Shown piece by piece: positions 1 to 64,000 of a stretch of 64,000 nt of DNA. The DNA comes from Deltaproteobacteria bacterium. GTDB lineage: Bacteria > Desulfobacterota > Desulfobacteria > Desulfobacterales > SpSt-501. Below the pieces are notes generated by a model that was not told the origin of the DNA, searched no databases, and saw nothing but the letters and a program-made list of their open reading frames with translations. The stretch is from NCBI GenBank assembly GCA_016219005.1, contig JACRCN010000045.1, forward strand, positions 1 through 64,000, read 5' to 3'. Each line of letters begins with the position of its first letter. Positions within the stretch are counted from its first letter, which is position 1. A program made the position numbers and the translations under genes.

Positions 1-190
1 CTAAAATTCTGACAGATCCCTAACATTGGCGCCCCTGTCCGTCAACCCAATCCTTTGTAAGGATTAGGACCATCGTCTCCTCACCCGGCGCAAGGCTGCC
101 GGAAGGCCCCTCGCCACCTCATCCGTGGAATTACCGCAGGTATTCTAAAATTCCCGTAAACTTCTAGAATTTTATGCCGATGAGGTATTT
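1..190. other. Leader region without a gene
   Basis: No open frame of note is present. Bases 49-65 form a perfect 7-bp stem with a 3-base loop but no T-run follows. Two similar AT-rich blocks, near 143-154 and 163-175, lie just upstream of the first gene and could be promoter or operator elements. No consensus promoter can be named. Confidence 0.3.
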
Positions 191-997
191 ATGAAATTTA
201 TTCTACCTCTCTTGGCGTGTCTTCTGATCGTCAGCCTCCCTGCGGGGGCGGCTTCCGAGAGCGCATCGGAACCGGGTGTGCCGATCCTGCTCTACCACCG
301 CTTCGGCCCCACCGTCGCCGACAGCATGACCGTGACGACGGCGGTCTTCGAGTCCCATCTGAAATACCTGCGCGAGAACGGGTACACGGTCATTGCCCTC
401 CAGGAGCTGATGGCCCTGCTGTCCGGTCCGGGCATCCCTCCAGGCGCCCGGTACGTGGTGCTGGTGGCCGACGACGCCCACCGATCCGTCTACACCGACG
501 CCCTGCCCCTGATCAAGAAATACAAGGTGCCCATGACCCTTTTCGTGTACCCGTCGGCCGTGTCCAACGCCTCCTACGCCATGACCTGGGACCAGTTGCG
601 GGAATTGAAGGCCACCGGCCTCTTCGACTTCCAGTCCCACACCTACTGGCACCCCAATTTCAAGAAAGAGCGGGAAAAGCTGCCGCCGGCAGAGTTTGAG
701 AAACTGGTCCACATGCAGCTGACGAAATCCCGGGAGAAGTTGGAAAAGGAGTTGGGCCAGAAGGTCGACCTGCTGGCCTGGCCCTTCGGCATCTATGACC
801 CCGACCTCATGGACAAGGCCGCGGTGGCGGGCTACGTCGCGGCGTTCACGATTGAGAGGCGCCCGGTCACCCGCCGGGATCACGCCATGGCCCTGCCCCG
901 CTATCTTCTGGCCGACACGGACCGTGGGAAGATCTTCGAAGCCATATTGAACGCACACATCACCAAGAGGGAGAACAGGAATGCGAAAGACAATTAG
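191..997 (+). CDS. Exported polysaccharide deacetylase (NodB-type, CE4)
   Basis: This 268-residue protein begins with a signal peptide (hydrophobic core about residues 3-18, Ala-rich cleavage region near 20). The NodB fold is shown by the LLYHRFG motif near 33-39, a motif-1 equivalent at 92-101 and SHTYWHPNF at 149-157, whose His150 and His154 would bind the metal. A WPFG motif follows near 193. Motif 1 reads VADDAHRSVY where the family normally has TFDDG, so both Asp (94, 95) remain but the Gly is Ala. Such enzymes remove acetyl groups from N-acetylated polysaccharides in the periplasm. The next gene overlaps its 3' end by 17 bases, so the two are co-transcribed. The exact polymer is unknown. 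Confidence 0.85.
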   Translation: MKFILPLLACLLIVSLPAGAASESASEPGVPILLYHRFGPTVADSMTVTTAVFESHLKYLRENGYTVIALQELMALLSGPGIPPGARYVVLVADDAHRSVYTDALPLIKKYKVPMTLFVYPSAVSNASYAMTWDQLRELKATGLFDFQSHTYWHPNFKKEREKLPPAEFEKLVHMQLTKSREKLEKELGQKVDLLAWPFGIYDPDLMDKAAVAGYVAAFTIERRPVTRRDHAMALPRYLLADTDRGKIFEAILNAHITKRENRNAKDN

Positions 998-2291
998 GAA
1001 TTTGTTTTGGGCCGCAGCTCTGGTTTTTATTTTTCCGGGGGCGGGCCTGGCCGATGGAGGACACCTGCTGAACGTGGTGGATCATCACACCGGTCAGGCC
1101 ATCGCGGGTGCCGTCGTCACCCTGGACGGAGAGATGCTGAACCCTGACCCGCAAGGCCTGTTTTCCCTGACGAAGGCGGAAGGGACGGTCAAAGCGAAAG
1201 CTCACGGCTACCACCGTACCGAGCTCGCGCTGCCCGATCCGCTGCCCGCCGGGCCGTTGGAGGTCAAGCTGAGCCTCCTCACGCCCAAGGCGCTGTACCT
1301 GTCATTTTACGGCGTGGGTTCGAAAGCCCTGAGGGGACCGGCCATGAAGCTGATCGAGGAAACCGAACTCAACTCGCTGGTCATCGACGTCAAGGGCGAT
1401 CGGGGCATGATCCCCTACCGCAGTTCCGTGCCGCTGGCCACCGAGGTGGGCGCCCAGAAGATCATCACCGTGCGCGATGCCGAAGGTCTGATGGGCCTGT
1501 TCAAGGAAAAAGGCGTCTACACCATTGCCCGCATCGTGGTGTTCAAGGACAACCTGCTGGCCAGTGCGCGGCCGGACCTGGCGGTGAAAACCCCGGCGGG
1601 GGAGCCGTGGCGGGACCGGGAGGGCCTCGCCTGGGTGGACCCCTTCCGCAAGGAAGTCTGGGACTACAACATCCAGATCGCGGTCGAAGCCGCGAAGATG
1701 GGGTTTGACGAGATCCAGTTCGATTACGTGCGCTTCCCGGATTCCCACTCGCCGCGCTTCTCCCAGCCATGTACCGAGGAGGCCCGGGTGAAGGCCATCA
1801 CGGGCTTCCTCCAGGAAGCCCGTGCCAAGCTTGCACCATACAACGTGTTCACGGCGGCGGACGTATTCGGCTACGTCTGCTGGAATCTGAACGACACCGA
1901 CATCGGGCAGAAGCTCGAACCCATCGCCTCGGCCGTGGACTACCTTTCGCCCATGCTCTACCCGTCCGGATTCCAGTTCGGGATTCCCGGCTTTCGTAAC
2001 CCCGTGCAGAACCCGTATGAGATCGTCTATCTCTCGCTCAAGAAAGCCCAGGAGCGCACGAAAATCTCCCCTCTGCGCTTCCGCCCCTGGCTGCAGGCGT
2101 TCAAGGATTACGCCTTCGACCGGCGGCAGTTCAACGGCAAGGAGCTGCGGGACCAGATCAGCGCCAGCGAGAAGTTCGGCTCCCAGGGCTGGATGCTCTG
2201 GAACCCGGTCAATCAGTACACGGCCGCGGCCGAGTCCCTCAAGAAAGATATCAAAACGGCCAGCCTCGGCGCTGTTGCCTCAAACCCCTGA
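981..2291 (+). CDS. Putative exported glycoside hydrolase (DUF4015 family)
   Basis: This 436-residue protein has a signal peptide (residues 1-24). A small beta-rich segment (about 28-95) resembles a carboxypeptidase-regulatory-like domain. The main domain starts near LYLSFYGVG (about 109) and carries VIDVKGDRGMIPY, FDEIQFDYVRFPD and a C-terminal WMLWNP motif, all typical of the TIM-barrel DUF4015 putative glycosidases. In this family acidic residues in the IQFDYVRFP strand are expected to be catalytic; that is family knowledge, not tested here. The ATG is preceded by AGGGAGAACAGGA and overlaps the deacetylase gene. Together with the next gene it points to extracytoplasmic glycan turnover. Confidence 0.8.
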   Translation: MRKTIRNLFWAAALVFIFPGAGLADGGHLLNVVDHHTGQAIAGAVVTLDGEMLNPDPQGLFSLTKAEGTVKAKAHGYHRTELALPDPLPAGPLEVKLSLLTPKALYLSFYGVGSKALRGPAMKLIEETELNSLVIDVKGDRGMIPYRSSVPLATEVGAQKIITVRDAEGLMGLFKEKGVYTIARIVVFKDNLLASARPDLAVKTPAGEPWRDREGLAWVDPFRKEVWDYNIQIAVEAAKMGFDEIQFDYVRFPDSHSPRFSQPCTEEARVKAITGFLQEARAKLAPYNVFTAADVFGYVCWNLNDTDIGQKLEPIASAVDYLSPMLYPSGFQFGIPGFRNPVQNPYEIVYLSLKKAQERTKISPLRFRPWLQAFKDYAFDRRQFNGKELRDQISASEKFGSQGWMLWNPVNQYTAAAESLKKDIKTASLGAVASNP

Positions 2292-2345
2292 AACCCGTAT
2301 GATGTCTTTGAGCTAAATTGACCGACGGTTCGGGGACCAAGGCAT

Positions 2346-4667
2346 GTGAAGACCAGGAAGCGGCCCTCTATTCATTTCCTGCTGACGGCAGTGGCGGTCG
2401 TCATGGTGTCTGCTTCGGCCGCCGGCGCAGGCCTTCGGCCCGAGCCGCTCGCCGCCATCTCTTTCGCAGTCGAGGAAGCGATCCGCGCGGGCGAAACGCC
2501 CGGTGCGGTCATCGTGATCGGCCACCAGGGAGAAGTCGTTCTGCGCCAGGCCTTCGGCCATCGCAGCCTGGCGCCGCCGCGGCCCATGACGCCGGATGCC
2601 GTCTTTGACGTTGCCTCCCTTACCAAGGTCGTGGCCACCACCCCCGCCGTCCTGCAGCTCATGGAGAAAGGCCGGTTGCAGCTGGATGCACCGGTGGCCC
2701 GGTACTGGCCGGGGTTCAAGGGCCACGGCAAGGAGCGCATCACCGTCCGCCAGCTGCTCACGCATTACTCCGGCCTGAGGCCCGGCCTGCTCCCCAAACC
2801 GGCTTGGTCGGGCTACGATGCCGCTTTGAAAAAAATCGCCGACGACACCGCCGCGCTTTCGCCGGATTGCCGGTTCGTTTACAGCGACCTCAATTTCACC
2901 ATCCTGGGTGAGCTGGTCCGGCGAGTCTCCGGCGAACCTCTGGAGGTTTACTGCCGCCGGCACATCTTCGAGCCCCTGGGAATGAAAGACACGGGTTTCA
3001 AGCCTTCAAAGTCGCTGAATGGCCGCCTGGCGCCTACTATGGAGGGCAGCTCCGGAGTGGTGCACGATCCGGACACCCGGCGCATGGGCGGCATATCCGG
3101 CGCGGCCGGGCTTTTCTCCACGGCCGACGATCTGGCGTGTATCGCCCAGGCCCTCCTGGACCAAGGCCGCCATGCGGACGGACAGATCCTCAGTTCCGCC
3201 GCAATCAAGGACATGACACGGCCCCAATCGCCGGCCGGCAAACTGCCCGCCAGGGGTTTGGGATGGGCCATCCATTCCCCTTCCGGCAACTGGAGTGAAA
3301 TGCTCCCAGCGGGCACCTTCGGCCACAAAGGGTTCACCGGCACGCTGCTCTGGATCGACCCGGAAACTCAGACCTACCTCATCGTCTTGAGCAACCGCGT
3401 CTACCCCGACGGTGTGGCCAGGGAGGAAACCCTGCGGGAAAAATTGTTTTGCCTGGCGGTGCAGGCCACCGGCCGGCCCGCGCCCACATCGCCCGCGGAC
3501 TCACTTTCGCAAGTTCCAGTCGGCATGTCGACAAGCAGGGTCATGACCGGAGTGGATGTCCTGGCCGCCCGAAAGTTCGCTGCCCTTGCGGGCAAACGGG
3601 TGGGGCTGATCACCAATCACACGGGCCTGGATGCCGTCGGGAGGCGGACGATCGATCTTCTGGCAAGGGCGCCCGGAGTGAAGCTGCGGGCGATCTTCAG
3701 CCCCGAACACGGCCTGTCAGGCAAGGCGGATTGGAAGGTGGCTTCAGGCCGGGATGCGTCGACGAACCTGCCGGTCTACAGCCTTTACGGTGAAACCCGG
3801 CGGCCGAAACTCGAGATGTTGAAGGGTCTGGATGTCCTGGTCTTCGACGTCCAGGATGCGGGCGCCCGCTTCTACACCTACATGTCCACGCTGGGCTACG
3901 CCCTGGAGGCGGCCGCCACGAAAGGGATCGAATTCGTCGTGCTGGACCGGCCCAACCCCATCAGTGCCACCCGGGTGGAAGGCCCGGTGATGGATCCGGA
4001 TCTCAGGAGCTTCACCGGCTATTTCCCGCTTCCGGTCCGCCACGGCATGACCATCGGAGAGCTGGCGCTCATGTTCAACGGAGAGACTCGGATGGGGGTC
4101 AGGCTGAAAGTGATCCCGATGCAAGGCTACCGGAGGGACATGTGGTTCGACGAAACCGGTCTTGGCTGGGTGAACCCCTCGCCGAACCTGCGCTCCCTTG
4201 GCCAAGCCATCCTCTACCCCGGGGTGGCGCTCAGCGAAGCGTCCAACGTCAGCGTCGGCAGAGGCACGGACACCCCGTTCGAGCTGCTCGGCGCACCGTG
4301 GATCAGTGCCGACGAACTGGCGCAGCACCTGCGCGACCGTCAAATTCCCGGAGTGGAGTTGGAACCCGCCGCCTTCGTGCCCAATGCTGGCATTTTTGCC
4401 GGGCAGCCATGCAACGGCCTCCAAATCGTCCTCAAAGATCGCGGGAGTTTAGATTCGGTCGGACTCGGGGTTGAGATCCTTTGTGCCCTCCAACGCCTTT
4501 ACCCGGGGGTGTTTCAACTTGATCCGGCGCTGCATCTGGTGGGCTCGCGCACGGTACTCCGAGCGATCAAGGAAGGAAAAGATCCTCAATCCATCGCGGC
4601 CACCTGGCAGACGCCCCTGGATGAATTCCGCCGTCTCCGCGCCACCTACCTGCTCTACAAGGATTGA
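2346..4667 (+). CDS. Serine hydrolase (AmiE/beta-lactamase fold) fused to DUF1343 exo-muramidase (NamZ-like)
   Basis: GTG start, 773 residues, with an N-terminal signal-like hydrophobic stretch (10-28). Domain 1 (about 35-370) is a class-C beta-lactamase-fold hydrolase: SLTK at 91-94 (nucleophile Ser91, Lys94), YSDLN at 179-183 and GHKGFTGT at 326-333. Domain 2 (about 398-773) is DUF1343: TGVDVL, GKRVGLITNHTG (about 417-428), SPEHGL (about 452-457) and LDRPNPI. In Bacillus subtilis, AmiE (a serine amidase of this fold) and NamZ (DUF1343, GH171, exo-N-acetylmuramidase) are neighbouring genes that act in turn on muropeptides. Here both appear in one chain. The joint role in peptidoglycan recycling is inferred. 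A short, diverged copy of its 3' part lies at 5320-5440. Confidence 0.88.
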   Translation: MKTRKRPSIHFLLTAVAVVMVSASAAGAGLRPEPLAAISFAVEEAIRAGETPGAVIVIGHQGEVVLRQAFGHRSLAPPRPMTPDAVFDVASLTKVVATTPAVLQLMEKGRLQLDAPVARYWPGFKGHGKERITVRQLLTHYSGLRPGLLPKPAWSGYDAALKKIADDTAALSPDCRFVYSDLNFTILGELVRRVSGEPLEVYCRRHIFEPLGMKDTGFKPSKSLNGRLAPTMEGSSGVVHDPDTRRMGGISGAAGLFSTADDLACIAQALLDQGRHADGQILSSAAIKDMTRPQSPAGKLPARGLGWAIHSPSGNWSEMLPAGTFGHKGFTGTLLWIDPETQTYLIVLSNRVYPDGVAREETLREKLFCLAVQATGRPAPTSPADSLSQVPVGMSTSRVMTGVDVLAARKFAALAGKRVGLITNHTGLDAVGRRTIDLLARAPGVKLRAIFSPEHGLSGKADWKVASGRDASTNLPVYSLYGETRRPKLEMLKGLDVLVFDVQDAGARFYTYMSTLGYALEAAATKGIEFVVLDRPNPISATRVEGPVMDPDLRSFTGYFPLPVRHGMTIGELALMFNGETRMGVRLKVIPMQGYRRDMWFDETGLGWVNPSPNLRSLGQAILYPGVALSEASNVSVGRGTDTPFELLGAPWISADELAQHLRDRQIPGVELEPAAFVPNAGIFAGQPCNGLQIVLKDRGSLDSVGLGVEILCALQRLYPGVFQLDPALHLVGSRTVLRAIKEGKDPQSIAATWQTPLDEFRRLRATYLLYKD

Positions 4668-4741
4668 ATCGCCATTAGTGGCAGCGCCCGGTCGGCTCCC
4701 GGCCAACCGCCGCCTCGAAGGGCCGGGGCGATACCCAGAAT

Positions 4742-4771
4742 TTGACACCGGCCGCATTGCGTCGTAATAAT
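4742..4771 (+). promoter_or_regulatory. Candidate sigma70-type promoter
   Basis: TTGACA at 4742-4747 and AATAAT at 4766-4771 are 18 bases apart, in the gap before the small exported protein gene at 4870. The -10 box matches 5 of 6 consensus positions. The implied leader is about 90 bases and contains a GC-rich hairpin (GCGGCGG/CCGCCGC, near 4783-4801). Confidence 0.4.
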
Positions 4772-4869
4772 TCCGGTCAAGACGCGGCGGTGACCCGCCG
4801 CTCCGGAGCCATGCCTGCCGGGGCATCGGTTTACCGGAAAGAACTGCGTGCCTGAGGAAAGGAAAAGGT

Positions 4870-5175
4870 ATGAAAAAAGCATTGTTTGTTCTGGTTTGTC
4901 TGCTGGCCGTGTTCGCCTTCGCAAGCGGGGTGATGGCCGCCCAGCAAAACACCACCAAAAGCCAGGTTCTGAAGGCCTCCGGGACCGTGCTCGCATACGA
5001 TCCGGGCATCATGGTCGTCATCAAGACATCCAAGGGCAAGGAGATGCACTTCGACCTGGCCGCGAATGCCAAGGTCGGCAGCAAGGTCGACCGGGGCTCC
5101 AAAGTGACGGTGTCCTACAAGAAACAGGGGCAGAAACTGGTAGCGTCCGCGGTTGCCGTGTCCACCAAGAAATAG
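4870..5175 (+). CDS. Small exported protein of unknown function
   Basis: 101 residues with a textbook signal peptide: MKK, a hydrophobic core, and an Ala-Ser-Gly-Val-Met-Ala cleavage region ending near residue 24. The mature part is a short, Lys- and Val-rich beta-type sequence (VLAYDPGIMVVI, VTVSYKKQGQKLV) that could fold as a small OB- or SH3-like barrel, similar in style to DUF5666-type periplasmic proteins. That similarity is an impression, not an assignment. AGGAAAGG lies just before the ATG. It is probably transcribed alone. Confidence 0.75.
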   Translation: MKKALFVLVCLLAVFAFASGVMAAQQNTTKSQVLKASGTVLAYDPGIMVVIKTSKGKEMHFDLAANAKVGSKVDRGSKVTVSYKKQGQKLVASAVAVSTKK

Positions 5176-5319
5176 CCCGAAAAGCGCCGGCAGAGACCGG
5201 CTGCGGTTACCCACGAAATTGAAAAAGGCATAATCCAGGAGATGGATCATGCTTTTTTTCGTCGCAACACCCGGCGACGCGCGAGATTCAGACGGCCCCC
5301 AACCGGCCGCGATGATGGA

Positions 5320-5440
5320 CCGCTTTGTCCCGGCCGGGGCGGCTATCCCTTTTACTGGGCAGTCATGCAACGGCATCCGTATCGTCCTCAAAGACCGCAG
5401 GAGTCTTGATTCGGCCGGGCTCGGGGTTGAGATCCTTTAG
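5320..5440 (+). pseudogene. Decayed fragment of a DUF1343 (NamZ-like) gene
   Basis: Bases 5357-5438 match 4401-4482, inside the upstream fusion gene, at 72 of 82 positions. In the same reading frame it encodes GQSCNGIRIVLKDRRSLDS, against GQPCNGLQIVLKDRGSLDS in the intact gene. A FVP motif a few codons further upstream also aligns. A TAG follows at once where the intact gene reads on. Coding sense is kept only over this stretch, so it looks like the remnant of a tandem or paralogous DUF1343 gene. Confidence 0.6.
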
Positions 5441-5555
5441 GCCGCTCCTCCCTTAGGATTGCATAGCCATACTTCTCATGATAGCCATTGGCTCCTGGGA
5501 ATTGTCGGTTTGACGACCGATAGCGGATTATTCCAAAGACAGGAGCAATTACCCC

Positions 5556-8255
5556 ATGCCGCCCTTGACCGCAGCAACCATTAAAAAGAACTTCGCCGAC
5601 TCCGCCCTGATATACGAGCGGGGCCTCAGCATTTATCAAAACGGCGCCTTCGTCCTCAAGGAGTCGGACCCGGACGCGGGGGTCTTTCGCTATGAGGTCG
5701 ACGGCAGCTACGGCGACTATACCACCCAGGTAAAAATAACCGGCAGTCGCGTCGATCTCTCCTGCAGTTGTCCTTACCCCGGGAACGGCTGCAAGCATGC
5801 CGTGGCAGCCTTGCTGGACACGCGTGACATCCTTCAGCGATGGAAATCAGCCGCAGCCGGGGAAGCGACCAGTGCCGTCAAGGAACCGTGCCTCACGGAG
5901 GATGAAATCCGGCGCCAGGCGTTGGAAGATCGCCAGAAGCGCGCCCGAAGCGAGCGGTTCACGGTGATTGAAGGGGAGATGTTCAAAGGCCGCCATCTGC
6001 TGCAGACCGATACGGGCAAGCAGTACGCGGTGACGCTCCACGATCCGGCCGCGGGCCGCGGGCACTGCAGCTGCCCGGATTATGCCGGCAACCGTCTGGG
6101 CACCTGCAAGCATCTCATTTACCTGACGGCTTTCTTGCGGCGAAAACGCGAATTCACGCGCCGGCTCGCAAAGGAAACATTCCCGTTTTTCGACATCTAT
6201 TGGGATTCAGCGCATGATCGGCCGAGACTCTTTCACGAGCGTCGACCGATGGACGGCAATGGCCTCAGAAAAATCCTGGCGGCGCATTTTGATAAACAAG
6301 GTTTTTTCAGAAAGGAGGGCATCGAAGCCCTGGTGCCGCTCCTGGACGAGCTAAAGACGTTCAAAGCCGTGCGCGTCGGGTCCGCGGTTTTGAGCCGCTT
6401 GGAGTCGCTGCTGCAGGAAAAGCAACTCGCCGACCTCACCCGGTCGGTTCCGCACCCGGCCGTCAAGCTGAAAGCCCGGCTGTACCCCTATCAAGAGGAG
6501 GGGGTCCGCTTCGGGCTGTTCAAGCGCGCCGCTCTGATCGGAGATGAAATGGGGCTCGGCAAGACCCTGCAAGCGATTGCCTTGGCCATCTCAAAGAAAG
6601 AGGTGTTCGGCTTTGAAAAGGTGCTGGTGGTTACTCCGGCGTCGTTGAAAGAGCAGTGGAAGCGCGAGATCGAGCGTTTCTCCGATGAGAAGGCGGACAT
6701 CGTCGAGGGAAGCCAGATACGGCGTCAGGCTATTTACGGCGGGAACGGCAGCTACTTCAAAATCACCAACTACGAGGCCGTGCTGCGCGACGTCACGCTG
6801 CTGGCCCGGTTCAAGCCGGACCTGGTTATTCTGGACGAAGCCCAACGCATCAAGAATTTTTCCACCAAGACGGCCGACGCAGTCAAGTCCATCCCGCGGC
6901 GACATGCCGTGGTGCTGACCGGCACTCCTCTGGAGAACCGGCTGGAGGACGTCTACTCCATCGTTCAGTTCCTCGACCCGCACCTATTGTCCCCGCTGTG
7001 GCGGTTCGCGGCAGAGCATTTCATGCTCAGCCGCCACAAAAAGGGCCATATCTTGGGCTACCGCAAGCTCGACCGCCTGCATACGCAGCTCCAACCCCTT
7101 GTGCTCCGCCGCCGCAAGGAAGAGGTTCTGCGCGAGCTGCCTCAAGAACTGGTCAACAACTACTACCTGGACCTGCACCATCAGCAGCAGAAGATCCATG
7201 CGGGCTACCTGCAGGCCCTGATCCCGCTGTTGAACAAGAAATACCTGACGCCCATCGACCTGCGGCGCATCCAAGAACTGCTCATGCGCATGCGCATGGT
7301 CTGCAATTCAACCTACCTCATCGATCGCAGGACCCACATATCCCCCAAACTCAAGGAACTGGAGGGGATCCTCGACGAGATGGTGGTGCAAAACGGTCGC
7401 AAGATGGTGATCTTCAGCGAGTGGACCACCATGACCTATCTCATCGGGCGCCACCTGTCAGAGGTGGGGATCGGTTTCGTGGAACTGTCAGGCAAAGTCC
7501 CGGTCAATAAACGGCAAGCCCTGATCGACGAATTCACCGCCAACCCGAAGTGCCGAGTATTTCTTTCGACCGATGCCGGCGGCACGGGGCTCAACCTGCA
7601 GGCGGCGGATTGCGTGGTAAATTTCGAGTTGCCGTGGAACCCGGCCAGGGTGCGGCAGCGCGTCGGCCGGGTCAACCGTATCGGCCAGAAAAGCCGCTGC
7701 ATCAATGTAGTCAACCTGATCACCAAAAACAGCATAGAGGAAAAAATCCTGGCCGGACTGCAACTCAAGACCGATCTCTTCGAGGGAGTCTTCGACGGCG
7801 GCGCCGACACGGTGGAATTCACCCGCGAAAAGCGCTCAGAGCTTCTCAACCAACTGCGCGGCATGCTGGGCGAGGGGCCTCTGCCGCCGCCCGCATCCAC
7901 CGTGCCGTCGGAGGATATCCCCGAGGACACCCCCCACTACCTGAATCCCGAGGCGCTGAAATCCGCCGACGACAGGACGGTCGATGTTACCGCCGAAGAA
8001 AACGCGGCCGCGACTCAGCCGGAGGCACCGGAAACGGCCTTGGAAACAGCCGCCCCGGGGGTTGTCAGCCCGGAAAGAATGGAGGAGGTGTTGAACTCGG
8101 GGATGGCCTTCATCGGCGGCCTGCTGCAGATGGCCACTGGCCGGAAGATAGAGCCCTCGGCCACGGACGGCCGCATGCTTCACGTCGACCGACAATCCGG
8201 CGAAGTGACCTTGAAGTTCAAGCTGCCGGGGTTCGAGAGCAACGCCCCGACTTAA
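5556..8255 (+). CDS. SNF2/Rad54-type DEAD/H helicase with two SWIM zinc motifs
   Basis: 899 residues. Two SWIM-type motifs precede the motor: Cys70-x-Cys72...Cys79-x-His81 and Cys171-x-Cys173...Cys184-x-His186. The SNF2 ATPase follows: Walker A GDEMGLGKT (329-337), DEAQ (427-430), then GTPLENRLEDVYSI. The helicase C-terminal half carries the STDAGGTGLNLQ, NPARVRQRVGRVNRIGQ signature of Swi2/Snf2 enzymes. An acidic, Pro/Glu-rich tail (about 765-850) is likely flexible. Family members are DNA translocases acting on protein-DNA complexes, and SWIM domains bind DNA or protein. The ATG has AGGAGC ten bases upstream. No restriction or defence gene adjoins it, so repair or chromosome maintenance is as likely as defence. 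Confidence 0.9.
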   Translation: MPPLTAATIKKNFADSALIYERGLSIYQNGAFVLKESDPDAGVFRYEVDGSYGDYTTQVKITGSRVDLSCSCPYPGNGCKHAVAALLDTRDILQRWKSAAAGEATSAVKEPCLTEDEIRRQALEDRQKRARSERFTVIEGEMFKGRHLLQTDTGKQYAVTLHDPAAGRGHCSCPDYAGNRLGTCKHLIYLTAFLRRKREFTRRLAKETFPFFDIYWDSAHDRPRLFHERRPMDGNGLRKILAAHFDKQGFFRKEGIEALVPLLDELKTFKAVRVGSAVLSRLESLLQEKQLADLTRSVPHPAVKLKARLYPYQEEGVRFGLFKRAALIGDEMGLGKTLQAIALAISKKEVFGFEKVLVVTPASLKEQWKREIERFSDEKADIVEGSQIRRQAIYGGNGSYFKITNYEAVLRDVTLLARFKPDLVILDEAQRIKNFSTKTADAVKSIPRRHAVVLTGTPLENRLEDVYSIVQFLDPHLLSPLWRFAAEHFMLSRHKKGHILGYRKLDRLHTQLQPLVLRRRKEEVLRELPQELVNNYYLDLHHQQQKIHAGYLQALIPLLNKKYLTPIDLRRIQELLMRMRMVCNSTYLIDRRTHISPKLKELEGILDEMVVQNGRKMVIFSEWTTMTYLIGRHLSEVGIGFVELSGKVPVNKRQALIDEFTANPKCRVFLSTDAGGTGLNLQAADCVVNFELPWNPARVRQRVGRVNRIGQKSRCINVVNLITKNSIEEKILAGLQLKTDLFEGVFDGGADTVEFTREKRSELLNQLRGMLGEGPLPPPASTVPSEDIPEDTPHYLNPEALKSADDRTVDVTAEENAAATQPEAPETALETAAPGVVSPERMEEVLNSGMAFIGGLLQMATGRKIEPSATDGRMLHVDRQSGEVTLKFKLPGFESNAPT

Positions 8256-8382
8256 TGCTGGTAGCTCGTATATAGTTCTGTGGCGTATGACTCAGGCAGC
8301 CTTTCGTCCGTGAAGTTCAGAGCCAGATTCTTCCCGAAGTAGCTTACGGGTGTGTCCGATTCCATAGCTCTGGGGGCTAACG

Positions 8383-8418
8383 AAAAAATCACCGGCCCGA
8401 GGAGCGAGGGTCCGGTGG
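8383..8418 (-). terminator. Rho-independent terminator of the vapBC pair
   Basis: Read on the minus strand, CACCGGACCC and GGGCCGGTG pair with one bulge around a TCGCTCCTC loop and are followed by A then six T. It lies 20 bases beyond the stop of the PIN toxin gene. Confidence 0.7.
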
Positions 8419-8437
8419 ATTGATTGGTTGGTCGTTT

Positions 8438-8812
8438 TTATTTCTTGGGGAAATATTTCACATTTCTTATTACTTTAAAATCTGAATCCTGCGTCCAGAT
8501 GACGGCATTGAATTCTTGAGCCGTTGCGAGAATAATACTGTCCGCCATTGGGAGATTATGTTCCAAACTCAGTTTTGAAGCGTCGATCGCTAATGATGCT
8601 GTTAGATCCACAACAGTACCCTTTTGCATAGCAATAACTGCTTGCAACGCGTCATTTTCGCTGGATTCTCGAAGAATTACCTTGAATACCTCGTATATCG
8701 TTACCGTTGGGATAACAAGCGAGGCAGAATCATTCAATGGGGTCAGGAAATGCTTTGCATTAGGCTCATCTGCGAAATATGATAGCCAACCGGAGGAATC
8801 TACGATATTCAT
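8438..8812 (-). CDS. vapC: PIN-domain ribonuclease toxin (VapC-like)
   Basis: 124 residues with the PIN acidic set: Asp5 (MNIVDSSGW), Glu41 (IYEVFK), Asp91 (MADSIIL) and Asp109/Asp111 (TQDSDF). These chelate Mg2+ in VapC toxins, which cleave tRNA or rRNA when free of antitoxin. Its ATG overlaps the antitoxin stop by four bases (ATGA), so translation is coupled. Base composition is lower in G+C than the flanking genes, which suggests acquisition. The terminator at 8383-8418 closes the pair. Confidence 0.88.
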   Translation of the reverse strand: MNIVDSSGWLSYFADEPNAKHFLTPLNDSASLVIPTVTIYEVFKVILRESSENDALQAVIAMQKGTVVDLTASLAIDASKLSLEHNLPMADSIILATAQEFNAVIWTQDSDFKVIRNVKYFPKK

Positions 8813-9015
8813 ACTCTATCTTCTTCTCGTTTGAATTCCGTATTGATGCCCTTCAGGAATCCACGGAGTTCTTTGATATCGCGTTCCGGTATAAGCTCGA
8901 CACGTCCAGCATATTCTATTACCTGCATTTTTTGGCCTGGACGAAGATGCAATGCATCCCTAACTGTTTTTGGTATAACGATTTGATATTTTGGTGATAC
9001 AGTTACTGTTTGCAT
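8809..9015 (-). CDS. vapB: AbrB/MazE-type antitoxin (VapB-like)
   Basis: 68 residues. The N-terminal half is a swapped-hairpin AbrB DNA-binding domain: VTVSPKYQIVIPKTVRDAL then LRPGQKMQVIEY. The charged C-terminal tail (residues 45-68) would wrap the PIN toxin. GGAGG precedes the ATG. Such antitoxins repress their own promoter. A partly symmetrical ATATCATGATCGATAT at 9049-9064, upstream of the start, is a possible operator, although the symmetry is imperfect. Confidence 0.86.
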   Translation of the reverse strand: MQTVTVSPKYQIVIPKTVRDALHLRPGQKMQVIEYAGRVELIPERDIKELRGFLKGINTEFKREEDRV

Positions 9016-9256
9016 AACAATTCCTCCATCGATCTGTTTTGTGTTACGATATCATGATCGATATGGTTTTGTAAATTATATTTATAGCTAACATTAGTTT
9101 AACCTGCGATGGGGCTTGTCCTCGGAGTCAGGTTGAAACTGTTGTTCGAAGTTCTTTCTTTATCATTTTTTCTTATTCAATTCTCTTTCTTAATAAATAT
9201 TGTCATGCCACAACCAAGCTTTTCATTTAGGCGTTTTGAAAATCCAAATTTTTCAA

Positions 9257-10714
9257 TCAGAACCGCATCTTGACGCTGTAGGTCATTTTTACTTCCTTGT
9301 CCTTGGGGACTGTCAGCGTGAATTCGGCCATGTGGGCATCGGTTTCCTTGTATTGGTGGGAGGAACTGAGCATGGTCCAGGCGCCGGGGATGGGTTCCAC
9401 GACCTTTACGACCACGTCTTCTTTCTTGTGATTTCTGACGGAGATCTCGAAAGCTGCTTCGTAGGTGTCCGCAGAAAGTTTCTTCCAGTCCGTCTGTTTG
9501 CGGCCCCCCACCACGTCAAAAGCGTTTCCCATCTTGATCCGGATTTTTTCATCCTTTGGAGTGTGGTCGACGAAATCCTCGCCGATGAACTGCAGGCTAC
9601 CCTCCGCGTCCTGTTTGTAGACCCGGACCACGCCTTTTGGCAGGGGGATGCCGAGGTTGTTTTCCTTCTTGTTCTGGATTTCGACGATCACGTTGATTTT
9701 CTGGTTTGAGACCACCTCGCCGTAGCGGCTGTGGTAATACGGGCGTGCACCGAAATAGACGAGTTCCTTCTTGACGGGCACCTGGTCGGCGGTGACGAGG
9801 CTGATCTGCTTGGCCTGGTTGTTTTTGAGAGTGGACGGCCGTTGCAGAGTGTAAATGTGGTATTCGAAAAATTCCTCCTCCTTGAACTGGGCTGGCGCCG
9901 CCTTGGGCGCGACAGCCTCTTTGGCAAGAATCCGGGCGCGAAATTCCTGGTCGTCCCGCACGCGGTTGACGTCCCCGGCCACCAGCTTCAAGGTGGCGTT
10001 GGAGTAAGCGGCCCCGCTCTTGTTGTCGATGGTGACCCATCCCGAGAGATCGGCGCGGTCATCGCGGGCGTTGAGCGTCAGCACATAGTCGGCCCGCCAG
10101 TTGATGGCGTTGGTGAGGTAGGTGGCCTCGATCCGCTGGGGTTTGGTGAGGCTGTTTTCGAGCAGCCACACCAGCGTGGGCTTGGCGGTCAGGTGCTCGG
10201 GCACCTTGGGGAACAGGATCCGCCCCGGGTGGCCGAAGGAGATATCTTCGCCGATCTTGAAGATCGGACCGCCGTCGATGGACAGCAGGGTAGCCGTCAG
10301 CGTGTCCTCGCGCTCGGTGTACTGGTTTTCGACAAAGAGCTTGACTTCCTTGCCGACGTATTTTTCAAGGAGCTTCTGGGGGTTGAGCAGATCGTACTCG
10401 TAATTCTGCTCGAGAACGCGCAGGCTCGACGCGCCGGCGAGCGACCTGACCTGAACGCTGGCGGGAATGATCTGGGAGGCCACGTCCATGAACCGCAGTT
10501 CAAAGGTGCCCGCGGGGAGCGACGCCTGCCGCTGGTCCTTCACCAACCCGAGGTTGACGTTGTAGATGGTCAAAGCGACGGCCGCCTGGTCCTCGACCCC
10601 GGTCGCCAAACGGTTCGCATTTTCGCTTTTTTCGGCCGCTGACGCGCCGGTGATGCCGGCCACGGCGGTGACCACCAGCGCCAGAAGGACGGCACGGTAC
10701 CATTTCGTTTTCAT
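9257..10714 (-). CDS. Exported DUF4139 domain protein
   Basis: 485 residues with a signal peptide (about 1-27, ending in GASAA). The rest fits DUF4139-containing proteins: an N-terminal beta domain (ALTIYNVNLGLVKDQRQ, MDVASQIIPASVQVRS) and a long beta-sandwich region with TYLTNAINWRADYVL and a C-terminal FTLTVPKDKEVKMTYSVKMRF. Family members are secreted or mucoidy-related proteins of unknown biochemistry. AGGAGA lies before the ATG. It runs the same way as tatD upstream, 67 bases away, and may share its transcript. Confidence 0.8.
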   Translation of the reverse strand: MKTKWYRAVLLALVVTAVAGITGASAAEKSENANRLATGVEDQAAVALTIYNVNLGLVKDQRQASLPAGTFELRFMDVASQIIPASVQVRSLAGASSLRVLEQNYEYDLLNPQKLLEKYVGKEVKLFVENQYTEREDTLTATLLSIDGGPIFKIGEDISFGHPGRILFPKVPEHLTAKPTLVWLLENSLTKPQRIEATYLTNAINWRADYVLTLNARDDRADLSGWVTIDNKSGAAYSNATLKLVAGDVNRVRDDQEFRARILAKEAVAPKAAPAQFKEEEFFEYHIYTLQRPSTLKNNQAKQISLVTADQVPVKKELVYFGARPYYHSRYGEVVSNQKINVIVEIQNKKENNLGIPLPKGVVRVYKQDAEGSLQFIGEDFVDHTPKDEKIRIKMGNAFDVVGGRKQTDWKKLSADTYEAAFEISVRNHKKEDVVVKVVEPIPGAWTMLSSSHQYKETDAHMAEFTLTVPKDKEVKMTYSVKMRF

Positions 10715-10781
10715 GGTTCATTCTCCTGCACATGGGGGTGAATCGGCCAAGGTATCGCCATAATAACAGGAATCGGCGGCC

Positions 10782-11570
10782 TTAAACAAGGACCTCGATC
10801 CGGTAAAGCCGGCAGGTATTCTCGAACACCCTGCGGCCCAGCGCCTCCGGGTCCTCGCCGCGCACCTCGGCGAGCTTCAGCAGGACCGAGCGCACAAAGG
10901 CGGGTTCGTTGCGGCGAAATCGCCGGCGATCAGGCTCCGGCACCAGGTAGGGGGCGTCGGTCTCCACCACCAGCTGGCTGGCGGGGATCTGGGGAATGAG
11001 CCGGCGCAAGGACTGCCCGCGCTCCTTGAGAGTCACGATGCCGGTGATGCCGATGTAATACCCCAGGTCGAGATAGCTCGTGAGCTCAGCGCGGTTTCCA
11101 CTGAAGCAGTGAATTACGGCCGCTCCGGACGACGGCGGGCAGGTGCGGAGCAGCTCCAGGAAGCGCCCGCCGCTGTCACGCTCGTGGAAGATCAGCGGCA
11201 GCCCGAGCTCGGCGGCGGTCTCGAGCTGCTGGACGAAACACTTTTCCTGCTCGTCCCGGGGGGAAACCATACGGTTGAAGTCCAGGCCGATCTCCCCCCA
11301 GGCCCGGACTTCGGGATTCCGGGAAAGGGACACCAGCTCGGCCAGCACGGCATCGCTGCACGCCTGGGCATCGTGGGGGTGAACGCCCACCGAGGCATAA
11401 ACGCCCGGGTGCGTTTTGGCCAGATCGACGGCCGCCCGGGATGTCCCGAGGGTGACGCCGATGGTCATCATGCGCGAGACCCCGGCCGCACGGGCGCGCT
11501 CGAACACGGTCTCCAGATCGCCCGTATAGGACGAGTCGTCGAGGTGGCAGTGGCTGTCAAATAGATCCAT
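10782..11570 (-). CDS. tatD: TatD-family metal-dependent DNase
   Basis: 262 residues, full length for the family. Motifs in order: DSHCHLDD (metal-binding HxH), GVHPHDA, WGEIGLDF, IFHERD, VIHCFSGN and ETDAPYLVPEP. These place the metal ligands of the amidohydrolase-fold TatD/YcfH nucleases, which act as 3'-5' DNases in the cytoplasm and have been linked to DNA repair. TatD and its YcfH/YjjV paralogues cannot be told apart from the sequence alone. Confidence 0.92.
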   Translation of the reverse strand: MDLFDSHCHLDDSSYTGDLETVFERARAAGVSRMMTIGVTLGTSRAAVDLAKTHPGVYASVGVHPHDAQACSDAVLAELVSLSRNPEVRAWGEIGLDFNRMVSPRDEQEKCFVQQLETAAELGLPLIFHERDSGGRFLELLRTCPPSSGAAVIHCFSGNRAELTSYLDLGYYIGITGIVTLKERGQSLRRLIPQIPASQLVVETDAPYLVPEPDRRRFRRNEPAFVRSVLLKLAEVRGEDPEALGRRVFENTCRLYRIEVLV

Positions 11571-11798
11571 GTCCGTTCGGGTCCGGTGCAGCGGTTCGAG
11601 AAGCCTCCAGGGGGAGAGGGCTTTTTAGCACCCCGGAAGTGGAATTTCAACACGGAGGCGAAGGCGTTGGTGGAAATCGAGAGCGGCCAGCCGCAGGCTC
11701 TCATCCGCCATTTTTATCTTGATTTGGTTCCTTTGATTTGAGAATATCGAAATTTGCGAAGATCGATGCTGCTTGATTTCACCGCATGGAGGTAAACC

Positions 11799-12641
11799 AT
11801 GTTCAAAATCGTCAAACGCGAGGAAATGTCCCAGGGCACCGTGGTGCTCAACGAAATCGCGGCGCCCCTTATCGCCAAGAAGGCCAAGCCGGGCCAGTTC
11901 GTGATCCTCAAGGCCAACGAAACCGGTGAGCGCATCCCGCTCACCATGGCCTATACCGACGCCCAAAAGGGGATCATCGCCGTGATCTACCAGGTGGTGG
12001 GCAAGTCCACCGCACTGTTCAAGACCTTGAAAGTGGGCGAGGGCTACCAGGACGCAATCGGGCCGCTGGGAAAAGCCACCCACATCGAGAAGCTCGGCAA
12101 GGTCGTCTGCGTCGGCGGCGGCACCGGGGTCGCCGTGCTGCACCCCATCACCCGCGGGATGAAGGAGGCCGGCAACCATGTCACCGCCGTCATCGGCGCC
12201 CGCACCAAGGACCTGCTGATCCTCGAGGATTTCATGCGGGCGGCCTCCCATGAACTGCATGTCTGCACCGACGACGGCTCTTACGGCCGCCACGGTTTCG
12301 TGACCCATGCGCTCAAGGACATTCTGGACAAGGAGAAGATCAATCTGGTGGTCGCCATCGGTCCTGTACCCATGATGAAGTTCGTCTCCAAACTGACGAA
12401 GGAGTATAATGTGCCGACCATGGTCAGTCTCAATCCCATCATGGTGGACGGCACCGGGATGTGCGGCGGCTGCCGGGTGTCGGTCGGCGGCAAAACCAAG
12501 TTCGCCTGCGTGGACGGGCCCGAGTTCGACGGCCACCAGGTGGATTTCGACGAGCTCATGCTACGGCTGCAGGCTTACTGCGAGGACGAAAAGGCCTGCC
12601 ACAACGAATTCTGTAGAATGGAAGAGATGGGGCGCAAGTAA
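11799..12641 (+). CDS. nfnA: NAD(P)-dependent ferredoxin reductase small subunit (NfnA/SudB-like, FAD and 2Fe-2S)
   Basis: 280 residues. A ferredoxin-reductase-like fold shows an FAD-binding RIPLTMAYTD (about 46-55), a nucleotide-binding VVCVGGGTGVAVLHP (about 103-117) and a C-terminal cysteine set GTGMCGGCRVSVGG...FACVDGPEFDG, which holds a [2Fe-2S] cluster. It pairs with the next gene as in NfnAB or SudBA. In anaerobes NfnAB carries out electron bifurcation between NADH, ferredoxin and NADP+. GGAGGTAA precedes the ATG. The family also includes dihydroorotate dehydrogenase electron-transfer subunits (PyrK), but the partner gene argues for NfnA. Confidence 0.88.
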   Translation: MFKIVKREEMSQGTVVLNEIAAPLIAKKAKPGQFVILKANETGERIPLTMAYTDAQKGIIAVIYQVVGKSTALFKTLKVGEGYQDAIGPLGKATHIEKLGKVVCVGGGTGVAVLHPITRGMKEAGNHVTAVIGARTKDLLILEDFMRAASHELHVCTDDGSYGRHGFVTHALKDILDKEKINLVVAIGPVPMMKFVSKLTKEYNVPTMVSLNPIMVDGTGMCGGCRVSVGGKTKFACVDGPEFDGHQVDFDELMLRLQAYCEDEKACHNEFCRMEEMGRK

Positions 12642-12732
12642 ACGACCATCGATAACGTGTATGGGGCGGTCACCTTTTGCCCTGCCGGCGGATCAAAAAT
12701 CCCAAAACCGGTCATCGAGCTGGAGGAACAAT

Positions 12733-14154
12733 ATGGCGGTTGAAACTGCTGCGAAGGAAAAAAAACAGAAAAAAGAACGTGTGCGGATGCCCGAGCAGGC
12801 GCCCAAGGTCCGGGCCCGGAACTTCATCGAGGTCCCCACGGGTTACACGCCGGAGATGGCGAAAGAGGAAGCCTCGCGCTGCCTGCAGTGCAAAAACCCG
12901 GGCTGTGTCGACGGCTGCCCCGTCGGGATCGACATCCCCGGCTTTATCAAGCTCATCCTGGAGGGCAACTTCACCCAGTCCATTCGCCATATCTGGAAGC
13001 AAAACAGCCTGCCGGCAGTCTGCGGCCGGGTCTGCCCCCAGGAGAGCCAGTGCGAAGGCAAGTGCATTCTGGCCAAGAAGGGCGAACCGGTGGCCATCGG
13101 CAACCTGGAGCGGTTCGCGGCCGACTGGGAGCGGGCGAACGGCACCGGTGCGCTGCCCCCGACGGCCCCGGCGACCGGCAAGAGAATCGCCGTGGTCGGC
13201 GCCGGACCCGCCGGCCTGACCGTGGCCGGCGACCTCATCCAGAAAGGCCATGACGTCAGCGTGTTCGAGGCCTTCCACAAACCCGGCGGGGTGCTGCTCT
13301 ATGGCATCCCGGAGTTCCGCCTGCCCAAGGACATCGTGGCCCAGGAGGTCAACTTCCTGGAGCGCCTGGGCGTGAAGGTGGAATGCAACGCGGTGGTGGG
13401 CCGGACGGTTTCCCTGGATGAGCTTTTCGAGGAGGGCTACCAGGCCATTTTTCTGGGCCTGGGGGCCGGGCTGCCCAAGTTCATGAACATCCCGGGTGAA
13501 AACCTGGTGGGCGTTCTCTCCGCGAACGAATACCTCACCCGGGCCAACCTGATGAAAGCCTACCTCTTCCCGAAGGTGGACACCCCGATCCCGCGCGGCA
13601 AGGACGTGGTGGTGCTCGGCGGCGGAAACGTGGCCATGGATTCGGCCCGCACGGCCCTGCGCCTGGGGGCGGACCGGGTACGCCTCGTCTACCGGCGTTC
13701 GCGGGACGAGATGCCGGCGCGGGCCGCGGAAGCCCACCACGCCGAGGAGGAGGGGATCGAGTTTTTCCTGCTCACCAACCCGACCCGCTACATCGGCAAC
13801 GAAAAAGGGCGTCTGACCGGCATGGAGTGCATCAAGATGGAACTGGGCGAGCCGGATGCCTCCGGCCGACGACGGCCGGTTCCCGTAAAGGGCTCCGAGA
13901 TCGAGCTCCCCTGCGACCTGTGCATCGTGGCCGTGGGCACCGGCGCCAACCCGCTGCTGACGAGTTCCACCCCGGATCTTAAGATCAACAAGTGGGGCTA
14001 CATCGAAGCGGACCCGAAGACCGGCAAAACCCTGAAGAAGGGCGTCTGGGCCGGGGGCGACATCGTCACCGGATCGGCCACCGTCATCCTGGCCATGGGC
14101 GCCGGCCGCAACGCCGCCAACTCGATCCACGACTACCTCATGCGCGGCTGGTAA
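12733..14154 (+). CDS. nfnB: NADPH-dependent oxidoreductase large subunit (NfnB/GltD-like)
   Basis: 473 residues from the ATG at 12733, which has GGAGGAACA just upstream. The open frame runs further 5' but inside the preceding gene. Iron-sulphur cysteines sit N-terminally (SRCLQCKNPGCVDGCPVGIDIPGF and CGRVCPQESQCEGKC, split here), followed by a first dinucleotide fold VVGAGPAGLTVAGDL, PGGVLLYGIPEFRLPK, a second GGGNVAMDSARTALRLGA and a C-terminal VWAGGDIVTGSATVILAMGAG. This is the GltD/SudA/NfnB architecture. Alone it would be called glutamate synthase small subunit, but no GltB is present and NfnA is immediately upstream. Confidence 0.9.
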   Translation: MAVETAAKEKKQKKERVRMPEQAPKVRARNFIEVPTGYTPEMAKEEASRCLQCKNPGCVDGCPVGIDIPGFIKLILEGNFTQSIRHIWKQNSLPAVCGRVCPQESQCEGKCILAKKGEPVAIGNLERFAADWERANGTGALPPTAPATGKRIAVVGAGPAGLTVAGDLIQKGHDVSVFEAFHKPGGVLLYGIPEFRLPKDIVAQEVNFLERLGVKVECNAVVGRTVSLDELFEEGYQAIFLGLGAGLPKFMNIPGENLVGVLSANEYLTRANLMKAYLFPKVDTPIPRGKDVVVLGGGNVAMDSARTALRLGADRVRLVYRRSRDEMPARAAEAHHAEEEGIEFFLLTNPTRYIGNEKGRLTGMECIKMELGEPDASGRRRPVPVKGSEIELPCDLCIVAVGTGANPLLTSSTPDLKINKWGYIEADPKTGKTLKKGVWAGGDIVTGSATVILAMGAGRNAANSIHDYLMRGW

Positions 14155-14187
14155 CGTTGATGCCTCGCTAAAAAAATCACCTTATTG

Positions 14188-14225
14188 AAGCAAGCGCCGG
14201 GAGCTCTCCCGGCGCTTGCTTTTTT
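14188..14225 (+). terminator. Rho-independent terminator of nfnAB
   Basis: AAGCAAGCGCCGGGAG and its exact complement CTCCCGGCGCTTGCTT form a stem of about 15 bp with a very small loop, running into six T. It lies 33 bases after the nfnB stop. Confidence 0.9.
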
Positions 14226-14441
14226 GCCCTCCGATCTCTCATTTCTGCCCTACACTTCCATTTACCTAACGTTTTAATCATTATTTCGATTCCTCCGTAT
14301 AAAACTCAAATTTAAGATTGTTAAGCCTGTTAATTTCGTATAAGACCTATTGCGCTTTCATTCCATAGCGTACAGGCGCGGCGCGCAATACCGCCAGCGC
14401 TCCTCCGGTACGGACAAACAATCGACGCCAGGGAGGGGGCC

Positions 14442-15071
14442 ATGTCATTCCGACTTTTTCCGAAAGCGCCCAAGTTTTTCGAATTTTTTCGCGAACAAAA
14501 TCGAATCATCGTCGAAGCCGCGACGGTGCTCAACACCATTCTTCTCGATTTCGACGAATGCGACGTACGCTGTCAGATGATCAACCGACTCGAGGCCAAT
14601 GGCGATGCCCTGAACCGGACGATCTCCCAGTTGCTCTCGAAAACTTTCATCACTCCCATAGACCGTGAGGACATTCACCTGATCAATTCGTCACAGGAAA
14701 CCATCCTCAATCACATCCAGGCCATTTCGAACCGCATTGGGGTCTACGAGTTCACCCGGATGCGATTTCCGGCACAACGGATAGTGTCCAACGTGAAGGA
14801 CATGGTCACTGCGATCGGGGTCCTGCTTGGGATGCTGGAAAACAAGGGGGAAGTAGCCGATTACGTGGGGCGGGTGAAGCATCAAAAGAAAGAGTGCGAG
14901 ATGCTGCTGCTGAGCGGTTTGGGTGAACTGTACGACAACCCCAACGATTCTCCGGCAGAGATGATGGAAATCATCAAGTGGACCCACGTGTACGACCGCA
15001 TCGACAAAGCCTTCAACCGGGCCTGGCAACTGGCCAAGGCCATTGAAGGGATCGTGTTGAAAAATGCCTGA
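14442..15071 (+). CDS. DUF47 (PhoU-like) phosphate transport accessory protein
   Basis: 209 residues, all-alpha, starting SFRLFPKAPKFFEFF, as in DUF47/YkaA proteins. FDECDVRCQMINRLEANGD and TPIDREDIHLI are the recognisable repeats of the PhoU-like helix bundle. Such proteins are encoded directly upstream of PiT transporters and are thought to modulate them. Here only 57 bases separate it from the TTG start of the pit gene. A strong AGGGAGGGGG precedes the ATG. Confidence 0.88.
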   Translation: MSFRLFPKAPKFFEFFREQNRIIVEAATVLNTILLDFDECDVRCQMINRLEANGDALNRTISQLLSKTFITPIDREDIHLINSSQETILNHIQAISNRIGVYEFTRMRFPAQRIVSNVKDMVTAIGVLLGMLENKGEVADYVGRVKHQKKECEMLLLSGLGELYDNPNDSPAEMMEIIKWTHVYDRIDKAFNRAWQLAKAIEGIVLKNA

Positions 15072-15128
15072 CCGGCTGGAATGGATCCACTCACAGCCCC
15101 TGGTTGTTGGCAGGAGAGGCAAATCAAG

Positions 15129-16157
15129 TTGGAACTGACGGGACTCTGGATGCTGGTAATCGGCACAGTGGCGGCAGCACTGGTGTTCGATACCATCAAC
15201 GGCTTTCATGACGCCGCCAACTCCATTGCTACGGTGGTTTCCACGCGGGTGCTTTCGCCGCGGACCGCTGTCCTGTGGGCGGCTTTTTTCAACTTCGTGG
15301 CCATGTTCGTGTTCGCGCCCAAGGTGGCGGACACGATCTCCAAAATCGTCTACATTCAGCAGGGAGACCCGGTTTACGTGGAGGTCGTGCTGGCCGGGTT
15401 GGTGGGTGCCATCGCGTGGGACCTGCTGACATGGTGGTGGAGCCTGCCCACCAGTTCCTCTCATGCTCTCATCGGCGGGTTTGCCGGTGCCGGCATCGCC
15501 TTCAAGGGATGGGAAGCGGTGCACTGGGATAAATTGTGGACGGTGATGCTTTTCATCCCCATCGCACCGCTCCTCGGTTTCGCCTTCGGGTTCGGGTTCA
15601 TGGTCGCCGTCTACTGGATCTTCCGCCAATGGCGTCCCATGGCGATCGACCGGCTTTTCCGGAAAGGGCAGCTGTTTTCAGCAGCCCTTTATTCGCTAGG
15701 TCACGGGGGAAACGACGCCCAGAAGACCATGGGCATCATCGTGGCGCTGCTCGTGGCCCACGGTACATTCACCCAAGACACCCAACTCTCGTTGACCGAT
15801 TTCAGCACGGCATGGATCATCTTATCCTGCCATCTCGCCATGGCGGTCGGAACCGCATTAGGCGGCTGGCGCATCGTTAAAACCATGGGAATCAAGGTCA
15901 CCAAGCTTCAGCCGGTCGGCGGGTTCTGCGCCGAAACGGCCGGTGCGGCCACGCTGTTCATGGCGACCTATTTAGGGATACCGGTATCCACCACCCATAC
16001 CATCGCCGGAGGCATCATCGGCGTCGGCGCCACCCGCAGGCTGACCGGCATCAAGTGGGACATCGCCATCCGCATCGTCATGGCATGGGTCGTCACCATT
16101 CCCTGTTCGGCCTTCGTCGCCGCGCTGACCTTCTTCGCCATTGCCGCCATGCGATGA
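15129..16157 (+). CDS. pit: PiT-family inorganic phosphate transporter
   Basis: A TTG start at 15129 is favoured because AGGAGAGG lies at 15112-15119; the frame also has an ATG at 15081 without a clear ribosome site. From TTG it has 342 residues. Duplicated PiT signatures are visible: FHDAANSIAT near the N-terminus and LGHGGNDAQKTMGII in the middle, with GGWRIVKTMGIKVTKL and ISTTHTIAGGIIGVG-like (VSTTHT) segments in the C-terminal repeat. About ten membrane segments are evident. It imports phosphate (or metal-phosphate) with H+ or Na+ and is paired with DUF47. Confidence 0.92.
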   Translation: MELTGLWMLVIGTVAAALVFDTINGFHDAANSIATVVSTRVLSPRTAVLWAAFFNFVAMFVFAPKVADTISKIVYIQQGDPVYVEVVLAGLVGAIAWDLLTWWWSLPTSSSHALIGGFAGAGIAFKGWEAVHWDKLWTVMLFIPIAPLLGFAFGFGFMVAVYWIFRQWRPMAIDRLFRKGQLFSAALYSLGHGGNDAQKTMGIIVALLVAHGTFTQDTQLSLTDFSTAWIILSCHLAMAVGTALGGWRIVKTMGIKVTKLQPVGGFCAETAGAATLFMATYLGIPVSTTHTIAGGIIGVGATRRLTGIKWDIAIRIVMAWVVTIPCSAFVAALTFFAIAAMR

Positions 16158-16166
16158 GGGGCATTT

Positions 16167-16709
16167 CTATCCGAAAAGCTCCACCCACCCCATGAACCGC
16201 TCTACCTTGTCCGTACCATAGGGTCTGAGGCTTGCAACGATTGCAGCAACGGACTTCTCGCAGGGTGTATCGCTGCCGTTTTTCGAGAAAAACTTGTCGG
16301 CGTAGCAGATGATCTGCTCCTCGACGGTGACAGGCCGCATGTCGCGTTCGGGCAGGGGCAGACCGCTGCGGCGGATGTCCTCGGCGCTGAGACCTACTCC
16401 CACGTGCCGTTCGCAGACCAGCCCGTGCCGGGGCAGCCCCAGCGCTTCCAGAATCTCGCGGCCGAGGATGCCGTGGCGGATATAGGGCTCGCGGCCGTGG
16501 CAGTCGAGGACGGGGCTGTCCGTCAGAAAGATCCCGATGTCGTGGAGCAGGGCGGCGCTTTCGACGAAGGCGAGGTCGGGCGCAAGGTGGGGGACCCGGG
16601 CCGCGGCGGCGAGCGCCTTTTCAGCCACGAGCCGTCCGTGTTCCAGAAGTATCCGGTGGGATTTTGAAGCCGGCGCGTAATGGCGCCCGATGATCTCGAC
16701 TGCGTCCAT
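16167..16709 (-). CDS. HD-domain metal-dependent phosphohydrolase
   Basis: 180 residues from the ATG at 16709. The frame is open further upstream but overlaps prfB, and the HD fold begins just after MDAVEIIGRHY. Metal ligands expected of HD enzymes are seen: His in LLEHGRLVAEKA, HDIGIF (HD pair) and RHGILGREILEALG with CERHVGVGL. Its size and ending (KVERFMGWVELFG) match small HDIG proteins of unknown substrate. It starts five bases after the prfB stop, so it is likely the last gene of an lnt-prfB-HD operon. Confidence 0.82.
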   Translation of the reverse strand: MDAVEIIGRHYAPASKSHRILLEHGRLVAEKALAAAARVPHLAPDLAFVESAALLHDIGIFLTDSPVLDCHGREPYIRHGILGREILEALGLPRHGLVCERHVGVGLSAEDIRRSGLPLPERDMRPVTVEEQIICYADKFFSKNGSDTPCEKSVAAIVASLRPYGTDKVERFMGWVELFG

Positions 16710-16714
16710 TCGAG

Positions 16715-17831
16715 CTAAACCGCTTTGGCGCCCTTCTTGTCTTTGGATAGGAGCACCCCTTCGATGAAGGGGTCGATGCCGCCGTCCAGCACCTCGTTCA
16801 CGTTGCCGATCTCGAGTCCGATGCGGTGATCCTTCACCAGTTGGTAGGGCTGCAGCACGTAGGAGCGGATCTGGCTGCCCCAGGCGATATCCTCCTTGCT
16901 GTCGTGTATTTCCTGGAGTTTTTCGTCCTGCTTTTGCTTCTCGCGTTGATGCAGCCGCGCCTTGAGCACCTTCATGGCGAGGTCCTTGTTGCGGTGCTGG
17001 GATTTCTCCTGCTGGCACTGGACCGCGATCCCGGTCGGCAGGTGCGTGATGCGCACGGCGCTGCTGGTCTTGTTGACGTGCTGGCCGCCGGAGCCGCTGG
17101 CACGGAAAACGTCGATCCGCAGGTCCTTATCTTCGACGTCCACTACGATTTCGTTGTCGAGCTCGGGATAGACGAAGACCGACGCAAACGATGTGTGCCG
17201 TTTGCCGCTGGCGTTAAACGGGGAAATCCGCACCAGGCGATGGACGCCGCCCTCCGACTTCATGTAGCCATAGGCGTTTTCGCCCGAGGCGGTGAAGGTG
17301 GCGCTCTTGATGCCGGCTTCTTCACCGGGCTGGTAGTCGATCAGTTCGAGCTTGAAGCCCTTGCGCTCAACCCAGCGGGTGTACATGCGGAAGAGGATCT
17401 CCGCCCAGTCCTGGGCCTCGGTGCCGCCGGCCCCGGCATTGATGGAGACGATGGCATTCTTGCCGTCGTCCTCGCCGTCCAGCATCAGCTCGAGGGCAAA
17501 GCGCTGCGCCCGCCTGTGCAGATCCTCCGCCTGGCGGCCGAGGTCGGCGAGAGTGCCTTCGTCGTTTTCCTCGACGGCCATCTCCAGGAGCCCCTGGTTC
17601 TCTTCCAGCTCTCGGGTCAACTGCTTGAAGCGCTCCACCCGGTTGCCGATGGCCGTGCGCTCTTTAAAAGCGATTTTGGCCTCGTCCGGCTTGTTCCAGA
17701 AACCTTCCTTGGCGACGAGAGCCTCGAGTTCCGCTAAGCGTTTTTCCTTGCCCGCCAGGTCAAAGACAGCTCCGTAACTGTTCAAGTTTGGCGGTGATAT
17801 TCCTCAGGGTCTGTTTGATTTCGTAAGACAT
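16715..17831 (-). CDS. prfB: Peptide chain release factor 2 (programmed +1 frameshift)
   Basis: Translation starts at the ATG at 17831 (AGGAGG just upstream), runs 23 codons to CTT, meets an in-frame TGA at 17762-17760, and must shift +1 to continue as GAC CTG GCG. The full product is about 371 residues, close to the family norm. SPF (in VRISPFNASG), the RF2 tripeptide that reads UGA/UAA, and the catalytic GSGGQHVNKT are present. RF2 releases peptides at UGA and UAA; low RF2 favours the shift, giving autoregulation. Without the shift only a 23-residue peptide is made. A TTG-started frame from 17785 would give a shortened protein and is probably not the true form. Confidence 0.95.
17760..17776 (-). 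promoter_or_regulatory. Programmed +1 ribosomal frameshift site of prfB
   Basis: On the minus strand the sequence reads ACGGAGCTGTCTTTGAC. CTT is the slippery codon and TGA-C the poorly terminating stop. GGAG shortly upstream is the internal Shine-Dalgarno-like element that pushes the ribosome forward. This is the standard bacterial prfB recoding layout. Confidence 0.9.
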
Positions 17832-17874
17832 TTTTTTTTCCTCCTATGGCAGCGCGTTGTTTCGATCTGACTTC

Positions 17875-19455
17875 TTAGACACGATTTGAATCCCGTTTTC
17901 GCTTCGAGATAAACCATCCCCACCCCGCGCCCGCCAGCGCGATGGACAGGCAGAGAAACGCGAACACATCCCCGAAGCGCGTGTAGATCGTCCCGGTGTC
18001 CAGCATCGGCAGCGCCCGGGTGACGGCGGCCTCCTCCATCAGGGGCGTCGGATCGAGCAGACGCCCCACCGGATCGATGAACCCGCTGATTCCGGTATTG
18101 GCGGCCCGGGCCAGCGCCCGGCGGTTCTCCACCGCCCGCAGCACCACCAGCGAAAAGTGCTGGTAGGGCCCGGCGGTCGTTCCGTACCAGGCATCGTTGG
18201 TGATGTTGACCAGCAGAGCGGCGCCGTTTTTCGTCAACTGCCGCGACAGTTCCGGGAAAATGATCTCGTAGCAGATCTGGATGCCCAGCTTGCGGCCCTG
18301 CCAGTCCAGGGTCATGCCCTTCGCGCCGGCGGCGAAGTCGCCCACGTGCTCGACGATTTTCCCTAAAAACGGCAGATACTCCTTGAACGGGGTGTACTCT
18401 CCGTAGGGGACAAGGTGGGCCTTGTCGTATTTGCCGAGCACCTCGCCGCCGGGGCCGACCAAATAAGCGCTGTTGAAATAAGCGGCGGTCTTGCCCTTCA
18501 ATTCGAACGCCGGGGCCCCGATCAGGAAATAGGTGCCGGTTTCAACAACGCCCGCGAGCAGCATCCGGGTCGGCGGCACTTCTTTGAGGAAGTAGAACGG
18601 CGCCGCAGATTCCGGCCACACAATCAGGCCGGGCTGCTGCGACCGGGTGGACAGAGACAGCCGGATGTAGTTTTCGATGGTCGCGGCCTGAAAGGCCGGC
18701 TCCCATTTCTGGGATTGCTCGATGTTGCCCTGAACGACCGCAACCCGTGCCATCGGCGCCGCGGAAGCCAGCCGGTCGATCTCGCGGATGCGCAATTCCC
18801 CGTACGCCCATGTCAGTCCGACCAGCACCGCCGCCGCCGCAATGCCCCCAATGGCCAAGCGCCCGGTCACCGGCCGGCCTCGCCATGTTTTACGGCAGAC
18901 GACGAGCGTTGCCAGAAAGAGCGCGGCATTGGCCAAGGCGATCAGCCCGGAAACGCCGTACACTCCGACTATATCCGATATCTGGATCAGTTGCAATCGG
19001 GAGTACTGGGAGTAGCCGAGCAGCTCCCAGGGAAACCCGGTGAACAGGAACGAGCGCAGGTATTCAAACCCCACCCAGAAAACCGGAAAGAAGAGCAGAA
19101 CGCGCAGCGGCGTCCGGCCGACGAGGGCAAACCCATAGGTCATCGGCGCGATGAAAAGGAGGCTGAGGACGGCGGCGAAAATGAATAGAATCGACACGCT
19201 GAGAACGGCCGGCAGGTGACCGTAGATCACCATGGTCGGGACCAGCCAGTACAGAAGCGACAGGAAATGGGCAATCCCGAAGACAAGCCCCCGGCGAAAC
19301 GCCTCGTGCCGGCCGGTGTCATTGAGGGCCCAGAGCAACGGCACCAGGGCCAGCCACGCCAGCCGGTCCTGGGACATTTTCGGGAAAGCGGCCGTGAGCA
19401 GCAAGCCGCTCAACGCCAGAATCAGGATGGTCTTAATTTCGCTTTTCACCGTCAA
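17875..19455 (-). CDS. lnt: Apolipoprotein N-acyltransferase
   Basis: About 526 residues. The N-terminal half carries roughly six to seven membrane helices (ILALSGLLLTAAFP, FWVGFEYLRSFLFTGFPWELLGYSQ). The C-terminal half is a nitrilase domain with Glu in VWPESAAPF, Lys in YDKAHLVPYGEYTP and Cys in QICYEIIFPE, the Glu-Lys-Cys triad. Lnt adds the third acyl chain to lipoproteins in the inner membrane of Gram-negative bacteria. The start is uncertain: TTG at 19455 or GTG at 19449, neither with a strong ribosome site. It lies 43 bases upstream of prfB. Confidence 0.94.
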   Translation of the reverse strand: MTVKSEIKTILILALSGLLLTAAFPKMSQDRLAWLALVPLLWALNDTGRHEAFRRGLVFGIAHFLSLLYWLVPTMVIYGHLPAVLSVSILFIFAAVLSLLFIAPMTYGFALVGRTPLRVLLFFPVFWVGFEYLRSFLFTGFPWELLGYSQYSRLQLIQISDIVGVYGVSGLIALANAALFLATLVVCRKTWRGRPVTGRLAIGGIAAAAVLVGLTWAYGELRIREIDRLASAAPMARVAVVQGNIEQSQKWEPAFQAATIENYIRLSLSTRSQQPGLIVWPESAAPFYFLKEVPPTRMLLAGVVETGTYFLIGAPAFELKGKTAAYFNSAYLVGPGGEVLGKYDKAHLVPYGEYTPFKEYLPFLGKIVEHVGDFAAGAKGMTLDWQGRKLGIQICYEIIFPELSRQLTKNGAALLVNITNDAWYGTTAGPYQHFSLVVLRAVENRRALARAANTGISGFIDPVGRLLDPTPLMEEAAVTRALPMLDTGTIYTRFGDVFAFLCLSIALAGAGWGWFISKRKRDSNRV

Positions 19456-19599
19456 ATGCGGCTCACAAAAAAAACTCCGGCGCGGCGGAGTGGATTCTGA
19501 GGCACCGATCTCTTGGATTTAATTCTGATCCAAAGGGGTGAGCCTGTCAACAGGATTTCGGCTGCGGTGCAACCACCAGAAGTTGTGGCGGCAACGAGC

Positions 19600-19628
19600 T
19601 TGACACACAACAGGGATCAATTTATAAT
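19600..19628 (+). promoter_or_regulatory. Consensus sigma70 promoter
   Basis: TTGACA at 19600-19605 and TATAAT at 19623-19628 are exactly 17 bases apart, a perfect match to the housekeeping consensus. It lies 49 bases upstream of the small hypothetical gene at 19677. The flanking GCTTGACACACAA is shared with the promoter at 23779. Confidence 0.8.
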
Positions 19629-19676
19629 TGTTTCACCATGATGAATCGACGTCATCTTCAACCTGCGGGGTGATTC

Positions 19677-19997
19677 ATGGAGAATTTAAGACAAGTCCTC
19701 TTGGACCGATTGACCAAAAAAGGCGCCGACTCGGCGAGCTTGCCCGGCATCTTGAGATCCCTTGCCAAGATCCTGTCCGCCGACCCCGAGATCGACCCGG
19801 CCTCCGCCAACGAAAAGCTTTGCTACCTGGGCTGGCAAGAAGTTAAAGTGGACTATCACCTCCTGCAGCTCGCCCTGGCCTGTTTCGAGTCTGAGCATGG
19901 GGTCAACCCGGCTGCGTTTGCCGAAAACGACCGCCGCCGGCAAGCCTTGCGGCTCCGGGAAGCGACAACGACACCGGTCGCTCCCGGCGAAGCCTAA
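19677..19997 (+). CDS. Small hypothetical protein
   Basis: 106 residues, not recognised. It has no signal peptide or membrane segment and looks mainly helical (MENLRQVLLDRL, LPGILRSLAKIL, YHLLQLALACFESEHG), with a short basic stretch and a Thr/Pro tail. The strong promoter at 19600-19628 and the sensible start (no competing frames) support expression. The pattern DPEIDPASANEKLCYLGW suggests a small regulatory or adaptor protein, but this is only a guess. Confidence 0.65.
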   Translation: MENLRQVLLDRLTKKGADSASLPGILRSLAKILSADPEIDPASANEKLCYLGWQEVKVDYHLLQLALACFESEHGVNPAAFAENDRRRQALRLREATTTPVAPGEA

Positions 19998-20276
19998 CGC
20001 GGAAGCCATCATTTTGTCCAGCCGGCCTGACCGCGCCTTCCTGCTGCAAAGCACCCTAATTTCTCTGCGCGGCGTCGCTGCGCGTGTGCTGTCGCATGCG
20101 TGCTGCTGACACTGCCTATCAGAGATCATCGCACGCTTGGATCTCGCCGAAATACAAGATAAATCCCAACCAGTGTGTTTTCGCAGCCGGCAAGGCCGCG
20201 ACTGCGATGCTGCCGTGCACGGTTGCCTTGCGGACGCCGTGGCTGACCATCATGAATCCATCGAGGAGAGACAGCG

Positions 20277-20654
20277 ATGCCGAAAGCCATCACCATCAAA
20301 ATCGGGAAAGTCATATTGAGAGGCGAATTCAACGATACGGCCGCCGGCCGAGCCATGGGAGAGGCCTTGCCCATCGAATGCCAGTGGTCGCGCTGGGGCG
20401 AGGAGTATTACGGAACGACCCGCCCTGCGTTTCCCAGCTACCCCGGCACGGCCACCGATCTCATGGAAGTGGGGGATCTGGCTTATCATACGCAAAACGG
20501 GTGGTTTTGCCTGTTTTTCGGCCCAACCCCGGCCAGTCGCGGCAGGGAACCCAGGGCGGCGGTGCCCGTGCAAAAAGTCGGCAGAGTGGCGGGCGATTGG
20601 ACGACAGTCAAGGCCCTCGGGGAGTCGGTGAAGGCTCTGATCGAAGCCGCGTAA
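20277..20654 (+). CDS. Cyclophilin-like fold protein
   Basis: 125 residues. The layout (KAITIKIGKVILRGEF, NDTAAGRAMGEALPIE, WGEEYYG, VGDLAYHTQNGWFCLFFGPTP) matches the TM1367-type cyclophilin-like proteins. These have the beta-barrel of cyclophilins, but prolyl isomerase activity is not established for them. GGAGAG precedes the ATG. A single-gene unit is likely; it is 279 bases from the previous gene. Confidence 0.8.
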   Translation: MPKAITIKIGKVILRGEFNDTAAGRAMGEALPIECQWSRWGEEYYGTTRPAFPSYPGTATDLMEVGDLAYHTQNGWFCLFFGPTPASRGREPRAAVPVQKVGRVAGDWTTVKALGESVKALIEAA

Positions 20655-20723
20655 CCGTCAGCGTCGCCCCCATCCGGTAATATTTTGAAATTGCTTAACT
20701 TTGGCTTCCGGCGCCAACCAGAA

Positions 20724-20756
20724 GGCCAGCCGTCTTTCACCGTGAGGCGGCTGGCC
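20724..20756. other. Stem-loop between genes
   Basis: GGCCAGCCG at 20724-20732 and CGGCTGGCC at 20748-20756 pair perfectly over 9 bp with a 15-base loop. No T-run follows on either strand, so it is a weak terminator candidate for the cyclophilin-like gene at best. Confidence 0.35.
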
Positions 20757-20861
20757 AGGTGATCAGCCACACCAACTCCCTGCAAGAACTTCTGTAAACC
20801 TTTCCGGATTACCCCCCGTCTAACATGGTCAAACAGAACCGAATCGGTTCGGGAGGAGACC

Positions 20862-21227
20862 ATGAAAGCAAAAGCGTTTAAACTGGTTCTCGCGGCCGTA
20901 TTATTGCTCCTGGTCGGAAGCGGCGCCGCGTTCGCCGACGGATCGAAGCGCCATTACCAGCCGGGTTACAGTGGGTACTACAACCAGAAAGGCGCAGACT
21001 ATTACCGCGGTGGCGGTCGCTACTATCACAGGCCGCACGACTACCGGCATTCAAACTATTATCGTTACCATCACGGGGGACCGCCGGTCCGGAGTTACTA
21101 CTATTACAACTACTATGGTCCCGGATACGGCAATTGCAGCCCCGGGTACAGGGGCAACGGTTCCTACTTTTCGGGCTCTTACTATGCGCCTGGATTCGGT
21201 TTCAGCTTTGGAGCGACGGGCAGATAG
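20862..21227 (+). CDS. Exported Tyr/Gly/His-rich low-complexity protein
   Basis: 121 residues. A signal peptide (about 1-25, ending SGAAFA) is followed by about 95 residues dominated by Tyr, Gly, His, Arg and Ser, with runs such as YYRGGGRYYHRPHDYRHSNY. It has no Cys pair of note and no known domain. Such sequences resemble surface or matrix proteins that self-associate or bind metal, but the function here is unknown. GGAGGAG gives a strong ribosome site. It directly precedes the ECF sigma gene, so it may be a target or member of that regulon. Confidence 0.72.
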   Translation: MKAKAFKLVLAAVLLLLVGSGAAFADGSKRHYQPGYSGYYNQKGADYYRGGGRYYHRPHDYRHSNYYRYHHGGPPVRSYYYYNYYGPGYGNCSPGYRGNGSYFSGSYYAPGFGFSFGATGR

Positions 21228-21322
21228 TGATATAGTCTGGTGGTGTGAAGCCCAGCGATCGCTATCAATTGAGGTCTGTTGCCTCTCCTCCGACAGGAGG
21301 CCTGGAGGAGACTGGTGGTCAT

Positions 21323-22000
21323 GTGAGTGCAGACAAGCTGAATCCGGACGACCCCAACGCCCGCAGAGACCTCCCGGTTGCGCCAGCGCGGGAGGCCTCT
21401 GCCACCGCCCCGGGAGATGACGAACTGGTGCGGCGTGCCCGCAACGACGACCCTCGGGCCATCGCACAACTGGTGGACCGCTACCAGAAAAAGGTCTACG
21501 GCATCGCCTACCAGTTCTGCGGGTTCGACAAATCAGAGGCCCAGGACATGGCGCAGGAAGCCCTGCTGCAGATTTTTCGAAACCTCAAGCGCTTCGAGGG
21601 CCGGTCCCAGTTCTCCACCTGGCTGTATCGGGTGGCCGTCAACGCCTGTCTGGACTCGCGCCGGCGCCGACGGCGCTGGTCGCATATCCTTTTCCCCTGG
21701 CGGGCCGAACGGCAGGAGGGCGGCAGCACCGGCACGGTGATCGATAACATCCCGGCCCCGGAAGAGGACGGGGACCCGCTTTCGAACGTCAGCGCCGGAG
21801 AGCTCAAGCGGGACGTGATGGCCGCACTCGATACGCTGTCGGCCAAACAGCACATCGTTTTCCAGCTCAAAGTGTTTCAGGACTTGAGTATACCGGAAAT
21901 CGCCGAGGTGACGGGCATGGCCGAAGGCACGGTCAAAACCCATCTCTTCCGAGCCACCCAGGCTGTCCGCGCGCAACTGCGCCGCTGGGTCGCTCCGTAA
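21323..22000 (+). CDS. ECF-type RNA polymerase sigma factor (RpoE-like)
   Basis: About 225 residues from the GTG at 21323, with GGAGG at 21304-21308; the frame also allows a GTG at 21245. Region 2 is clear: LVDRYQKKVYGIAYQFCG, AQDMAQEALLQIFRNLKRFEGRSQFSTWLYRVAVNACLD (split motif). Region 4 follows (VFQLKVFQDLSIPEIAEVTGMAEGTVKTHLFRA). A basic linker and an acidic insert lie between. It would direct transcription of an envelope or stress regulon when released by the anti-sigma factor encoded next. Confidence 0.9.
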   Translation: MSADKLNPDDPNARRDLPVAPAREASATAPGDDELVRRARNDDPRAIAQLVDRYQKKVYGIAYQFCGFDKSEAQDMAQEALLQIFRNLKRFEGRSQFSTWLYRVAVNACLDSRRRRRRWSHILFPWRAERQEGGSTGTVIDNIPAPEEDGDPLSNVSAGELKRDVMAALDTLSAKQHIVFQLKVFQDLSIPEIAEVTGMAEGTVKTHLFRATQAVRAQLRRWVAP

Positions 22001-22019
22001 GCAAGACAGGAGGATGCTC

Positions 22020-22586
22020 ATGCAGGCATGTCGCAACCATAATGAAACCTTGATGCTGGACGTCCTGGACGAATTGACGGACCCTCGAGTGCGCCGTGAC
22101 TGGGAGGGCCACCTCGCGTCCTGTACCGGCTGCCGAACGGAAAAGGAGCGGATGCTGCATCTGCTGGTGCAGGTACGGGCGTCCGGAAGCCCTCCGGAGT
22201 TGTCCGACGCCGAGGCACGGCGCATGGCCGGCGCGGTCAGCCGGGAGTTCCGCAACCGGCCCGGCCGGGTATCCGGGTCCGGCTGGTCGTTCAGGCTCGT
22301 CCCGGCACTCGCCGCGGCCTGCGTATTGGTCATCACGGTGATGGCGGGTTATTGGTTGCAGGACTCCTTCTTCGGGGCCGGGAGGGTTGGCGACCTCGCC
22401 TCGGAGCCACAGCTGGAGCCGCCGGATCTGGATGTGGTCAAACACCTTGACCTTTTGCGGGATATGGATACGATAGAAAAACTGATTCAAATCGTCGACA
22501 TCCCCGACAACGGCCTGGTCCCGGGCGAACCGAACCCGGAGACCCAGGGCACTCAGCCGGATGGAAACAGCCATGTGGTTGCATGA
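22020..22586 (+). CDS. Zinc-binding anti-sigma factor, single-pass membrane protein
   Basis: 188 residues from the ATG at 22020. CAGGAGG at 22007-22013 is correctly spaced for it and overlaps too closely with the ATG at 22014. The N-terminal zinc anti-sigma motif is HLASCTGC (His31, Cys35, Cys38). One membrane helix (LVPALAAACVLVITVMAG) lies near residues 97-115, and a C-terminal periplasmic part is acidic. It should hold the upstream ECF sigma factor at the membrane. The 19-base spacing indicates an operon. Confidence 0.85.
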   Translation: MQACRNHNETLMLDVLDELTDPRVRRDWEGHLASCTGCRTEKERMLHLLVQVRASGSPPELSDAEARRMAGAVSREFRNRPGRVSGSGWSFRLVPALAAACVLVITVMAGYWLQDSFFGAGRVGDLASEPQLEPPDLDVVKHLDLLRDMDTIEKLIQIVDIPDNGLVPGEPNPETQGTQPDGNSHVVA

Positions 22587-23055
22587 CAAGGGTTCCCGAC
22601 AACCGTGGCGGCGGGCCGCCGTGCTGATGCTCGCGGGCGCCCTCCTTTACGCCCTCGGCACACCGGCAGCGGGCTCCTCCCCCAAACCCTGGCCGAACAT
22701 TCCCCCGGGCGTTTCTCCCAGCGCCCCGGTCTACGGGGCCGCACCATACTTCGCCAAGGACAAAGGTCAGCAGCCTCCGGGATTTCAAAACCTTCCGCCG
22801 GAGGAAAAGGGCCGCATGCAGCGCCAATACCGGGAATGGCAAACCCTGCCGCCCGATCAGAAGGATACCATGCGCCGGCGGATGGACGACTGGAACCGCA
22901 TGCCGCAGCAGAATCGGGATCTCTATCAGCAGCGCTACCAGCAGTATCAACGACTTTCGCCCGAGGAGCGCCGGCAACTCGAAAACAACCTCCAACGCTG
23001 GGACCGCCTCTCGCCCCAGGAGCGCGACTCGATCCGGAAGCGCTTCAACAAGTAA
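22561..23055 (+). CDS. Exported DUF3106 domain protein
   Basis: 164 residues, overlapping the anti-sigma gene by 26 bases; an ATG at 22573 is an alternative start. The N-terminus has a signal-like stretch (AAVLMLAGALLYALG). The mature part is Gln-, Arg- and Pro-rich with repeated units of the DUF3106 type: LPPEEKGRMQRQYREWQ, LPPDQKDTMRRRMDDWNRM, LSPEERRQLENNLQRWDRL and LSPQERDSIRKRF. Such helical repeats resemble the periplasmic stress sensors of the CpxP/Spy/CnrX group, so a sensory partner role in this ECF system is possible. Confidence 0.8.
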   Translation: METAMWLHDKGSRQPWRRAAVLMLAGALLYALGTPAAGSSPKPWPNIPPGVSPSAPVYGAAPYFAKDKGQQPPGFQNLPPEEKGRMQRQYREWQTLPPDQKDTMRRRMDDWNRMPQQNRDLYQQRYQQYQRLSPEERRQLENNLQRWDRLSPQERDSIRKRFNK

Positions 23056-23170
23056 CGATGACTTCGTAAGAAGCCCGACACCGGCGTGGCGACTCATCTG
23101 GCAGGCGTTGCGGTGCGCCAACGGGCACCCGTGAAGCAGGGCCCGAAGAATTAAACGCCCGCACGACCCG

Positions 23171-23204
23171 ACGGCCGCTCCTCGAGGAGCGGCCGTTTTT
23201 TTTT
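23171..23204 (+). terminator. Rho-independent terminator of the ECF operon
   Basis: ACGGCCGCTCC and GGAGCGGCCGT form a perfect palindromic stem around TCGA and run into nine T. It is 115 bases after the DUF3106 stop. Confidence 0.88.
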
Positions 23205-24100
23205 GGCCCGCACGACAGCGCGCCGCCCGATGGTCCCCTCCCGGGGGAATCGTTCGGGTCAGAAGTATTTTTAATAGAAGTAAAAATGAAAGTCATTTAA
23301 TGCGTCCGAGAAAATGGAGAGAAAGAAGAGAAGAAAACCAGAAGCAGTGCAAAGAAGAAATATCATTGGAGAGAAGCTGCCGGCCGATAGTAAAATTTCC
23401 GGCGCCCGCGTTTTGTCTATCGATGAGATCCTTACGATCCAACCGCTCCTTATGATACCGCGTTCCCCGTGGGCGCGAACCAGCGCCGGAACGACCGGGA
23501 ATGTGCGCTGCGATGAACTAGCAACCATAAAATTAACAGACTTCAGTCAAATCGTTCCCACCCATATCCATTCCCGTTCCACTGCCGCTATTGCTGCTTT
23601 TTCAAAACTGGGAAGATAATTTCACAGCCATGGCGAGCGCTTGAGCCAATCAGTTGAAATATAGCTGAAATGACGAAGAAAAATTCCCGCAGGGATCCTC
23701 AAATGAGGGCCTTCCATTGATTGGCGGCAGGGATAGGTGTGCGGTTTCGGAATACTAAATATAGTATGATATTAATGCTTGACACACAATATCCACTTGG
23801 CTATAATTCCCACAATATTGAAAAGTAAGGATAACTATCCGACTTTCAGGTTAAAATTGTGGTTTTAGGGATAGGCGTGTCGACCGCCACAATGTCGGCC
23901 CGCAGGGTGAGCGTAACTGGAATTTCAAGACCTCCGATACCGGTGGTGATTGCCAGGAAGAACCATATCGATAAATAAGCAATCGTTAACTTATATATTT
24001 GAACGAAGTGACCGGTGCAACGTCTCGAAGATGAAAATACAGGTGCCGGCGAATCCCTGCGCTGTTCATGTCGCAAGAGGGTGCGGAGAGGAGGTTTGAA
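23205..24100. other. Non-coding, AT-richer stretch with one strong promoter
   Basis: Nearly 900 bases without a convincing gene. Open frames at 23314-23619 (+) and 23846-24076 (-) look like chance frames: no ribosome site, no recognisable domain. Composition is lower in G+C than the surroundings, particularly 23590-24030. The only clear element is the consensus promoter at 23779-23807. The last ~290 bases would be the leader of the ATP-grasp gene. Confidence 0.5.
23779..23807 (+). promoter_or_regulatory. Consensus sigma70 promoter
   Basis: TTGACA at 23779-23784, a 17-base spacer and TATAAT at 23802-23807 match the housekeeping consensus perfectly. It reads toward the ATP-grasp gene, giving a leader of about 290 bases, long enough for an attenuator or a separate small RNA. 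It shares GCTTGACACACAA with the promoter at 19600. Confidence 0.75.
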
Positions 24101-25153
24101 GTGCCCGTCAACTTTCCTTCGGCGGAAATGAACGTCCTGCTACTCTACGATTTGAACCCGCACTGGACGTCCAGCGAAAAAGAAGAAGTAGCCGAGGCGC
24201 ATTCCCGACTTACGGACGCTCTTGCCTCGGCCGGGTATTGCATCGACCTGCTCCCGGTGGTCGATCAGCATTTCCCGCAACGGCTCGGCTCGTACGATTC
24301 CAAGGAATGCGTTCTCTTCAACTGGTGCGACGGTATTCCCGGACTTCACCAGAGCGAGTGGATGGTCGTGCGGCAGCTCGAGCAGATGGGCTTTGTATTC
24401 ACCGGCTCCGGTTCGGCCACCCTGTCGCTCAGCTACGACAAATATCGTGTCAAGGAGGCCCTGGACCGGGGCGGAGTCACCACGCCCCGCTGGCGCCTTT
24501 ATAAAACCTCACAGGAAAACGGCTGGCACGAGTTCCCGGCCATCGTCAAGCCCGCCTTCGGACACTGCAGCGAATGGCTCACCTCCGAGTCGGTGGCCAT
24601 GAACGAAAAAGAACTGCACGATCGAATTTCATACCTGGTCGACAAGGTGGGCTTGCCGGCGCTGGTCGAGGACTTCATCGACGGCCGTGAATTCCACGTG
24701 TCCCTGTGGGGCAACGGCCGCGTGGAGATGCTTCCCCCTGCGGAGATGGACTTCTCCGCGTTCAGCGACGTGCACGACCGATTGTGCACCTACGACGCCA
24801 AGTTCATCCCCGCATCCGTGCACTACCAGAACATCCGCACGGTGCTGCCTTCCACCCTGGAAGAGGCCGAACTCGACGAACTCGAACGCGTCAGCATGGC
24901 CGCCTACAAGGCCATCGGCTGCCGGGATTACGGCCGCATCGACCTGCGACTGCGGGATGGGGTTTTTTACGTGCTCGACATCAACCCCAACCCCGACATC
25001 AGCGAAGATGCCAGCATGGCTAGCGCCGCCGAACACGCCGGTTATTCGCACGGAGACATGGCGGGCTATCTCATCAAGCTGGCCGCCAAGCGCCACCCGG
25101 TTTTCGGCCGGAAGACGGTGCAGCACCCCGTTGAACCCCGCGCCGTGAACTGA
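24101..25153 (+). CDS. ATP-grasp ligase (D-Ala-D-Ala ligase-like)
   Basis: 350 residues from the GTG at 24101, which has GAGAGGAGG at 24086-24094; an ATG at 24068 lacks a ribosome site. The first third resembles a pre-ATP-grasp domain (MNVLLLYDLN, FNWCDGIPGLHQSEWMV). The ATP-grasp core follows: GSATLSLSYDKYRVKEAL, PAIVKPAFGHCSEW, VEDFIDGREFHVSLWG, and C-terminal Mg2+ ligands in CRDYGRIDLRLRDG and LDINPNPDIS. This is the D-Ala-D-Ala ligase layout, but the sequence lacks the Ddl N-terminal signature and no murein gene adjoins. The likely reaction is ATP-dependent amide bond formation with an unknown amino acid or peptide. Confidence 0.85.
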   Translation: MPVNFPSAEMNVLLLYDLNPHWTSSEKEEVAEAHSRLTDALASAGYCIDLLPVVDQHFPQRLGSYDSKECVLFNWCDGIPGLHQSEWMVVRQLEQMGFVFTGSGSATLSLSYDKYRVKEALDRGGVTTPRWRLYKTSQENGWHEFPAIVKPAFGHCSEWLTSESVAMNEKELHDRISYLVDKVGLPALVEDFIDGREFHVSLWGNGRVEMLPPAEMDFSAFSDVHDRLCTYDAKFIPASVHYQNIRTVLPSTLEEAELDELERVSMAAYKAIGCRDYGRIDLRLRDGVFYVLDINPNPDISEDASMASAAEHAGYSHGDMAGYLIKLAAKRHPVFGRKTVQHPVEPRAVN

Positions 25154-25255
25154 TCCTGGCCCGTCCAACCGGTTTACCCACTCCCGCACCTCGGCCGCGT
25201 CAAGCTTTTCATCGGCCGGTCTGCAGCCGCCGATCGTGCGCCACGCTTCAGGGCC

Positions 25256-26257
25256 TCAATCGGATGCCCATGGAAACGGCGAGCTGAATTTCGGCCGGCC
25301 ATCCGCATCGAAGAGCCCCCAGTGCGGGCCGACGCTTTCGGCCGCGGATTTCCAGGGTTCGTCGAACATCTCGAACAGAAACAAGCTGACGCCGTTTGAC
25401 TTCGCGTAACGGCTCAGGCCACGGAGGTAGTGAACTTGGTTTTCGCCGCCGGGGACGGCCGCGCCATTGGCCGGACCGGCGCTCGGCCAGCCCGTTTCAC
25501 CCACCATCAGCCGTTTGCCGGTGTGCGCGTAGAGCCGGCTCACGTGCTGCAGCGCCCCTGGAAACACCGTGCCGACGGCATCCGTGACCGCGACTCGGTC
25601 AAAGAACGGGTAGATGTTCACCATGACGACATCGCAGTGTTCGGCCACCCGCCGGCCCTGGGTCTCATAGTGTTTCACGGCGGCCAACATCGACATGGCA
25701 GTGGTCACCCTGACCCGGCCCCGGGCCGGGCCGTTCAACCTTTGGCGGACGTAGTCCAAGTCCCCGATCAGCTGCTCGATCGATACCGGTTGGCGGCAGG
25801 CTTCGGGCTCCCCGGCCAGGCATTCGTTGCCGACGACGATGCCCTCAACCGTGTCAAAGGAGTTCGCCAGCCGGATGGCCTCGTCCATTTGGGCCCGGGT
25901 GCTGTGGGAGTTGGCCCCGTCGTCGTGGTTCAGCGCGCAGACATAGACGCCTAAAAAAAACCTGAGGCGCGGGAAGCGGCGCTGGCCGAGCGGGACGATC
26001 TGGTTCAGGCCATTGTCCAGGCCGAAGGTTCGCACGTGCAGGAATCCCGCCGCGGAAATGGCGCCGAGATCCGCCACGATTTGCGCAGCCGGCAAATGGG
26101 GGGTGAGATCCGGGCTCTGCCCCGCGCGGTGAAACGGGCCGTAGTTCACTCCGATGAAAGCGGACTCCAGACTGAGCGCCGTCGCGGTAACCGGCAGGCA
26201 GGCCAGAGCCGCCCAGCAGGCGAGCACCCGGCTGAATTGTCTCGGATGCGTTGTCAT
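25256..26257 (-). CDS. Exported GH17-like glycoside hydrolase
   Basis: 333 residues from the ATG at 26257, with a signal peptide ending near ATALS. The barrel begins FIGVNYGPFHRAG. Two catalytic acids of family GH17 can be placed: Glu in IVVGNECLAG (acid/base) and Glu in MVGETGWPSAGP (nucleophile). GVNYG, VGNE and ETGWPS are the usual GH17 landmarks, so it probably acts on beta-1,3 (or beta-1,2) glucans outside the cytoplasm, possibly as a transglycosylase. It starts four bases after the DUF192 gene and is translated with it. Confidence 0.85.
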   Translation of the reverse strand: MTTHPRQFSRVLACWAALACLPVTATALSLESAFIGVNYGPFHRAGQSPDLTPHLPAAQIVADLGAISAAGFLHVRTFGLDNGLNQIVPLGQRRFPRLRFFLGVYVCALNHDDGANSHSTRAQMDEAIRLANSFDTVEGIVVGNECLAGEPEACRQPVSIEQLIGDLDYVRQRLNGPARGRVRVTTAMSMLAAVKHYETQGRRVAEHCDVVMVNIYPFFDRVAVTDAVGTVFPGALQHVSRLYAHTGKRLMVGETGWPSAGPANGAAVPGGENQVHYLRGLSRYAKSNGVSLFLFEMFDEPWKSAAESVGPHWGLFDADGRPKFSSPFPWASD

Positions 26258-26261
26258 GCGA

Positions 26262-26750
26262 TCAGCGCTGGAACCGCTTCCAGCGCAGGCTGAAACCCTC
26301 CCGGATGCCGAACCGCTCGGCGAAACCGGCCATAGCTTCGACCACGTACCGGGCGGCGCCGGCGGAAGCATAATTTCGGTCCGACATCGGGGTGGTGCGG
26401 GCAGCGATGTTAAGCACCCGGTTGCCGGCGTCGATGAAGATGATGTCGAGCGAGGTGGGCGTGTTCCGCATCCAGAACACCTGGCGTTCGGCCTTCTCGA
26501 AGAGGAAAAGCATCCCGGCGGTGTGATCCGAGAGCACGCGCATCATCAAGCCCATGGCCCGCGCTTCGGGCGTTTCGGCGATTTCCACCAAGAGGCGCGC
26601 AGCAACGGACCCATCGGGGCGCACGAACTCCACTGCGCCGTCCGGCCGGATGACGGGGCCGGCATGGGCCGGCCGCGGCCGGGGCAGCATGTCGCCCGCA
26701 GCCAGGATCAGCGTGGCCCCGAGAATCGCGCAGGCAAGCCTTGAGCTCAT
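26262..26750 (-). CDS. Exported DUF192 protein
   Basis: 162 residues from the ATG at 26750. A signal peptide (to about RPAHA) is followed by the DUF192 core: VEIAETPEARAMGLMMR, GMLFLFEKAERQVFWMRNT, LDIIFIDAGNRVLNI and a C-terminal VVEAMAGFAERFGI. DUF192 proteins are small exported beta-barrels of unknown function. Here it is the first gene of a pair with the GH17-like enzyme. The frame extends further upstream in an unlikely Arg-rich segment, so the later ATG was chosen. Confidence 0.85.
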   Translation of the reverse strand: MSSRLACAILGATLILAAGDMLPRPRPAHAGPVIRPDGAVEFVRPDGSVAARLLVEIAETPEARAMGLMMRVLSDHTAGMLFLFEKAERQVFWMRNTPTSLDIIFIDAGNRVLNIAARTTPMSDRNYASAGAARYVVEAMAGFAERFGIREGFSLRWKRFQR

Positions 26751-27186
26751 GGCGGGGGGTTCGCGGCGGTCCCAACGCCGCCGGGCGGATCGAGGTTCTA
26801 CCGGCACTCTCACGGATCGTGCCGCTCCGTGGGCTTCATACACCATGACCGCAGGCAAACGCAACCATCCCGGCGAGATTCTCAGGGAATTCAATGGCGA
26901 TGATGGCACCGCACGTTGACTTGCGTGGGACGTTGGCCTATAGATATACGTTTTTTTTCGACGCTGCGATCTGCACGTGACAGAGAAAGATTCCGGCCGT
27001 CTCAGTCCGGCCAGACAGGAAACCGCCGTTTATGTATGCCAGCAAAATCTCCGGGGTCGAGGTCAACCGTTTCCGGACTGCCGATCTGGAGGTTCGTTGC
27101 AGCTACGACCAGCCGGAGTAAACCGCAAACGGGTCGACGCATCGGCGGTCGACCGGACAGGCCCGCCGCCTGCGGATATCCCCTTG
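26751..27186. other. Intergenic region between divergent units
   Basis: It separates the DUF192 gene (-) from the EamA gene (+). A 24-codon fragment resembling the start of a HigA antitoxin lies at 26845-26919. The frame upstream of the EamA gene stays open to 26977 but encodes Arg-rich, non-membrane sequence and is probably not translated. No consensus promoter was seen. Confidence 0.4.
26845..26919 (+). pseudogene. Possible HigA-type antitoxin remnant
   Basis: A 24-residue frame reads MTAGKRNHPGEILREFNGD and soon stops. NHPGEILREF matches the opening of HigA/VapI-type Xre antitoxins (normally HPGEILREEFL). The helix-turn-helix that should follow is absent, and no HigB toxin adjoins, so at most it is a relic. 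Confidence 0.35.
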
Positions 27187-28116
27187 ATGGAGCCACCGCC
27201 CATAGACCAGAAGCTCACCGTCCTCGCCTCGGCGATTGCCGCTTCGCTGTGCATGCTGTGGGGGGCGAATACGGTTGCGATCAAGTTCAGCCTGTCGGGC
27301 CTGGGTCCCTTCACGGCGGCCGCTGTCCGGTTCGGCATCTCCACCCTGTTTCTCTGGGCCTGGGCGATGATGACCGGCCGGTCATTGAGGCCGGCGCCGG
27401 GACAACTGCGGCCGCTCCTGGTCAATTCCCTGTTGTTCACGGTGCAGCTCTCGCTGGTCTACGTCGGGTTTACCATGACCAACGCCTCCCGCGGCGCCCT
27501 GCTCACGAACCTGCAGCCGTTTTTTCTTCTCTTTCTGGCGCATTTTTTCCTGGCCGGCGACCGCATCACCCCGCTGAAGCTGATCGGGCTCGTCCTGGGT
27601 TTTTCAGGGGCGGCCTGCGTGTTCCTGGACCGGCAGGCAGGCAGCGGCAGTTTCATGGCGGGCGACCTTCTGCTGCTCGGTTCCACCGTCATCTGGGCCG
27701 GCAGCGCCGCCTATACCAAACACCTGGTCAAGAGCATCTCATCGGTTCAGATCGTGTTTTACCAGCTGCTCTTTTCGATCCCGCTGTTTGTTCTGGGAGC
27801 ACCGGTGTGGGACACGCCCATGGTTTTTCGGGTCAACCTCGAGATCGTCGCCGCCATCTTGTTCCAGGCCCTGATCACCACTGCCTTTGCCTTTGTCGCC
27901 TGGACCCGGCTGATGCAGATATTCGGCGCGGTGGCCCTGCACTCCTTCGTCTTCCTGATCCCGGTGTCCGGGGTGCTGCTGGCGGGCATGGTGCTGGACG
28001 AACCGATCACGGTGATGATCGTGCTCGCGCTGGTTCTCATCGTGGGGGGGATTTTCATCGTGCAGATCGGACAGCGCCGTGAGATGGCGGCACTTCTTTA
28101 CAAGCGCAGCGGGTGA
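27187..28116 (+). CDS. EamA-family (drug/metabolite) transporter
   Basis: 309 residues from the ATG at 27187, ten predicted membrane helices in two EamA repeats. Repeat 1 begins LCMLWGANTVAIKFSLSGLGPF; repeat 2 begins GDLLLLGSTVIWAGSAAYTKHLV. LTNLQPFFLLFLAHFFLAGD and LIPVSGVLLAGMVLDEPIT are the paired family landmarks at the end of each repeat. Substrates of such exporters (amino acids, metabolites) cannot be told from sequence. The next gene is a second EamA protein starting three bases after its stop. Confidence 0.88.
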   Translation: MEPPPIDQKLTVLASAIAASLCMLWGANTVAIKFSLSGLGPFTAAAVRFGISTLFLWAWAMMTGRSLRPAPGQLRPLLVNSLLFTVQLSLVYVGFTMTNASRGALLTNLQPFFLLFLAHFFLAGDRITPLKLIGLVLGFSGAACVFLDRQAGSGSFMAGDLLLLGSTVIWAGSAAYTKHLVKSISSVQIVFYQLLFSIPLFVLGAPVWDTPMVFRVNLEIVAAILFQALITTAFAFVAWTRLMQIFGAVALHSFVFLIPVSGVLLAGMVLDEPITVMIVLALVLIVGGIFIVQIGQRREMAALLYKRSG

Positions 28117-28119
28117 GCG

Positions 28120-29025
28120 GTGAAGACATCAACCCTCACGTCCGACGCCCTGCTGCTGTTGACCGCCACCATCTGGGGATTCGCCTTCGTGGCCCAGCGG
28201 GCGGGGATGGATTACGTAGGTCCGTTCACCTACAACGGCGTGCGGTTTGCCCTGGGCTGTCTGTCGCTGGCGCCGCTGCTGCCGGGCAGCCGGCACGCGG
28301 CGGTGGGAGCGGCGCTGCCGCCGGCGGGGCGACGCCTGTTCCTGGTCGGCGGCGGAGCCCTGGGGATCGTGCTCTTCATCGCCGCCTCGCTCCAGCAGGT
28401 GGCCCTGCTCTACACCACGGCCGGCAAGGCCGGCTTCATCACCGGGCTCTATGTGGTGATCGTCCCCCTGTGCGGCCTGTTCTGGGGGAGGCGGCCGGGC
28501 GTCGGCACGGTCATCGGCGCCCTGCTGGCGGCCGTGGGTCTGTACTTGCTCTCCGTCACCGCGTCGGTCGAAATGGAGTTCGGCGACGGGTTGGTGCTGG
28601 TCAGCGCGTTTTTCTGGGCCGCCCAGGTATTGCTGGTTGCCTGGCTCTCGCCGCGCGTCAACCCGGTCCGACTGGCCTTTTACCAGTTTGCGGTGTGCTC
28701 GCTCCTGAGCCTGGCCGCGGCCTTCTGCTTCGAAGCCGTTTCCTGGAGCGGCATCCGCGCGGCCGCCTTGCCGATCCTGTACGGCGGGATCCTCTCGGTG
28801 GGAGTGGCCTACACGCTGCAGGTGGTGGCCCAGCGCGACGCCCACCCGGCGCACGCCTCGATCCTGATGAGCCTTGAGGCGGTCTTTGCCGCCTTGGGCG
28901 GCTGGCTGGTTCTGGACGAGCGCATGAACCTGCGGGGGCTTCTGGGCTGTGGACTCATGCTGACGGGGATGGTGGTGTCGCAGGTGTGGGGGCTGAGGCT
29001 TCGGAGATCGGGTGGCGGGGGTTGA
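28120..29025 (+). CDS. EamA-family transporter, second in tandem
   Basis: 301 residues, GTG start. Ten membrane helices in two EamA repeats: LLTATIWGFAFVAQRAGMDYVGPFTYNGVRF at the N-terminus (split family motif) and LVSAFFWAAQVLLVAW for repeat 2, with ASILMSLEAVFAALGGWLVLDERM near the C-terminus. It is more like the RhaT/YdcZ-style MFS-independent exporters than a close copy of its neighbour, so it is not a recent duplicate. Its TGA overlaps the ATG of ubiG (TGATG), indicating coupled translation. Confidence 0.88.
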   Translation: MKTSTLTSDALLLLTATIWGFAFVAQRAGMDYVGPFTYNGVRFALGCLSLAPLLPGSRHAAVGAALPPAGRRLFLVGGGALGIVLFIAASLQQVALLYTTAGKAGFITGLYVVIVPLCGLFWGRRPGVGTVIGALLAAVGLYLLSVTASVEMEFGDGLVLVSAFFWAAQVLLVAWLSPRVNPVRLAFYQFAVCSLLSLAAAFCFEAVSWSGIRAAALPILYGGILSVGVAYTLQVVAQRDAHPAHASILMSLEAVFAALGGWLVLDERMNLRGLLGCGLMLTGMVVSQVWGLRLRRSGGGG

Positions 29026-29819
29026 TGATGGATGGTTCAAACATCGATCCGGAGGAACTGGCCAAGTTCGAGGCGCTGGCGCCGATCTGGTGGGACCGCC
29101 GGGGAGCGTTCAAGGCCCTGCACGACATCAACGGCCTGCGGGTCGGCTACATCCACGCACGGGCACCGCTCACCGGCCGGCGGGTCCTCGACGTCGGCTG
29201 CGGCGGCGGGATCCTCTCCGAGGCCATGGCCGCCCTGGGCGGCGCAGTCACGGGCATCGACGCCGCGCAGGCCCCCCTGGCGGTCGCGAGACTCCACCTG
29301 AAAGGGTCCGGCCTGCAGGTGGATTACCGGATTGCGACGGCGGAGCAGTTTGCGGAGACCCACCCGGAAGGATTCGATGTGGTCGCGTGCCTTGAGCTTT
29401 TAGAGCACGTACCGGACCCCGCGGCCATTGTGAGGGCTTGCGCCCGGCTGGTCAAACCCGGCGGTGACGTCTTTTTCGCCACCCTCAACCGCAATCCCAA
29501 GTCGTTTCTGTTCGCCATCATCGGAGCAGAGGTCGTTCTGCGCCTCGTGAAACGAGGCACCCATTCCTACCGCCGGTTCATCAAGCCCTCCGAGCTCCGG
29601 AAATGGTGCCACGCCGGCGGGCTTGCGCTCCAGGATCTGCGCGGGTTGAACTACAACCCGTTTCGGAAGACATATTCGCTCGGCGGGAACACGCACGTCA
29701 ATTATCTCATGCATTTCCGCAAGCAGCCTTTCCAGGGTGTTAGAACCGTTTCAAAGTGTCGTCCGGCGCATCTCCGTCCTGCCGCAGCGGGAGACCGGTG
29801 GCGACGCCATCCAACTTGA
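29025..29819 (+). CDS. ubiG: UbiG-like quinone O-methyltransferase
   Basis: 264 residues from the ATG at 29025, which overlaps the preceding stop. An S-adenosylmethionine-dependent methyltransferase: NIDPEELAKFEALAPIWWD, glycine-rich motif I VLDVGCGGGILSEAMA, motif II VACLELLEHVPDP and FFATLNRNPKSFLFAIIGAE, all as in UbiG. UbiG methylates two hydroxyls in ubiquinone synthesis. The last ~25 residues after NYLMHFRKQPF are an unusual extension. If the assignment holds, the organism makes ubiquinone or a related benzoquinone, but no other ubi gene lies here. Confidence 0.85.
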   Translation: MMDGSNIDPEELAKFEALAPIWWDRRGAFKALHDINGLRVGYIHARAPLTGRRVLDVGCGGGILSEAMAALGGAVTGIDAAQAPLAVARLHLKGSGLQVDYRIATAEQFAETHPEGFDVVACLELLEHVPDPAAIVRACARLVKPGGDVFFATLNRNPKSFLFAIIGAEVVLRLVKRGTHSYRRFIKPSELRKWCHAGGLALQDLRGLNYNPFRKTYSLGGNTHVNYLMHFRKQPFQGVRTVSKCRPAHLRPAAAGDRWRRHPT

Positions 29820-29893
29820 CGCCGCATGGGCAATAAAATATCATTATCCCAACCCGGACGAACCGAAACCAAATTCGAAGTTTTTGGAACTTT

Positions 29894-29920
29894 AAATTCT
29901 TGCCATTATGCAAGGAATTT
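29894..29920 (+). terminator. Stem-loop between ubiG and the AI-2E family gene
   Basis: AAATTCTTGC and GCAAGGAATTT pair with one bulged base around CATTAT and continue into TTTA. It sits 16 bases before the next start, so it could end the ubiG transcript or form a leader structure. Confidence 0.4.
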
Positions 29921-29935
29921 TATGTGTAAGGGATT

Positions 29936-31117
29936 ATGGCGAGGGCAGGCCGCCCCGGAACGGGTGAGGCGAAGGACTCCATGAGACAGGAAAGCTTCAA
30001 CAAGGCCTTTGTATTGTTGCTGCTGTCGTTCATCTCCGCCATATTTCTGGCGATGATCTGGCAATTTCTGATGACCCTCGTCATGGCGGGGATTTTTTCG
30101 GCCCTTTTCCACCCTCTGTACCGCAGGCTGCGACGCGGGTTCGGCGGCCGCAGCAGCCTGGCCGCGGGGACTACGTTGTTTCTGATCATTTTTCTGGTCC
30201 TGCTGCCGCTGGCGGGTTTCCTGGGGCTGGTTACCTCCGAGGCCCTGAAGGTGGGCGAGGCTGTCAGACCCTGGATCCAGAAGCAGATCTCCGAACCTGC
30301 GGCTTTCTCCGACCTGCTGGAAAAGATCCCCTTTTATGAACACCTCATCCCTTACAAGCAGGCCATTCTGACCAAGGCGGGTGAGATGGTGGGCCGTCTC
30401 AGCAGTTACCTGATCAACAGCCTTTCCTCGGTCACGGTCATGACGGCCCAATTTCTTTTCCTGGCGTTCATCCTGCTGTACACCATGTTTTTCTTCTTCG
30501 TGGACGGTGAGAGCATCCTGGAACGGATTCTGCATTATCTTCCGTTGCCGCCGGAGGATGAAGCGCGCATGCTCGACCGGTTCACCTCGGTGACCCGCGC
30601 CACGTTGAAAGGGATGGCCGTCATCGGCATCCTGCAGGGGGGGCTTGCCGGCGCGGCGTTTGCCGCCGTCGGCATCCCGAGCGCTGTTTTCTGGGGCACG
30701 GTCATGATCGTGATGTCGATCATCCCCGGCATCGGCACGGCCATCGTCTGGGGGCCGGCGGCCATCATCCTGGCCATGGGCGGACACTACACCGAGGCGG
30801 CCGTGCTGGGGGGGACCTGCGCCGTGGCCGTCGGGAGCGTCGACAACTTCCTGCGACCGCGCCTGGTGGGCAAAGACACGAAGATGCACGAGCTCATGGT
30901 GTTCTTCGGCACGCTGGGCGGGATCATGATGTTCGGCGTGGCCGGGATCATCATCGGGCCGATCGTGGCCGCACTCTTGGTTACCGTGTGGGAGATTTAC
31001 GGTGTGGCGTTCCAGGAGGTGTTGCCGCGGCCAGGCGCCCCCTCATCCGGGAATCAGCCGGAAGAGGATCAACGGATCCTGCTCGCCCGGGAAGATCAGA
31101 AATCCAGGCGGGTTTGA
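29936..31117 (+). CDS. AI-2E family (PerM/UPF0118) membrane permease
   Basis: 393 residues; an ATG at 29981 is a possible later start, but AAGGGA precedes the first. About eight membrane helices. Typical features are GIFSALFHPLYRRLRR after the first pair, a long central amphipathic region (EALKVGEAVRPWIQKQI...), FLFLAFILLYTMFFFF, and the C-terminal MKGMAVIGILQGG-like segment with VDNFLRPRLVGKDTKMHELMVFFGTLGGI. Members export autoinducer-2 in some species and act as Na+/H+ antiporters or other exporters in others. Confidence 0.88.
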   Translation: MARAGRPGTGEAKDSMRQESFNKAFVLLLLSFISAIFLAMIWQFLMTLVMAGIFSALFHPLYRRLRRGFGGRSSLAAGTTLFLIIFLVLLPLAGFLGLVTSEALKVGEAVRPWIQKQISEPAAFSDLLEKIPFYEHLIPYKQAILTKAGEMVGRLSSYLINSLSSVTVMTAQFLFLAFILLYTMFFFFVDGESILERILHYLPLPPEDEARMLDRFTSVTRATLKGMAVIGILQGGLAGAAFAAVGIPSAVFWGTVMIVMSIIPGIGTAIVWGPAAIILAMGGHYTEAAVLGGTCAVAVGSVDNFLRPRLVGKDTKMHELMVFFGTLGGIMMFGVAGIIIGPIVAALLVTVWEIYGVAFQEVLPRPGAPSSGNQPEEDQRILLAREDQKSRRV

Positions 31118-31135
31118 CGAGCCGGCCCATTGGCA

Positions 31136-31747
31136 TTAAGGCGCTTTGCGAGCGCTGGCTATCCCGGCGGCGATCTCCCGGCTCAACTGGCCAATCGCCC
31201 GGCTCTGGGCGCTCACCAGATCCGGATACCCCTGGCCGCTGACCGGCTCCTCGATCACGGACTGATTCACCGCAATCGTCATTTTCCCTTTCTGTTCCTT
31301 GAGGGTCCAGACCGCGTTCAGCCAGACGCTGCCCCCGGGCAGGCCGTCAAACCGGTTGATGTTCACGACCACCCGGTAGTCCGGGTCGATGGCCATGTCG
31401 TCGGTGGTGACGGCCGCACGCGCACCGGCCAGAAGGGCATTGAGATTGACCACCAGCACCCGCTTGGTCTCATCCGCCAGCGTCCCTGCCCATTTGTGAA
31501 TATCCGAAAAGCCGATTTGGTGGTCGCTTGTGCGGGTGGCGATCTGCGGCCGCTGGAGCAGGTCCGGATTAATCACCGGTCCGACGGCCACGGTGAACGT
31601 GGGAACCGAAGCCGCCTTGACTTCCGGGGGCTGCAGCGGGGCCAGGGTGTAATATCGGGAGGACGGGCTTGTTGCACATCCGCCGAGCACGAGCCCCAGC
31701 ATTCCAAAACTCAATGCGATTTTGACAAGACATCTCACCGCGTTCAT
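31136..31747 (-). CDS. pqiC: PqiC-like outer-membrane lipoprotein
   Basis: 203 residues. A lipobox LVLGGCAT places the lipidated Cys near residue 24. The mature part (RYYTLAPLQPPEV, VAVGPVINPDLLQRPQIATR, WAGTLADETKRVLVVNL) fits the ABC-transport auxiliary lipoprotein family (DUF330). PqiC anchors PqiB tunnels at the outer membrane. Its start overlaps the pqiB stop by four bases, so it is the last gene of the operon. Confidence 0.88.
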   Translation of the reverse strand: MNAVRCLVKIALSFGMLGLVLGGCATSPSSRYYTLAPLQPPEVKAASVPTFTVAVGPVINPDLLQRPQIATRTSDHQIGFSDIHKWAGTLADETKRVLVVNLNALLAGARAAVTTDDMAIDPDYRVVVNINRFDGLPGGSVWLNAVWTLKEQKGKMTIAVNQSVIEEPVSGQGYPDLVSAQSRAIGQLSREIAAGIASARKAP

Positions 31748-33441
31748 TTTTCAGATCCTTTCCCTCTCACGAGCGATTCCGGATGAGCTTCGAGGAATTC
31801 CGCCAGCACCCGCAGGGCGCGCGCGGCCCCGGTGATTTCGTCCAGCGCCGCTTTCACCCGGTATTGCTGGGGGGAGTCCGCTGACAGCGAGCCTTCGGCG
31901 GCGGCGAGCGCGCGCTGCGCCTGCTGCAGAGCGGCCGTGACCTCGGGGGTCGTACGCGTACGGAGCTCGGCCGTCAGCGACTGGAGCTCCTTGACGGCGG
32001 CGTTCAGGGACTTCACGGTTTCAAGCAGCTCCGGTGAATTGGTGATGCGCTTGGCGCCCTGCATGGTGTCCCGCAGGTCGTTTCCGATTTGATCGATGGG
32101 AACCTTTTCGAGCTTGGTGACTATTTGACCGAGCTTCGAGCCGAGTTCCTCGATCTGGGTCGGCATGGTCGGGATGCTGGGGTAGGCTCCTTCGTGGCCG
32201 ACCTTGGTGGGTGGCAGACCCGGGAAAAAGTCCAGGGCCACAAACTGCTGGCCGGTGACGAGGCTGCCGGACCGGAGCTGGGCGCGCAGGCCTTTTTCCA
32301 CGAGATGCTCCAGGAGCGTATGGGCTTCCCCCGTCGTTGTTAGACCTTCCCCCGTCCGACTTTCCGTCCCTCTGGTGTATATCCGGCCGGGCTCGATGAC
32401 GATGATCACCGGGATGTCAAACGTCATTTTTTTTATGTCGTATTCCAGCTTGATATCTACCACATGACCGATCAGTATCCCCCGGAATTCCACCGGTGCT
32501 CCAAGGGAAAGGCCGCGAACCGAGGTGGTGAAATGCAGGAGGTAGTAGCGTTTGGTGACGTAGGTCTTTTCCCGCGCGGCTTCCCGGCTGGGGTAGAGCG
32601 TGAAAGGCTCGTCTTCCACTGCGGCCGGCTCCGTGGGGGCCCCGAAGGTTTCGATGACGTCGAAGGCAAGCCCGCCGACCAGCATCGAGACGAACGACTC
32701 GGTGTCGACCTGGATGCCCTGCGCGTCCAATTTTACATCGATGCCGCTAGCGTTCCAGAAACGCGAGTTCTTGCGCACAAACGATGGGTAAGGGTCCTTG
32801 ATGAAAATCTTGAACGTCACGCTGGAGCCATCCGGGGCCATGTTGTATGCGGCCACGCGGCCGACTTCGAGCTGCCGGTAATACACTGGCGAGCCGATGT
32901 CGAGCGAGCCTTTCCGTTCCGCCACCAGGGTGAAGTGGCGGCCCTTCTCCCAGGTCGTCACGATGGGGGGGTCCTCGAGCCCCGCAAAGTGACGGGCCGG
33001 TTTGCCGGGCTTGCCGGGGTCGATGTCGATGTAGGCGCCTGAGAAGACCGTGCCCAGGCCCGTCACGGAGCTCGCGCTCACCCGGGCGCGGACCACCCAG
33101 AAGCGTGAATCCTCGGAAAGATAGGCATCCGCTTCTCTGACGAGCTGGGCTTTCACGATCACTTGGGTCAGATCCTTGCTGAGGGAGATCTCCTCAACCA
33201 GCCCGATCTCCACATCCTTGCACTTGATCTTGGTCTTGCCGGCTTCGAGCCCTTCGGCGGTATTGAAGGTAATCGTGATCTCCGGGCCTTTTTCTGAAAT
33301 GGCCTTGTAGATCAGCCAGCCCCCGATCAGGATCGCCACCACCGGCACGAGCCACACAATGGAGACCTGGCGTTTCCCGGAGCGGATAACGGGTTCGGGC
33401 AGTTCGGAGGCATCGGGATCAGGCGGGGTATTCGCATTCAT
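31744..33441 (-). CDS. pqiB: PqiB, MCE-domain intermembrane transport protein
   Basis: 565 residues. One N-terminal membrane helix (VSIVWLVPVVAILIGGWLIYKA) is followed by three MCE modules beginning near ITITFNTAEGLEAGKTKIK, LVAERKGSLDIGSPVYYRQLEVGRV and TTSVRGLSLGAPVEFRG (motifs shortened). The C-terminal ~130 residues are a long coiled-coil/helical segment (LNAAVKELQSLTAELRTRT). PqiB hexamers form a periplasm-spanning lipid tunnel between PqiA in the inner membrane and PqiC. It overlaps the second pqiA gene by 23 bases. Confidence 0.92.
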   Translation of the reverse strand: MNANTPPDPDASELPEPVIRSGKRQVSIVWLVPVVAILIGGWLIYKAISEKGPEITITFNTAEGLEAGKTKIKCKDVEIGLVEEISLSKDLTQVIVKAQLVREADAYLSEDSRFWVVRARVSASSVTGLGTVFSGAYIDIDPGKPGKPARHFAGLEDPPIVTTWEKGRHFTLVAERKGSLDIGSPVYYRQLEVGRVAAYNMAPDGSSVTFKIFIKDPYPSFVRKNSRFWNASGIDVKLDAQGIQVDTESFVSMLVGGLAFDVIETFGAPTEPAAVEDEPFTLYPSREAAREKTYVTKRYYLLHFTTSVRGLSLGAPVEFRGILIGHVVDIKLEYDIKKMTFDIPVIIVIEPGRIYTRGTESRTGEGLTTTGEAHTLLEHLVEKGLRAQLRSGSLVTGQQFVALDFFPGLPPTKVGHEGAYPSIPTMPTQIEELGSKLGQIVTKLEKVPIDQIGNDLRDTMQGAKRITNSPELLETVKSLNAAVKELQSLTAELRTRTTPEVTAALQQAQRALAAAEGSLSADSPQQYRVKAALDEITGAARALRVLAEFLEAHPESLVRGKGSEK

Positions 33442-34072
33442 CTTGGGGCTCCTTTACGTCCCAGATTAGACGGGGGTCGAAGCTCATGGCGGCCAGCATG
33501 GTGATGACCACCACGGCGGCGAAGAACACCGCTCCCGTCTGGGCTTCGATGTTCGCCAGCGCGCCCAAATGCACCAGGGCCACCAGGATAGTCACCACGA
33601 AGATGTCGGTCATCGACCAGCGGCCGACCGCCTCGGTGATGCGGTAGAGGCGCGTGCGGTCTTTCGGGCGCCAGGTGGACCGGCGCTGCACGGAAATCAC
33701 GAGAAAGAGAAGCATGAAGAGCTTCAGCACGGGGACGAAAATGCTGGCGATGAAGATGACCAGCGCGATCGGCCACATGCCGGTTTGGACAAAGTAGATG
33801 ACGCCGCTCATGATGGTGTCCGACTGGGTCATGCCCAGGGAGGTGACCTTGGTAATGGGCAGCACATTGGCGGGAACGTAGAGGACGAAGGCCGCGATCA
33901 CCAGCGCCCAGGTGCGGGCGATGCTGTTGGGCTTGCGGGAATGCAAGGCAGCGCCGCAGCGCGGACATTCTCCTGCCGGCCCGGCCGATGCAGGGCGCCG
34001 GCGCACGAGGAGATGGCATACCGTGCAGCTCACCAGGGATGCGGTCTGGGCCGTCCGGGCGACGGGCCTCAT
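33419..34072 (-). CDS. pqiA: PqiA, C-terminal half as a separate gene
   Basis: 217 residues from the ATG at 34072. An N-terminal zinc-finger-like pair of CxxC motifs (SCTVCHLL, CPRCGAAL) is followed by four membrane helices, including YVPANVLPITKVTSLGM and MWPIALVIFIASIFVPVLKLF, then RLYRITEAVGRWSMTDIFVVTILVA (split motif). This is one PqiA module. Escherichia coli PqiA has two such modules in one protein; here each is its own gene. Its start overlaps the stop of the first half by four bases. Confidence 0.88.
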   Translation of the reverse strand: MRPVARTAQTASLVSCTVCHLLVRRRPASAGPAGECPRCGAALHSRKPNSIARTWALVIAAFVLYVPANVLPITKVTSLGMTQSDTIMSGVIYFVQTGMWPIALVIFIASIFVPVLKLFMLLFLVISVQRRSTWRPKDRTRLYRITEAVGRWSMTDIFVVTILVALVHLGALANIEAQTGAVFFAAVVVITMLAAMSFDPRLIWDVKEPQDECEYPA

Positions 34073-34677
34073 TGGGGTTCCTCCCAACGCTCCCAGACCA
34101 CGTGCGGGTCCAGAGATGCCATGCAGGCCGCCAGAACGAAAATGAGCGCCATGAAGCAGAAGGCGGCAATACCCGGGATGATCTGCGCCATCTTGGCCAG
34201 CTTCACGACGGAGACGAGAATCCCCAGCATGAACACCTCCATCATGCTCCAGGGCTCGATCGTGCGCAACCAGCGGAAGACCTGGAACATTCCGGGCGCC
34301 CGGCGGTTGAGCTTCAGCGGCAGCAGGATGTAAACCAGCACCAGGAGTTGTGCCAGCGGGGCGAGGACGGTCGTGATGAACACCAGGACCGCAACCCCCT
34401 GCATTTCCTGCGTGTACAGCTGCCGGATCCCGGTCAGGAGCAGTGTCTCGCGCGCCTGGCCCTGGATTTTGAACCCAAGAAACGGGAAGCTGTTGGCCAG
34501 CGCGAGCAGGACCAGCCCGGTGACGGCGAGAGCCAGCGCCCGCTCCAGGCCGTTGCGCTTCGGCCGGGCGAGCGCGGCCCCGCAACGGCAGCAAGTCGCC
34601 CGCATGCCGTCGGCAACCGCGGGCAGCCGGTGCAGCAGATCGCAGTCGTGGCATGCCATGATGTGGCCGGCAGTCAT
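34069..34677 (-). CDS. pqiA: PqiA, N-terminal half as a separate gene
   Basis: 202 residues from the ATG at 34677 (AGGGAAAGGA upstream); an ATG at 34707 would add ten residues. CxxC pairs (ACHDC, CCRC) precede four membrane helices (ANSFPFLGFKIQG, GVAVLVFITTVLAPLAQLLV, LRTIEPWSMMEVFMLGILVSV). The paired modules likely assemble into the inner-membrane part of the Pqi lipid transport system. It is the first gene of a four-gene minus-strand operon (pqiA-N, pqiA-C, pqiB, pqiC), each overlapping the next. Confidence 0.88.
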   Translation of the reverse strand: MTAGHIMACHDCDLLHRLPAVADGMRATCCRCGAALARPKRNGLERALALAVTGLVLLALANSFPFLGFKIQGQARETLLLTGIRQLYTQEMQGVAVLVFITTVLAPLAQLLVLVYILLPLKLNRRAPGMFQVFRWLRTIEPWSMMEVFMLGILVSVVKLAKMAQIIPGIAAFCFMALIFVLAACMASLDPHVVWERWEEPQ

Positions 34678-34886
34678 CTTCTTTGTCCTTTCCCTATTCA
34701 ATCTCATAGCATGCCACCCGCGGCGTCTGCAAGAGCCTCAGCCCGCGGACCGGGTTGAAATGCCGGATCGGGTGGTTAGTTTCAGCTTGTCGTGCACGCG
34801 GTTCGTGGATCGTCAGGCTTGCCGGGGCGGTCTCGACTCCGCAAGCGTTCCCTTAACGGATTCGGAAGTCTCAAGGAAGGATGCTC

Positions 34887-35087
34887 ATGGCCTATTTGGA
34901 TAGGACGCAAGAAGGTTGGGAATCTTTCATGACCGTAGCGGAAGCCGCTCGCTATTTGGGCGTCGGCCGCAAGGTCGTCTATCAGTTGATCGAGTTTGAA
35001 CGCATCCGGGCCGTCCGCAGCGGCCGGATCCTGTGGGTGGACAAGGGCAGCCTGGATGAATTTCAGCGCTCGGGGCAAATGGCTTGA
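34887..35087 (+). CDS. Small helix-turn-helix protein (excisionase/MerR-like DNA-binding domain)
   Basis: 66 residues from the ATG at 34887; AAGGAAGG at 34873-34880 is correctly spaced for it, while the ATG at 34881 is too close. MTVAEAARYLGVGRKVVYQLIEFERIRAVRSG is the excisionase-type winged helix seen in HTH_17 proteins (quoted here in outline), followed by a conserved Trp-Val and LDEFQR. It binds DNA or acts as an adaptor. No integrase or mobile element adjoins, so it may be a lone regulator. It diverges from the pqi operon. Confidence 0.8.
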   Translation: MAYLDRTQEGWESFMTVAEAARYLGVGRKVVYQLIEFERIRAVRSGRILWVDKGSLDEFQRSGQMA

Positions 35088-35152
35088 GGAGGAGGAGGGA
35101 AGCCGAGCGCTCAACGCTGAAAACTGACGCGAGGGAAGGAGGACCAGCCTGT

Positions 35153-36073
35153 CTATGCGCGTCCGTTCTTGCGGCGGTGCTCCTGGATGCGTTCGTTCAG
35201 ATTGCGCTTCACGTGTTCCGTGATCCGCCGCGAGGTGGTGTTGAGGTAGCGCAGGTTTTTCTGGACCAGGTCCGGGTAGTGCCGCATGCTCGACCGCAGC
35301 TTGGCCCCGCTTGAGGTCATCTTGCGAATGATGTCGATCTCCTTGCCGATGACCCGGACCTTGCGGCGCCTGACGGCATCTAGAAAGGACCGGCGCCTCC
35401 AGGCGCAGTCGGCGACCGTGACCACCCGCCCCATCTGCACCAGGCGATGGCCGTCGCTGCCGCCCGTGATGCTTTTGTTCAGGTTGAAGCCCAGCAAGGC
35501 GCTCTTCAGATTCCACTTGTTGAGGTTCTCCGAGTTGATGGCCTCCACCCCGTCCGCCAGGCCGAGGATGCGTTCGAAATGCTCGCCGGCGAAGTAAGGG
35601 TTGTGGATTCCGGTGTAGGTCCCGCAGTAAGGGTGGGGGAAGATGATCACCGTCTCGAAGCGACGGGCCCGGCGGATGATGTCTTCCATCTCCAGCGCGA
35701 GCGAAGACATGATCTCGGCCCCCATGAACGGCTGGACGTCGCGGCTGTAGAACTTCAGCAGGCTCCGGATGTCGTAGAAGTAAACGAGCAGGTGGGTGCC
35801 TTCATAGGATGTCAGCTCTATGCCGGGGATGCTGAATACCTCCTTGAACCGGTCGATTTCAACCGCGCCATGGATGGAGTTGTGGTCGGTTACGGCGATC
35901 CCGATGCCCAGTTCCGCGGCCCGGCGGGCGATGGCGTCGATGGGGTCGTGCCCGTCGGAGAGGTTACTGTGGAAATGCATATCCACTACCGCGCCGTGCC
36001 GCGTCAGTTCTTCCAGATCGGGTCGTTCGAACACTATCCGATGGGCGTCGTTCATCTTCATCAGCAAACTCAT
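35153..36073 (-). CDS. PHP-domain phosphoesterase
   Basis: 306 residues. PHP motifs are present: VDMHFHSNLSDGHD (HxH), GIAVTDHNSIHG, FPHPYCGTYTG and GGSDGHRLVQMG, which supply the metal ligands. Such stand-alone PHP proteins hydrolyse phosphoesters (for example 3',5'-nucleoside bisphosphates in YciV/RnaseAM) but the substrate here is unknown. A C-terminal basic tail (LNERIQEHRRKNGRA) follows the domain. A second potential Met start at residue 5 exists. Confidence 0.87.
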   Translation of the reverse strand: MSLLMKMNDAHRIVFERPDLEELTRHGAVVDMHFHSNLSDGHDPIDAIARRAAELGIGIAVTDHNSIHGAVEIDRFKEVFSIPGIELTSYEGTHLLVYFYDIRSLLKFYSRDVQPFMGAEIMSSLALEMEDIIRRARRFETVIIFPHPYCGTYTGIHNPYFAGEHFERILGLADGVEAINSENLNKWNLKSALLGFNLNKSITGGSDGHRLVQMGRVVTVADCAWRRRSFLDAVRRRKVRVIGKEIDIIRKMTSSGAKLRSSMRHYPDLVQKNLRYLNTTSRRITEHVKRNLNERIQEHRRKNGRA

Positions 36074-36378
36074 TCCTCGATGCGTTTTACATGCTATCCA
36101 TTAAAGATAACATCAACGCGTGGGTTTTCAACTAAAATCATACGGATCGACGGACGAAATCCTTTCGCGGGCGGCGTTGTCGGAGATGCGTCCGGCGCGA
36201 ATCCGTAAGCACTCGGCCGGGTCAGCGCCGGTACGTATATCGGCGGATGCTGGAAAAACTTTAGCGGCTGCGTTGTCCCGCGATTTGAAATGCTCGCGTA
36301 CTGGCGTGGTCTTGCCGCTATCTAACCGCAGGACACCTTGCTTCGCGGGTGTGATCCAAGGCTTTAAAACCGCTTCTA
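36074..36378. other. Intergenic region, no gene seen
   Basis: About 305 bases between the PHP gene and the stop of the glycosyltransferase fusion. Composition is a little AT-richer. Short open frames on both strands show no domain, no ribosome site and no hairpin with a T-run. Nothing can be supported here. Confidence 0.4.
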
Positions 36379-37704
36379 TTATTTTTTGATCCGGTACCAG
36401 CGCGCCAAACGGTCGGTGGAAATACCAAGATGGTAGGCGGTGATCAGCCACTGGTTCAGCAGCCAGGTTTTCAGAATGCCCTGCCGCTGCCAGCGGCGGG
36501 CGGAGGTCGCGGCACAGCCGGGCGCCAGGGCGACCCGGCCCCGGCGTTTGAGGCGGCGGACCATCTCGAAGTCTTCCATGATGGCGAGCACCCGGAAGCC
36601 TGCGAGCTCCCAGAAAGTCCCCATCGGCATGAAAAGCGCCTGATCCCCGTAAGGCAGCTGCAGGCAATGCGCCCTCCAGTTGGCCGCTCGTTCAATCAGC
36701 CGCAAGCCGTGCGCCGTCGCATCGATGTGAAGATGGAAGGCCCCGGCGCAAACCCCGGGTGCTGCGAGCGTAGATGTGACCTGATGCGCGAAGTCATCCG
36801 GCAGCCGGGTGTCGGCGTGCAGAAAAACCAGGATGTCGCCGGCGGCGGCAGCCGCACCGGTGTTCATCTGGACGGCCCGGGGAGGCCGCGACTTCAGGAC
36901 GCGGGCGCCTGCTGCGGCGGCGATGGCAACCGTCGCGTCGCTGCTGCCGCCGTCGACCACGATGAGTTCCGCCGCGGCTGTCTTCGAGAGGGCCGAAACG
37001 CTGCGGGCGATCTGACCGGCTTCGTTCAGGGCCGGGATGATGACCGACAGGGCGGGCCGCCCCGGCCCCCGGGACAGCGCTTTCATCCCCTCCGCGAGAT
37101 CACCCGGCCGGTCGACATCCGTGAGGGGCGCAACCTGCGCATGGCTCAAGCCCATCGCCCGCAGGATGCCCAGAGTCTGATCCAGCACCCCGGCAGTACC
37201 CCAGCCGATGCCGGCCCCGAGGTAGGGCGCCCCGTGCCGGAAGCATGCAGCGTTGCCGCCGATCAGATAGTAGCCCCCGTCCGCTGCCGGGCCGAACACC
37301 AGGTCATGGCGGCGCAGGCGGTCGAAGGCCTCGGCCATCAGCGCGGAGCTGATCCCGGGGATGTCCGAGCCGACGATGACCGCCCGCCGGCATCCCGCTT
37401 CGAATGCCTCGGCGAGTCCGCGAGCCATCCGCCGGCCGATGTCGCCGTCCCCCTGGGGGCGGTAAGCGAAACCGGCGCCCAGCCACTCCTGCATGCGGGC
37501 GGTGCTTCCGCCTTCGTAACGGATCTCCACCGTGAGCGGCCGGTCTTTTCGCAACTGCTCCGCCGCCTGCACCGCCTGGAGGGTCATGCGCCGCTGCAGC
37601 TCCGCCGCCCCCTCGGGGCCCAGGACCGGAATGAGCCGGGTCTTGGTGGTCCCCGGTTCCGGGTAGCGGGTGAAAACGATCAGGCGTTCGGTGCCGTCGC
37701 TCAT
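36379..37704 (-). CDS. Fused DUF2064 and GT2 glycosyltransferase (arsenosugar-type TIGR04282/TIGR04283)
   Basis: 441 residues. The first ~200 residues are a CofC-like/DUF2064 nucleotidyltransferase-type domain: FTRYPEPGTTKTRLIPVLG, VIVGSDIPGIS, FGPAADGGYYLIG. The second part (about 219-441) is a family-2 glycosyltransferase: SVIIPALNEAGQIARSVSAL, VVDGGSSDATVAIA, ILVFLHADTRLP, GDQALFMP and WELAGF. Together these correspond to the TIGR04282 and TIGR04283 families linked to arsenosugar biosynthesis, usually two separate genes. The ArsM and ArsS genes of that pathway are not in the window, so the substrate is uncertain. Confidence 0.85.
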   Translation of the reverse strand: MSDGTERLIVFTRYPEPGTTKTRLIPVLGPEGAAELQRRMTLQAVQAAEQLRKDRPLTVEIRYEGGSTARMQEWLGAGFAYRPQGDGDIGRRMARGLAEAFEAGCRRAVIVGSDIPGISSALMAEAFDRLRRHDLVFGPAADGGYYLIGGNAACFRHGAPYLGAGIGWGTAGVLDQTLGILRAMGLSHAQVAPLTDVDRPGDLAEGMKALSRGPGRPALSVIIPALNEAGQIARSVSALSKTAAAELIVVDGGSSDATVAIAAAAGARVLKSRPPRAVQMNTGAAAAAGDILVFLHADTRLPDDFAHQVTSTLAAPGVCAGAFHLHIDATAHGLRLIERAANWRAHCLQLPYGDQALFMPMGTFWELAGFRVLAIMEDFEMVRRLKRRGRVALAPGCAATSARRWQRQGILKTWLLNQWLITAYHLGISTDRLARWYRIKK

Positions 37705-37746
37705 GGATGTAAAAATGAATTGCCCCGCGGATGACCGCGGGCCAGC

Positions 37747-40491
37747 TCATTCTGCGGCTGCGATCTTGCGCAGGACGTACGGCATGATACCGCCGTGGGT
37801 GTAGTAATCGCTGTCGATATCGGTGTCCAGCCGCGCTGTAACCGCGAAGCGGATCTCCCGGCCGTCCGCCTTCACGGCTTTTACCTGCAGCGTCTGGCGC
37901 GGCGTGATGTTTTCGATGCCGGTGATCGTGAAAAGCTCGGAGCCGTCCAAGCCGAGGCTCTGGCAGTTCTGGCCGTCTTTAAAAACGAGCGGCAGCACGC
38001 CCATGCCGACGAGGTTGCTGCGGTGGATGCGCTCGAAGGATTCGGCGATAACCGCCTTCACCCCCAGGAGTTGAACCCCCTTGGCGGCCCAGTCCCGTGA
38101 CGATCCGCTGCCGTATTCCTTGCCGCCGATCACGACCAGCGGGCGTGACTCGGATGCGTAGGCCAGGGCGGCGTCGTAGACGAACATCTCCTGCCGTTCG
38201 GGGAACTTCAGGGTGACGCTGCCCTCCTTCGGCGCTGCTAGTTGGTTCTTGACGCGGATGTTGCCGAAGGTACCGCGCATCATGACCTCGTGGTTGCCGC
38301 GGCGGGCGCCGTAGGAATTGAAATCCCGTTTCTCGACGTGATGCTCGATGAGGTACTGCCCGGCCGGGTAGTGGGCCGGGATGGCCCCGGCCGGCGAGAT
38401 GTGGTCGGTGGTGACCGAGTCTCCCAGCAGCATCAGCACGCGCGCCTCCGTGATGTCCGAGGGTCGGCCGGTTTCCATGGCAAACCCATCGAAGTAGGGT
38501 GGCTTGCGGATGTAGGTGGATGCGTCATCCCAGGCATAGGTGGTGCTGCCCGCCACCTCGAGCCCATGCCAGAATTCGTCACCCTTGAAGATCCGGCGGT
38601 ACTCTTCCCGGAAGAATTTCGGTTTGACGTGCTTGGCCGCCAGTGCCTGCACCTCGGCTGCACTCGGCCAGATGTCCCTGAGATGCACCGGCCGCCCCTG
38701 GGGGTCGTGGCCCACCGGTTCGGTGGTCAGGTCCTTGTCCACTCGGCCGGCCAGAGCAAAGGCCACCACCAGCATCGGCGACATGAGGAAGTTGGCCTTC
38801 ACGCGCTGGTGGATGCGGGCCTCGAAGTTACGGTTGCCGGAGAGAACGGCGGCCACGGTCAGGTCTTCCTGGGCAATGGCCTCTTCGATTTCGGGCAGCA
38901 GCGGGCCGCTGTTGCCGATGCAGGTCGTGCAGCCGAATGCGGCCAGATGAAACCCCAGGGCCTCCAGATAGGGCAGCAAGCCGGCCGCTCCCAGGTAATC
39001 CATGACGACCCGGGACCCGGGCGCCAGCGATGTTTTTACGGTGGCCGGCACCCGCAAGCCGTGTTCGACGGCCTTTTGGGCGACGAGTCCCGCGCCCAGC
39101 AGGACATCCGGATTGGAGGTGTTGGTGCATGAGGTGATGGCGGCTATGACCACGTCGCCGTCGCAGAGTTTCATCTCGTTACCGTTCACCGCCAGGGAGC
39201 AGGTCTTGCGCCGCGGCAGGCAGTCCTCGGCCCGGCGGGTGCTGGTGCCGGATTCCTGGTGGTAGGTCGAGATGCCGGCCGCGTCGGCGTTGCGCTCGTA
39301 GGCGCAGCCGAGCACCGTGGCAAACTTGCGCTGGAGGTCCTGGAGGCGGATGCGGTCCTGGGGCCGGGCCGGGCCGGCGACCGAGGGCTCGACGGTGTCC
39401 AGATCGAGTTTCAGCACCTGGGTGTATTCGGGCGTTTCCGTGCCGCCGTAAAAGAGGCCGAGGGCCTTGGCGATCCTCTCGACCATCGCCGCGCGAGGGC
39501 CGCGGTTGGTCAGGCGCAGGTAGTCGATGGTCTTTTCGTCGATCGGGAAGAACCCGATGGTGGCCCCGTACTCCGGGGCCATGTTGGCGATGGTGGCCCG
39601 GTCGGGGACCTTGAGGCTTTGCATGCCGGGCCCGAAGAACTCGACGAATTTTTCCACCACCCCGTGCCGGCGCAGCATCTCCGTGACGGCCAGCACCAGG
39701 TCGGTGGCGGTAACACCCTCCCGCAGTCGGCCGCGCATGCGCACGCCGATGACCTCGGGGATGGCCATGTAGTAAGGCTGGCCCAGCATCACGGCCTCGG
39801 CCTCGATGCCGCCGACCCCCCAGCCCACGACCCCAACGCCGTTAATCATGGTGGTGTGGGAGTCCAGGCCCACGACGGTGTCGGGAAAGGCCGTGATGTT
39901 GCCGTTCACCTTCTCCGTCATGATGACCCGACCGATGTTCTCCAGGTTCACCTGGTGGCAGATGCCGGAGTTCGGAGGCACCACCTGGAAGTTGTCGAAG
40001 CTCCTCTGCGCCCATTTGAGCAGGGTGTAACGCTCTCCGTTGCGCTGGTATTCCCGGGCGACGTTCTCGGTGAGGGCCTCCCGGGTCCCCCAGGCGTCCA
40101 CCTGGATCGAGTGATCGACGATCAGGTCCACCGGCACGAGAGGGTTGATTTTGCGTGGGTCTCCGCCGAGAGCCTTCAGCGCATCCCGCATGGCCGCCAT
40201 ATCCACCACGGCCGGGACCCCGGTGAAATCCTGCATCAGCACTCGGGCCGGGTGGTAGGGAATTTCCACGGGCGCCGGGTAACGCTTTTTCCAGCGGGCG
40301 ATGTTGAGCACATCCTTTTCGGTGACGATCCGGCCGTCGAGTTTGCGCAGCAGGTTTTCCACGAGAACCCGGATGGAGAACGGCAGCCGGCCGATCGTGG
40401 CCAGGCCCTTCTTCTCCAGCAGGCCGATGTCGAAAAACCGGTACGCCTTCTTTTGAATAGTGACTTTGCGCAAGAAGTCTGTCTTATTCAT
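37747..40491 (-). CDS. acnA: Aconitate hydratase A
   Basis: 914 residues, full length for AcnA/IRP-type enzymes. Substrate and cluster regions are visible: VVGLDSHTTMINGVGVVGWGVGGIEAEA (split), ITSCTNTSNPDVLLGAGL with the first cluster Cys, FGCTTCIGNSGPL with the other two, and the C-terminal swivel YGSGSSRDWAAKG and RSNLVGMGVLPL. It isomerises citrate to isocitrate. GGGGGCGACC precedes the ATG. It lies in the minus-strand run downstream of the Tat-exported molybdoprotein gene. Confidence 0.96.
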   Translation of the reverse strand: MNKTDFLRKVTIQKKAYRFFDIGLLEKKGLATIGRLPFSIRVLVENLLRKLDGRIVTEKDVLNIARWKKRYPAPVEIPYHPARVLMQDFTGVPAVVDMAAMRDALKALGGDPRKINPLVPVDLIVDHSIQVDAWGTREALTENVAREYQRNGERYTLLKWAQRSFDNFQVVPPNSGICHQVNLENIGRVIMTEKVNGNITAFPDTVVGLDSHTTMINGVGVVGWGVGGIEAEAVMLGQPYYMAIPEVIGVRMRGRLREGVTATDLVLAVTEMLRRHGVVEKFVEFFGPGMQSLKVPDRATIANMAPEYGATIGFFPIDEKTIDYLRLTNRGPRAAMVERIAKALGLFYGGTETPEYTQVLKLDLDTVEPSVAGPARPQDRIRLQDLQRKFATVLGCAYERNADAAGISTYHQESGTSTRRAEDCLPRRKTCSLAVNGNEMKLCDGDVVIAAITSCTNTSNPDVLLGAGLVAQKAVEHGLRVPATVKTSLAPGSRVVMDYLGAAGLLPYLEALGFHLAAFGCTTCIGNSGPLLPEIEEAIAQEDLTVAAVLSGNRNFEARIHQRVKANFLMSPMLVVAFALAGRVDKDLTTEPVGHDPQGRPVHLRDIWPSAAEVQALAAKHVKPKFFREEYRRIFKGDEFWHGLEVAGSTTYAWDDASTYIRKPPYFDGFAMETGRPSDITEARVLMLLGDSVTTDHISPAGAIPAHYPAGQYLIEHHVEKRDFNSYGARRGNHEVMMRGTFGNIRVKNQLAAPKEGSVTLKFPERQEMFVYDAALAYASESRPLVVIGGKEYGSGSSRDWAAKGVQLLGVKAVIAESFERIHRSNLVGMGVLPLVFKDGQNCQSLGLDGSELFTITGIENITPRQTLQVKAVKADGREIRFAVTARLDTDIDSDYYTHGGIMPYVLRKIAAAE

Positions 40492-40515
40492 GGTCGCCCC
40501 CTTTTTAGTGCCTTG

Positions 40516-41166
40516 TCAACGCGCCTCGATTTTATAGACATATTTGACCCAGTCCGACCCGAAACGGTCTTCGGCCACCACCCGCAGGGGAAACCCGTGT
40601 TTCTGCGGCAGGGCCTGGCCGTTGACGGCATAGGCCAGAAACACCTTGCCGGCGGCGACCTCGGCCGGGGTGAAGTTTTCGACTTTCTCGTAGTTGCCCT
40701 TAGGGCCGTGCACCGTCACGTGGGAAACCCCCTCATCCGCCCCGGCCGTTTTCAAAAGCTCGCTGACGGCTACACCCTTCCAGTGCGCGTGGATCGTAAA
40801 AATACCGGGGCAGATCATGAGCACGTTGCCCTCGACCGCCGGCAGCGCCTGGAGTTCGTTGTAGGTCAGGCTCAACGGCGTCCTGACCCGACCGGCCACC
40901 TCGAGGCGCCACAGGTCCAGAGAGACCGAGTGGTCGGAAAGCCCCATGGTGTTGAACGCCTCGATGGGCATGATGTCCAGATTGCGCGCGTCCACGGCGC
41001 TGGGGTGTTCGTGCGTGAGGCTTTGCAGATCCGTTGCTTTCGGCAGGAGCCTCCTCTGAACAGCCGCAAACGCACTGTGCAGGATCGATAGGATCGGGTT
41101 GACGGCAAGACCCGCTCCCGCCAGAAAACGCAGAACCGCTGTTGCGAACTGGCGACGTGTTTTCAT
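40516..41166 (-). CDS. Tat-exported molybdopterin-dependent oxidoreductase (sulfite oxidase-like domain)
   Basis: 216 residues. TRRQF at the N-terminus plus a hydrophobic stretch is a twin-arginine signal. The rest is a single SUOX-type molybdopterin domain: WRLEVAGRVRTPLSLTYNEL, Cys119 in VLMICPG as candidate Mo ligand, HWKGVAVSELLK and FPLRVVAEDRFGSDWVKYV. It lacks a haem or dimerisation domain, as do MsrP/YedY-type proteins, but is shorter. The substrate is unknown. It lies between rpiA (gap of 3 bases) and acnA. Confidence 0.85.
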   Translation of the reverse strand: MKTRRQFATAVLRFLAGAGLAVNPILSILHSAFAAVQRRLLPKATDLQSLTHEHPSAVDARNLDIMPIEAFNTMGLSDHSVSLDLWRLEVAGRVRTPLSLTYNELQALPAVEGNVLMICPGIFTIHAHWKGVAVSELLKTAGADEGVSHVTVHGPKGNYEKVENFTPAEVAAGKVFLAYAVNGQALPQKHGFPLRVVAEDRFGSDWVKYVYKIEAR

Positions 41167-41169
41167 GGC

Positions 41170-41862
41170 TCAGGCACTGCGCGTCAGATGGCGGATGCCG
41201 TCCTTGCCGGCAACGATGACGTCGTGGGTCAACCCGATGAAAAGACCGTGCTCCACGATCCCGGCCCGCGCGTTCAGCCGTTCGGCGATGCGGCCCGGGT
41301 CCTGCATCGGGCCGAAGCGCGCATCGAGCAGGATGTTGCCCTGGTCCGTGGCCGCTGTTTTGCCTTCCTTGGCTCGAACGGTGACGGCGGCCCCGATGGA
41401 TTTCAGGAAATGCTCCTCCACGGCCCGGGCAAACGGTACCACTTCGACCGGCAGGGCCCATTTGGTTCCCAGCCGCGGCGAGAGCTTGCTCTCGTCCACA
41501 ATGATGATGTTGCAGCGGCTGGCCTGGGCCAGCACTTTTTCCCGCAGCAGGGCGCCGCCGCCGCCCTTGATCAGGTTCAGGTCCGGGTCGACCTCGTCCG
41601 CCCCGTCGATGGTTAGATCGATCACGGGGTGGGCCCCGAAGTCGGTGAGCGGGATTCCGAGTTCCCGGGCCGTCTTCTCGGTGCGCAGGGAACTGGGAAT
41701 GCCGACGATGCGTTTCAACTTTCCGATCTTGATCAGATCGGCCAGACGCTCCAGAGCGAACTGGGTCGTACTGCCCGTGCCGAGGCCGACCACCATTCCG
41801 GATTCAACCCGCTCCACGGCGGCAACTGCGGCCTGCTGTTTCAATTCGTCCTGAGTGGTCAT
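41170..41862 (-). CDS. rpiA: Ribose-5-phosphate isomerase A
   Basis: 230 residues. RpiA motifs appear in order: GLGTGSTTQFALE, VGIPSSLRTEKTARELGIPLT (split), DGADEVDPDLNLIKGGGGALLREK (split) and IDESKLSPRLG-type VDESKL. The enzyme interconverts ribose-5-phosphate and ribulose-5-phosphate. It lies between tal and the molybdoprotein gene within the pentose phosphate group. Confidence 0.95.
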   Translation of the reverse strand: MTTQDELKQQAAVAAVERVESGMVVGLGTGSTTQFALERLADLIKIGKLKRIVGIPSSLRTEKTARELGIPLTDFGAHPVIDLTIDGADEVDPDLNLIKGGGGALLREKVLAQASRCNIIIVDESKLSPRLGTKWALPVEVVPFARAVEEHFLKSIGAAVTVRAKEGKTAATDQGNILLDARFGPMQDPGRIAERLNARAGIVEHGLFIGLTHDVIVAGKDGIRHLTRSA

Positions 41863-41876
41863 GGTGGGGCAATCCT

Positions 41877-42986
41877 TTACGCCATCAGGCGCCGGCGCTT
41901 GGCCTCGATGCTGTCCATGAGGGCCTGGAACGGTTTGGAAAAGGCGGCGACCCCTTCTTCCTGGAGCCGGCGGGTGATGCTGTCGAAGTCGATGCCCAGC
42001 ACGGCGAGCCGCCCGACCTGTTTCCGGGCCGTAGCGAGGTCCTGGGTGAGCGTTTCAGAGGGCCGGCCGTGGTCGATGAAGGCCTTGACCGTCTCCGGCG
42101 GCATCGTGTTGACGGTGTCCGGGCCGATGAGCTCGTCCACGTACAGCGTGTCCGGGTAGGCCGGGTTCTTGGTGCTGGTGCTGCCCCATAGCAGGCGCTG
42201 GACCCGGGCGCCCCGGGCGGCGAGCGTTTTCCAGCGGGGGCTGGCGGTGATACGCTTGAACTCCGCGTAGGCGAGCTTGCAGTTGGCGATGGCGATTTTC
42301 CCCAGCAGGTCGGAGGCCCCCTGTTTTTCGAGTTCCTTGTCCACCGCGCTGTCGACCCGGCTCACGAAAAAAGATGCCACTGACGCAACGGCGTTGACCG
42401 GGTGCCCGCCCGTGACGGAAGGCCCCGTAACGGCCAGTCGATCCAGGCCGGCCATGTAGGCATCGGCCACGGCCAGGTAGTTCGCGAGCGCGAAGATCAG
42501 GGTGACGTTGACGTTCACGCCGGATGCGATGGTTTCGGTGATGGCCGGCAGCCCTTCGGCGGTGGCCGGAATTTTGATCATGACGTTCGGCCGGCCTACC
42601 GCCTGGTACAGGCGCCGGGCTTCGGCCACCGTCCGCGGCGTGTCGCTCGCCAGGAAGGGGCTGACCTCCAGGCTCACGTAACCATCGCGGCCGCCGGTCG
42701 CATCGTAGATGCTGCGCATGACGTCTGCGGCCAGCTGGATGTCCTTGATCGCCAGCGCTTCGTAGATGTCTGAGGCGGATTTTCCGGCCGTGATGAGCGC
42801 TTTCATTTCATTGTCGTAATCCGACGAGCCGGCAATGGCCTTTTCGAAGATGGCCGGGTTCGAGGTGACGCCCTGGACCCCCTGGGCGGCGAGCCCCGCC
42901 AGTTCCCCGGAGGTAATCAGCGAGCGCCGAATGAAATCAAACCAGACCGATTGTCCGAATGGTTTCAGTTCCGAAAGTGCGGGCAT
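41877..42986 (-). CDS. tal: Transaldolase
   Basis: 369 residues, the length of the longer transaldolase subfamily (TalA-type as in actinobacteria and cyanobacteria). QGVTSNPAIFEKAI near the N-terminus, YVSLEVSPFLASDT, IKIPATAEGLPAI with the Schiff-base Lys, NVNVTLIFALANY, FFVSRVDSAVDK and LLWGSTSTKNPAYPD all match. It transfers a dihydroxyacetone unit between sugar phosphates. AAGGAA precedes the ATG. Confidence 0.95.
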   Translation of the reverse strand: MPALSELKPFGQSVWFDFIRRSLITSGELAGLAAQGVQGVTSNPAIFEKAIAGSSDYDNEMKALITAGKSASDIYEALAIKDIQLAADVMRSIYDATGGRDGYVSLEVSPFLASDTPRTVAEARRLYQAVGRPNVMIKIPATAEGLPAITETIASGVNVNVTLIFALANYLAVADAYMAGLDRLAVTGPSVTGGHPVNAVASVASFFVSRVDSAVDKELEKQGASDLLGKIAIANCKLAYAEFKRITASPRWKTLAARGARVQRLLWGSTSTKNPAYPDTLYVDELIGPDTVNTMPPETVKAFIDHGRPSETLTQDLATARKQVGRLAVLGIDFDSITRRLQEEGVAAFSKPFQALMDSIEAKRRRLMA

Positions 42987-43080
42987 TTTGAGTTCCTTTC
43001 GAATTCAGATTCATCCCCAGCGTAGGTCATGTCTTGCCAGAAATGTTGCGATTTTTCAATAGCGCCTGCGGCGGGCATTT

Positions 43081-43860
43081 TCAGCCTGGCGTTTTCGCAT
43101 CCGGCGTGGAAGCGCCGCTTGCTGACTCCAGCAGGGCGGCCGCCGCCGGGTCGAGGACCCAGGTGACGCGGCCGGCCGGCGGCCGGACACGCTGCGCGGG
43201 CAAATCCGGCGGCAATGCGGTCAACACCCGGCCGACCACGGCAGCCTTGCTTGCGCCGCAGGCCAGGAACACGACCCGCCGGGCCCGGTTCAGAACAGCA
43301 TAGGTAAGGCTGACCCGCCAAACCTCCGGCTGGCCGCCCTTTACGGCAGCCGTCCAGCGCAGGCGCTCCTCCAGGGCCGGGCTGCCGGGGAACAGCGACG
43401 CGGTGTGGCCGTCCGCGCCCACCCCGAGGAAAATCAGGTCAAAAACCGGCTCGGGGAGCCGACGCATGCGAAAATGCGCTCTCAGTTCCTCCTCGTAGCG
43501 CCGCGCCAGGGCCTCGGGGTCTCCCGCCACCGGCACGGGGTGGACTCCGGCCGGCCGCATGGCGAGCTTTTCAATGAAATCCGTGCGGGCCGCCCCGAAG
43601 TTGCTGTCCGGGTGCACATACGGCAGCAGGCGCTCGTCCACCCAGAACAGGTGCACCCGATCCCAGGCGATTTCCGACGCATAGGGGTTCCGGGTCCAAA
43701 GACGGTGCATGCCCCGGGGGGTCGACCCGCCCGAGATCGCGATGGAAACGCACCCGCCCCCGGCCGCGGCAGACCGCGCCGTTTCCAGCAGCACATCCGC
43801 GGCAGCCTGCAGCGCTGCCCCGGTATCCGCTTCCACCCGGATGTCGATGCCCGTGTTCAT
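43081..43860 (-). CDS. pgl: 6-phosphogluconolactonase
   Basis: 259 residues from the ATG at 43860; the frame is open upstream but that part is Arg-rich and not conserved. ISGGSTPRGMHRLW, VHLFWVDERLLPYVHPDSNF (split), DLIFLGVGADGHTASLFPG and VSLTYAVLNRARRVVFLACGASK (split) are the DevB/Pgl landmarks. It hydrolyses 6-phosphogluconolactone formed by Zwf, encoded nearby. Confidence 0.92.
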   Translation of the reverse strand: MNTGIDIRVEADTGAALQAAADVLLETARSAAAGGGCVSIAISGGSTPRGMHRLWTRNPYASEIAWDRVHLFWVDERLLPYVHPDSNFGAARTDFIEKLAMRPAGVHPVPVAGDPEALARRYEEELRAHFRMRRLPEPVFDLIFLGVGADGHTASLFPGSPALEERLRWTAAVKGGQPEVWRVSLTYAVLNRARRVVFLACGASKAAVVGRVLTALPPDLPAQRVRPPAGRVTWVLDPAAAALLESASGASTPDAKTPG

Positions 43861-43949
43861 TCCGGTCGACCGTCTCCGTTGACGCCGGCGACGGCCCGGC
43901 ATTGCGCCGGCGCATCACCGCCCGCGTGCGATCCTTCGCGAAGGCGGGC

Positions 43950-44648
43950 TTATGCCTTGCGCACCTTCTGGATCAATTTGGGGATGAAAAAGGAGATGAC
44001 GAACAATCCGATCGAGAAAAAAACTTTGAACGACCGCAGCGCACCCCAGTCGCCCGACGCCCAGACGTCCTTGAGAGTGCCGAAGAAGAACGTGAAAATG
44101 AAGGTCCCCACGAGGATCCCCACGCCCGTGCCGAAGAAGTAGTCCCGAAAATGGACCTTGGTCAACCCCAGGCCGAAATTCAAGGGAGTGAACGGGAAAT
44201 AGATCAGGCGCAGGTAGAGCACCGCGGCAAAGCCATTGCGCTCGATGCGGTCGTCGTACTTCCGGAGTCTGTCGCCGATGAGCGACGCGGCGAAATCGCG
44301 GCCGAGGGTCCGCCCGATGCAGAAGGCCGCCGCCGCGCCGATCATGGCGCCGAACCAGACGTAGACAAATCCCCAATAGGCCCCGAAGATGACGGCGCCG
44401 AGTCCGGTCAGGACCGAGCCCGGCACGAACAGACAGACGCCGATGGCGTAGATGAGGATGAAGGCGAGCGGCGCCCACAGACCGGCGTCGGCAAGCAACC
44501 CGCTCAGGGCATCCGGCGTGAGATAATCCTGCACCGGCGTGAATCGGACCAGGCCGATCGCGGCGGCAATGAAGGCGGCGAAGATGACCGCTTTGATCAG
44601 CGCCTTGCGGCGGTTGACGGCGGGCGTCTGGTCGGCGGCGTCTGACAT
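43950..44648 (-). CDS. TVP38/TMEM64 (DedA-like) membrane protein
   Basis: 232 residues with about six hydrophobic segments. FVPGSVLTGLGAVIFGAYWGF and GAAAAFCIGRTLGRDF with the downstream LRLIYFPFTPLNFGLGLTKV are the VTT/SNARE-associated domain hallmarks (split). DedA/VTT proteins are thought to move lipids or couple to the proton gradient. In other genomes such a domain may be fused to a MerA-like flavoprotein, and a separate one is encoded two genes upstream here. Confidence 0.86.
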   Translation of the reverse strand: MSDAADQTPAVNRRKALIKAVIFAAFIAAAIGLVRFTPVQDYLTPDALSGLLADAGLWAPLAFILIYAIGVCLFVPGSVLTGLGAVIFGAYWGFVYVWFGAMIGAAAAFCIGRTLGRDFAASLIGDRLRKYDDRIERNGFAAVLYLRLIYFPFTPLNFGLGLTKVHFRDYFFGTGVGILVGTFIFTFFFGTLKDVWASGDWGALRSFKVFFSIGLFVISFFIPKLIQKVRKA

Positions 44649-44703
44649 GGCATCGGCTTCCTCTCGGGGGCGGATTGCCCCCGCCCCGCTGGGGCGAAGA
44701 AAT

Positions 44704-46275
44704 TCACGAAGGCTTGAAAAGGCGGCGGCTTTCGGCGGGGCCTTCGCTGCCGGCCGCGTAGAACTTCAGCCGGCCTCCCCGGTCCGAGCAGCGCTCGCAC
44801 GCGTCGAGGATCGGGGTCAGAAACGCCCAGGACCGCTCCACCCCGTCCTGCCGCCAGAAAAGCATCTGATCTCCCAGCATGCAGTCCAAGAGCGCCTTTT
44901 CGTAGGCGTCCAGCACCGGCCCGGTGTAGTTCTGCTGGTAGTTGAAATCCATGGTCACGGTTCGCAGGCAGACCGTGGCCCCGGGGTTCTTGGTCTGAAA
45001 CGTGAGGGTGATCGTTTCATCCGGGTAGATGCCCAGAATCAGCCGGTTGGCCGAGATGGGCCCACCTAGCGTGTGCCGGAACATGGAGTAAGGAACCTGT
45101 TTGAACTGGATGGCGATTTCGGTGGCCTTCTGCGCCAGGCGCTTGCCGGAGGTGATGAAAAACGGGACCCCCTGCCAGCGCCAATTGTCCACCTGGACCT
45201 TCATCATGGCGTAGGTGGGCGTCAGGGAGGCGGGGTCAACGCCCTGCTCCTCACGGTAAGCCGGGAGCGGGTTGCCGTCGATCATACCGGCCGTGTATTG
45301 CCCGAGAACGAGATAATCCTCGATGCGATCGAGCGGAAACGGCCGCAGGGCGCTGAACAGCTTGGCCTTTTCATCCCGCACCAGCTCGGCCTCGAAGCGC
45401 GGCGGGGGTTCCATGGCCATGAGCGAGAGGATCTGCATCATGTGGTTCTGGAACATGTCGCGCAGCACCCCGGACGGCTCGTAGTAGCCGGCCCGGTGCT
45501 CGACGCCCAGGGTTTCGGTGGCCCGGATGCTGACGTGGTCGATGTAGCGCCGGTTCCAGAGCGGCTCGAAAATCGAGTTGGCGAAACGGAACATGAGGAT
45601 GTTCTGGACCGTCTCCTTGGCCAGGTAGTGATCGATCCGGAAGACCTGGTGCTCCTGGAAGTGCGCGTGCAGGCTGCGGTCGAGCTCCCGGCTCGTGGCG
45701 AGGTCCGTCCCGAACGGCTTTTCAAGCACGATGCGCGTCCAGCCGTTGCCGTCCCGGTTTTCGACGCCCAACCCGGCTTGGCCCAGGTTCCGGGCCGCGG
45801 ACCGGTAGAGGGTGGGCGGCAGCGCCAGGTAGAAAATCCGGTTTCCGCCGGTGGTGGAATCGGAGTCGAGGGCCCTGAGAAAGCGGGCGAGCTCGCCGAT
45901 GGATGCGGCCTCCGGGTAGTTCACGCAGCGGTAGTGCAGCCGGGCGGAAAACCGTTGCCACGCGGCGAGGTCCCGTTCACCGGCAGGGCGGACCGCGGCC
46001 TGCATCCGTCCGCGGAACTCCACGTCGGTCCACTGCGTCCGTCCGCACCCGACGACCAGGACAGGCTCCGGCAGCCCGCCGTTGCGGTAGAGCTTGAAAA
46101 GCGCGGGCATCAGTTTCCGGGAGGTGAGATCGCCGCTCGCCCCCAGGATGACGATGCTGCATGGGTCGGCGGGCACGGCCGCAACACACGCGCCGATATC
46201 CATTCCGAGGTCCGGCGCGCTGACGCTCGCCATCACGGGTGCACTGCGGCTGATTGGGCGTGAGTCGGTTTCCAT
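44704..46275 (-). CDS. zwf: Glucose-6-phosphate dehydrogenase
   Basis: About 523 residues from the ATG at 46275; an ATG at 46374 overlapping the preceding gene and one at 46233 are alternatives. The NADP site IVILGASGDLTSRKLMPAL, substrate site FRIDHYLAKETVQN, and GVEHRAGYYEPSGVLRDMFQNH (split) identify Zwf. It oxidises glucose-6-phosphate to the lactone, giving NADPH. It forms, with pgl, tal and rpiA in the same strand run, most of the oxidative and part of the non-oxidative pentose phosphate pathway. No 6-phosphogluconate dehydrogenase is present in the window. Confidence 0.95.
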   Translation of the reverse strand: METDSRPISRSAPVMASVSAPDLGMDIGACVAAVPADPCSIVILGASGDLTSRKLMPALFKLYRNGGLPEPVLVVGCGRTQWTDVEFRGRMQAAVRPAGERDLAAWQRFSARLHYRCVNYPEAASIGELARFLRALDSDSTTGGNRIFYLALPPTLYRSAARNLGQAGLGVENRDGNGWTRIVLEKPFGTDLATSRELDRSLHAHFQEHQVFRIDHYLAKETVQNILMFRFANSIFEPLWNRRYIDHVSIRATETLGVEHRAGYYEPSGVLRDMFQNHMMQILSLMAMEPPPRFEAELVRDEKAKLFSALRPFPLDRIEDYLVLGQYTAGMIDGNPLPAYREEQGVDPASLTPTYAMMKVQVDNWRWQGVPFFITSGKRLAQKATEIAIQFKQVPYSMFRHTLGGPISANRLILGIYPDETITLTFQTKNPGATVCLRTVTMDFNYQQNYTGPVLDAYEKALLDCMLGDQMLFWRQDGVERSWAFLTPILDACERCSDRGGRLKFYAAGSEGPAESRRLFKPS

Positions 46276-46354
46276 GAACGCCTGTATCCCGGAGGAGCCG
46301 TGGGTTGATCCCTGGGGATGCGGTCCTCCCGTGTTGCCGGTGCGCGCAAGCCGC

Positions 46355-47830
46355 CTAATGTTGAACGAGCCCATCCTCGTTCGGCGTGCAGGCCCGGCCC
46401 TTGAGGTGGAAGAAAAACTTGAGGCCCTTGCGGACCCTGTCGGAGAAAATTTTTCCGGAGAGGACCTTGCCGGCCACGCGCTTGTTGATTTCGCTCCGGG
46501 TGGGGTAGGGGTGAACCGCGGTGGCCAGGGTCGTCAGTTTCACCTTGCCGTTCAGCACCGCCACCCACTCCGCCAGCAGGTCCCCTGCCCCGTGCCCCAG
46601 TATCTGTATCCCGATGGGCTTCTCCTGCGCGCCCAGGAGCAGCTTGATCTTGCCGATCCCCTCGCCTTCGGCGAGACTGCGGTCGTTGTCGCGGAACTCC
46701 TCGGTCCACACCGTATAGTCGATGCCGGCCGCCTTGGCCGCCTTCTCGTTCATGCCGATGCTGCCGAGCGGCGGGTCCGTGTAGGTGCACCAGGGCAGAT
46801 AGGTGTAGTTCACCCTGCGCGGCAGGCGAAAGACGGCGTTGCTGACCACGATGCCGCCTTCGTAACCGGCCGCGTGCGTGAACTGCGGCCCGCCGTTGAC
46901 ATCGCCTGCGGCGTAAATATGCGCTTGGGTGCTCCGCAGCCGCGGGTCCACCTGGATGCCCCGCAGGTCGTGCGCAACCCCGATGGGCTCCAGTCCCAGG
47001 CCGCCCACGTTGGCCGCACGGCCCAGTGCAACGAGGATGACCTCGGCTTCGAGGGTGAGCGTCTGACGGTCGGCGGTCCGAATCCGGACTTCCCGGGCCC
47101 GGCCGAGGTCCTGGACCGCTTCGATCGTGGAGTTCAGGTGGAACACGACCCCTTCTGCAGCCAACACGGCTTTGAGCTCATCCGCCATGTCGCGATCTTC
47201 CCTGGCCAGGATCTGATGGCCCATGTCGACCACGGTGACCCGCGTTCCCAGCCGCGCAAACGCCTGTGACATTTCAACACCGATGGGCCCTGCTCCCAGG
47301 ACGATCATGGACCCGGGCAGGCGGTCCAGGTAGAAAATCTCGCGGTTGGTGATGAAAGGGGTGCGGTCGAGCCCTGCAACTGGAGGTACCGCGGCCGAAG
47401 AGCCGGTGGCGATCACCCAGGTCTTGGCCGACACCGATCGGCCGTTCAGGCGAACGCAGTGCTCGTCGGCGAACTCCGGGCGGCCGAACTCCACCTGGGC
47501 GCCCAGGCCGCAGAAGCGCTCCTGCGAATCATGTTTCTGGATGGTGGCAATCACCGAGCGGATGCGTTCGGACACCTGGCGGAAATCCACCGGCGGCACC
47601 TCCACCCGCGGCAGGCCATACCGCTCGGAGTGTTTGAGCAGGTGATAGACCCTGGCGGAGGCGATCAGCGTTTTGCTGGGAACGCAGCCGAAGTGCAGGC
47701 AGTCGCCCCCCAGTTCCTTTTCCTTTTCCACGAGAATTGTCTTGGCGCCGAGTTGGGAAGCGCCGGCGGCCACCGTGAGCCCGGCGGCGCCGCCGCCGAT
47801 GATGCCGATGTCGTAATCATAGACTGCCAT
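46355..47830 (-). CDS. Mercuric reductase/dihydrolipoamide dehydrogenase-like flavoprotein
   Basis: 491 residues from the ATG at 47830, preceded by GGAGGAGG. FAD site IGIIGGGAAGLTVAAGAS, redox-active Cys44/Cys49 in GGDCLHFGCVPSKTLI, NAD site MIVLGAGPIGVEMSQAFARLG (split), IYAAGDVNGG and the C-terminal AVHPYPTRSE dimer region. The C-terminus lacks the MerA Cys pair, so mercury reduction is not indicated. Such MerA-like enzymes adjacent to or fused with TVP38 proteins are a known combination of unclear role. A TVP38 gene lies two genes downstream. Confidence 0.88.
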   Translation of the reverse strand: MAVYDYDIGIIGGGAAGLTVAAGASQLGAKTILVEKEKELGGDCLHFGCVPSKTLIASARVYHLLKHSERYGLPRVEVPPVDFRQVSERIRSVIATIQKHDSQERFCGLGAQVEFGRPEFADEHCVRLNGRSVSAKTWVIATGSSAAVPPVAGLDRTPFITNREIFYLDRLPGSMIVLGAGPIGVEMSQAFARLGTRVTVVDMGHQILAREDRDMADELKAVLAAEGVVFHLNSTIEAVQDLGRAREVRIRTADRQTLTLEAEVILVALGRAANVGGLGLEPIGVAHDLRGIQVDPRLRSTQAHIYAAGDVNGGPQFTHAAGYEGGIVVSNAVFRLPRRVNYTYLPWCTYTDPPLGSIGMNEKAAKAAGIDYTVWTEEFRDNDRSLAEGEGIGKIKLLLGAQEKPIGIQILGHGAGDLLAEWVAVLNGKVKLTTLATAVHPYPTRSEINKRVAGKVLSGKIFSDRVRKGLKFFFHLKGRACTPNEDGLVQH

Positions 47831-47907
47831 GCATCCTCCTCCGCCAGAGTGTTCAAAAACCAGCATCGGGCCGTCAGCCAAGGCGCACGGCGTTCTGGCA
47901 GGCACAG

Positions 47908-47990
47908 CCTATCCAGCCATAGATGCGCATTTACAAAAGCCGCGCAACGCCGGTTCCCGGCCTCCGGCGCGGTTTTTCAATACCCTGTTA
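47908..47990 (-). repeat. 83-bp dispersed repeat, copy A
   Basis: Read on the minus strand from 47990, it starts with the TAA stop of the DUF547 gene. It matches copy B (49500-49582, plus strand) at 74 of 83 positions. The core folds into a nested hairpin (AAGCCGCGC with GCGCGGTTTT, inner GCCGG/CCGGC). It sits in the gap upstream of the flavoprotein gene. Confidence 0.8.
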
Positions 47991-48758
47991 CTCGCCGTTC
48001 AGGCTCCAGTCATAATCCAGGTACTTGACCTCGATACGGCCGCGGTCGGCTTCGAGGCTCATTTTGAGATTGGCTTCCGCATGGGCCACGTAAAAGCCGA
48101 CCACATCCTTGTTGAAATCTTCCGCAAACCACTTGAAAATCGAACTGACCCAGAACGTGTTGCGGTCGAGACGATAGTTGGCCGGGCCGTTCAAAAAATC
48201 ACGGGTCGACCGGTCCAGCTGGGCATCCAGAACCGCTCCGAGATACGGCTCGGCGATGAGCGGCGGACAGCTTTTTGAGGCGCAGACGATGGCGAAGTGC
48301 ACGCGCGGGTCCTTGAAGCGCGGCCTGAGGATGGCGTGCTCGATGTCGTCCAGCGTGAAGGTCTTGCCTTGGATGCGCACGAACCCCTTTTTCCAGGGCG
48401 ACTGGAGCAGGCTGCCCAGGTCCTTGATGGACTTGACTCCGGGGTAGCCGGTCAGGATCAGCTTAATGGTCCAGGCGTTGTAGGCATTGATGTAGAAGGC
48501 GAACTGCTCCTCCCGCGGCAGGCGCTCCGGGTCGACCTGCTCAAGGACCGTGAGGTACTGATCCAGCCGGGCTTCATCGTGCTTGAATCCGGCGTAGTTG
48601 ACGTGGCCGTTGGTGACGTATTTTGTCAGGAGTTCGGCGTAGATGCTGTTGTCCACCGGCGGGGAGGCGGCGGCGCCAATCCCGCCGCCGATGGCCGGGA
48701 TCAAAAAGGCGAGCGCTGCAACACCCGCCACCAGTGATGGCACGACTCGATCGCGCAT
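47988..48758 (-). CDS. Exported DUF547 protein
   Basis: 256 residues from the ATG at 48758 (GAGGAG upstream). A signal peptide (to about GAAAS) is followed by the DUF547 region: GHVNYAGFKHDEARLDQYL, EQFAFYINAYNAWTIKLIL, FTLDDIEHAILRPRFKDPR and VHFAIVCASKSCPPLIAEPY (some split). The conserved His, Cys and Glu/Asp could form a thiol hydrolase or peptidase-like centre, but function is unknown. It is the first gene of the long minus-strand run and lies divergent from tpx. Confidence 0.88.
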   Translation of the reverse strand: MRDRVVPSLVAGVAALAFLIPAIGGGIGAAASPPVDNSIYAELLTKYVTNGHVNYAGFKHDEARLDQYLTVLEQVDPERLPREEQFAFYINAYNAWTIKLILTGYPGVKSIKDLGSLLQSPWKKGFVRIQGKTFTLDDIEHAILRPRFKDPRVHFAIVCASKSCPPLIAEPYLGAVLDAQLDRSTRDFLNGPANYRLDRNTFWVSSIFKWFAEDFNKDVVGFYVAHAEANLKMSLEADRGRIEVKYLDYDWSLNGE

Positions 48759-48986
48759 GGGCTGCTCCTCACTTATCCACCCTGGGGTTGTCGCGATAAT
48801 TTCCTGCACCCAATTGGGTCATGGCGGAATCGTTCGGGTTCGCAAATAAGTAAGGCAGGATAGACGGGTGTCAATCGGGGCTGCCGCCGCTGGAATCGTT
48901 GACTTGACGGCGGACCGTCTTACTATCGCTTCACTAGGTCAAATGCTTCCGCGCCAAACAAACCCACACGAAAAGGAGATCCCATT

Positions 48987-49502
48987 ATGCAAGAACGCAA
49001 AGGTGCCGTCACGCTCAGAGGCAATTCTTTGACTCTCGTCGGAAAAGAAGTAAAAGTCGGGGACAAGGCCCCGGATGTCGAACTGCTGGACAACGACCTC
49101 AAGCCGGTCAAGTTTTCCGCTTTCAAAGGCAAGGTGGTCATCGTCTCCAGCGTGCCGTCGCTGGACACCCCGACGTGCGACATGGAAACTCGCCGGTTCA
49201 ACACCGAAGCGGCCAGCCTGGGCGACAACGTCGTCATCCTCACCGTCAGCACGGATCTTCCGTTCGCTCAGAAACGCTGGTGCGGAGCAGCCGGCGTGGA
49301 CAAGGTCAAGACGCTTTCCGATCATCGCGAGACGGCCTTCGGTCAGAGCTACGGTGTGTTGATCAAGGAACTGCGGCTGCTGGCGCGCACGATCTTCGTC
49401 CTGGACAAGAACGGTGTGGTGCAATACGTGCAGCTCGTGAAGGAGGTTTCTAAGGAGCCGGATTACGCGGCGGTCATCGCGGAGGCCAAAAAACTGGTGT
49501 AA
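48987..49502 (+). CDS. tpx: Thiol peroxidase (Tpx-type peroxiredoxin)
   Basis: 171 residues. VPSLDTPTCDMETRRFN carries the peroxidatic Cys64, and RWCGAAGV carries the resolving Cys99, the spacing of atypical 2-Cys Tpx. It reduces hydroperoxides using thioredoxin, in cytoplasm or periplasm; no signal peptide is seen. AAGGAGA precedes the ATG. Repeat copy B starts at its stop codon. Confidence 0.95.
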   Translation: MQERKGAVTLRGNSLTLVGKEVKVGDKAPDVELLDNDLKPVKFSAFKGKVVIVSSVPSLDTPTCDMETRRFNTEAASLGDNVVILTVSTDLPFAQKRWCGAAGVDKVKTLSDHRETAFGQSYGVLIKELRLLARTIFVLDKNGVVQYVQLVKEVSKEPDYAAVIAEAKKLV

Positions 49503-49582
49503 CAGGGTGTCGAAAAACCGCGCCTGAGGCCGGAAACCGGCGTTGCGCGGCTTTCGTAAATGTGCACCTATCGCTGAATAGG
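49500..49582 (+). repeat. 83-bp dispersed repeat, copy B
   Basis: Starts with the TAA stop of tpx and matches the reverse complement of 47908-47990 at 74 of 83 positions. The hairpin arms are conserved, so the pair look like the same mobile or structural element. The two copies face inward around DUF547 and tpx. Confidence 0.8.
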
Positions 49583-49705
49583 CCGCGTTTTCCAAAACTC
49601 CGCGCGACCTGCAGGCCGCACAACAGCCAAAGGGCAGCCTTGCAGAAGGTTGCCCTTTGCATTCGCTCGAGTATGGTGTCGTGTCGCCCCGCTGAAGCCT
49701 TCCGG

Positions 49706-50068
49706 TCAGGAGCGGGATTTTAATCCGCTTCCAACGCCAATACGCTCCTGACCCGGCACGGCGGCTTCCGACCCGGCGGGTTGAGGTTCTTCACTCCCCG
49801 TGTTTTTGCGAAACGATTCCCGCCGTTCAATAATCTCGCCGCCCCAGAAATTGCCGCTGAGCCGCCGATCGTTGGTCCGACGGCGATCGATGTCGGCCCG
49901 CCGGTCGAAGCCTCTGCGACGGTCTCGGCCGGACCTGCGTTCGGAGCTGTCGTATTCGCCGGAGATCTGCCGGCGGTCGTTGCCGGATCGTGTGCCGCCG
50001 CTGTCCTTGATCCGGATGGATTCGAGATCCGGCGGGGCCGGCCCGGGCCCCTCTTTTGATGTCGTCAT
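49706..50068 (-). CDS. Small hypothetical protein with Asp-Arg-Arg repeats
   Basis: 120 residues from the ATG at 50068 (TGGAGGGA upstream). Not recognised as an enzyme. The middle contains degenerate repeats built around DRR (SGNDRRQIS, SERRSGRDRRRGFDRR, DIDRRRTNDRR) with alternating charge. Ends are Pro/Ser/Glu-rich. It has no signal peptide or membrane segment and is probably disordered. A nucleic-acid or membrane-surface contact is conceivable but unproven. Confidence 0.6.
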   Translation of the reverse strand: MTTSKEGPGPAPPDLESIRIKDSGGTRSGNDRRQISGEYDSSERRSGRDRRRGFDRRADIDRRRTNDRRLSGNFWGGEIIERRESFRKNTGSEEPQPAGSEAAVPGQERIGVGSGLKSRS

Positions 50069-50291
50069 GCGATTCCCTCCAGTTGCAACGCAACACGTGT
50101 GCATCGAAGCATGCCCCTTGACGCCTCGTTACACAGAGCAATCCTCATGCCATATGGCCCGATCGTGAAACTGGCCGGATTTACAGGCGCAACGGGTGAA
50201 CGCCGCAGGCGATGGGCGGTTCGGGTGCTAAGGTTGTGAAATGGATTGGACTGCGGTGTAAAAAGGGAATTCACACCGCTTTCGCCCGGCA

Positions 50292-51113
50292 TCACTTGAC
50301 ACGCCGCAGGGCATGCGTGCGGCGCAGCAGTTTCCAGAGTTCGCGGATAATCAGGCGGGCCGCCGCCTCTTCGGTCTTGATCGACCGCCGGGCCACCCAG
50401 CGGCAGGACCGCATGAGCGGGATGTTCCCGGCGGGCAGGCCGAATCGGTGGACGATATACTCCCCCAGCGTCGGCAGCAGGGCGGGCAGCTCACCTTCGG
50501 TCATGTTCGCGATCGTGACCCTGTCCTTGAGCGGCAGGCCATCGCTCAACTGCTGCACGGCATCCTTGACGCAGGCCGGCGGCTCGGAGAAAACGGCCGC
50601 TTCCGGCGCAATTCCGGATTCCGCAGTCTTTTCCGGGCTCCCATCGGCCAGGCTCATGTAAAACACGCTTTCGAGCAACGCCAGGGTATCGTTGTAGATC
50701 CGCGGGTCCTTGCTGGCTCGGGGCCCGGCCACGTTCAACACCATGATGCGCTGGGTGGCGATCCACTGCCGGATCGCCAGGGCGGCGCGGAAGGCCGGCG
50801 TTTGGCGGAGGTCGACATGCAACCAGGGACGACCGTGTTTCACGGCCATCGCGCGGGTGTATGCGGTCCCGCCGCGGAGCTTTCCGCGGGCGATGATGAG
50901 CGTGCCGTCGGCGTCGATCACGTTCTTTTCGGTGCGCTCGGCGTAAACCGCGGACGCCGTTTCCTTGAGAGCGTAAGTCTCCGGCAGCGGGCCGTCCTCC
51001 GTCAGGCGGCCCTTGGGGATCCAGCCGCCGTGTGGGACGCCCAGCCGTATGGCCGTGTCCAGGGCCGCCCGGTCGGCTCCGGTTTGCCCTCCGGAAATGA
51101 TTTTTACGATCAT
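50292..51113 (-). CDS. Molybdenum-carrier-like protein with a C-terminal DUF6794-like domain
   Basis: 273 residues. The first ~150 residues match putative molybdenum carriers (Rossmann-like, related to YpsA/LOG proteins): IISGGQTGADRAALDTAI, GGWIPKGRLTEDGPLP, TEKNVIDADGTLIIARGKLRGGT (split) and IMVLNVAGPRASKDP. The last ~100 residues (VQQLSDGLPLKDRVTIANM, LGEYIVHRFGLPAGN, IIRELWKLLRRTHALR) resemble DUF6794, often encoded alongside such proteins. The combination as one chain is of unknown function. It may serve the molybdopterin enzyme encoded at 40.5 kb, but that is speculative. Confidence 0.82.
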   Translation of the reverse strand: MIVKIISGGQTGADRAALDTAIRLGVPHGGWIPKGRLTEDGPLPETYALKETASAVYAERTEKNVIDADGTLIIARGKLRGGTAYTRAMAVKHGRPWLHVDLRQTPAFRAALAIRQWIATQRIMVLNVAGPRASKDPRIYNDTLALLESVFYMSLADGSPEKTAESGIAPEAAVFSEPPACVKDAVQQLSDGLPLKDRVTIANMTEGELPALLPTLGEYIVHRFGLPAGNIPLMRSCRWVARRSIKTEEAAARLIIRELWKLLRRTHALRRVK

Positions 51114-51195
51114 GCCGAACCGTCGTCGCGGAAAAAGAAGACCGTGCGAGCCCGCCCGGCCGCACGGTCAGATGTCGTCTCGCTTTGCCGGGAGG

Positions 51196-51759
51196 CTACT
51201 GCTCGATGACGAAATGCCCTCTCCGGTTTTTCGCGAACGCCTCTTCGCTGCGCCCCTGAACCAGCGGCCGCTCCTCGCCGTAGCTGATGGTGGCCATGCG
51301 AGCCGCCGGGATGCCCAGGTCCACCATAAAGGCCTTGGCCGATTTGGCGCGCGCCTCTCCGAGGGCCAGGTTGTATTCATTCGTTCCGCGCTCGTCGCAG
51401 TGGCCCTCGATGGTGACCTTGACGTTCGGGTTGGCTTTCAGGAACGCGGCTTTCTTGCGCAGCACATCCTGGGCCTGCGGGGTCAGGGACGAACTGTCGT
51501 AGCTATAAAAAATGTCCTCGTTTTCAAACGCGGATCGCTCGCTCGCGCCGATGGCTCCGCCCGCACCCAGCCGGCCGGCGGCACCACCCAAATCCTGTTC
51601 GCCGATGCCTTTGCCGCCCGCAGCGCCCCCCATGCCGGCACCGCTGCCGGATGCCGCACTCGGGTCCGAACTGATCTGTTTTTTCTGGCATGCCGGAACG
51701 GTGAAGAGCAATCCCATCACGAGCATCAGCATCAGAAGCCTGCACCCTATTTTCCTCAT
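51196..51759 (-). CDS. pal: Peptidoglycan-associated lipoprotein (OmpA-like)
   Basis: 187 residues from the ATG at 51759. A lipoprotein signal with lipobox-like FTVPAC puts the Cys near residue 24. A Gly/Ala-rich linker (GSGAGMGGAAGGKGIGE) precedes the OmpA domain: DIFYSYDSSSLTPQAQDVLRKKA, VTIEGHCDERGTNEYNLALGEARAKSAKAFM (split) and ISYGEERPLV. It anchors the outer membrane to peptidoglycan. No tol genes adjoin. Confidence 0.92.
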   Translation of the reverse strand: MRKIGCRLLMLMLVMGLLFTVPACQKKQISSDPSAASGSGAGMGGAAGGKGIGEQDLGGAAGRLGAGGAIGASERSAFENEDIFYSYDSSSLTPQAQDVLRKKAAFLKANPNVKVTIEGHCDERGTNEYNLALGEARAKSAKAFMVDLGIPAARMATISYGEERPLVQGRSEEAFAKNRRGHFVIEQ

Positions 51760-52498
<739 letters not shown>

Positions 52499-52569
52499 CC
52501 GGGATGCACGCGCACCCAAAAGCATTAAAAGCAACCGTCATGCGCCAAGCGCAAAAAGGAGAGTCGAAT

Positions 52570-54156
52570 ATGAAGCCCATCGTCATTAAATACGTAATCC
52601 CTGTGATCACCGTACTGGTCTTGTCCCTAGCCCTGGTTTTTCCATCGCCGGCGGCCGATGAGCCCTCACCCGACCCCACCGGCAGCAGCACCGGCGGGAT
52701 CGCGGACATCGTCGGCGCCTCCGCCGGCGCTCCGACGGCCGATGATATCAAGGCGATGGAGGCCGCCGAGCCGCTGGCCGCGAAGGTGGGCGATGCGGTG
52801 GGCAAGAACCGGGTGGCCATCAACACCGTCTGGACCCTGGTCTGCGGCTTTCTGGTCATGTTCATGCAGGCCGGCTTCGCCATGGCCGAAACCGGCTTCA
52901 CCCGGGCGAAGAACGCCGGCCACACCATGGCCATGAACTTCATGGTCTACGGCCTCGGCATGCTCGGCTTCTGGGTCTGCGGCTTTGCCCTGCAGATGGG
53001 CGGCGCCGGGCCCTTCGCCACTCTAGGCGGCGGCGGGGTGCTGAACGCGGAATTCACACTCGAGCTGTTCGGCAAGGAGTTCGGTCTTTTCGGAACCAAG
53101 GGTTTCTTCTTATCCGGCGGGACCTACGATGTCGCCGTCTTCACCATGTTCCTGTTCCAGATGGTGTTCATGGACACCACTGCCACCATTCCCACCGGTT
53201 CAATGGCCGAGCGCTGGAGTTTCAAATCCTTCGTGGTCTATGCCCTGCTCGTAGGCGCGGTGATCTACCCGCTCTACGCCAACTGGGTGTGGGGCGGCGG
53301 CTGGCTGTCCAAGCTGGGGAGTAATTTCGGCCTGGGCCACGGCCACGTAGACTTTGCCGGCTCCTCGGTGGTGCACTTGACCGGCGGGGTGCTGGCGCTG
53401 GTGGGCGCCAAGATGCTGGGGCCGCGCCTGGGCAAGTTCAGCAAGGACGGAACGCCCAACGCGATCCCCGGGCACCACATCCCCATGGCGGTGGTGGGCT
53501 GCTTCATCCTGGCCTTCGGCTGGTTCGGGTTCAACGCCGGCTCGTCTCTCGCCGGGACCGACCTGCGAATCGGCGTGATCGCGGTGAACACGATGCTCGC
53601 CGGCGCCGCGGGATCCTTCTCCGCCATGATCTACATGTGGCTGCGCTATCGCAAGCCGGACATCAGCATGGCCGCCAACGGCCTGCTCGCCGGGCTGGTG
53701 GCCATCACGGCGCCCTGCGCTTTCGTGACGGCGCCGGCGGCGGTACTGATCGGCCTGATCGCGGGGCTGCTGCTCTGCGGAGCCGTTTTCTTCGTGGAGC
53801 GGACTCTGAAAATCGACGACCCGGTGGGCGCGGTTTCGGTCCACGGGGTCAACGGGGCCTGGGGCGTCTTCGCCCTGGGGCTTTTCGCCGACGGGACCTA
53901 CGGCGATGCGCTGAACGGCGTGGAGGGCGCCGTTACCGGGCTCTTCTACGGCGACGCCTCCCAGCTGGCCGCTCAGTGCATCGGCATTCTGGCCAACATC
54001 ATTTACGTCGGGTTGATCGGCTACATCGTGTTCAAGCTGCTGGATGTAACGATCGGCCTGCGGGTCGACCCCGAACATGAAGCGGAGGGCCTTGACCAGT
54101 ACGAGGTCGCGGTCATCGCCTACCCGGATTTCAATATCCGCAGCTCTCCGCGCTAA
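52570..54156 (+). CDS. amt: Ammonium transporter (Amt) with long N-terminal extension
   Basis: 528 residues from the ATG at 52570 (AAAGGAGA upstream). A signal peptide (about 1-25) is followed by about 60 residues of Ser/Gly/Pro/Ala-rich linker before the Amt core (TVWTLVCGFLVMFMQAGFAMAETG). The core has eleven helices with GSSVVHLTGGVLALVGA-type (FAGSSVVHL) and VAISAPCAFV-like (VAITAPCAF) segments holding the channel His pair. It takes up ammonium and is controlled by GlnK. The extension is longer than in most AmtB proteins. Confidence 0.94.
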   Translation: MKPIVIKYVIPVITVLVLSLALVFPSPAADEPSPDPTGSSTGGIADIVGASAGAPTADDIKAMEAAEPLAAKVGDAVGKNRVAINTVWTLVCGFLVMFMQAGFAMAETGFTRAKNAGHTMAMNFMVYGLGMLGFWVCGFALQMGGAGPFATLGGGGVLNAEFTLELFGKEFGLFGTKGFFLSGGTYDVAVFTMFLFQMVFMDTTATIPTGSMAERWSFKSFVVYALLVGAVIYPLYANWVWGGGWLSKLGSNFGLGHGHVDFAGSSVVHLTGGVLALVGAKMLGPRLGKFSKDGTPNAIPGHHIPMAVVGCFILAFGWFGFNAGSSLAGTDLRIGVIAVNTMLAGAAGSFSAMIYMWLRYRKPDISMAANGLLAGLVAITAPCAFVTAPAAVLIGLIAGLLLCGAVFFVERTLKIDDPVGAVSVHGVNGAWGVFALGLFADGTYGDALNGVEGAVTGLFYGDASQLAAQCIGILANIIYVGLIGYIVFKLLDVTIGLRVDPEHEAEGLDQYEVAVIAYPDFNIRSSPR

Positions 54157-54169
54157 GCACGCCTGCCCG

Positions 54170-54201
54170 CCGGCAGGGTGCCCGCCCTGGGACCCTGCCG
54201 G
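54170..54201 (+). other. Stem-loop between amt and the porin gene
   Basis: CCGGCAGGGT at 54170-54179 and ACCCTGCCGG at 54192-54201 pair perfectly over 10 bp. No T-run follows, so it may lower read-through or protect the amt mRNA rather than stop transcription. Confidence 0.45.
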
Positions 54202-54316
54202 AATAGTAAGCAACGGTGATCTTCACGCCGCTGGCCCGCGGGACCGTCAGCGGCAAACGAATGGACCCGAAACGCCTTTCGAGGCATAAACTACAGACGA
54301 GGGGAGAAACAACGAG

Positions 54317-55102
54317 ATGAAGAAGTTGAAGATGTCGGCTTTGGGGTTGGCAGCAGGTGTGATGGTGTTGCTCATGAGCGGCTCGAACGCGTTATCGGAC
54401 GACGGGTGGGCCGAGGCGGTTGACCCGAAGAACTTCAGCGCCACCCTGACTTTCGCCACGGATTATCTCTTCCGGGGAGTCTCGCAGACGGACAACAAGC
54501 CCGCCGTTCAGGGCAGTTTCGACTACAAGCATCCGATCGGCGCCTACCTCGGCTTCTGGGGATCGAATGTGGACGACTATATTTCCAGGGGCAACATCGA
54601 GCTGGACGTTTACGGCGGCTACGGAAGGGAGCTGTTCACCGACCTGAACATGGATGCCGCGCTGATTTACTACTATTACCCCAGCAGCGGCGACAATCCC
54701 AATAAGAGCTACGGAGAGGGGCATCTGGGCCTGGACTACACGTTCAAAGAACTTCCGCTCAGTCCCAAAATCATCGGCGGCTACAACTATTCACCTGATT
54801 TTTACGGCGAGGATGGCGATGCGCATTATGGCAGCGGCCGGCTGGACCTGTCGCTGCCTTTTGAATTCACGCTGTCCGGCCTGGTCGGATACCAGTGGGT
54901 GGAGGGCGTCCACACCACCGGCAATGGCAATGGCGACAACGGCCATAACGGCTATGACTACACCCACTGGCGCATCGGGATCTCCCGGCCGCTGCTGGGG
55001 TTCGTCCTGGACCTGAGCTACAACGACACGAGCAACGCCGATTTCCTGGGCAAGCAAATTGCCGACGATCGTGTCGTCTTTTCAGTCTCGCGCACCTTTT
55101 AG
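54317..55102 (+). CDS. TorF-family putative porin
   Basis: 261 residues with a signal peptide (about 1-26). FSATLTFATDYLFRGVSQTDNKPAVQGSFDY (motif in outline) and repeated aromatic beta-strands ending in a C-terminal Phe (VFSVSRTF) identify the TorF/TIGR02001 family of outer-membrane beta-barrels. In several proteobacteria members lie beside glnK-amt, as here. The substrate is unknown; ammonium or small nitrogen compounds are an inference from position. GGGGAG precedes the ATG. Confidence 0.85.
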   Translation: MKKLKMSALGLAAGVMVLLMSGSNALSDDGWAEAVDPKNFSATLTFATDYLFRGVSQTDNKPAVQGSFDYKHPIGAYLGFWGSNVDDYISRGNIELDVYGGYGRELFTDLNMDAALIYYYYPSSGDNPNKSYGEGHLGLDYTFKELPLSPKIIGGYNYSPDFYGEDGDAHYGSGRLDLSLPFEFTLSGLVGYQWVEGVHTTGNGNGDNGHNGYDYTHWRIGISRPLLGFVLDLSYNDTSNADFLGKQIADDRVVFSVSRTF

Positions 55103-55126
55103 CTCGCAAGGCTGGCACACAAACCG

Positions 55127-55161
55127 CACCGGTCGGCGACCGCCTTGGCCGCCGACCGGTG
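55127..55161 (+). terminator. Strong hairpin after the porin gene
   Basis: CACCGGTCGGC at 55127-55137 and GCCGACCGGTG at 55151-55161 pair perfectly. It lies 25 bases beyond the stop. The lack of a T-run makes Rho-independent termination uncertain. Confidence 0.5.
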
Positions 55162-55386
55162 GCGTGTGCTCAAATTCCCCGGCTCTAATTCCGAGCAATA
55201 AGGCTGACCCGATAGATCATCTTTTTCGTGCCGCAAAGTAATCCCGCAAGGAAATAAAAACGCATAACGCGAAAACTTCCTTTGGCCAAACGGGGCAATT
55301 CTTCGGTTGCTCACATCCATTCGATAGGGGTCTGCTTTCTCCTGAGCTTGATAGCACTTGCCCATTGAAACGAGTTGCCGCGGATC

Positions 55387-58300
55387 TCAACTGTCCCGGA
55401 ACTCCCGGCCCCGCCATATCAAATAGATGGCAGGATAAATGATGAGCTCCAGGATGGTGGAAGTGATCACACCGCCCACCATGGGTGCTGCGATCCGTTT
55501 CATCACGTCGGCCCCAGTGCCGTGGCTGAACATAATGGGCACCAACCCCGCCAGGATCACGCTGACCGTCATGATTTTGGGGCGGATGCGTTTGACCGCG
55601 CCATGCATGATGCTTTCCCGAAGGTCGGATCGGGCTTTGAGCCGGCCCTCCTTTTTCCACTGCTCATACGCGAGATCCAGGTAAAGGAGCATTACCACGC
55701 CTGTTTCCGCATCCAGCCCGGCCAGGGCGATGATTCCCACCCATACGGCTATGCTCATGTTGTAATCGAGAAGGTAGAGAAGCCAGAAGGAGCCTACCAG
55801 AGAAAACGGGACCGCCAGCAGGACGATAGCTGTCTTGATGATGGAATTCGTATTGAGGTAGATCAAGACAAAGATGATCAGCGCGGTCAGCGGGATCACC
55901 ATCTTCAGCCGCTCGTGGGTCTTTAACAGGTACTCGTACTCGCCGCTCCATTCCAGGCGGTACCCGGAAGGCAGCTTCAGGCCGGCCGCCTTCTGCTTGG
56001 CCTCCTCCACGTAACCGCCCACGTCCCGGCCTGAAAAGTCGATGTACACGTAGGAAGCGAGCAGCCCTTCTTCGCTCTTGATCGCTGTGGGTCCTTTGAG
56101 AATTTTGATGTCGGTCAGCTGGCCCAACGGCACTTGGGCAGGTCCGGAGGCCGCTGACATGGACCCTGACGGTTTAGGACTGCCGGCGGTCATCATTGCC
56201 GGAACCAAAACGCGCTTGAGTTTTTCGATATCGGTCCTCAACTCCCGGGCATAGCGCACGTTGACGGGATAGCGCTCGCGGCCTTCAACGGTGGTGGTCA
56301 GATTCATTCCGCCGATGGCCGACTGGACCACATCCAGAATGTCGTCCACGGTGAGGCCGTAACGTGCCGCTTTCTCCCGGTTCACCTGGAAGTCTAAAAA
56401 ATAGCCTGTGGTGACGCGTTCGGCGTATACACTGCGGGTACCGGGTACATCTTTGATGAGCCGTTCCAGTTCCAGGCCGATTTTTTCAAGCTGGTCGAGG
56501 CCGGGCCCCAGGATCTTAATGCCCACCGGGGTGCGGATGCCCGTGGACAGCATGTCGGTACGCGCTTTGATGGGCATGGTGAACGAGTTGGCAACCCCTG
56601 GAATGGTGACGGCATCGTTCATTTCGTCCTTGAGCTTTTCAACCGTCATGCCGGGCCGCCATTCGGATTCCGGCTTGAGGTTGATGACGGTTTCAAACAT
56701 CTCGAGCGGAGCCGGGTCCGTGGCCGTCTCCGCCCGTCCGGCCTTCCCGAACACTTGCGCCACCTCGGGGATCTTCTTCAGAAGCTTGTCCTGCATCTGC
56801 AAAAGCTCAGAGGCTACCGAGATGGAAGCGGCCGGCACCGTCACCGGCATGAAAAACAGGGTCCCCTCGTAAAGCGGCGGCATGAACTCGGAGCCCAGCC
56901 GCATGAACGGGTAAACCGTTGCGGCCATGATGACGATTGCAAGGACGATCACCGTCTTGTGAAATCGCAGGGCAATCTTGGCGAAAGGCTCATATAGCTT
57001 GTGCAGGACCAGACTGATGGGATTGCGCTCCTCAGGCCGGATTTTTCCCCTTATGAACAAAGTCATCAATACGGGCGTCAGGGTGACGGCCAGAAACGAA
57101 GCAAAGAGCATGGCGAAGGTCTTGGTGTAGGCCAATGGTTTGAACAGCCGGCCGGCCTGGGCCTGGAGGGTGAAGACCGGCAAGAACCCGACCATGATCA
57201 CCAATAGCGCGAAAAAAAGAGACGGCCCGACCTCCTGGGCGGCCTCGATGATAACATCGACGCGGTTGTCTTTGCGACCGGTCGCCTCCCAGAGTTCCAG
57301 CTTCTTGTGGGCGTTTTCCACCATGATGATGGAGGCGTCCACCATCGCGCCGATGGCGATGGCGATGCCGCTCAAGCTCATGATGTTGGAGGTCACCCCC
57401 AGGTAGTACATGCAGATAAAGGACATGATGATGGCGACCGGCAGCGTGAGGATGACCACCAGGGCGCTCGGCAGGTGGAAGAGGAAAACCAGGCAAACAG
57501 CGCTCACGGCCGCGGCCAGCTTGATGATTTCGTCTTTGAGCGTGTCGATGGAGCGCTTGATCAGGTCAGTACGGTCGTAGGTGACGACGATCTCAACCCC
57601 CTTCGGGAGACTCGGCTGGACGCTGTTTTTGATCTTCTCTTTGACCCGTTCGATGACGCTGAGGACGTTTTCGCCGAACCGCACCACGACAATGCCGGCC
57701 GCCACTTCTCCTCGGCCGTCCAGATCGGCGAGTCCGCGTCGGATCTCCGGCCCGAACTGGATACGGGCGATGTCCCGAAGATAGATGGGGCTCCCGTTGC
57801 CGCCGATGCTGACCGGTATGTCCTCCAGGTCCTTGAGGCTTTTGATGTAGCCCCGACCCCGCACCATGTATTCGACGCCCGAAAATTCCAGCACACGGCC
57901 TTCCGCGTCGCGGTTGCTCTTCTTGATAACTTCAAGCACCTTCATCAACGAAATGTTGTAGGCGGCGAGACGGTTGGGGTCGATGGTCACCTGATACTGC
58001 TTAACGAAACCCCCGAGACTTGCCACCTGGGAAACCCCGGGAACGCTCTCCAGGGCCAGCTTGACGTTGTAATCCTGAAGGGAGCGCAGCTCCGCGAGAT
58101 TGTGGCTGCCGGTCTCATCGACCAGGGCGTAGGAAAATCCCCAGCCGACGCTCGTGGCATCCGGGCCCAGCACCGGGTTCACATCGGCGGGAATCTTGTT
58201 TTTTACTGCCTGGAGGTATTCCAGAACCCGGCTGCGCGCCCAGTAAATGTCGGTTCCCTCCTCGAAAATGACGTAAATGAAGGAGCTGCCCAGAAACGAA

Positions 58301-58554
58301 AACCCGCGGACTACCTTGACTTTTGGGGCGGCCAGCAGGGTCGAAGAAATGGGGTAGGTGATCTGGTCTTCTACTAAATCGGGGCTGCGGCCGGGCCATT
58401 CGGTATAGATGATTACCTGACTATCGCTCAGGTCCGGAATGGCATCCAGGGGCGTGTTGATCAGTGCCCAATATCCCCAGGCGGATAGAAAGAACATCAT
58501 CAGGAAAATGATGAATTTGTTGCGTGCACTGTATTCGATAATCCTGGCAATCAT
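55387..58554 (-). CDS. cusA: Heavy-metal RND efflux pump (CusA-like)
   Basis: 1055 residues from the ATG at 58554 (MIARIIEYSARNKF, the usual CusA start). Twelve membrane helices in two halves. CusA-specific stretches include FMPPLYEGTLFFMPVT, FGKAGRAETATDPAPLEMFETVI (split) and MPIKARTDMLSTGIRTPVGIK (split), with Met residues of the Cu/Ag relay. It exports Cu(I) or Ag(I) from periplasm or cytoplasm through TolC. It is the last gene of the copper cluster, 69 bases after the adaptor. Confidence 0.95.
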   Translation of the reverse strand: MIARIIEYSARNKFIIFLMMFFLSAWGYWALINTPLDAIPDLSDSQVIIYTEWPGRSPDLVEDQITYPISSTLLAAPKVKVVRGFSFLGSSFIYVIFEEGTDIYWARSRVLEYLQAVKNKIPADVNPVLGPDATSVGWGFSYALVDETGSHNLAELRSLQDYNVKLALESVPGVSQVASLGGFVKQYQVTIDPNRLAAYNISLMKVLEVIKKSNRDAEGRVLEFSGVEYMVRGRGYIKSLKDLEDIPVSIGGNGSPIYLRDIARIQFGPEIRRGLADLDGRGEVAAGIVVVRFGENVLSVIERVKEKIKNSVQPSLPKGVEIVVTYDRTDLIKRSIDTLKDEIIKLAAAVSAVCLVFLFHLPSALVVILTLPVAIIMSFICMYYLGVTSNIMSLSGIAIAIGAMVDASIIMVENAHKKLELWEATGRKDNRVDVIIEAAQEVGPSLFFALLVIMVGFLPVFTLQAQAGRLFKPLAYTKTFAMLFASFLAVTLTPVLMTLFIRGKIRPEERNPISLVLHKLYEPFAKIALRFHKTVIVLAIVIMAATVYPFMRLGSEFMPPLYEGTLFFMPVTVPAASISVASELLQMQDKLLKKIPEVAQVFGKAGRAETATDPAPLEMFETVINLKPESEWRPGMTVEKLKDEMNDAVTIPGVANSFTMPIKARTDMLSTGIRTPVGIKILGPGLDQLEKIGLELERLIKDVPGTRSVYAERVTTGYFLDFQVNREKAARYGLTVDDILDVVQSAIGGMNLTTTVEGRERYPVNVRYARELRTDIEKLKRVLVPAMMTAGSPKPSGSMSAASGPAQVPLGQLTDIKILKGPTAIKSEEGLLASYVYIDFSGRDVGGYVEEAKQKAAGLKLPSGYRLEWSGEYEYLLKTHERLKMVIPLTALIIFVLIYLNTNSIIKTAIVLLAVPFSLVGSFWLLYLLDYNMSIAVWVGIIALAGLDAETGVVMLLYLDLAYEQWKKEGRLKARSDLRESIMHGAVKRIRPKIMTVSVILAGLVPIMFSHGTGADVMKRIAAPMVGGVITSTILELIIYPAIYLIWRGREFRDS

Positions 58555-58623
58555 ATGAGTACCATTTTTATTTCTGGACACCGGAAGGGTACAGGGAATC
58601 AGGGAGTAGTTGAGAAATTTGGC

Positions 58624-59823
58624 TCATTGCTGGCGCAGAGGGACGACCCCCCGCAACTGGGCCTCAGAATCGATCAGGAAGTTTGCGGACGAAGCTACCC
58701 GGTCCCCTTCCTTCAATCCCTGAAGAACCTCCACCATTTTGTCGGCTCGCAGGCCGGTCACCACCTCGCGCGGCTCGAAATTGCCTTCGCCCTTGTCTAC
58801 ATAGACAATATTGCGCGTTCCGGTATCGATTACGGCCGCATCCGGCACCGCCAGGCGTTTGCCCAAGGCGATGGTGATTTCGATGTTGGTGAACATCTGG
58901 GGCATAAGACTTCCGCCGGGATTGGGGATGACCAGCCGCACACGCGAGGTCCGCGATTCACTGGACAGTGACGGATATATGTAGTCGATTTTGGTGGCAA
59001 ACTCTTTACCTGGCAAATAGCTTAGCCGGACACGAGCCGTTTGCCCCAGGCGGATAAGCGGTAGTTCATACTCGTAGACGTCGGCGATTACCCAGATTAC
59101 AGATAGGTCGGCGATCTTGTATATCGCCATGCCCGCATCCACGAACTGGCCCTTATTGATCATTTTTTCGAGCACGTAGCCGGTGAAAGGGCTGTAAAGC
59201 GTCAGGGTCTTCTTCGGCTCACGGCTTTCCTCGAGGGCCTTGATCTGCGCATCGCTGATGTCCCATAGCTTCAGGCGTCTGCGGGCAGATACAGCCAGAA
59301 AGTTGCCGGCCTCGGAGACTTCCGCGAACGGGCTTTTCGACCAGTCCTGCTTGGCTTTGAGGGCCAAGAGGTATTCTTCCTGGGTAGACACGAGCTCCGG
59401 GCTGTAGATGGTGAGCAGCGGTTCCCCCTTGCGGACGAACCGGCCGGTGAAATCCACGTAAAGTTCCTCGATCCAGCCGCCGATCTTGGGTGAAACGGTG
59501 CCGATGCGCTTCTCGTCGTACTCGATCCGGCCTACCGTGCGGATGACCTTGTCCAGCATTCGCTTCGTTACCGTTTCAAACTTGACCCCGATGAGCTGGT
59601 AACTTTCCGGAGAGATCTCGACAGTACCCGGAGCAGTTCCCTGGGCTTTGCCCTCCTTCTGAATGGACTCCATGGCCGGCCCTTTCGGTTGGTCGAGATC
59701 ATCGGCCTTCTTCTCCGATTGGGGGGGGCTCGCGCCGTGACCGGGCGGATGCTGGGCCTGGGCAGGAGCGGTCCAGGCCGACAGCGCGGCCAGCAGGAGG
59801 ATAACCGATACCAGGCGATTCAT
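58624..59823 (-). CDS. cusB: RND periplasmic adaptor (CusB-like)
   Basis: 399 residues with a signal peptide (about 1-23) and a His/Pro-rich start of the mature protein. The membrane-fusion layout is clear: barrel-sandwich start VRTVGRIEYDEKRIGTVSPKIGGWIEEL (in outline), hairpin helices, LYSPFTGYVLEKMI, beta-barrel VIADVYEYELPLIRLG and C-terminal VPDAAVIDTGTRNIVYVDKG (in part). Met residues at the N-terminus may bind metal. Its start overlaps the tolC stop by four bases. Confidence 0.93.
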   Translation of the reverse strand: MNRLVSVILLLAALSAWTAPAQAQHPPGHGASPPQSEKKADDLDQPKGPAMESIQKEGKAQGTAPGTVEISPESYQLIGVKFETVTKRMLDKVIRTVGRIEYDEKRIGTVSPKIGGWIEELYVDFTGRFVRKGEPLLTIYSPELVSTQEEYLLALKAKQDWSKSPFAEVSEAGNFLAVSARRRLKLWDISDAQIKALEESREPKKTLTLYSPFTGYVLEKMINKGQFVDAGMAIYKIADLSVIWVIADVYEYELPLIRLGQTARVRLSYLPGKEFATKIDYIYPSLSSESRTSRVRLVIPNPGGSLMPQMFTNIEITIALGKRLAVPDAAVIDTGTRNIVYVDKGEGNFEPREVVTGLRADKMVEVLQGLKEGDRVASSANFLIDSEAQLRGVVPLRQQ

Positions 59824-61166
59824 TTCACCACCTCCCGGGAGAATGTCTTGCCGACCAGGGCCTCCAGGGCTGCCAGGCTCTTCTCGTATTCGGTGAGGGC
59901 GTCGTGGTAGTCGAGTTCATAACGGTAAAGCTTCATGCGGCTGTCGAGCAGAGTCATAAAGTCGGCCTTGTTGACCATGTAAGCGCTCATGGCGGTGTCG
60001 ACCTGCAACTGGGCCTGGGGGAGGATTCCCGTCCGGTAGAGCTCATTCTTGCGCTCCAGGCGCTGTACCATCGATCCCATATCAGCGACCATATAGAGGA
60101 TCTCGTTTTGGGCGCCGTCGTATTTGGCCTGGGCGGAGCGAACATCCGCATAGCCCTCCGCCACCTTGCGTTCCTGCTTGGACTTGATGAAGATGGGCAG
60201 ATTCATTTCGATCATGCCGGTATACATGTCCAGGCGGTCCTCCCGCTGACCGTAAGCGAACTTCAGACTGAAATCGGGCAGATAATCCCGCTTCGCCAGT
60301 TCGATGTTCTTGCCTCGCGCGGCGATCTCCTGCTTCAGGGCCTTGAGCATGGGGTTGTCCGCGATGGCCTGTTGCTGAAGCTCTTCGATGGAGAACGCCA
60401 CCCGGCTGAAATCGAACTCCGCGGGCTGCCCTACCGGGCTTTTCGGCGGCCGGTTGAGAAGGTAGTTAAGCTTTGCCGCGAGAGCCCGCTTCTTCTGCTC
60501 GAGCATGATCAGGTCGTCCACCATCTTGGAGATCTCCACCTGGCTACGGATGACGTCTTCCTGGATGACCTGCCCGAGGGAGTACCGAGTTCGGGTGATC
60601 TTGGCCAGTTCCTCCAAGAGGCTCTTGTTGCGCTGGGTCACCTCAATGGCGCGGTAGACGTGGGAGAGATCGTAGAAGATCGTTTTGACGTCTCGAACCA
60701 CTTGGTTGACGATATCGTCGACCTCGGCCGCGCCCGCCTCCGCCTCCTTGGCGGCTATCTCCTCATTCAGGCCCCTCTTGCCGGGGAATGGAAATTTCTG
60801 GGAAACGGAAATTTCCTTCATCGTCATGTCTTCTTCATTGAAATCGAAGTTGTTCGGCAGATTGACCACCCCGAAGCCCAGCATGGGATCCTCAAGGGCG
60901 CCGGCTTGCGAAATCTTTTCCTTCAGCGCGGTGTGTCTTTCGCGAGCCGCGAAGATTTTCGGGCTCCTTTCCATGGCTTCCTGAACCAGCGTATCCACGC
61001 GGATGATCGGCTCTTCTCCGGCGTCGATGCCGGCGGCTGACAACAGCAGCGCCGCCACTGCCATGACAATCATGAACGAAAGACTCCGCGCACTCCGGCT
61101 TCTCCCCGACCGTCCTACGGACTTTTCCCCTCGTTTCACGATGCTCCTCCTCGCGGCTGGAATCAT
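59820..61166 (-). CDS. Outer-membrane efflux protein (TolC/CusC-like)
   Basis: 448 residues; a later Met after the Arg-rich start may be the true one, since the signal-like segment follows it (MIVMAVAALLLSAAGIDA). Long helical TolC repeats dominate: QEAMERSPKIFAARERHTALKEKIS (in outline), LGFGVVNLPNNFDFNE, NPMLKALKQEIAARGKNIELA and LPDFSLKFAYGQRE. It gives the outer-membrane exit for the RND pump. Its start overlaps the YtkA-like stop by four bases. Confidence 0.9.
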   Translation of the reverse strand: MIPAARRSIVKRGEKSVGRSGRSRSARSLSFMIVMAVAALLLSAAGIDAGEEPIIRVDTLVQEAMERSPKIFAARERHTALKEKISQAGALEDPMLGFGVVNLPNNFDFNEEDMTMKEISVSQKFPFPGKRGLNEEIAAKEAEAGAAEVDDIVNQVVRDVKTIFYDLSHVYRAIEVTQRNKSLLEELAKITRTRYSLGQVIQEDVIRSQVEISKMVDDLIMLEQKKRALAAKLNYLLNRPPKSPVGQPAEFDFSRVAFSIEELQQQAIADNPMLKALKQEIAARGKNIELAKRDYLPDFSLKFAYGQREDRLDMYTGMIEMNLPIFIKSKQERKVAEGYADVRSAQAKYDGAQNEILYMVADMGSMVQRLERKNELYRTGILPQAQLQVDTAMSAYMVNKADFMTLLDSRMKLYRYELDYHDALTEYEKSLAALEALVGKTFSREVVK

Positions 61167-61552
61167 TTCACGTCCACATTGAATTTCACCGGCGTGGTTT
61201 TCCCCGCCCGGGTTATCTTAGCCTCGACGTTCCAAGAACCGGACATCGAGAATTTCAAGGTGGTCTGATAGCTGCCTTCCTTTGGCACGGCATCTGCTTT
61301 GTAGTTCATGGGTGCCATGCCTGCCATGGGCGGCATGGTGTAAGTTATTGCAACCTTCGCATCCGTGACGGCTTTGCCACCAGTGTCCTTGATTGTCAGT
61401 TCCATAATGTTGTCGCCCACCACGGGCGGATTTTTGTCTATGCGGATGTCAAGCGTGTAGTCACCGGACTTCTTTTGAAGTTCGTAACTTTTGGCAAATG
61501 CCACGCCTGCCGCCAGGCACAACGTCAGTGACAGTATAAAAGCTTTTTTCAT
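61163..61552 (-). CDS. Exported YtkA-like protein
   Basis: 129 residues from the ATG at 61552 (GGGAGG upstream). A signal peptide ends at AFA near residue 20. The mature part is a single beta-sandwich domain of the YtkA/FixH type: LDIRIDKNPPVVGDNIMEL, VAITYTMPPMAGMAPMN (Met-rich, split) and WNVEAKITRAGKTTPVKF. In copper and RND clusters such small proteins may chaperone metal through their Met residues. It lies between the oxidase and tolC. Confidence 0.86.
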   Translation of the reverse strand: MKKAFILSLTLCLAAGVAFAKSYELQKKSGDYTLDIRIDKNPPVVGDNIMELTIKDTGGKAVTDAKVAITYTMPPMAGMAPMNYKADAVPKEGSYQTTLKFSMSGSWNVEAKITRAGKTTPVKFNVDVK

Positions 61553-61752
61553 GAGAGACCTCCCTTTTAGGGTCGAAATATCGGCACGCACCTGTCTGAT
61601 GAATGCATTGCCGTTTCGGGTTTGCCCAGCGTTGCCTGAATGTAAGCACAATAAGAACGCCTTACACAAAAACAAGTATTCGGCGATAGCATCAATCGAT
61701 AAGTCAATCCGGAAAATACTCCGTTTTAAGTGAAGTCTGAAGTCGTTCAGTC

Positions 61753-63015
61753 TCAAAGTCGATAGGCAACACTTCCCTTTGGATGGGCATACCATCCGGG
61801 ATCCTTGTCGTAGCTGGCCAGATGATCTCGGATTTTGATGACGGTGAACATACCGCCCATTTCAATGTTGCCGAACTGGCCTTTCCCCATCATCATCGGA
61901 AGAGTATTCTTCGGACCGGGCATGTGATCGATATGGGCGGCGTGTTCGGCCATTCCGGTCTCACCCATGGCCATGTACCCCGGCATCAATTCGCGGATCT
62001 TTTCCTCGAGGCCCCTCTGGTCGACTCCCAGGGTATTGGGAACGTCATGTCCCATGGCATTCATGGTGTGGTGCGATTTGTGGCAATGGAACGCCCAGTC
62101 GCCTGGAGCATCAGCGACGAATTCCACGTCGCGGGTTGCGCCGACAGGCACAAGGATCGTGGTCTCCGGCCAGCGGGCGCTTGGAGGAATCTTGCCGCCG
62201 TCCGTGGCGGTCACCCACATCGAATGACCGTGAATGTGGATGGGATGTTCATCCATGCTCAAATTGGCGAGCCGGATGCGCACGCGGTCCCCGGTTTTGA
62301 CGACAAGAGAATCGGTTGCCGGAAAGATTTTGCTGTTGAAGGTAAACATGTTGAACTCCAGCATGACCGCCGGGTCCGGCCGGTACGTCCCGGGGTGCAC
62401 GGCCCAGGTGTGCAGCATGATCGCGAAGTCTCTATCGACTGACGGATCTTCGGGTTCCTTTGGATGAACCACGAAAATACCCATCATACCTACGGCCATC
62501 TGCAGCATCTCATCGGCATGCGGATGATACATGAAGGTTCCGTGCTGCCGAAGAGTAAACTCGTAGACATAGGTTTCACCAGGTTTGATGTGGGGCTGGT
62601 TCAGACCACCCACTCCGTCCATTCCATTGGGAAGGAAAATCCCGTGCCAGTGAATGGTGGTATGCTCAGGCAGCTTATTGGTCACCAGAATGCGAATCCG
62701 GTCGCCTTCCACCGCCTCGATGGTGGGCCCCGGCGTAGAACCGTTGTACCCCCAGCATTTGACGCTCATCCCGGGGGCGAACTCGCGCATCACCGGCTCC
62801 GCAATAAGATGAAACTCCTTGACGCCGCCTTTCATCTTATAAGGCAGCGTGTTCCCATTCGGGGTTATTACGCGGGATGAGACAGCTCGCCCCGTTATCT
62901 TGGGGGCATCCTGGTGCTGGTGATGCTCCGATGAAGCCTTCGCCCCTTTCAGCGCAACCGACCCGCTCGTTACGCCGGCAAGCGTTGATAAGATCAACTG
63001 CCGTCGAGTCAACAT
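61753..63015 (-). CDS. Multicopper oxidase (Tat-exported)
   Basis: 420 residues. TRRQLIL plus a hydrophobic stretch is a twin-arginine signal. All four copper motifs are present: HWHG (His122, His124), HPH (His164, His166), HPIHIHGH (257-264) and HCHKSHHTMNAM (310-321), giving the type-1 Cys311 and axial Met321. The mature N-terminus is His-rich. Such enzymes oxidise Cu(I) in the periplasm. It is encoded between a TolC protein and the YtkA-like gene in the metal-export cluster. Confidence 0.93.
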   Translation of the reverse strand: MLTRRQLILSTLAGVTSGSVALKGAKASSEHHQHQDAPKITGRAVSSRVITPNGNTLPYKMKGGVKEFHLIAEPVMREFAPGMSVKCWGYNGSTPGPTIEAVEGDRIRILVTNKLPEHTTIHWHGIFLPNGMDGVGGLNQPHIKPGETYVYEFTLRQHGTFMYHPHADEMLQMAVGMMGIFVVHPKEPEDPSVDRDFAIMLHTWAVHPGTYRPDPAVMLEFNMFTFNSKIFPATDSLVVKTGDRVRIRLANLSMDEHPIHIHGHSMWVTATDGGKIPPSARWPETTILVPVGATRDVEFVADAPGDWAFHCHKSHHTMNAMGHDVPNTLGVDQRGLEEKIRELMPGYMAMGETGMAEHAAHIDHMPGPKNTLPMMMGKGQFGNIEMGGMFTVIKIRDHLASYDKDPGWYAHPKGSVAYRL

Positions 63016-63045
63016 GGGTTACTCCTTTGTCACTGATGTATGAAA

Positions 63046-64000
63046 TCAGGGTTTGTGCTCATGGCCATCGGCCGGAGATTTGAAACCCTCCGGGGTCCTG
63101 GAAGGCGCCGCCGGCTTGTCTGTGGAGGGGGAAACCGCCGGCAGACGCCCTCCGACCGCCCGTCCCAGATCCGCCCTGATGATCCAGTAATCCCGCACTA
63201 CTTCCAAGTACTTCGTGTAGGCGTTAAACTCCTGTTGTTTCGCCGCCAGCAGATCGAAGGCGCCTACCAGCATGTAATTGTATTTTTCCAGGGTGAGGGC
63301 AACAATGCGTTGCCTCAGCGGCAGAATCACGCGCTTATAGTGGTCAATCAGATAACGCTGCATGATCAGCTTATCTCGCAGCAACCTCACCTCGGATCGA
63401 ATATCAACCGCCAGAGCCGTCAGTTCACTTATTTCTCGCCGAAGCAAAGCTTCACCCTGCGAGATCTTTGCCTGGCGCTGGTCAAAAATCGGCAGCTCGA
63501 TCGATATCTCAGGCCCGACGACCCACTGGCGATCTGTGTCGCGTTCTGCATTGACACCGGTTTCCGCGTCTGCCAGCCATCGCCAGGCAATCGTCGTCCC
63601 GAGGGTCTGCGCGAATGTGTCTATCTTTTTTCTTGCGGCCTCCAGGTCGAGGCGATTCATTATGGCAAGCGTCTCGACCTGCTCCAGGATGCCTTCCTTC
63701 GGCGGTATATCCGGAAGCTGGTCCGGGGTTCTCCATTTCGTGCGCCCGCCCCACAATCCCATTAACTTTGTAAGCTTTTCCCTGGCAGCCCGAAGCTGGT
63801 TTTCGCTTTCCACCAGCGATATCCGCGATTCCTCGAATTGACCTTGCTCGACTGAGAGGCTCAGGTCGCTGATATTGCCCGCTCCGTGCAGCCGCAGCGC
63901 AAATTCATATGAGGCCTGGGCCGCCGCTACAACCCGAGACCGCAGATGCCTGATGTTGGCCGCGCCAAGCGCCTCGTAATATGCCCGCTCGGCCTCGGCG
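63046..64000 (-). CDS. Outer-membrane efflux protein (TolC-like), 5' end beyond the window
   Basis: The frame stays open from its stop near 63046 to the window edge, so the N-terminus is missing; at least 318 residues are visible. TolC-type helices are recognisable: SYEFALRLHGAGNISDLSLSVEQGQ (in outline), LRAAREKLTKLMGLWGG, WRWLADAETGVNAERDTDRQWVVGPEISIELPIFDQ (split) and IRSEVRLLRDKL. It is a second TolC beside the one at 59.8 kb. It probably starts the copper operon, or belongs to a further unit upstream. Confidence 0.88.
   Translation of the reverse strand, partial: AEAERAYYEALGAANIRHLRSRVVAAAQASYEFALRLHGAGNISDLSLSVEQGQFEESRISLVESENQLRAAREKLTKLMGLWGGRTKWRTPDQLPDIPPKEGILEQVETLAIMNRLDLEAARKKIDTFAQTLGTTIAWRWLADAETGVNAERDTDRQWVVGPEISIELPIFDQRQAKISQGEALLRREISELTALAVDIRSEVRLLRDKLIMQRYLIDHYKRVILPLRQRIVALTLEKYNYMLVGAFDLLAAKQQEFNAYTKYLEVVRDYWIIRADLGRAVGGRLPAVSPSTDKPAAPSRTPEGFKSPADGHEHKP

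Follow-up and report, generated by a model that had tools for sequence, protein, structure and literature searches.

A fused S12 hydrolase-NamZ protein and its three-gene cassette in the Desulfobacterales: a candidate system for peptidoglycan salvage

The window analysed here is a stretch of 64,000 nucleotides from the genome of a deltaproteobacterium of the order Desulfobacterales (SpSt-501; GenBank assembly GCA_016219005.1, contig JACRCN010000045.1), and the features of interest are collected in Table 1. Three genes make up the locus, encoding a polysaccharide deacetylase, a DUF4015 protein and a fusion of an S12 serine hydrolase to a NamZ-type domain. Base 1 of the window is also the first base of its contig (C8), and the view upstream of the cassette ends there. 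The first two genes are the glycan enzymes that an earlier note on this DNA had placed upstream of the fusion (191-2291), and both have Pfam matches. The motifs of the deacetylase are conserved in its cassette homologues; the protein itself falls below the cut-offs of both PgaB, its best NCBIfam match (104 against 321.9 bits), and IcaB (88.6 against 248). For the DUF4015 protein, a structural model of low confidence (pLDDT 62) has 4s1a as its closest solved structure, the other Foldseek matches being to GH13/GH36 barrels and generic. GHL10 proteins near two other fusions match the DUF4015 model weakly. The protein was also considered as a homologue of DigH, which was rejected when a pairwise comparison revealed no sequence similarity. 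Downstream of the fusion, at 4870-5175, lies a small exported protein with a weak, below-cut-off match to ExtJ, a protein of the selenite/tellurite reduction operon.

Table 1. Cassette genes in the window and the parts of the fused protein
Feature	Coordinates	Strand	Details
Exported CE4-type polysaccharide deacetylase (PF01522), cassette gene 1	191..997	+	Polysacc_deac_1 2.3e-20; motifs DDAH, SHTxxH, WPFG
DUF4015 putative glycoside hydrolase, cassette gene 2	981..2291	+	PF13200 1.8e-117; overlaps gene 1 by 17 nt
Fused S12 serine hydrolase and NamZ exo-muramidase-type protein	2346..4667	+	773 aa, GTG start, no internal stop
Predicted Sec signal peptide, residues 1-28	2346..2429	+	hydrophobic core; last residues ASAAGA; lipobox Cys absent
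S12 / PF00144 domain, residues 45-362 (S91, K94, Y179, H327)	2478..3431	+	Pfam (Beta-lactamase); 4.9e-80
Interdomain linker, residues about 379-398	3480..3539	+	between Pfam domains; low model confidence 381-397
NamZ_N (PF07075/DUF1343), residues 419-617	3600..4196	+	Pfam; 1.6e-83, 279.6 bits against cut-off 26.9
NamZ_C (PF20732), residues 622-771	4209..4658	+	Pfam; 1.4e-43, 149.7 bits against cut-off 25

The fused protein is predicted to be exported. The earlier note had described an exported fusion in which S12 motifs (Ser91, Lys94, Tyr179 and HKG at 327-329) lead into a complete DUF1343 domain, and this description is borne out: in addition to the predicted Sec signal peptide, hmmscan against Pfam matches PF00144 and PF07075 far above their cut-offs, and the C-terminal half is a full match in both of its NamZ parts. 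In an alignment of 28 fused homologues, Ser91-x-x-Lys94, Tyr179, His327 and Gly329 are invariant; residue 328 varies outside the genus of the window, being lysine within it and mostly threonine or leucine elsewhere. A predicted structure of the whole protein (mean pLDDT 77.7) recovers both a NamZ fold and an S12/PBP fold, each domain being modelled with confidence, with a disordered linker and with pLDDT below 50 for the signal peptide. The pTM of 0.53 makes the mutual placement of the S12 and NamZ domains unreliable.

The C-terminal half is securely a true member of the NamZ / GH171 / DUF1343 family. It is 39% identical to the solved structure 4k05, on which the model superposes with a Z score of 46.3 and an rmsd of 2.1 over 373 residues, and the family motifs PEHG, DxQDxG, LDRP and GRGT are kept and are invariant in the 28 homologues. 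Structures 4k05 and 4jja, both from Bacteroides fragilis, match this half over their full length in fold and sequence and, unlike the fused protein, have no S12 domain. Exo-beta-N-acetylmuramidase activity would be expected from this kinship. The fusions of the Burkholderiales, which belong to a different phylum, depart from it at NamZ positions conserved elsewhere: R565 is lost in all four (L234, L235, L236, L237), H566 in L236, and E646 is replaced by G, A or T among them, so that these proteins may have an altered muramidase activity or none. A different partnership was seen in a sample drawn from the phylum of a Clostridia genome, where NamZ is followed by Cu_amine_oxidN1 in one protein (L205:6580-8196 and L206:6014-7927).

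The earlier note implied that the fused version was new, which it is not. The S12-NamZ fusion is already known, since a 2008 survey tabulates the architecture DDPept-DUF1343 for YP_439122.1 (PMC2605481, Table 3) and RefSeq names WP_059583925.1 of Burkholderia savannae an exo-beta-N-acetylmuramidase NamZ domain-containing protein; a literature search on the fusion or the cassette, with the founding NamZ paper (JBC 2021) outside its coverage, returned nothing past the 2008 table. The fusion is also widespread, being present in at least seven phyla and found in Nitrospirota, Acidobacteriota, Planctomycetota, Verrucomicrobiota and one Bacillota genome (L192), while in Burkholderiales it is carried by plasmids. 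Acidobacteriota, the phylum of locus L016, were sampled evenly: NamZ occurs in 191 of 247 genomes, with about forty open frames of at least 750 aa among the matches listed; both domains are present in 18 of the 19 such frames that were fetched. Within the Desulfobacterales, fused frames are restricted to the genus of the window (four of its seven genomes, counting a truncated one), and no frame in the other matching genomes of the order exceeds about 550 aa. Around NamZ, three genomes (G003, G006 and G298) have open frames of 714-773 aa, which were rejected as fusions because the S12 domain is absent; the length of the open frame alone therefore overcounts them. Matches labelled 'Bacteriophage sp.' from fecal samples were seen in a phage collection, and bacterial DNA is suspected.

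The three-gene cassette is more interesting than the fusion itself and, unlike the fusion, no earlier description of it was found. The same genes in the same order occur in the congener L098. Conservation of the cassette extends over the genus, two Nitrospirota loci out of three (the remaining one having DUF4015 and the fusion only) and plasmids of Burkholderia and Cupriavidus, of which one is typed conjugative and one mobilizable; the replicon concerned in Burkholderia stagnalis measures 3.2 Mb. Across Desulfobacterales, Nitrospirota and Burkholderiales, the fusion proteins of cassettes form a single clade of 12 rows (support 98), in which two rows labelled 'other' represent one congener whose short contig ends inside the fusion gene. 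Trees of the S12 and the NamZ domains both place the protein of the window in one fused clade with the same nearest relatives, and the second, standalone NamZ of this genome (on contig C78) groups in the NamZ tree with those of its own order. The simplest reading of these trees and gene orders is that the cassette was assembled once and then moved horizontally, in either direction. On plasmid pNK82 of Caballeronia sp. NK8 (L238, 5009-7170), a deacetylase match spread over two frames is followed by DUF4015, and no S12-NamZ fusion was found in the fetched flank; we take this to be a decayed or incomplete cassette.

Fusions of other clades keep different company. Genes for MurQ, an SSF symporter and a NagZ-type GH3 enzyme precede the fusion in one direction in two Acidobacteriota loci (L210 and L211), SSF-GH3-fusion is found in two more (L208 and L213), an SSF gene lies directly upstream of the fusion in L018, and MurQ adjoins it in L192 and L225. 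Locus L016 has a GH3 gene and then one open frame of 1384 aa (1036-5187) that joins an SSF sodium:solute symporter to S12 and NamZ, uniting transporter and periplasmic enzymes in a single chain. Unfused arrangements also exist: three Bacillota loci read murQ-murR-murP-S12-GH3-NamZ, and in a member of the Poribacteria (L039) an S12-NamZ pair is followed by AnmK. These orders place the fusion of Acidobacteriota in the slot that amiE, nagZ and namZ fill in Bacillota. It is mainly for this reason, the position of the fusion among salvage genes, that a muropeptide-salvage role is accepted, and the MurQ/SSF/GH3 adjacency concerned is found at fusions of other clades, not at the cassette of the window. 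A plasmid of the haloarchaeon Halorussus limi, which has no peptidoglycan of its own, carries genes for AnmK, an Amidase_2 protein of the peptidoglycan recognition family, S12, a putative glycoside hydrolase, DUF1343/NamZ, NagZ and two GH18 proteins (L233, NZ_CP096661.1 7851-29410), a cluster by which it apparently exploits the walls of bacteria (compare PMC12352652).

Among known systems, the muropeptide-rescue operon of Bacillus subtilis, murQ-murR-murP-amiE-nagZ-namZ(ybbC), is the obvious point of reference (PMC5061867). There, too, an S12 hydrolase and NamZ belong to one pathway acting on extracellular muropeptides, and both are predicted to be exported. The earlier note was correct that amiE and namZ are separate genes in Bacillus and mistaken in making them neighbours, as nagZ lies between them in B. 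subtilis and in L189, L191 and L194. Whereas MurQ and MurP are part of that operon, the window has S12 and NamZ fused, NagZ elsewhere, no MurQ, and a deacetylase and a DUF4015 protein as partners. The same fused protein, at 45-51% identity, is encoded in L210 and L211, but its partners there are catabolic. Its domain order is shared by YP_439122.1 of Burkholderia thailandensis and by the B. savannae protein, which matches 93% of the query at 47% identity and whose gene belongs to the same deacetylase-DUF4015-fusion cassette. The SddA/DigH pair of Escherichia coli has the kind of chemistry proposed below for cassette genes 1 and 2, but belongs to different Pfam families and is not linked to NamZ. 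Bacteroidota GH3-S12 fusions (NP_811352.1 and YP_444518.1; PMC2605481) likewise combine S12 with a peptidoglycan-type exo-glycosidase, but this is a glucosaminidase and the domain order is the opposite.

The remainder of the genome bears on the fate of any released sugar. MurQ and AnmK are absent from the genome, which is 98.5% complete, and MurQ-based recycling in this organism is rejected on that ground; NagZ is present elsewhere, over its cut-off. One open frame on contig C78 (G000:C78 about 63.7-65.4 kb; L232:751-2463) joins NTP_transferase and APH domains, a MurU-like and an AmgK-like part whose best named models both score below cut-off (MurU 123 against 250, AmgK 76 against 550), and is separated from the standalone NamZ gene by about 6 kb. 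An AmgK-MurU route is known from Pseudomonas (PMC5371407). Given the absence of MurQ and AnmK and the presence of NagZ and of this frame, released MurNAc is more likely to be reused for synthesis by such a route than to be broken down through MurQ. The earlier note's 'compact muropeptide-recycling locus' thus fares well in comparative context (MurQ, SSF, GH3, AnmK) and less well at home, where MurQ and AnmK are missing and the partners are a CE4 deacetylase and DUF4015.

Taken together, these observations lead us to propose, with a probability of roughly 60%, that the fused protein is a periplasmic two-domain enzyme that dismantles fragments from peptidoglycan turnover, their sugar probably being reused via the MurU-AmgK-like protein; export, all catalytic activities, the order of substrates, the coupling of the two sites and the recycling role are what we infer. 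The S12 domain, through Ser91, Lys94 and Tyr179, would most likely cut the stem peptide from MurNAc as an AmiE-like amidase, after which the GH171 domain would take the peptide-free MurNAc off the non-reducing end of the glycan. The fusion may serve to pass the denuded sugar from the S12 site to the NamZ site and so keep the two steps together; since the relative placement of the domains in the model is unreliable, this transfer is a proposal only. Released MurNAc would probably be reused through the MurU-AmgK-like protein and not MurQ. E. coli has a deacetylase, SddA, and a hydrolase, DigH, that act on denuded glycans (PMC12440217, PMC12288456). By analogy, the deacetylase of the cassette would take acetyl groups off GlcNAc, and an internal cut in the glycan would probably be made by the DUF4015 protein. 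The latter step is an analogy because DUF4015 and DigH share no sequence similarity. A study of B. anthracis describes YkyA/PdcF cofactor domains, whose founding member serves a peptidoglycan deacetylase, fused to polysaccharide deacetylases or to DUF4015 (PMC12700454).

One exposed part of this scheme is the bond cut by the S12 half. All of the expected motifs (SxxK, YxN/YSD, HxG/KTG) and the PBP/beta-lactamase fold are present in the N-terminal half. Several S12 enzymes that differ in activity match it at Z scores of about 39, and the fold is shared by esterases, DD-carboxypeptidases and DL-peptidases. In a tree of 74 S12 domains, the AmiE reference consisted of three Bacillota genes picked by murQ-murR-murP-S12-GH3-NamZ synteny. 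These form a clade of their own with E. coli YfeW (support 100), the gene for which itself stands in the order murQ-murP-yfeW. The fused domains fall outside that clade, on a separate branch within a larger group (support 96) that holds both. The note's AmiE-like amidase therefore stands as to S12 family, motifs and the broad clan of Bacillus AmiE and E. coli PBP4B, not as to membership of the AmiE/PBP4B clade. A DD-carboxypeptidase or endopeptidase, a DL-peptidase of PBP4B/AmpH type, or an esterase, for example one removing O-acetyl groups or lactyl esters, could trim or de-block muropeptides for the fused NamZ, which would keep the recycling theme and change only the bond cut. We consider such a non-amidase unlikely but a serious contender: in addition to the position in the tree, the best NCBIfam match is PBP4B (YfeW), followed by AmpH, though at 143.3 against a curated cut-off of 385 the domain does not reach PBP4B equivalog status, and most of the S12 relatives of solved structure are esterases or carboxypeptidases, with one DL-peptidase. 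Against it, S12 occupies the exact amiE slot beside NagZ and NamZ in several lineages. The NamZ of B. subtilis reportedly requires peptide-free MurNAc, a result ascribed to Mueller et al. in 2021, and such a requirement favours an amidase as partner. The S12 half is tied to NamZ by fusion. A link to GH3/MurQ exists for fusions of Acidobacteriota and of one Bacillota locus and is missing from the cassette of the window; the half appears to work in the setting of AmiE and is a candidate for an amidase activity of AmiE type. The genome also encodes a separate S12 hydrolase directly upstream of mreB (G000:C101:1263-2261; L104:1185-2327), which at 166.7 bits is nearer to PBP4B than the fused domain is.

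Two further readings concern the cassette as a whole. It may remove denuded glycan strands when the septum is split or the envelope remodelled, in the manner of SddA/DigH, recycling being a by-product, which we regard as improbable. The operon pairing of a deacetylase with a glycoside hydrolase does parallel that system, there is no importer, kinase or MurQ in the cassette, and both DUF4015 and polysaccharide deacetylase occur fused to the YkyA/PdcF domain (PMC12700454); but the closest fusions outside the cassette are linked to catabolic salvage genes, an exo-acting NamZ suits the salvage of fragments, and carriage on plasmids speaks against a core role in division. That the cassette attacks foreign bacterial peptidoglycan or a different GlcNAc polymer, one resembling PNAG, as food and has no part in handling the wall of its own cell is distinctly improbable. 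It would suit the presence of modules on plasmids, the nearness of the deacetylase to PgaB/IcaB models and the S12-hydrolase-NamZ-NagZ-AnmK clusters of haloarchaea devoid of peptidoglycan, but those two model matches are far below cut-off, and NamZ is specific for MurNAc, which leaves the third gene unexplained by a role on PNAG only. The possibility of a misassembled or decaying gene, for which one might cite a single MAG-like assembly (106 contigs, 4.7% contamination), is ruled out by the independent assemblies of congeners, which, like the window, encode an uninterrupted fusion (L006 and L011/L098, 73-79% identity; in G005 the 5' part is cut off by the end of a 3.9-kb contig), and is at odds with the intactness of the fusion in six other phyla and the conservation of all motifs.

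Salvage of turnover fragments thus remains our preferred reading of the fused protein, and a wider claim is offered tentatively, at rather less than even odds: that the cassette is a self-contained, horizontally transferred system for salvaging peptidoglycan glycans, undescribed before, and that DUF4015 may be a glycoside hydrolase of peptidoglycan that has gone unrecognised, with peptide-free or deacetylated strands as its substrate. The fusion is independent evidence for a common substrate of S12 and NamZ enzymes. The conserved cassette gives DUF4015, a widespread family without an assigned function, a concrete peptidoglycan role to test, and cell-wall salvage, it appears, can travel as a small module, plasmids included.
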